DNA of 64,000 bases, taken from Watersipora subatra (Eukaryota > Bryozoa > Gymnolaemata > Cheilostomatida > Watersiporidae). Position 1 is the stretch's first letter. Each line of letters begins with the position of its first letter. The notes beneath the pieces were generated by a model. That model had not been told where the DNA came from. It saw only the letters and a program-made list of their open reading frames with translations, and did not search any database. Made by a program: the position numbers and the translations under genes. Below are positions 1 to 64,000 of this stretch, piece by piece. The stretch is taken from assembly GCF_963576615.1 (NCBI RefSeq), contig NC_088710.1, forward strand, positions 4,444,001-4,508,000, read 5' to 3'.

Positions 1-150
1 TAAGCCGAGTATAGCCGTAAGCAGCTCAACTTGACCATGGAATTACGCTAGAGACAATCAGGCCACATAAAGGTGAGGTAACAACTATGCGCGGAGATTA
101 CGCGTCAGGGAACTGCTGCTGCTCGCCTCTCCTACTCTTCAGAAATAACA
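1..150 (+). promoter_or_regulatory. 5' UTR / upstream region of PEDS1
   Basis: The 150 bases before the PEDS1 ATG contain no recognisable gene and presumably hold the 5' UTR or the end of a 5' exon. I see no TATA box or clear initiator. The promoter may lie outside the window. Confidence 0.3.
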
Positions 151-1035
151 ATGGCTCCTTGTAACAAAGCAACTAACGATGCTTCGACTAAAGACCAAAA
201 CGGCGTGAACAACACTACTGATATGGCGGATAGTAAGAATAAATCTCTCGAGGACGCAAAAACTTCGAACAGCAAACGACAACCTGGAAAAAAATGGGGC
301 AGTGGAAATGCTAATGCTCAGCAGCTGGCAGGGTTGTACAGCAAAGAAAAAAGAGCACAGGAAATAATCGGCCTGTCTGTATGCGTGTTGCTAATAGCTG
401 TTGATTTTTTTCTCCTTGTGAGGTACTTCGATTCTTCGCGTACTATATACATCATACTCTCAGCCCTAGCTGGAATTTGTACTGCTGATTTTGCAAGCGG
501 AATTGTTCACTGGGGAGCAGACACTTGGGGTACAGTCGACTTTCCAATTATTGGCCCTGCTCTATTAAGGCCATTCAGAGAACATCACATTGACCCTACG
601 TCAATATGCAGACACGATTTTATCGAGACAAATGCTGACTGCTTTACTATTTGTATACCATTTATTGGATATTCCATCTTTAAATTTTGTACCTATTCGC
701 CAGAACAAATTGCCTTGACGTACAACTTTGAAATGTATGTGTTTTTCCTTGCATGTTTTGTCACCATGACCAATGAATTTCACAAGTGGTCACACACATA
801 CTTCGGGCTCCCTAAATGGATATCACTTCTACAGGATTACCATGTAATTCTTCCACGTATTCATCATCGTTATCACCATGTTTCACCTCATGAAGTTAAC
901 TATTGCATAACAACTGGCTGGCTAAATCCACCTTTGGAAGCAATAAACTTTTGGAGAAAAGCCGAACACGTCATCACTAAATTAACTGGGGCTATTCCTC
1001 GTTCTGATGATATGAAATGGTCAAAAGTGGAGTGA
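151..1035 (+). CDS. PEDS1: Plasmanylethanolamine desaturase (TMEM189/Kua family), single-exon coding sequence
   Basis: The 294-residue protein matches the PEDS1/TMEM189 family end to end. The family introduces the vinyl-ether double bond of plasmalogens in the ER membrane. Visible hallmarks are the block ADFASGIVHWGADTWG (residues about 110-125), the His-rich motifs REHHID, RHDFIETN, HKWSHTYFGLP and HHRYHHVSPH that form the di-iron desaturase site, and the C-terminal DDMKW ending. Hydrophobic segments lie near residues 74-96, 100-118 and 168-205. The first 50 residues are polar and low in complexity, longer than the vertebrate N-terminus. The start has a good Kozak context (aacaATGG), and a later conserved block (LAGLYSKEKR) confirms the frame. 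The whole coding region is one exon, although the vertebrate gene has several introns. A retrocopy that replaced its parent is possible, but the frame is intact. The gene is tail-to-tail with WSB. Confidence 0.96.
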   Translation: MAPCNKATNDASTKDQNGVNNTTDMADSKNKSLEDAKTSNSKRQPGKKWGSGNANAQQLAGLYSKEKRAQEIIGLSVCVLLIAVDFFLLVRYFDSSRTIYIILSALAGICTADFASGIVHWGADTWGTVDFPIIGPALLRPFREHHIDPTSICRHDFIETNADCFTICIPFIGYSIFKFCTYSPEQIALTYNFEMYVFFLACFVTMTNEFHKWSHTYFGLPKWISLLQDYHVILPRIHHRYHHVSPHEVNYCITTGWLNPPLEAINFWRKAEHVITKLTGAIPRSDDMKWSKVE

Positions 1036-1359
1036 GAACTTTTATGTTCAGTAGGCTATTATATTGCTCAACTTCAAAGTTTTTTATGAATCCATATATA
1101 TGTGATTGAAGATTTGCCACCGTGCCCACATTAAACTTCTGCTAGTGATATAACCTCCTTATTACTAACATTTCTGTACTGATAAATACATCTCTATTTA
1201 TGGTTCTCTTGCTTGTTGAATTTCACCACTGTATTGAATGCCTTACAATTTTTTGCAAATTTGCATCAAATAATTTGAGTTTTTAACACTAACTTCAATT
1301 CATTTATCAAAGCAATATACAATATACGAAAGTAAAATATATAATATACAGGTACCTTA

Positions 1360-1365
1360 TTTATT
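1360..1365 (-). terminator. Candidate poly(A) signal of WSB
   Basis: Reads AATAAA on the - strand, about 420 bases beyond the WSB stop codon. It lies inside the presumed PEDS1 3' UTR. Confidence 0.4.
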
Positions 1366-1524
1366 TCATGCCTCTAGAGAGGGAAAAAGCATACAAAACA
1401 TGTTTTATGAGCATAAACAAATGGTTCAAAGAACTAAACAAAAAGGTTTCATATTTACATAGCATTGTAAAGCTGCCATAACTGATTGATCAGTCGAAAA
1501 TGACTGACTTTTTCTCAGCCTCAG

Positions 1525-1608
1525 AATAAAATACGCATAATAATGCCACGAATGCTGGTATACGAGTAGCTTCTGCCTTATATGAATATTAAAGTGTTTG
1601 ACAATAAA
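1525..1608 (+). terminator. Candidate poly(A) signals of PEDS1
   Basis: Two AATAAA hexamers on the + strand (1525-1530 and 1603-1608) are the first canonical signals downstream of the PEDS1 stop. Confidence 0.45.
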
Positions 1609-1782
1609 ACATAATTTTGATTAACTAAATAGCCATTCAAGTTGTAAGATATGTGGATGTAAAGGTTTATATTGGCGATAAATAATAGATAGGCTGACGT
1701 AGATGCACAAATACAATCACAGTAGAGATGCCGACCAGACAAACCAAACTGTGGTACCGGGACAGAATATTGGTATTAAAAA

Positions 1783-4700
1783 TCACAGATCTACATACTC
1801 ATATCTGAGGAATTCTTTGAGTGAGCTGGGAATCATCATATCGTTAATAGCAAAATAATTGATGTCTTTGATATTGTTGACAACTGTCCTGCACAGCTTG
1901 GCTAGTGATAATGTCTTGCATGTGTTTTTCACCATCTCAACATCTCCACTGGTGGTGCTAAAATAATACATTAATAAGCTTGGAATGCTCCGAAAGATAA
2001 CAGTAGATTGTCAAAACACCACATCACTTGATTAGGACCATTGTGTTCTATTGTCTTTTGCATATCTACATTTGTACACATTTTCAAACAGATAGATACA
2101 ACATCATTGTATATATTGATACATCTACCAGTTATAACACCGAAAGCTCATACATTAGTCGCATGTACATGTAATTACTTAATAACTGACTTGGTCACAC
2201 CCTTTTCATGTATCCTAAAGGGTTCTAAATGTGACTCACCAACATGGATAGTGCACACGATAGAAACAGGACCAGCATATCTTCCCTTCAATCAATATAA
2301 CTTAGTATCATCATATCTTACCCAATTGCCAACTTGCTTCCTGACATATTGAACGAACAACACAAAGGGTCAGCGACCTCATATACCGTTGATGGCTCCT
2401 CCAACTCATTGGTTAAGTCCCAGAATCTTACATATCTGTAACATACCGGGTCTGCTTAGAGTAAGATAGACTAGTAACTTGCCAAATGCCTAGTTGACCG
2501 CAAGTGATACGAAGGCTGAAGCTCATTGCTGAGAGGTTGAGTGAATTCACTGATGGGTGTTGCTGCAACATCTGACCGCAGTAGCTTATGAGGAGTGCTT
2601 GATATTTACCTTTTTTTTGCCATGAACAATTGTCGGTAAGTTTTAACATGAAATTCGAAATACATTACAAAAATTAAATTCGTAATTCAGAAAGAATCAC
2701 TTAAAAATAATATAAAGCTAAAAATAAATATTGCTTGAAAGATGAAAGAAAAAAGTATTTAAAAACAATGTATTTAAATTACAGGTGTTATACTAAAAAT
2801 TGAAGCGCATAAATGGCAAAGACAAAAGCTTATGCTTGCATTATTGATATCCTGGTATATTTAGTGGGTCGGTTGTAGCAAAGCTGATGACAGTACTTGG
2901 GTATAACAACACTTCTTATTTCACCTAAGTACGCTTATGCCCACATATTGGCAATGCAGTTGCAAGAAGACTCAGCTCAGATTCAACTCCTCTACTGATA
3001 ATAAAAGCCAAAAGAGCCCACACCATTTGCACGCTGTACTAGGGCAAGTTTAAGCCGGTTTCCAAAGTACAAATTTTTATCAGTAAAATCAGTGAGCTAC
3101 CAGCATCGGTGATATGAATACGTGACGCATCGCATATTCACAAAGCGTCGTGACAAAGCAATAGTCTGTGCATAACCTCACGTAGTGTCGGGCAGCTGAG
3201 AGGGTGCGGTGATTGTAGCGCAGGTTTATCAATGTGGACATTGTCGCTATGGTGGCCATTGATTGACAACATACTATATGTAATCAAGCGAGCAAAACCT
3301 ATTCATCCGTTCAAAGGGGTTTATGACCTTTGCTTGAGACGAAGTCTAATACATACCTTTAGTAATAGACTTACTTCTATAAACATATATTAGTTAAACA
3401 TATATTAGGTTAACGTAATATAACGTAATAACATAATTATTTGGTTCGTTGACTTGGTAATCATAAATTTATGGGAAACTAAGAGGGTGGCTATAGGTGC
3501 TAAGATACTAACACTCACCCATCGCTAGCGACGGTCGCTGCCCCTAGACCACTTCTTGTGAATGCGCATTGCAATACCTCAGTATCATTCTCTCCTGGAA
3601 ACCATTCTGGTGGAGGTGGATACTGGTGGCTAAAAGAACATTTCGCTATTCATTCGATCTGATATGTCACAATCATGGTGTGACCATAATGACATGCGTC
3701 TTAGTGACCTTGACAGATTAAAAGTGTTTCCATATATCACATGTTAGTCATTACTGAAATGCTTTTTTAAACCAGAAAAACAGCAAGTCATTGGTAGGGG
3801 CTATTCAGCGAGGTTGGTATGCATTAAGACTGCACCATATCATTGCAGTATGCAGTAATTTTGTAGCGAATTACAATTTTAGCATGAACAGTAGACATTT
3901 ACTGCTACTATACTCCCATAGCAAACTTCTCACTGTAATCTACAGACAACAGTTAGATAACATTGCATCCATGATGCATTACCTGAAACTTAGCAATTAA
4001 GCACACTGCAAATACACATTCTTCAAAACTAGAAACTGCGTGTGTACTGCAACTGCGCAATAGTGTGAAGGTATGATACTGTGGATCAACGGACACTGCT
4101 GTCTTTCCAAGTGTATGTACTGCGGTGTACAAAATTGTCCGATGCTGTTTAGCAAGCTCATGAACTTGTGCTCTAACTCCCATATCATTTCAGAATATGG
4201 AGTCAGGCATTATCACCATTCCTATGAAATAGGTGTCTATGTATTGTATTATCATTACCATTACATATATATTACATATAGATTCTGATTTCAACCATAT
4301 ACAACACGCTGATTGTGATAAATTTGTTTGCTTACTCATTCTCAGGATGAACAGCATTCACTTCCTACAATTTTTTGTGAATGCGTCCAAGTTAACATGA
4401 AACATGCCAATTCTGTGATGAGCTTTCACAGTAATGTGCTGTGCATGCATGTACAGTGTAATGCAAAAGTCTCTTCTGCATCTAACACTGCAAAATTTGC
4501 ACTAGCAACACTCCCATTGCGTCCACCTTTGCACACCATGCAGCATGTCATACCACCACTGAACCAATACCGCTTAATACGCATTAGACAATAGTTGTAC
4601 TGCCATGCATACTGCGTACTGGGAGAAGTAAAAGTCCGCAATAGAGTTATGCTGTGTGGCTGTGACATGCTTGCTACTGCACTGCTAATGCACTGCTAAT

Positions 4701-7700
4701 GCAACTACATAGGTATACAGGAAAAATTTACTGCAACTGTAATGCATTTTACATCTGGGCATCAGTGACTACTTTTCAACGCGCAGTTATGATTTTTTGT
4801 GATGTCTACAACTCTGCCATTTGGGTTGGTATTGTTTTAATGTGCTGTAATGAGAGCCCCAACACGAATGATGCTCTCATAATATCTGTTATAGTGCGCG
4901 AGTTGATCAAATGGTTCATGACTTTGGTGCATTCCACCAGCTAACACCTCTCGCTAATGTTAAAGCTAATCACAATGCCTACGAATATATTATTCACACA
5001 CGCTCTGGGTATAGCTAAGCTCAATACAGACACTCGAAGATCTGCCTTTCATAGCATGCTTTGGTGCAAAAGAACTCGGACAAATGCAAAGATGAATGTT
5101 TGAAGGAAACATTCTCCATGATGTTTATTTTTTGATAACAAAACTTTCAAAAGATATTTCAGCAAATGAAATTTTCAATCTGCTGCTGTTATTTAAATAA
5201 AAGCGCTTAGCAACCTACTTTTTGGCGTGACGATGGACATGCACTTATAGACTTGTGATTACGCTTTATAAAGAATAATGATACCCATGAAGGGGGTTCC
5301 ACCGATGTATACAAGGTAACAGAGACTGAAAAATCCACATACCCTAACTTAGCAAAGATTTGGCCAGTGTAGGAGTTCCAAATGATGGCCGATGTATCAA
5401 CTGAGGCTGTGATCAGCAACACCCCGTCTGGGCCAAATTGACAGCAGTTGACGTGATTTGCGTGTCCAACCAGTTTTTGGGCCACCTTAAGGGTTTGCAT
5501 ATTGAATATGACAACCTGTGAAAATCAATAAAACCATGTAATTCTATCAACTGGCAAAAAAGAGGTAAACAGTAGAACTACTGAAAACAGATATATGGAA
5601 AGATTGAGATACAAAGACTATGTTAGTTGCAAAGACCAACTTCCATGCTTGCCATGAGAAGACAACTCGTATGAGTAGAACAGTAAAATGCCTGTACAGG
5701 TTCAAACTTGTCTTGCGGACATATAATCACCACTAATAACCATAGTAGAAGTAAATGATCTTGGTGCAAACACCAGTTCTTTTGAAATACCTTTAGCTCT
5801 TGCTATATAACTATGTCCGCTCAGTAGAGAGGGGTAATGATGTTGCACAAGGCATATCTTACACTTTCAACTAGACAATCTACAGATGCTCATGTTATGC
5901 ACTTCTTGATCTACCTATGTAACCAGTTTTACAGTGCTTTAATATATCATGATACACTACAGTCAACACCCATGAAATGTGTTGCTGAAGGTCAAATTGC
6001 GAGACACATGTACTAATAATTATATTATGCTATCCTTGGCACGCAACATGAATACTCGGTATGTAACAAACACAGGTATATCTTTGATGCTCCTTTACTG
6101 GTAATGTGAAAAACCTTAAATATTATACTCATAAACAAGCGATCAAGCCACATTTTAAGACAGCATTATCGAAGGTGCCAAGCAATCTGTATGTAACATG
6201 AGTTGTCACCCCTTGTTTAATTTTAGAGAGGCAAATTACTAAAGTTGAATATTGTAAACTTCTATCTATAATAGCAGCAACATCGCGATTTTTTTAATCA
6301 TAACAATAGAAAGAATGTAATTGGACAATCATAATTGATTAAAAAAGTCAAGGAATTACAAGGTACATCCATTAAAGGTTTGTTGGTGATGAACAAGTTA
6401 CTCAGCAACATTAGAATAGCTAAAAGTAACAAAAATAGAATTTCATTAATTATATGGCTCTAAATTAGCAAGTAGGTTTAACATGCCAGTTGGAGTTGCA
6501 GACCCGTGCTAATTATTACACCTTCATAGATACTCATATACGACAATGACAACAAAGGGAAATAAATGCTTAGGCTATGATGCAGGCCTAGTATTGCATC
6601 TGTAAATCTATATACATAATCTCAAAGTTAGTCTTTTATTTTCTGTTGCCGTTGAGTCCAGTTATAGTGATTATAATCTAGTGATGAAACATCTGATCGG
6701 TACAGGAATTGAACTCACGATGATTGCAGTTGCAAGTATGCAAACCTAATCACACCTAACCACAAGGCTAAACTGTTTTTATCTTATTTAACTTTTTATG
6801 GTATCATTATCGCGATTAAAGCTAAATATGTACATTTCATTATGATTTAATATTACCTTTTGCGTTTGCTGTTCTTTTGAAATTAGTTTCTAATGCCATT
6901 TGAAAATCTATTAATTTTGGAAATTGTAATTTTCAAAGGTGCCGTTTCAATTTAAAATGTTCCGTTACAGCGCATCTGTAACGACATAATTTCAATCTTC
7001 TATTTCTGGTTATTGCAAAAGGTAATCACTAAAAACTGTAAAACTAAAAAATGTTCACACGGACATTCGAGTAGGACTCACCTCTACATTCACTTTCAGT
7101 TTAGTCAGACAAAACACCCTCGCACGCTTCATTTATGTATTTACGATATCTCATTTATACGCTTGTATTACAAATTCGTCGTACTCAAAATTTTGATGTA
7201 CAGCTTCTGCTGCAACGGTAACCATTGTATTCACGCACTTACATGTACTCATGGTTATTATTAATTCATCATATTCATGATTATTTGGTTTTATTAGTTC
7301 GGTTCAGTTGTAGCTTGTAACTGTATCAAATCACTTTTCATTGTAATCATTGTAACAAAACAGACTTTATCTAGCCATTACTAGCTAATTATGTCACCCT
7401 TATACAGTTGTTTAATTTTTCTAATAATTTATTTGAGCTGCGCAAAACACTTTTCTCATGATATGAAGTTTGAAAGTTATGATGGTAAACGTTGTATATA
7501 TTATATATAATTATTATATATAATATTGTATATAATTATCCGGGCGACGCCAAGCATGCACCTAGTATTTACAAAAGTATTACACAATTATAATGCATGA
7601 ACAACTTAAGTTGAAATGAGTAATAAAATGGACAAGATTATTTGCTATCAGCTGTGATGTCAAGGCTGAACAAGTAATAGCAAATGACCGTAGCAGGCTA

Positions 7701-10700
7701 ATAGAAATTATGGTAACTGCTCGTGTCATGTATCCAATCATGTCTCGTATTTACCCTAGTTACCCTTAGAATTTAATTGTTAAAATACCATACTTTTTGG
7801 ACTATTAACCGCACCCTTATATAAGCCGCATATGCTATATTTAAAAAAAAGATAATAAAACAATACGTAGGCCACATCTTTGTATAGGCCCGAGAACTTA
7901 GGACAGTGATTAACTATCCGGTGATCCGTATTAACTGACGCTTTTTAACCCAGTGCCTAACGGAACAGTATCATTAGGCATTGTTTCATATTTTCTTTCG
8001 CCGCTAGAGGCGCACTAACCGGAGATTCTGGTTAATGCGCCTTGGCGGTGAAAGAAAAAGCCTCAGCATAGCCGCACCCTTATATAAACCACATGGCTCA
8101 AAACATCAGAAAAAGTAGCGGCCAATAGTTCGAAAAGTACGGTATAAAAGTTTTCATAAAATATAAATTTTTAAAAAGATAAATCAAAGCGGTTTACAAA
8201 GCATTCATCTAAGCAACACTATTAACTGAGAACATGCAAGGAGCGCCAACTGCATTCATATGTATGCTTTTGGGTAACATCAAAAAGGAAACATTTGGTT
8301 CTTACTGTTTTGAAAGTGCCAACAGAGGCTAGTCTGAGAGTGTCTGGTGACGAAGAGATGCAGAATACTTTGTGTACTTCTCCTCGACACGAGAGATGGT
8401 CTGTGGGCTTGATGGAAGCTCTCATATTGCCATCATCTGCCAGGTCCCAGAGCTGTGATATAATATTTGATGATAACAGCAAGCAGGGGCAGACAAACCC
8501 CGATGGGTATAGTTATTGTTGTCCACCCACAAGTCAGAAGTTTTACTAGTCACCTATCACAGTTTGAGTCAGTGGAAAATATAGATATTACACTAATTAC
8601 AGCTTTCCCGAGCTAAAAGGGGAGATTGATTGAAAATTAGCAAAGGCCTGGTTGTTTGCCAGCCATAATTGACATACTTTTGGTTGTTTACTTGCAGAGA
8701 GTTACTTTGGGATCAAGGTCGAATGATAGTTGACCTGGTTTAAAACAAACCACAACCGCACTCAACTGGATCACATGGATCTATATAAATCAGTAAAGTT
8801 TTTACTGTTTACATCCTGTTCACACTGGACCTTTCAAGCATCACATAGCCTGTATGACCGCTATATATATGAACCCTTGTTAATAATGGCATGCCATACA
8901 TCAGTTTATTTTTACAGATAATCAACAAAAATCTCATAAATTATACTTGTCCAACGGCTTGTCAAACAAGAAGCTGGCCTAGAGCTTATGGAATGGGAAA
9001 AACTTCATCCTACACACATACCTCGAGTCTATTAATCACAAAGCTCACGCATTGCACCACTCCAGTAGAAAGATAGCTCATTAGATCTTAGGTATGAACA
9101 TCTAAATGTCAACACTTCTATAAAAAAAAACCTTGCTAGATGCTTGTCCAAGTAGTTTATTAGCAAGGAAAGTGATTGTAATGGCTCGTGATCGTAGCTT
9201 TAGCAGAACCTTCTTTATGACGCGTAGAGTTAACAGATGAGCCAAAAATGAAACACGGTTGTTTTTATTATTTCACCAAGTGAAAATTCTTTAGTTATAT
9301 TTTTTGCCTTGAAATTTCTAACTAAATATGACAATAATTGATTGTTTTATTTCCTATTAAATTTCCGGCGCACAGGTTAGAGAAACTCTTCATCAAAAGG
9401 TCGTATATACTGCTTGCTTATAATGATATTGCTGGTATCAATTCTGAGTTTAGCAAAAGCTCTCCAGATAACCAGGGATCTTCCTTCAACTTGGGAGAAT
9501 CACTCACAGAACACTGTGCTTCTCTCGTTGTGTTAATATTAGTTGTACCAAGTAGTGAAAAATTTAATTCTACTTTGGTAGAATTTTGTGTTATTTACTA
9601 GAAAGTTATGCTAGAGGTTTATGCCTACTAGAGGTTTATGCCTTAAGACATAAACTGCAGCTTTTTTAACAAAAAACAGAGCACCTATCAGCAAACATTT
9701 TTTGGCAAAAATTCTATTGGAACAAGCAAAACATTCTATAGCAAACAATGTAGATTTCTCACTGTTAAGAATCCTTTATATAGGCCTATCTAAGAAGCAG
9801 CTTTGGAAATGCATGAAGAGCAAGAGACAGAGGCAACGGTGACAGGGTAGTAACAAAGCATCAAATTTATTTTGAGCAATAATTCATTAGGTTATTGTCA
9901 TGGCAACCCATCTCTTATAAACTATCTTCGTAGGAGTCGATGTTCCTTTGAAAAATTACTTGCATTTGTATTTCTACACAGTCTAAGAACGAACACGCCT
10001 TCAAGTCATGGGCAAAGGAAACATGGAGCACCTGTCACACTGCAGTTAACTAATCCAGTTAAATATATTCATACTGACAGCAACTCAATCCTGAGCATTA
10101 TAAAGGTCTGATCTACATGTAATAATTTTGTAATAATCAGATAATTGATTGAATTTTTATATTTTAAGATAAAATTATGTTAAATTCAACTTTACTATAT
10201 AAAATGGTTATAAAAAGATACAGTAACATTTAAAGCACACAGGGTCCAGTGCTATGCCGATGTCAATGATAGCAGCTGAACTCTTAAAAAAATTACTGTT
10301 TCCTTGCATAAAAGGATCTCGTTTTTTTCTTCAGAAAATGTACAACAGTGGGAAAGCATGATTTGCTTATAAAATATGTGCAGCAAGGAACAAATGACCA
10401 AATGTAATGAAAAATAAAGGAATTTACCTTGAAAACATTTTCATAAGAATGCTTTAATTTGAAGCTAACAGCACGAGCAATAAAAAAGCTAACAAATCCC
10501 AATTAGACAGGCTCTAACAGATGCTATAAACCTCAACATCAGACAATTCCTAAAAAACTCAAAAGCATTTGTTTTCACAAGTTAGTTGATAACGAATCCT
10601 AAATGTTTCCTGAAGCTGAAGCTAATTTCAGAATATATCAGCTAGAGGCGAAATTCTCCTAATTTATTAAAACAGCAACCAGTTGAGACTGGTAAGAGTA

Positions 10701-13700
10701 CACTCTCCTTGAGCCTTCCAATAATTGATTGCGTTTGACAGGCTTCCAACTACTAGCCGAGCCGGGCACAATGGCATAGTGCCAGCACGTACTAGTAGTA
10801 ATACATGTACTAACCTTGATAGTCCCGTCGTATGATGCCGACGCTAATGTCAGTGTACTATCTGGTATGAACTGTAAGTGAGAGACGTGATCTGTGTGGT
10901 CTAAAAGCTCAAGCAAGATGCTGCCTGCAAGGAAAATAAGTAACGTTTGACTTGCAAACTTGTTGAGGTATACTACGTTATCTTTATTACTGGTGAAATT
11001 GATATATTGGGGTATTCTATCAGATTAAATTGATATATTGGGGTATTCTATCAGATTAAACACACACTATAAAGCAACCAAAATAAACATACTTTTATAC
11101 CCCTTACATCTTCCCTTCATTATCAGAAAAAATATTACAGTTCTGATCTTGATTGAGGTGCATGATATTACATGATAACCAAGTCAGGTCTGTTAACAGG
11201 AAACAAGCGCATGAGTGGTGATGCATCAGCGAAGGCTGTTACCTAAGATCTGTAAAAATATGTTTAATGTTTTCAGGCTACAATAATTGAACACTTGCCT
11301 TAAAACAAGTGCATTCAGCTCATGCAAAAAGTATTTTATTGGCTTCGCTTGCTGGTCTTTGATAAGATAACTACCGTGGTGGGCACTTATCGCTGTAATT
11401 ACGATGTCAGTTACATGTGACTGAAACGACATGAGGAAGACACAGATGCACATAGGACTAAACCAATGCTTGTCGAAAATCCCATTCAATAAAAGGATAG
11501 TTTTTTCGACATTTTGTCAAGCCATACCCTTTTAGGGATTCCAAAAGCATTCATGTTCACCTACATCATATTTAACATGTACTACTGATTTATACCATTT
11601 ATGTATTCTTTCTCTTTTCCTCTGCTGTATTTACACAAATGCTTTTGCTTTGTTAATGGTCACAGAATTTTAAAAAGACTGTCCATGTTACATATTTGCT
11701 CATTTTGCTTCGAACTAACATGGTTAACCATGGGGAGACAACCACTTACTTTAACTATCATACTGACTGACTTAATAATACTAAATACAGCTATTACATT
11801 TAACTTTTTAATGAAATACATCAGAGTTATTCTAATAGTACCGTCCCTCAAGTCAAATTGTTGTCACTTGCTTTAAATATTATGTTTTTAATGGCACATG
11901 ATGAAAAGCATTTCTTTTTGGGGATGATACGAATGCCAAAGAATGATTAACAAAAGTCAATGACACTAAAGAAATGCAGTTATTGTAAACGCATAACCAT
12001 CCAAGCAGTAATTGTAGTTGAATCAAGAGGGATGGGGCATGGTAAATCCCATCATTAATGCAAACGCAGCGTGTTGTACGTGATGTTGTTGATATGATGA
12101 AAGCAGAAAAACTATTTATCATTATCTTTCAAGCGCGGAGACTTTCGCAGACGTGACAAGACAAAATATTCTCACGTACTCACAAACTTTGTAGTTAGTG
12201 TGTTTAGCTAGGATCTGGCAACAAGCACTTGTTTACAAGTGGCACTGATGACACTAGTCAAGGCATATAGTTGAAAAAAACCAGTTTACTGGCTATCCTC
12301 AACATTTTCATATGAAGAGGACTACCAAAATTTGAGGAAGTTGGTTGAATTGGATTCACGTAAGTTTGGGTCAAAACTACTCCGCATTTGCTGAAAATAT
12401 TTGATATGGCAACACAACTTCAACAGAGTGAATTGGCTGACAACAGCACCAGTTCCTTGGAATTTGCTTTGGAAAGTGAAAAGAAAACTCCTACTATTTA
12501 TCAGTAGTATCAGTATACCATTACTAACACTATGTATCAGAACATGTGGGTCAAATATATAACTGATTACTGTATGTATAGACAAGTATTATCTGAAGAG
12601 AGTACAGAGTACTAGCAAACACAACTATATAAGTTTATAGATTCTACATGAGAACTCAGGATATGTGACATTTAAACAATAGTACAAACAAGCTTCAGAA
12701 AAAACATTGTTAGGATACAATAATGTTTGACAAGGAGACTGCACCATATTATGGATAGGTTGGGCACGACACGCAGGTGATGTTTGACAAGGAGACTGCA
12801 CCATATTATGGATAGGTTGGGCACGACACGCAGGTGATGTTTGACAAGGAGACTGCACCATATTATGGATAGGTTGGGCACGACACGCAGGTGATGTTTG
12901 ACAAGGAGACTGCACCATATTATGGATAGGTTGGGCACGACACGCGGGTGACTGATGATTAATAAAAGGCGAATGTAATGGCAGCTTCGGTTTAATCTAA
13001 TAATATGATGATCAAATAGGAAAAACCATTTTCCAGGTTTATATCTGTCAATAGCCCATCGGAAGGTTCCAAGGAGTAACTAACAACAAACGACTAACCT
13101 GTATTGACATCGATGAGCCTGATGCGACCGTTCCTCATCCCAATAGCCAGCACCTGGCTATGTTCTTCCCATTGGAGGATACGGTAATTGTGAGTATCTG
13201 TGGGCACTTGTATGCTGTCTCTGTGCCTGCTGAGGTCCGCAAACTCCAGTGCCATTACAATTTGCCAGCAGTCAATTTTGATGCACTTTTCCAGTGCCCT
13301 ATAACGCATATTATTAGTTGTACTAAAGAAAGACTAAATATTTGCTGTTTTTTGTTGTCCATCATTGACACTTTAAAGTTTTTGCTGTTTCACACCTGGT
13401 TTAATAGATAGGCATATTCAGCGTTCTAACAGTTAGTTAAACAAGTTGCTAGTCTATAGAAGTGTCCGTTGGCCAATAAGTGTATAAAGTTACATTTACC
13501 TCACATCTTGAGATATTACCAATATGGTCAACAGCTGCACTTAAATTCTCTATCTGTAGATATTATCCAATTTGTGACCCTCGCATGTGGAGAGAGAAGG
13601 GGGGGGGGGGGGGTGTGAGAATTTGATAACAAATGGGCATCACCAGATATTGTCTTTCTGTCTTTCAAGGAAATAACTTTGGCTATCATTAAAAAATTAA

Positions 13701-16700
13701 AAAACAGTCAGATCTTTCAATTGGAGACGCCGTTATTCTGATACCACTAATGGCACCAGAATGGAGCTCAAATATCGGGTTGGCATTAATCAATCTTGTC
13801 TTAGCTAAGTCCAAAGCTTTAGATATCTGCTACTAATCTATAATTGATCCCAGTAATAGTATCTAAGTCTACCACAATAACAAGTATCATCTATTCATAC
13901 CGTAGCAGTACAGCAGATAAATTCCTTGTTTTTTCAAGATAGAAAATAATATTGACAGCTCACTCAAGCAGCGTTTTTGAGACTATTCTCAAAATTTTTA
14001 TTTTGATTGAGACACACTGGGGGAGGGGCTTGTGACAAGCTGGATTAGCCTTGAACAGGCCATGCAACAACTGTCTATATGTGATGAGCGTCACCCAGAC
14101 AGACAGAAAACTGATGTGTTAAACTCACTCATAATTGTCAAAGTCTTCTGTCCGCACTATCTTCACCTGTCGTCGCCCACATGACCAGGCAAAGAGCCGA
14201 GAGTCGGATGACCAGGCTGTATCCCAACACTGACTCTGTTTCTTACAGTCTCCACGGTTATTATTTTGTGGGGCACGGAGAGTGCAGAGCCGCCTTGCCT
14301 GTTCTACAAATAAAACATCAAATTTATAAATTCTTGTGAAATATCGATGTGCTCAAGGGATGAAAAATTATTTTTAGCAAAACAATACGTAGACCTTTTA
14401 AAAAAGACTATTACGTGTGCATGTGATACAATGTCTAGATGCATTGATAAGACACAAATCTCTTTTGGCATACTCCTTAAAGGTTGACTTGCAACAAAAT
14501 TCACATTACAGTTATTTGATATGAAAAAATTCACCATGTCTTACTCTGTTGTGTTGTAGGTGCAAAATATGTGGGAATGTGATTACAAGCTCTTAAAAGC
14601 TAAAAAATGAACAGTTAATTGCAGCCACACGAGACCGCCGTAGTTTGGATTCTCTTTCCAAAATGGCTCAAATGTGACGTAGCTGTGTTAGATGGTCTTT
14701 GTTTACACTTTCATGCAACCTTATTCGTCAAAATATTTCACAAATATACTTCACGCATTCAATAAAACCATGTCTATTGTTTTTACGCATTTGTTTTATC
14801 ATGATTTTAATGCTGTCACTTTTAGCAGTGTTATCTTATAATTTACAGTGAAAATTCGTTTAATTTTTTAGCCTTAGCTTGAAGGAGTACATATCATTGC
14901 CTGATAATCATGACGAGCCTGTCGGTCATTTGTGATAATCGAAAAGTGCTGCAGAAATTATTTGCGAAGTATTGGGTCACACGATCAGATTACGACTTGC
15001 CGATTAGACCAAACCGAAACAAAACTGTAAAGTAGCGAGCATCTATATTTGATACGGGGTCTTCGGTAAAACCCGAAGTGTTTGTCATAAACTAGTGCTA
15101 CGATAAGTTTTATATTGAGCTTTTTATTGGCCTTTCAATTCACGGGAGAACATCACGTGACAAAACGATAACCAAATTTCATGACTACGTCAGAGAAATA
15201 AAGAGATTCCAATCTACGGCGGCTTTTCGTTTTTGAGCTTTTAAGAGCTTGTAATCACATTTCCACATATTTGGCACCTACAACACAACAGAGTAAGACA
15301 TGGTGAATCTTTTGATACCAAATAACTGTAATGTGAATTTTGCTGCAAGTCAACCTTTAAGGGTCAGGAGTAACATTTATTTCATTTCCTTATCCACGCA
15401 TACAATACAATATTTATATGGTTGACAGTATTGAAATTATTGTGCTCACGTACTTAATTATGTATAAATGTTGCCATTGGTAAAAATTTTCATAAAAACT
15501 GGACAAGTTTTCTGAGTGTGTGTTATCTCAGGGTGGTAAACAGAATATGTGCCTGTTACGCGGGAAGACCTCCTGAGATTAGTAAAAACAATTTTTTGAT
15601 GGTCAGAATTACTACTAATACGTTTAAGATGATTTGCACAAACGCCAAAAATAAAATCGTTCAACAGTGGTAGTGAAAGCAAACCTAGTCTGTTCCCATT
15701 GTACATGTCAGGGTGATGGATTCTTGATGCGCTACGTTGAATCTGCTCTAGTCTTTCTTTACACGTAGATGATAAAATTTTGATATTTTTCATGAGATTA
15801 CCAACATCGCAAATCAAGTGTGATGAAAAACTGATGAACAACCCTTAGAAAAGTTTGATGACAATAAGGTACAGGTCAGTTATATATGCAGTACCGATAG
15901 CTATGAGCATTTATGATTCTAAGTCCAATCCAAACTCTGTTGGCCAAAGAAAGCGTGTATAGTCTGCATCATCACACCTGTAAATAAACTGGAGGTAGGC
16001 AAGAGGAGAGACGTGCCCGCAGGCTGAGCTATGGGAAAGTTAAATAGTCAAGGCTACAATGTCGAATGGCAATGTGAACATGGTGAATCTCTCACAGGCA
16101 GCCATAGCTGGCTAATAAATAACAAGTGAGCAGCACGTAGCTTTCAAGCAAGAGCTTTCATTTTCGCGCTATTATTGCGGGATATTGCAAACGATACGCC
16201 TTGCTTGAGAAAACACGACTCTATATCCTACTGGCGGGTAGCCAATGGATAGATAATAAGTCATTTGGAAGTAGTCCAAGCGTGCAACTGCCTTGTCTGA
16301 CATAGATCCAGTTTGATCCGGTTTGAGATCGCATGCTTCTTGATTTCAAGATACATGTACAGCAGAATAATAGTGCATGGAATGGGGTGACCAGATAGGA
16401 ATAGTCAAATGTGACAGTTCAATAAAAATTAGGTCAAATCTATATTGCCCGCTGGTTTCTGGTTTCAGCAAAACACTTCAACCCTGTACTACAGAGCTAC
16501 TGGTGATCATTACTTAGACTACATGGATGGGACACCGAGCATGTGATCTACATTTTAGAGAGAACTTTTGTAGATTGGAGGTGGTAAAGTCATTCACAAA
16601 ATTAATAAGAGACAATTGCTAGATGACACTAGTTCGGCAAGAAGAGGCAAGTGTAATGAGAAGAATTTTGTGACATAGAAAACATGATAAAACATAAACA

Positions 16701-17070
16701 CTAACTTTTGGCCATTAATGGTTATGGCTTTACGAATGAGTACCAGCTTGATATGTGTCATGGAAGACTTACTAATCTGATTTAAATTTGTTGTTTGTGT
16801 GCAGTCGGAAAAGCAAAGTTCAATATCTCCAACATATGTAAAGGTATCAAATTGGCCCCAAATAAAATAGTGCCCAAGCAAAATACTAGTAGAATGTACT
16901 AGTACTATGTGCAAGCACACTTCACTTGTACTGTGTCCTCTTGTATAGTCTATTGTCTATCTTTTGATGGGTCAACTAATATCAGCAAGATGAGAGACAA
17001 TGTGGAAATGATACTAACCAAAGTCTGAAGCTTGTTTGCAGCCTGCAAAGGGTTGTGACGCTACGTCCAT
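1783..17070 (-). CDS. WSB: WD-repeat and SOCS-box protein (WSB1/WSB2 orthologue), nine coding exons
   Basis: Coding exons run 17070-17019, 14303-14129, 13298-13099, 10924-10815, 8452-8306, 5515-5343, 3629-3519, 2435-2322 and 1957-1783. All have AG/GT boundaries and matching phases, giving 418 residues against 404-421 for human WSB1/2. WSB proteins are substrate receptors for Elongin B/C-Cullin ubiquitin ligases. WD40 blades include LATGLNDG-like AIGMRNGRIRLIDVNTG, DHTDHVSHLQFIPDS...SASYDGTIK, LWDLADDGNM, GHANHVNCCQFGPDG...IIWNSYTG and DGYVRFWDL. The SOCS box is at residues 377-416, with a perfect BC box (SLAKLCRTVV, 378-387) and a Cullin-box-like IPSS. The N-terminal block FAWSCGRRQVKIV matches the WSB FAWSQGH motif. 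The ATG is preceded by a good 3' splice site at 17084, so a non-coding 5' exon is expected upstream. It cannot be assigned to WSB1 or WSB2 and is probably the single pre-duplication gene. Three of eight donors are GTTAGT. Confidence 0.92.
2436..3518 (-). other. WSB intron 7
   Basis: A 1.1-kb intron. Around 3380-3435 there is a short AT-rich duplication (aacatatatta and ttaacgtaatataacgtaat). Otherwise nothing recognised. Intron 8 (1958-2321) is also plain. Confidence 0.5.
3630..5342 (-). other. WSB intron 6
   Basis: A 1.7-kb intron. I see no gene, RNA or structured repeat in it. Confidence 0.5.
6690..6775 (-). repeat. tRNA-derived SINE-like sequence
   Basis: On the - strand an A-box-like stretch (TAGCCTTGTGGTTAGG) is followed about 40 bases later by a B-box (GAGTTCAATTCCTG). 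The spacing is like that of a tRNA gene, but the sequence cannot fold into a full cloverleaf. An AATAAAAG-containing tail follows. This is the head structure of a tRNA-derived SINE. A decayed tRNA pseudogene is the alternative. Confidence 0.45.
7788..8142. mobile_element. TA-flanked MITE of the CCGTAC...GGACTATAA-type family, copy 1
   Basis: The element starts CCATACTTTTTGGACTATTA and ends in GTTCGAAAAGTACGG. These are imperfect inverted repeats, with TA on each side (7786-7787 and 8143-8144). The interior repeats ccgcaccc...tataagccgcat motifs and a gcgcc...ggtgaaagaaaaagcc block. A second copy lies at 62241-62643. The family resembles one I recall as widespread in animals, but I cannot assign its transposase class. 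Confidence 0.85.
8453..10814 (-). other. WSB intron 4
   Basis: A 2.4-kb AT-rich intron. Apart from a short duplication (ctagaggtttatgcct twice, about 9611-9642), nothing recognised. Confidence 0.5.
10996..11061. repeat. 31-bp direct duplication
   Basis: Two adjacent copies of a unit containing gatatattggggtattcta lie 31 bases apart (11001 and 11032). Confidence 0.9.
12723..12950. repeat. 57-bp minisatellite, four copies
   Basis: Four near-identical tandem copies start at 12723, 12780, 12837 and 12894, each beginning atgtttgacaaggagactgc. Only one or two substitutions are visible, for example a late cgcggg against cgcagg, so the expansion is recent. Open frames seen across it follow from a unit length divisible by three. 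Confidence 0.97.
13299..14128 (-). other. WSB intron 2, with poly(G) run
   Basis: An 830-base intron. On the + strand a run of 15 G lies at 13599-13613, preceded by a short GA repeat. Nothing else recognised. Confidence 0.6.
14481..15356. mobile_element. 0.88-kb non-autonomous DNA transposon with long terminal inverted repeats, copy A
   Basis: The ends are AGGTTGACTTGC and its complement, flanked on both sides by TTAA (14477-14480 and 15357-15360). The inverted repeats extend about 125 bp (14481-14605 against 15232-15356) with few mismatches. The interior has no transposase. A second copy sits at 46635-47516 with its interior in the opposite orientation. TTAA target duplications recall piggyBac, but the ends lack the usual CCC, so the superfamily is unassigned. 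A TA target with AAGG...CCTT ends is also formally possible. Confidence 0.85.
15458..15841 (-). pseudogene. Fragment of a non-LTR retrotransposon reverse transcriptase (C-terminal part)
   Basis: A 127-codon open frame reads CKERLEQIQRSASRIHHPD followed by NRLGLLSLPLLNDFIF. This resembles the end of the RT region of jockey/CR1-type LINEs, where a LExIQRRAxRI-like helix is followed by a LxLLSLxxRR-like block. No catalytic FADD motif, endonuclease or upstream RT is visible nearby, so it is a dead fragment in WSB intron 1. The call rests on pattern recognition only. Confidence 0.5.
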
Positions 17071-18711
17071 TGACTTTTTGAGTCTACAAGTGAACAAATG
17101 ACATTAGCTGGTCTTGTCTGTGGTGACAAGCAATTGGTTGCAATGGGATTATCAATTTATACATAAACATCAGTAATCACTAATCATTATACATCAGCAT
17201 CCTCAACAATTAGCCCAACAAGATGACACAATCCTTTTTAATTGTCTATCCAAATCTAATTTTTATTAACACTAAGTTAAACATAACGTAATTTATTTGT
17301 CATATACATGGTGTTGGCAGCTATTGTGAATCTATGATGAGTTGAAGCTCTTACAGACAGCCTATCAAATGTTAACGGCTGTGCAATAAGGCTAACCTTA
17401 ACTCATGCAGTCATGTGATCAATATGATGTAATCGGATGACTTAAATCTTCTCAACATGCAAATAGTGTGTGCTAAGGAATAGCTGCAGTATAATAACAT
17501 TGCAATCACTAGCTTCACTAGGACTAATACAAGACAATCAGACTACATGAATAGTTCGCAGCAACCATATTAAAGAATAGTTAAAACTGGTGAGTTTTCC
17601 ATTTCTAGCAATTGATTATACATGATTGTTGCAATTTTTAATCTACCAGAATGCAACAGGACTGACTGAGTTGCTGATATTCTGTACATTTTCTCAAATA
17701 TTTAAACCAGCACGATATGTACAGTTACTATAGCTAATGGAGCTGAGCCTAATCAATATCTCATGCCCTTCCTGAAAGCCACGAACATTAAGAAATTTAA
17801 AAGTGGTGACAATGTTACTTGACCATTCAATGTGTTGCCATACAAAATATTCAAACACTAGAGAAAACTAATGACAAGTATTAACATCAACTTCCTTCCA
17901 AAAAAGTGATGGCCATTTTAGGACTAATTATATCAATCCAAGCAAGCCCAAAAGGACTTATGCCTCTAATAAACATACTAAGATACGATGCAACAAAAAT
18001 ACAGCGCACTAAAACTTGATCTTTCAATGGCAAAACAGCTATGTGTGACACATTTCGTGCAAAAATTTGAAACAAACCAAGCACAGTATTTTGCAAAATA
18101 TTGATTTTTGTTGTCAATAGCCGAGATACTAGCAGTGCCTAAAACACCTGGTTTAAAAAGTTCGATTTGAATTTTGGATTCACCTTGAGTTTATTAAGCT
18201 CTAAAACTATAAACGTTCCGATATTCTCAGGTCGTACTTAATGGGAAGAAAAACAAGAACTCTTAGAGAGACATTTTTCATAAACAGTTGTGATTAGTGC
18301 CTATTCGTGCTTTCTATCTTTCTGTTAACCTGTATTAACAAATGCTAAAAAAAACTTTAAACAAAGCTGGTAAGTATATGAGGCTCCATACCTTTCTCTG
18401 TTATAAGAAGCTCGATGACTTGGAAGTGATCAAAGTGTGTTTACAAACTCGAGAGCGCTGTTACTAAAACGTTTGTGGGCTCGTCAGATACGCAGATTCT
18501 ATTGGCTATGATGAAATTTATTTTCAGTCAATGAAGGGCTGTTAAAATTAGCCAATCATTCTCCTCGAAAGAGGGCGCTCGGCTTACCCTACCCGTGAGG
18601 TCACTTCCGGTAAGATTCATGCTAATGGAAGTCAAATAGGTAAAATAACCAGCCACCTTTCGGCTAAGGTGTTTCATGATCACTACTTTTGTAAAGTAGC
18701 TGGGAGCTACC
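17071..18711. promoter_or_regulatory. Divergent WSB / S6K promoter region
   Basis: A head-to-head region with no coding sequence. Close to S6K it holds an ETS-type ACTTCCGG (18603-18610), a CCAAT (18552-18556) and an inverted CCAAT (ATTGG, 18501-18505). The local GC content is higher than in the flanks. On the - strand a good 5' splice site (AGG then GTAAGC) ends a possible non-coding first exon of WSB at 18588. This would join the 3' splice site just upstream of the WSB ATG (exon start 17083). Start sites of both genes are then expected at about 18.59-18.70 kb. The stretch 17.1-18.4 kb is AT-rich, and I see nothing specific in it. Confidence 0.5.
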
Positions 18712-51836
<33,125 letters not shown>

Positions 51837-53245
51837 ATTAACATACGAGCCTCCCACCAGATGTTGTCAATTTGATGGTTATCTCATCATTATCAGTATA
51901 TGGTTGTTGATCATAGGACTTGCTTTCTTTCTTGCTCAATGTCAGCTGATCATCTGGCATTGAAAAATAATGAATGGGCGATGTTCTAGCAGACTCCATG
52001 ATAACAGTTCCAAGAAATGCAAAGCTTTGTACTTTCTCCTGCAGGCAAGTCAAAAGATGGCAAGTGCACAACACACTGACTGACTAGAGTAGTCAAGGTA
52101 TAGCTGTTGTTGATTTCTATTAAGCTTGTAGTTCTCTAAACACCACTGTTTCTAGTCGGCAATTGTGCGACAGGTAGCTAGCTTCCACTGTCCTCGTTCG
52201 GTAGAACCCTAATGTGTCAAGTAGCTAATTCGGTGAAGCTAGCTGCCATTTGCCATTGCACTCTCGATCACACGCTGTGTCACTAGTGCACTTGACAGTC
52301 AACGAACACGGGGTACTTGAAGGAGTTTAAATATGGTGCTAAGCCTGACACTCCCGGACTCTTGCGTCCAGGAGTCGTCTGTAAATTTGTGGTCTTGCTG
52401 TGCCATACCTCAGTGTTGTTGGTGTTTTGTGCTTGCTAGTGTGTTAACTCTAGGTATTGACTCACTAACGTGAATTTGCCCTAACATAATGTACCAAAGA
52501 CCGCTGGCTCCACAAAGGAAGTCGATTGCCTGATAATTATAGAATTGATTTGGTGTTCACTGGATGGTACGATAGGTAAACGCTGCATTGGTGCAGATCA
52601 GTATTTGTAAACGCTTGCATTTTTGTTTTATCAATTCGAATTTTTGCATCACATGCTTTGCTATATCATGCCTGTGCTGTGGTTTGTGATACATTTGCTA
52701 ATTTTATCACCTTTGGCACAGATCTTGGCTTATATTCAGACTTTGAATGTGCATATTTTTCAATCTTTTGCAAAGCTGTTGTGAATATTGACGTTCCACC
52801 GAAATATTTAGGTCAATTTATATTATTATATTTCTGCGGGCATGTAACATTGTTGAATCTTTTTTATTTATTTATATATGACAACTTGACCATTTGTGTT
52901 GACATACCGCAAATAAGAATCATGCAGTAAACTCTGCAACCTCCAATAAAGATGTCTTTATTGTTGTGCAATCTGTTTGCATAACAAATAGTATTAATGT
53001 TCATGTTATATTCAAATATAATTTAAGATTTAAATAACTTCATAAAGTGTGCTGGGAATGAAATTGTTGAATGTTAATTAAATTATCAAAAATTAATGAA
53101 TGTCAGTGAAGCAGCTCGAAAAATATAACGAGCAATAGAAAGTAAGTAAATGTGGGCTAGAAAAGGGTGATAATAGATAAATCAGTTTGACTATTGCTCA
53201 ATTTGGTTGTGTGACTAGTATGTCCCGACCTGCATGTTTCAATAA
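51837..53245. other. Convergent 3' region between S6K and the HEAT gene
   Basis: A non-coding region of 1.4 kb holding both 3' UTRs. A small imperfect hairpin (actcccggac / gtccaggagt) lies at about 52349-52374. A palindromic pair of poly(A) signals at 52945-52962 is listed separately. No other feature. Confidence 0.6.
52945..52962. terminator. Back-to-back poly(A) signals for two convergent genes
   Basis: AATAAAGATGTCTTTATT contains AATAAA on the + strand (52945-52950, for S6K) and AATAAA on the - strand (52957-52962, for the HEAT gene). They form an 8-bp inverted repeat with a two-base centre. The signal is 1.1 kb past the S6K stop and about 290 bases past the HEAT-gene stop. Confidence 0.6.
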
Positions 53246-56200
53246 TTATATGTCATACAGTGCTCCAGACTCCAAATCTGTTGGATTCCTATGTGGAGCA
53301 GGTGATAAAGTCAAGGCTGTTGGAGCTGTGCTGCCAAAGTTTGTTGGGAGGGTTTTGTAACCCCACGGTTTATTTTGCCGAGCTGGGTTCTTAGGTGATG
53401 TCCTGCCAGTGAGCACCTGCAAACATGGAAACAACCATTACAAGAAAGTTGATTCGGGGGAACTATCTGTTGGGAAACAGCATTTTATTTAGCAGAAACT
53501 TACCTTTATTAACTCTTGTATTTCCGCAGTAAGTACCTTGGTCATCTTCATAGCCCTATTCACCTCATCTCCGCCAATTTGTTGGAGGGCTAGTTCAGCA
53601 GCGTCTCTAACACTTGAGATATAGTCATTTCGCCTAAAAGGAAGTAAGACCAGAATATACACCACATCATTGACTTGGTACAACATACTGGAGACCCTTT
53701 CATGTGTTAGTGAAAGCCTTGTTTTTGAGCTATGTTCATTCTCTTATTTTCATGTTTCAACCAAAAGCACACTTTGAGTGCCTTTTTAAATGTATATGTT
53801 TATTATATCGTAAACACTAAGGTTCTAAACAACAAATTAATTGCTTTGACATCATAGCACTTCAGTCTTGAAACCAAACCCGAATTGAATTCAAAATGTT
53901 GAAACTGAAATTTTAAAATGGGCCATCCAGAGTAATTATCACACTTGTCATCTTCTGTCCATGTAATGCTGGCAAGTACAAAGTGTTGTTTCATCATTCG
54001 CATTGCTTCCATTTCATTACATGCTTTATTTTTATTTTTACTGTTTTCACTTCAGGATGGACCATATTACTTATACTAGTCAGCGCGCCTCATTTGGTTA
54101 CATGTTATGACAACTCTTGAGTCCTTGAATAACAATACAAAAAACATTACATATGTACAGCACAGAAGCTAAATATGTACAGCACAGAAGCCCATAATAT
54201 CTGTACAGAGCAAAAGGCATCCATATCATATATGTATAGTGTTAAGGCACATTATGCATTTATATATAGGCACAAAAGCAGATTACATATGCGCAGTACA
54301 TTGCAACACATTACTAATATCTCATGTGATCGGAAACAATTATATTCATATGTTAAATCGGCAAAAGCTGCCTACCATATTTGTAGGAGTGCTGGGACAG
54401 CTGTGTTTGCCTTGAGATAGCCAAGTGCAATGCAGGCGCTCTCTCTCACAAATCTGTCTTTATCCTTCAAACACTTCATCAGTCTATCTATCTTCATATC
54501 GAGATCACCAGCCTTTGATTTTGCAAGCGATATACAAGCGGAGGCACGTACGTCGTGCTCCTGGTCGTCTAGGAGGTCGAGTAAAGCTTCCACCACAGCT
54601 ACGCTACCAAACTTGGCTACAAAAATTTTAAAAATGGCGATTTCATGACATTAAATTAACAAAAAGACATCAAGTGATAAATTGATGGAAGACCATTCGT
54701 TATTCAACCCACATGTGCCTGCCTTCCTCATCAATCATTGTAATTATGGAATTTCACATTCTTTTTTATTGTCAATCAAAGTCATGTCAGGAGCTCAAAG
54801 AATAATAAAGAAAGACCTGCTTACCTAGATTATTGATGGCATCGAGTCTGACAGAAGAGTCCATGTTGAAAACCTCTTTCATAGTATAATTCTCTACAGC
54901 CAAATCATTGACACACTTGAGAATCGGCTGCTCCTTCATCGTCCCATCGCAATCCTCAGTGATGAACTCTGCATAAAGTTGATAAGTAATTATTCAACCA
55001 CCTTGCAACGGGTGCTTGTGTCACTAGACCAGTTCTATTTCACATTACTAGGGCTCGTTAAACCGGATCGACTAAATCTGTACCTTTATACTTATCCTTG
55101 TGTATAAGTCCATCTTCCTCCACCTCTAGTTCTCGTTTAAGAATATCGATGAACCATTCTCGGTCTGTTGATGTTCCGTAGGTCATGGTCAGCTGACGCT
55201 CATAATCTTTCATAAATGCAGCCTCAAAGCTAAAACAAGAAAAAGATAACTCTATACTTGTCCTAAACTTGGAGTGTATGAAGCTAGTCAGTGCAACAGA
55301 TTAACCCTTTAGCAGACGAGTTTTTTTGAGGTATTTGAGACTCCCTGGGCAAATTAATTTTTCGCAAATTGATTAAAAAAAATCATTCATGCACTTTTAT
55401 TTATCATATTGAATGCGTGTATTATGTTTTTATGATACAGGTAAATGCAAATAAACATGTTTCAAGTCAATTCTTCATATAACTGTTTCTCTAGCTATGG
55501 TACTTTTGGAAGCATTCGATCTTGCAGAGACCCACATCGCAGTCTTGAAACCGTGTGCATATTATTATTCCTCTATAAGCCTTGCCTTTGCCTATACCTT
55601 TTGGAGGACACCATGACAGTAAAATAAAGTTTTTTGCACTCTAGGAAAATATTCAGAAAGCAGAAACAATTTACAAACAAGATTCTAAATTTTATTCAAA
55701 TACGTATTTTTTCGGATTTTCTTTCTTTTAGTATTGCAAAACGATCATTTTTTCTTCTCAAAACGGCTTATTTTTTGTTGCTAACAGAGATCAATCTATT
55801 GTAGTTTACTATTGGTAAAAAATTAAACAACAAACGGCAATTAGCTAACCAAAAATCAATTTATGAAAAACCTTCGTGTAGTAACCTAATAGTCGCTCTG
55901 CCCACTAGCGTCAGTATAGCTAGTGGGCAGAGCGATACAGACTAAAAGTTGAACATGACTTGGATACGTACTTGTCAAAGAGAACTGTTTGCTGATCCTT
56001 AAAGTTTCTATCCCAAAACTCTGCCAGGGCATCTATATCCTCAGTTTGTTCGATGATAGAGTTGCAACGTGAGAGTGACCGGTTAGAGCGGTTATAAAGT
56101 TTTGGTCGAGTATGACGTTTCCTCAGCACAGGCTTCCTCTTCAGAGGACCCTCTTCACCAGCTGGTGAAAGAGGTGGCAAACCTACCAACGATAAAAATT

Positions 56201-56996
56201 GTGCTCATAATTACCAGTTAAACAACCTACACCAGGCCAGGCATCCACGAGTTGTTAGTCGAATACAAAGAAGTCACATAGATCGCAGTGGCACAAGGAA
56301 ATCATATCTCAATCACATCTGTATTAAGGATTCCTGGAATCGATTATCCTCAAAATCACAAGTGTGTATCAGTATTCGACTGACCACGATTTCCAAATCA
56401 TTTACATTCTTTGAATGAAATGGACTAGATAAACAAGGGGTAAGAACTTCATCACACTCCATATTACGTAAGATGCGCATGTGGCAACCAAATGAAAGGA
56501 AATAAAATTGTGTTGAGAATGAATCGTAAGACCCACAAACTGATAAGTACTGCTGCAAGCTGCGACAAACTTTTACGTGCAGATAGGAAAACTTACAGGC
56601 GTAAGATCTGTTAAATAAAACAACTTATAGAATATCTTACCGTCTAAAATAAATACGTCCTACACATTTCTAAGTAATGCAAATTTTATCTTATATACCG
56701 AAAACATTCGTGTCACTCTCTAAATTCCCATGACACAGCCTAAAATACAACTCGGCAACACCAGTCCGATATTCCTTTGATGCCCCATCATACGTCACCA
56801 GATCCTCAACACCTTTCCATGCCTTCCTTTCTTCTGATAGCTTTTCAAGATTTCTGTCCATAACAAACTGTTTTGTTGTACTTCCTTGTTCAATGTTTAA
56901 TAAAAGGTTATCTTTTCCACAGTTTTCCCCGGGTGCAGAGCCAAATATAAAATTTTTAACTCTAACTATAATATGCTTGCCACAGTTGGCAGCCAT
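53246..56996 (-). CDS. HEAT-repeat protein with Cbl-type EF-hand-like segment (HEATR4-like?), seven exons
   Basis: Exons are 56996-56699, 56182-55972, 55229-55084, 54968-54825, 54616-54376, 53633-53504 and 53416-53246, with clean splice sites and matching phases (446 residues). Residues 1-100 are an unidentified acidic/basic region with DLVTYDGASKEYR. Residues 101-130 are basic (LRKRHTRPKLYNRSNRS). Residues about 145-225 hold FWDRNFKDQQTVLFDNFEAAF and DGLIHKDKYKEFI, which resemble the EF-hand-like linker of Cbl (AEFWxxxF...WxxFxxAL). Residues about 253-375 form HEAT repeats (DSSVRLDAI, HDVRASACISLAKSK, RFVRESACIALGYLK, SSVRDAAELALQQIGGDE). The tail is Pro/Thr-rich with KPWGYKTLPTNFG. The start ATG has a strong context (AAGATGG) and an in-frame TGA two codons upstream. 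Exons 2-7 may instead be the C-terminal part of the upstream TIR gene. The function is unknown and the HEATR4 relation is tentative. Confidence 0.75.
53634..54375 (-). other. HEAT-gene intron 5, with degenerate repeats
   Basis: A 742-base intron. At 54152-54191 tatgtacagcacagaagc occurs twice, 22 bases apart. More diverged gtacag...aagc relatives continue to about 54300. Nothing else recognised. Confidence 0.55.
55230..55971 (-). other. HEAT-gene intron 2
   Basis: A 742-base intron with a piggyBac-type left end (TTAA then CCCTTTAGCAG at 55301-55315) that lacks a matching right end. A perfect 17-bp inverted repeat is at 55893-55935. The rest is AT-rich. Confidence 0.6.
55893..55935. repeat. 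Perfect 17-bp inverted repeat (hairpin)
   Basis: Arms TCGCTCTGCCCACTAGC (55893-55909) and GCTAGTGGGCAGAGCGA (55919-55935) with a nine-base loop. In the pre-mRNA it lies 36 bases inside the intron after the exon at 56182-55972. Confidence 0.95.
56183..56698 (-). other. HEAT-gene intron 1
   Basis: A 516-base intron, nothing recognised. Confidence 0.5.
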
Positions 56997-57026
56997 CTTT
57001 CATAGTTCCAAATCTTGAAAATGGCC
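56988..57026 (-). promoter_or_regulatory. Possible internal promoter at the HEAT-gene first exon
   Basis: The start codon lies in AAGATGGCTGCC (- strand, 56999-56988), which resembles the YY1-type AAGATGGCGGC element often found at transcription or translation starts. An opposed AAAATGGCC lies at 57018-57026. This fits, but does not prove, an alternative first exon with its own promoter. Confidence 0.3.
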
Positions 57027-57143
57027 GACGACATTATGTAATGAGTGCATGAGTTATGCGCGATAGCCATTTGTGACATAACACACGGCTACAAGAGAAT
57101 TAGTAGCATGCCACTAACAATCATCTACTAAAGGAAAGCTGTG

Positions 57144-60100
57144 CTAACCGTCCAAGTGCTCATCTTTGACACCATCAATGTCATCGAGACAGGCCTTGAG
57201 TTTCTTGAGCAACAGGCCGACATCTGCCTCCAGCGTATCGAGAGATATCTGTGTCCATTCGAACCGTGCCAACTGCAGTTTCCTGTGGAACAGCAGAATA
57301 TCATCACTTGAGATATTCACACATTTCCTCCCAACTGCGCTGTACACCATGTAATATGTGACATTATCATTATACAATTCCCAGGCTGCTACTAAATATA
57401 GTTGAGCCAGTTGGGCCGGTGAGCGGCATCCATCTTAACATATGTCAATCGGCGTCACACTCATCCTGGCAGAATGTGATAAACATGCGAGGAAATTCAA
57501 TTAAGCGACGAGCGATAATGGCTCCAAGAAGGACAGTAAGAGTAAACAGGCAAAAGACAGGGGAAATGTTTCAACATTTCAACCAGAAAAGTAGACTGTG
57601 CACTTTGAACATAGCGTGGAACTTACAAGTCACCAACCAACCAGCTGTCACAGGAATTTGTTATATACAGTCAATCTCAAGCACGCTTTAGAAGGGCAAA
57701 CAAGAGCAAAGTCTAACCAAGTTTCCTTGATCAGAGTTGTGATTACACATGGGGGGCTGATTACGCATGCCTAAGAACTCCTGGCACAAAATCATCATCA
57801 TCGGTCAAAACTCAACAATGCGGTAATTATATCTGGTTTGGTACTGCCCCAAGACAAGCTCTAAGTGCCAGTCCACTTTGACTGTTGTCTAGTAACCTAC
57901 GAAACATTGAACAGTGTTTTTTAAACAATACCCAAAAAGGCCAATGGGGGTGACAAGAATGACATACAACTTTGAATTGCTATCTGCAACCGGGCATAGC
58001 TCTAGTCGTCAAGGTTCCCTTATCCTTTATCACATGACTAGCCAAGACCAACAAGCCATTGTTTGTGCGAAAATGCTGTTAAAAACCGGATAGGCATAGC
58101 CTCAGCTCCCAGTAAGCTAAGCAGACAAGCAGCAATTGCCCATACACACTGCACATTAGCTGCTACGCTGACAGATCTCCCACCGTAGTTAACTGATGCC
58201 AAGCTCTGGCTACTTACATTCCTGTAGGAATTTTAGGGAATATCTCTGATTGTGGAAGAATGCTGACCGGAAAAATGGGCTTGTTGGAGATGTAGGCCAG
58301 CGCTAACTCATCCTGACAAAACTTTGATTTGACTGTCCTTTCAGTTAATAATGTGATAAACATCTGCAAAAGGAAAATCAATCAATTTATTTCTCAGCTG
58401 ACTAAACAATGAATAACGATTTCAATAAAATACTTTTAAAAGAAGTCTGAAGCAACTGAGCAGAATTCGCTTTTATACAAACTATTAAAAAAATGAAAAT
58501 CTATTGGAATAACCTACAAAATGTAGGTTAATGGCTTGTTTTTAAATCTACTGGTGTTTGTCAGTCTCCTATAATGTCCATTCATGAGTGATGCAACTAA
58601 CGCAGGTAAGGTATGTGATAAAAGGTAAAGAATTTGATGACGCCTCATTCCAATGATGAATCAGTGAGCAGATAGATTTTGTTAATAATGCAGCTCACAT
58701 AAATGTTCATGCTATACAAGCTATGAGTGCCACGCTACACTCATGACATACAATGGGTGGGTGCTTTCGGATATTCTACATGTAGGCTACCATAGAAAGC
58801 CACGCATGACGACGTATTACAAAATACCTATCACGAAATGCACTACTCGGCAAACAGTCGTTAAGTTTTACGCATATCCATAAACTTGGAGTTATCTTCT
58901 ATATTCTGTTTTAGCGGTAGCTGACCAGATGGGTAATTGCTCTATTGAAGAACAATGAACAAATCAGATAAAACATTTCAACACATACTGAACACACTCG
59001 TTATTTTACAGTTATCGTAGCTTGAAAACCAAATATTTGAAGATCTCTGGAGACAGCGTTTGCGCTTATCGACTGCTAACAGGCCCCACCCAAATTAGGC
59101 TTTCGCTTACAATTGTGTAGCCTAATCAATGCACAAGTTAAAAGAGTGTGAATCCTAATGTCTCATGTATACCTAATCACTCCCTACATGTAAGGAATTT
59201 AAAAGCACATTCATTGATTAGACACACCATCTATTCCTATAAGAACACATCTTGTAAGAATTGTTTAATTGGCTCCACAACCATAAAAATGAATAATAAA
59301 TACTTAGGTAATTACATATAGCAATAAAAAGTACTATATCAATCTATATTAAAAACTATGTAAAAAATCAAATTATATGTAAAGAATAAGCTTAACTAAT
59401 CAGTTAATAATCGATGAAGGTATTATTGGCATTTCAATTTTACGTTAAATATAGCGCGACGGAGGTGTAGCCTCGGTAATACAAGAGACGGATGGGGTGC
59501 AGGGAAAGGCCATGACAGAAATAAGGAGCTATTATAACTGGCTACACAAACTTTGAACCAAGATTTATAATTTTTGAATTTAATTTTATGCATCTAACCT
59601 TCAATTATCACGACCATCCTTTCCTCTTTCCCTAATTGAGGCTTTCTTTTCTTTCTAGAGCTTGCACCTTTTTATCTTCCCAACAACAACTGCTAGACAG
59701 CTTTGGAGGTTTCAACAATGATTTTCTAAAATTTCCCTCGTTAGTTCTACGGAAAGCATTACCTTTTTCTTTTTCCATTGCTATTTCCACTTGGACAGGT
59801 TTTCAAACTAAAAACTAAACTAAAAAAAGAAAGATACGAAACACTTGAATATTATTCAAACACCTGAGAACCAAACCAGTGTGAATGAGAGGTGCATGTA
59901 TTTGCGCTGATTATGATAATTCTTTGCCTAAATGCAAATAAAAAATCACCACTACCTACTTAAAAGTTTAAACAAACCAACTAGCTGCAGAATTTCATGG
60001 CAATAGTCTTGAAGTGATTCTATATCTCCTCCAGCTTGCTGATCCTAATATGAGTTTTAATACTGGTAAAATTCCATCACAATTAATGGTTATCTCTCAC

Positions 60101-63100
60101 ACTATTAAGTTGTTTGGATATGATGACCTTAGAGGAAGACTGAGGGAACACCGGCTTGCAATGCTAAATCAGAGTGTCCACACAATTTCAACGTTATTAC
60201 CAAATAAAGTGGTGCAACCAATGAGTGTCTCTAATATGTCAAATTTGTTACAAAATTTGGCATAATACAACTAAAAACATGCAACAATGGCTGCGTGATA
60301 CGAAGTAGCTGTCACTTGGCATTTCATTACTTCTACTGCGAGAATGTTTTGACCTACAATATCTTTAACCAAACATTTAGACAGAGAGTGATGAGGTGAA
60401 TGTGATAATAGCTTGAAAGTGAGCTGCCTAACTTTGTGATTCCTATGGCTCAATGCCGCTGCCATCTTAATACTAGACTAAAGCGGATACTCCAACAGGC
60501 GTGCCTAAATATAGGTTAGTATCAGATTCATAAACATAAAAATTTTTTCCAATTTATTGAACTTAATTTTTTATTCAACTAATTTAATACTATTTAGCGA
60601 ATCCAGTACAAGCTTATCCAAAGAACTTAAGTTGAGCAAATAAAACAAGGTAGGCTGTCTACTCTAGCATAGACTCTACACCAGTCACCATACATTGCAT
60701 GCATATTCCTTGAATTTATCTGCATATACATTAAAAGCCACATTCTATATAATCCAACCAGTTCTATTACGAAATTCCAACGATGATGGTTTAAGATTAC
60801 AAGTATAATTATTCAGACAGTGTTGCAGTTTTTAATAGTTTATCATAGTCTATTCTTGGTTGTAAGAAATTGCTTCAGGCTCCGCGAATACATGATGAGG
60901 GTGTTTAAAATCGTTGAGCGAGTCATATAGAACCTAGTCAAGGGCTGAGTGTTGTTCAACTCTAACGACACTCTTTGTGCATCTTCTCAAAGCTATCAGC
61001 TTACAGATTTCATTCGCTTTCAGATTGATAGTGTGAGTCAGTCTATTTGTTCTGCTGCTTTACCGGATCTTTCCCAATCATTCACTATCATTCATGGCAG
61101 GCGCTGTACACATACTTCACTGAGTGAGTGACCATCGATCAATCTAATATAAAAGGAGTGATAACGAGTTTACGCCAGACGATTGCAAAGTGTAATTTTT
61201 GCAGTTAAATCCAAATGAATCGGGCAGTAGAATTTAGAATCTATCAGCCCCATTTTTCACTAATGACTTAACGTGTTCGATGTGTTCGATGTATCTACGG
61301 CGACGGAATTCTTTAACCTACACGCAGGACTGGCTTGTAATGTGACACTTGGCATACTGTTTCCATGCGTAATTCCAGCTATCGGTGATGTGGACTCTGC
61401 AACTCATTAGACTGGTTTGTAAGTCAGTAATGAGAACTGAATTTAGACTAGCATTGATTCCAACCGATGTTTGCATGCCAGTCACAGACTTCACTCACCT
61501 TCGAATCGATGATAGCTTGTCCGATTTTGTTAAGAAAGTCGACACCAGCATTGAGACCGACAAAGTCGACCCAGACCGAGATATTATGGGCCTCCAGCGC
61601 CTCTGTAAAATATATGACTTGAATTGTTATATTAGCTGGGTGACTAGCTGTTGAACCAGTGCAAATCACGATTAAATGTTTTAACAAGGGCAGGGTACAG
61701 ATTATAGCCCTGAGAAAATCGATAGAAATGGTCGCAAGTGAGTGATGAAGCACAAAACAACAGCAAAGTTTATCAGCAGACACAGAATGCTGCCTTATTG
61801 CCGCTGTAGCAGGCCCGCTGCTGATCAATAGAGGGAGGGAAAACACCTCCCAAGGGAGAAAAAGATATCTAATCAGCTTAGAGGTCCCATGAGCTATATT
61901 TTCTAGTGAGATGACGCTGGCAGAGCTTCCTAGTGATTACAAACTTCTATAGACCTACCTACTTCTATGGCATAACTATTTCTATGAACCTAACTACTTC
62001 TATGGACCTAACTACTTCTATGGACCTAACTACTTCTATAGACCTACCTACCCTAGGACACTTATATTTCGCTAGTATTTAGTTTCGTGAGTAGCATACA
62101 GAGTAAAATTTCGCTGGAACTTAATTTCGCAGCTCTGATGAGTGCGAAAATATAGTGATGTGAAAATAAATGCAGTGGAACAAACATTAGATTCCTCAGG
62201 TCCAGTTCACTGGTACGAAATATTTTTCAATTTGGGACTACCGTACTGTTTGGACTATAAACCGCACCTCTATATAAGCTGCATGTGCTTTATTTTCCAA
62301 AAACGATAAAACAATACATAAGCCGCACCTTACTATAGGCCGCAGAACTAAGGACTGTGCTTTTTTAACGTGGCAGCAACTTTGCCATTTAAAACGGAAC
62401 AGTGCAGAACGGCACAGTTTCGTATTATCCGACGTTTTTTAACGTAGTGCCTAACGGGACAGTACCGTGAGGCATTGTTTCGCATTTTCTTACAAAGCTA
62501 GAAGTGCACTAATTGGAGATTCCCGTTAGTGCGCCCTAGCGGTGAAAGAAAAAGCCACAGTGATTAGCCGCACCCTTGCACCTATAAGCCGCATAGCTCA
62601 AATCATCAGAAAAAAGTAGCAGCTAATCGTCCGAAAAGTACGGTAGTTTGTATTTGTTAACCGCAGGTAGAAATGTGTAGGCGAGATCAATAATGCAATT
62701 TGATCGCTTGCTGCAGTTTGTCTCCTGGACTATCAATGACGTCTAGGTTCCTGCTGCAGTGGCTGATGTTGTACCAATATTAGAATTCAAGTATTTATAG
62801 CACGTGGTGCCGCGGTGGCCATGGCCCTGGGTTGTTATTGCTTTTGGTTGGTAATAAAATTCATCACCACAATAATTATTATTCAATTTTATTACTTTCC
62901 CTACCAGACTGTCATCCTCATCAGTTACAAATTCAATGACTAAACTAATATCATCATCTTCTTCATTTGTTTAGGCTTTTCCAAAAAAAACTTATTAACT
63001 TAATTTGTTTTGCCATGCTGCTCAGTCGGTGTATTAGCTATAATGAGTTTAGCAAAACTTGCCCAATGAGCCAACCACACACGAAAATTGCCTGCATTTC

Positions 63101-63958
63101 TAATATGGCGATTTTATTGTGAATATCAATGAAGAAAGCCATTTATTTTCGCGTTTTCGCTCGTTCGTTATGATAGTTTAGTTTCGCTCATGAAATTTTC
63201 GCGAGAGGCTGTTGCCGCGAAAACGCGAAAGTTAGATGCCGCGAATACATAAGTGTCCTAGGGTACTTATATGGACCTAACTACTTCTACAGACCTACAT
63301 CCTTCTATGGACCTAACTACTTCTATGGACCTACCTACTTCTACAGAGATATCTCGTTCTTTAGACATACCTCCTTCTCTAAACCTCTCTACTTCTATAA
63401 ATTTACCTACTTCTATGGACCAACCTATTTTTATAGACCTACCTACTTTTATGGACCTACCTACTTATATGGACCTACCTTTCAACTTTAGCATGATTTC
63501 TTTATCGCTATGACTGTAACTGATCATGATGTCCTTTGCCTGAGAATCCTTGAGGCTACCATTAGAGCTAGATCTATGATGGTCCCCAGTTTGAGCTGGG
63601 TATGCGGCTGTCTTGGTGCGAGTTGGTGTTGGAGTATTCGACTTGCTATTCGATCGACTATGATTTACGTCTTTTGTGACTCTGACCTTATCCGCCGGTG
63701 CCAAAGGCGCAGGGCTTGGTACATATACTGTCTTCAAACCATTGTTGTTGATCAACTCACTACTGCTTGTTATTAGGTTACCACTACCACTCTCTTTATA
63801 TTTTTGTGCAGATGTCGGTAATGAATGTTCTTTTACAGTAAGATTTTCCGTTGGGGCTTGTTTTTTTTCAGAGTTGAAGATAGGACTGCAGCTTGTGGTA
63901 GGACTCTCTCCATTGGCGTTCACATTACCCATGTTAGTCGGAAAGTCAGTTGTATCAC
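57144..63958 (-). CDS. TIR-domain protein, 5'-partial; may splice onto the downstream HEAT exons
   Basis: Exons visible are 63958-63479, 61602-61499, 58363-58218 and 57282-57149 (or to TAG at 57144). The first begins in phase 1 after a good 3' splice site (CTTGCAG), so more 5' exons lie beyond the window. About 130 Ser/Thr/Pro-rich residues precede a full TIR domain: KDIMISYSHSDKEIMLKLK (box 1), EAHNISVWVDFVGLNAGVDF, IGQAIIDSK, FITLLTERTVKSKFCQDELA and MKLQLARFEWT. The Glu in FCQDELA sits where SARM1-type TIR NADases keep their catalytic Glu. This form is common among intracellular invertebrate TIR proteins linked to innate immunity. The last exon either ends at TAG (288 residues seen) or splices at GTTAGC in phase 1. 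Phase 1 is what the HEAT exon at 56182 needs, giving at least 634 residues. Confidence 0.85.
57283..58217 (-). other. TIR-gene intron before last TIR exon
   Basis: A 935-base intron, with only chance open frames. Confidence 0.5.
58364..61498 (-). other. TIR-gene intron between domain exons 2 and 3
   Basis: A 3.1-kb AT-rich intron. Short open frames near 60014-60465 on both strands have no domain that I recognise. No clear repeat. Confidence 0.5.
61941..62050. repeat. 18-bp minisatellite, left part
   Basis: About six imperfect copies of atggacctaactacttct, cut off at 62050 by a transposon. The array resumes at 63264. Confidence 0.92.
62051..63263. mobile_element. 1.2-kb non-autonomous DNA transposon with 15-bp perfect TIRs and TA duplication
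   Basis: The left end CCCTAGGACACTTAT (62051-62065) and the right end ATAAGTGTCCTAGGG (63249-63263) are perfect inverted repeats. TA is duplicated at 62049-62050 and 63264-63265. Removing the element with one TA restores the local 18-bp repeat (cctacctacttatatgg), which also occurs intact at 63455-63471. Subterminal regions repeat tttcgc/gcgaaa motifs. There is no transposase. A TA target suggests the Tc1/mariner superfamily or a similar group. Confidence 0.92.
62241..62643. mobile_element. TA-flanked MITE of the CCGTAC family, copy 2, nested in the 1.2-kb transposon
   Basis: The ends are CCGTACTGTTTGGACTATAA and, as complement of the right end, CCGTACTTTTCGGACGATTA. TA lies on both sides (62239-62240 and 62644-62645). 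It is related to 7788-8142 along its length. It sits wholly inside the 62051-63263 element, so it inserted later. Confidence 0.88.
63264..63480. repeat. 18-bp minisatellite, right part
   Basis: About twelve imperfect copies of the same 18-base unit, more diverged in the middle (63345-63400). The array ends exactly at the 5' splice site of the exon 63958-63479. On the - strand the donor GTAGGTCC is its first unit. Confidence 0.92.
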
Positions 63959-64000
63959 CTGCAAGACACAGAAAGGTGTAATAACAATGTAGTGGCTTGG

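Follow-up and report, generated by a model that had tools for sequence, protein, structure and literature searches.

The locus on the minus strand of a 64,000-nucleotide stretch of Watersipora subatra DNA (the window) raises the question of how many genes and how many proteins it encodes, as exons for a TIR domain are followed by exons for HEAT repeats, and an open frame that begins with ATG and fits the same downstream phase lies between them. The preliminary description had proposed one gene with two products, of which one (TIR-EF-HEAT) carries the TIR domain and the other, a HEAT protein lacking it, could act as partner or inhibitor. The locus, here termed A, is most likely one animal gene in which an immune-type TIR domain is joined to HEAT repeats. 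The best explanation overall, to which a probability of about 0.6 is given, is that A is a single TIR-linker-HEAT gene with an NAD+-cleaving product, that a neighbouring copy, termed B, encodes a non-catalytic partner, and that the ATG frame is not an exon.

Exon structure of gene A

The exon model of A, read from the sequence, exhibits GT-AG introns throughout, and three exon limits (the ends of T2 at 61499 and H1 at 55972 and the start of H6 at 53416) were each adjusted by one base by hand. The features, in window numbering, are the following.

63479..63958, minus strand: exon T1, Ser/Thr/Asn-rich N-terminus and start of the TIR domain, candidate start MGNVNANG at 63932; leaves phase 1
61499..61602, minus strand: exon T2, TIR, including the Asp onto which Cat1 D33 aligns; phase 0 at its end
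58218..58363, minus strand: exon T3, TIR, in which Cat1 S68 and E74 align with the Ser and Glu of KSKFCQDEL; phase 2 at its end
57149..57282, minus strand: exon T4, end of the TIR domain, donor ACG|GTTAGC, phase 1; reads GGT TAG if unspliced
57144..57146, minus strand: in-frame TAG after T4, made by the donor sequence itself if T4 is spliced
56699..56996, minus strand: ATG frame (MAANCGK...NVFG), most likely a chance open frame within the T4-H1 intron
55972..56182, minus strand: exon H1, linker without a Pfam family; a higher-scoring acceptor in this phase lies at 56161
55084..55229, minus strand: exon H2, linker (FEAAFMKDYERQL...)
54825..54968, minus strand: exon H3, linker running into the first HEAT repeat (EVFNMDSSVRLDAI)
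54376..54616, minus strand: exon H4, HEAT repeats
53504..53633, minus strand: exon H5, last HEAT repeat
53246..53416, minus strand: exon H6, C-terminal tail and TAA stop

The joined exons are free of stops over 626 residues from the ATG at 63932, or 619 residues with the H1 acceptor at 56161, which scores better than that at 56182, keeps the phase and makes the junction residue Ala, not Gly. The reading phases given in the preliminary description were confirmed: T4 (57282-57149) and the ATG frame each leave one base, two more are supplied by the exon at 56182, so that either join makes GGT (Gly), and the six exons from 56182 stay open to the TAA at 53246, with the first AATAAA past H6 located at 52962. 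Its TIR and HEAT assignments also hold, with Pfam TIR_2 (PF13676) at 65.6 bits and 7.7e-18 against a cut-off of 28 bits, and HEAT_2 (PF13646) at 64.5 bits and 1.1e-17 against a cut-off of 27.7 bits, whereas for the part it called EF-like no Pfam family above cut-off was detected in the linker or the ATG frame. The donor of T4 in A scores 1.21 and beats two of the 16 remaining donors in the two genes; this set of 16 served as the reference beside which A's T4 and the ATG frame were scored, the donor and acceptor weights being consensus frequencies and not values fitted to the genome. The distance from the TAG (57146-57144) to the ATG at 56996 is 147 b, as had been described, and the reported absence of AATAAA was likewise borne out over the 961 b that separate the TAG and H1 (57143-56183), where ATTAAA (56901), GATAAA (56690) and AATACA (56325) occur once each among eight poly(A) variants sought. 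A genome search with the linker-HEAT part of A returned A and B only, and one with its TIR part returned only A's own exons, indicating that even the TIR of B escapes such a search.

A diverged copy in head-to-head orientation

The second copy, B, was recovered by tblastn with the exons of A on the plus strand, at C3:4512632-4537904, just beyond the right end of the window and head-to-head with A (in C3 numbering, window base 1 is 4444001). Nine exons of B were read, which are open, have GT-AG ends and include a stop.

C3:4512632-4512737, plus strand: exon T1, with its own ATG
C3:4513219-4513304, plus strand: exon T2, acceptor hand-picked to fit the phase
C3:4518046-4518191, plus strand: exon T3
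C3:4518375-4518503, plus strand: exon T4, donor CAG|GTGAGC
C3:4519410-4519650, plus strand: exon H1, linker; leaves phase 0
C3:4535848-4535939, plus strand: exon H3; needs phase 2
C3:4537091-4537192 and 4537300-4537435, plus strand: two exons H4
C3:4537763-4537904, plus strand: exon H5, ending in TAA

Over the TIR, linker and HEAT parts, B is co-linear with A and shares 34% identity with it, in an alignment that leaves out the missing B exon and assumes one junction residue. In B, TIR_2 reaches 45.6 bits (1.2e-11; cut-off 28 bits) and HEAT_2 68.6 bits (5.8e-19; cut-off 27.7 bits). The intron phases of the two copies agree at T1/T2 (where the B acceptor was chosen to fit), T2/T3, T3/T4, H3/H4 and H4/H5, whereas at the T4/H1 intron A has phase 1 and B has phase 2, which counts against a shared join; the linker is poorly conserved at this point, so the boundary may have moved in either copy. 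The T4 donor of B is near-consensus (7.95, second among the 16), and the linker exon starts 906 b after it. The presence in B of TIR, linker and HEAT in the order of A, together with this good T4 donor, supports one ancestral TIR-linker-HEAT gene. An exon between H1 and H3 is needed to keep the frame of B, and the best candidate for it scored 34, within the range of 29 to 39 given by 25 control stretches, so B may be broken.

It is accordingly held to be highly probable that TIR and HEAT form one gene, and we infer that A is one transcription unit in which T4 would be spliced to H1, probably at 56161. A division of A into two neighbours, one with TIR only, stopped by the TAG at 57144, and one for HEAT whose start would lie within or beyond the ATG frame, appears quite improbable: the weak T4 donor, the in-frame TAG and the intron phase unlike that of B would agree with it, but the 961 b past the TAG hold one ATTAAA and no AATAAA, and B retains the TIR-HEAT join with its near-consensus donor.

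About 4.7 kb separate the facing start codons, that of B at 68632 (with window numbering run on) and that of A at 63932, provided the latter is the true start. Upstream of B, the CpG observed/expected ratio is 1.27-1.77 in four successive windows at 67800-68800, measured in windows of 400 b that average 0.61 over the region and have their 95th percentile at 1.24, and this CpG-rich stretch represents a putative promoter. Among 966 such windows, one other run of at least four CpG-rich ones was observed, at 80000 inside the long intron of B, so the peak before B is uncommon, not unique; this run, together with a value of 1.00 at 56400-56800, leaves the promoter reading soft. A single divergent promoter could serve both genes, with a long first intron in A; the first exon of A that such sharing would require was not found.

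The ATG frame within the T4-H1 intron

With nothing masked, 80 of 1204 overlapping stretches of 961 b across the 193.6-kb region contain, on the strand read, an ATG frame that is 99 codons or longer. Once stretches touching an exon of either gene, one of the two intron frames or one of two large tandem arrays are dropped, the count is 56 of 1042 (both strands being taken into these counts), and among 3000 first-order Markov sequences 44 hold such a frame. A match of phase to H1 has a chance of 1 in 3. The donor of the ATG frame is GTATAT and scores -2.02, below all 16 other donors (0.80 to 7.97). With the 19 exons of both genes as training set and a background free of the T4-H1 intron, the codon score of the frame is -0.081, which lies below all 19 of these exons (-0.033 to 0.399, leave-one-out) and is matched or beaten by 157 of 572 other open frames of at least 60 codons; with the T4-H1 intron included in the background the values become -0.091 and 31%. 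This coding test is a weak one, as six of the 19 exons lie between -0.033 and 0.030.

A protein search of the 784-Mb genome with the ATG frame at E 0.1 gave no match beyond itself, and Pfam placed it in no family above cut-off. As for a counterpart in B, the best local score was 32 in the T4-H1 intron, a value reached by 8 of 24 controls of like length, and 36 in the 16-kb intron, reached by 12 of 16. AlphaFold, run on the single sequence, returned a mean pLDDT of 46.9, a value that carries no information either way. The CpG ratio at the start of the frame is 0.52-0.72, without a peak. A mobile-element origin was also considered; the blastn matches, within the 194-kb region and at eight further loci, were all short, and the protein matches itself alone.

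The ATG frame is therefore very likely not an alternative start, and the TIR-less start at 56996 was rejected on the weak donor, the low coding score, the self-only match, the missing CpG peak and the frequency with which such frames arise by chance. That one gene with two starts yields a TIR-EF-HEAT protein and, from an internal promoter at the ATG frame, a TIR-less HEAT protein must be rated very unlikely, since the open frame of about 100 codons, its fitting phase and the absence of AATAAA before it are set against a frame that has no counterpart in B above background, a coding score under those of 19 exons, a donor at -2.02 where the lowest of 16 is 0.80, a start without a CpG peak, and similar frames in 56 of 1042 masked stretches. 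Inclusion of the frame as a cassette exon of the full protein, from an acceptor at 56965 to 56699 (267 b), is more unlikely still: it would be open and in phase 1 on entry and exit, but its acceptor scores -6.8, equalled or bettered by 63% of all AGs, and no counterpart in B rises above background. The two-protein proposal is thus supported in the joining of TIR to HEAT, by the order and T4 donor of B, and is not supported in its TIR-less second start. The partner or inhibitor that it envisaged as an isoform of A may nevertheless exist, as the neighbouring gene B.

Active-site residues of the two TIR domains

The active site of Cat1 comprises S7, H8, N9, N10, D33, S68 and E74 of one chain and K121 and Y122 of the other, as given in the accessible part of the Cat1 paper. 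Cat1 is the best PDB sequence match of the TIR of A (8.8e-7), and the match runs without gaps over 78 residues, so that D33, S68 and E74 of Cat1 fall on the Asp, Ser and Glu of A. With an offset of two, the residues S7, D33, S68 and E74 of Cat1 recur in A, and H8, N9 and N10 do not; K121 and Y122 lie beyond the matched segment. Bacterial contigs scanned with two TIR peptides gave six loci, and in the alignment the Asp, Ser and Glu are kept in A and in three bacterial TIRs, one from each of three of these six loci. No HEAT repeats were seen by eye in three of the six (L033, L034, L038), where the TIR stands beside pentapeptide-like or other parts, an observation of little weight on whether a bacterial TIR-HEAT relative exists. 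Several bacterial TIR models among the defence-system models match the TIR region of A weakly, with no match to the whole protein.

In B, the Ser column holds Glu and the Glu column His, so both residues have been lost; the Asp column holds Ala with an Asp one column further on, and the Asp of B depends on the alignment. About five residues soon after the conserved Trp are also missing. The residue set of NADase-type TIR domains (D33, S68 and E74 of Cat1) is thus complete in A and incomplete in B. On these residues, A being an active NADase is somewhat favoured; residues do not prove activity, so that a catalytic A and a B that has lost catalysis are predictions.

Proposed mechanism and the fate of B

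In the proposed model, the HEAT solenoid of A would bind a ligand or keep the TIR domains apart, and on activation the TIR domains of A would assemble and cleave NAD+ through the retained Asp, Ser and Glu. B, without the Ser, the Glu and the roughly five post-Trp residues, would act as a non-catalytic partner, perhaps transcribed from the CpG-rich promoter shared with A. That B functions in this way is possible but doubtful. Much the same uncertainty attaches to B as a decaying duplicate, with A working alone and the head-to-head arrangement being just how the copy landed, a possibility with which the missing Ser, Glu and post-Trp residues and the frame from H1 to H3 without a found connecting exon agree, but against which stand the nine open exons with GT-AG ends and a stop, the well-kept HEAT part (HEAT_2 at 5.8e-19) and the CpG-rich stretch preceding the start of B.

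A decaying B is the simplest alternative to the dead-partner model.

Should the model of a catalytic A and a non-catalytic B be true, this TIR-HEAT pair, one member with and one without catalytic residues, would offer a small testable system for the control of NAD+-cleaving TIR domains in a non-model animal, and might parallel the immune pairs of plants. According to the accessible part of PMC13142454, the TIR domains of eukaryotes include several uncharacterised lineages that belong to none of the Toll/MyD88, plant and SARM1 groups.

Comparison with known TIR systems

SARM1 resembles A in combining a repeat solenoid with TIR in one protein, and the TIR of A matches it weakly (E about 0.006). 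However, SARM1 carries Armadillo and/or SAM domains followed by a C-terminal TIR, according to the available text of PMC7075850, whereas A has an N-terminal TIR and C-terminal HEAT repeats. A thus departs from the SARM1 order, in which ARM and/or SAM precede a TIR placed last; Pfam also detected no SAM in A, and A and B are two linked copies. Cat1, the best PDB match of the TIR of A, shares with it the four positions S7, D33, S68 and E74, but A has HEAT repeats instead of a CARF domain, which Pfam did not detect, differs at H8, N9 and N10, and is animal, not bacterial.

The families known as ecTIR-DC were reportedly defined by Gerdol 2017. TIR proteins are widespread across invertebrates, some of them with other domains, as stated in the accessible part of PMC6321704; A and B may be compared with the ecTIR-DC proteins as invertebrate TIR proteins. 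The TIR-HEAT architecture is not mentioned in the accessible parts of PMC13142454, PMC4346834, PMC6321704 and PMC7075850, and no title describing it was recognised among the matches listed for TIR with HEAT and for invertebrate TIR families; it may be in print in the subscription literature, which lay outside this scope. TIR and HEAT are both known domains, and A is a variant in which the order of solenoid and TIR is opposite to that of SARM1.

In plant TIR pairs, one partner is catalytic and the other, the sensor, is not. By its residue pattern, the A/B pair would fit this split, and A and B might, by analogy and quite tentatively, correspond in an animal to the executor/sensor TIR pairs of plants, with an NADase and a dead sensing or restraining partner under a shared promoter and HEAT replacing NB-LRR. 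In one plant pair, the catalytic Glu of the executor CSA1, the partner of CHS3, is required, according to the available portion of PMC11298796. CHS3 and CSA1 are divergent neighbour genes, as are A and B, a likeness in layout and residues only; Pfam shows neither NB nor LRR in A or B.

Features of the paralogue B

Gene B, the diverged paralogue of the TIR-linker-HEAT gene A, harbors two further features on contig C3:
C3:4518609-4518950 (L010:809-1150), + strand, 114-codon open frame in the T4-H1 intron
C3:4524001-4525400, second CpG-rich run in the long intron, six windows with o/e >= 1.24

The position of the 114-codon frame corresponds to that of the ATG-started frame of the preliminary description in A; the similarity between the two frames was not above background, and nothing above the cut-off was returned by Pfam for the frame in B. 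The second CpG-rich run was the only other run of at least four CpG-rich windows in the 193.6-kb region.

Other TIR-domain loci

The same genome exhibited 19 PF01582 matches in all, and clusters of other TIR-domain loci with such matches were observed at C4:2.20-2.27 Mb and C4:57.55-57.83 Mb.

Tandem repeats in the window

The following tandem repeats were observed:
12723-12990, array of a 57-base unit
24558-31685, 36-bp satellite, 198 copies, 95% match
35374-35590, array of a 15-base unit
43883-44154, array of a 39-base unit
61943-62051 and 63264-63480, 18-bp minisatellite, two parts within the intron of A between T1 and T2

The ~1.2 kb separating the two parts of the minisatellite may represent an insert, and the donor of exon T1 is located at an edge of the array. 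The 36-bp satellite contains ~2,400 codons without a stop in one frame per strand.
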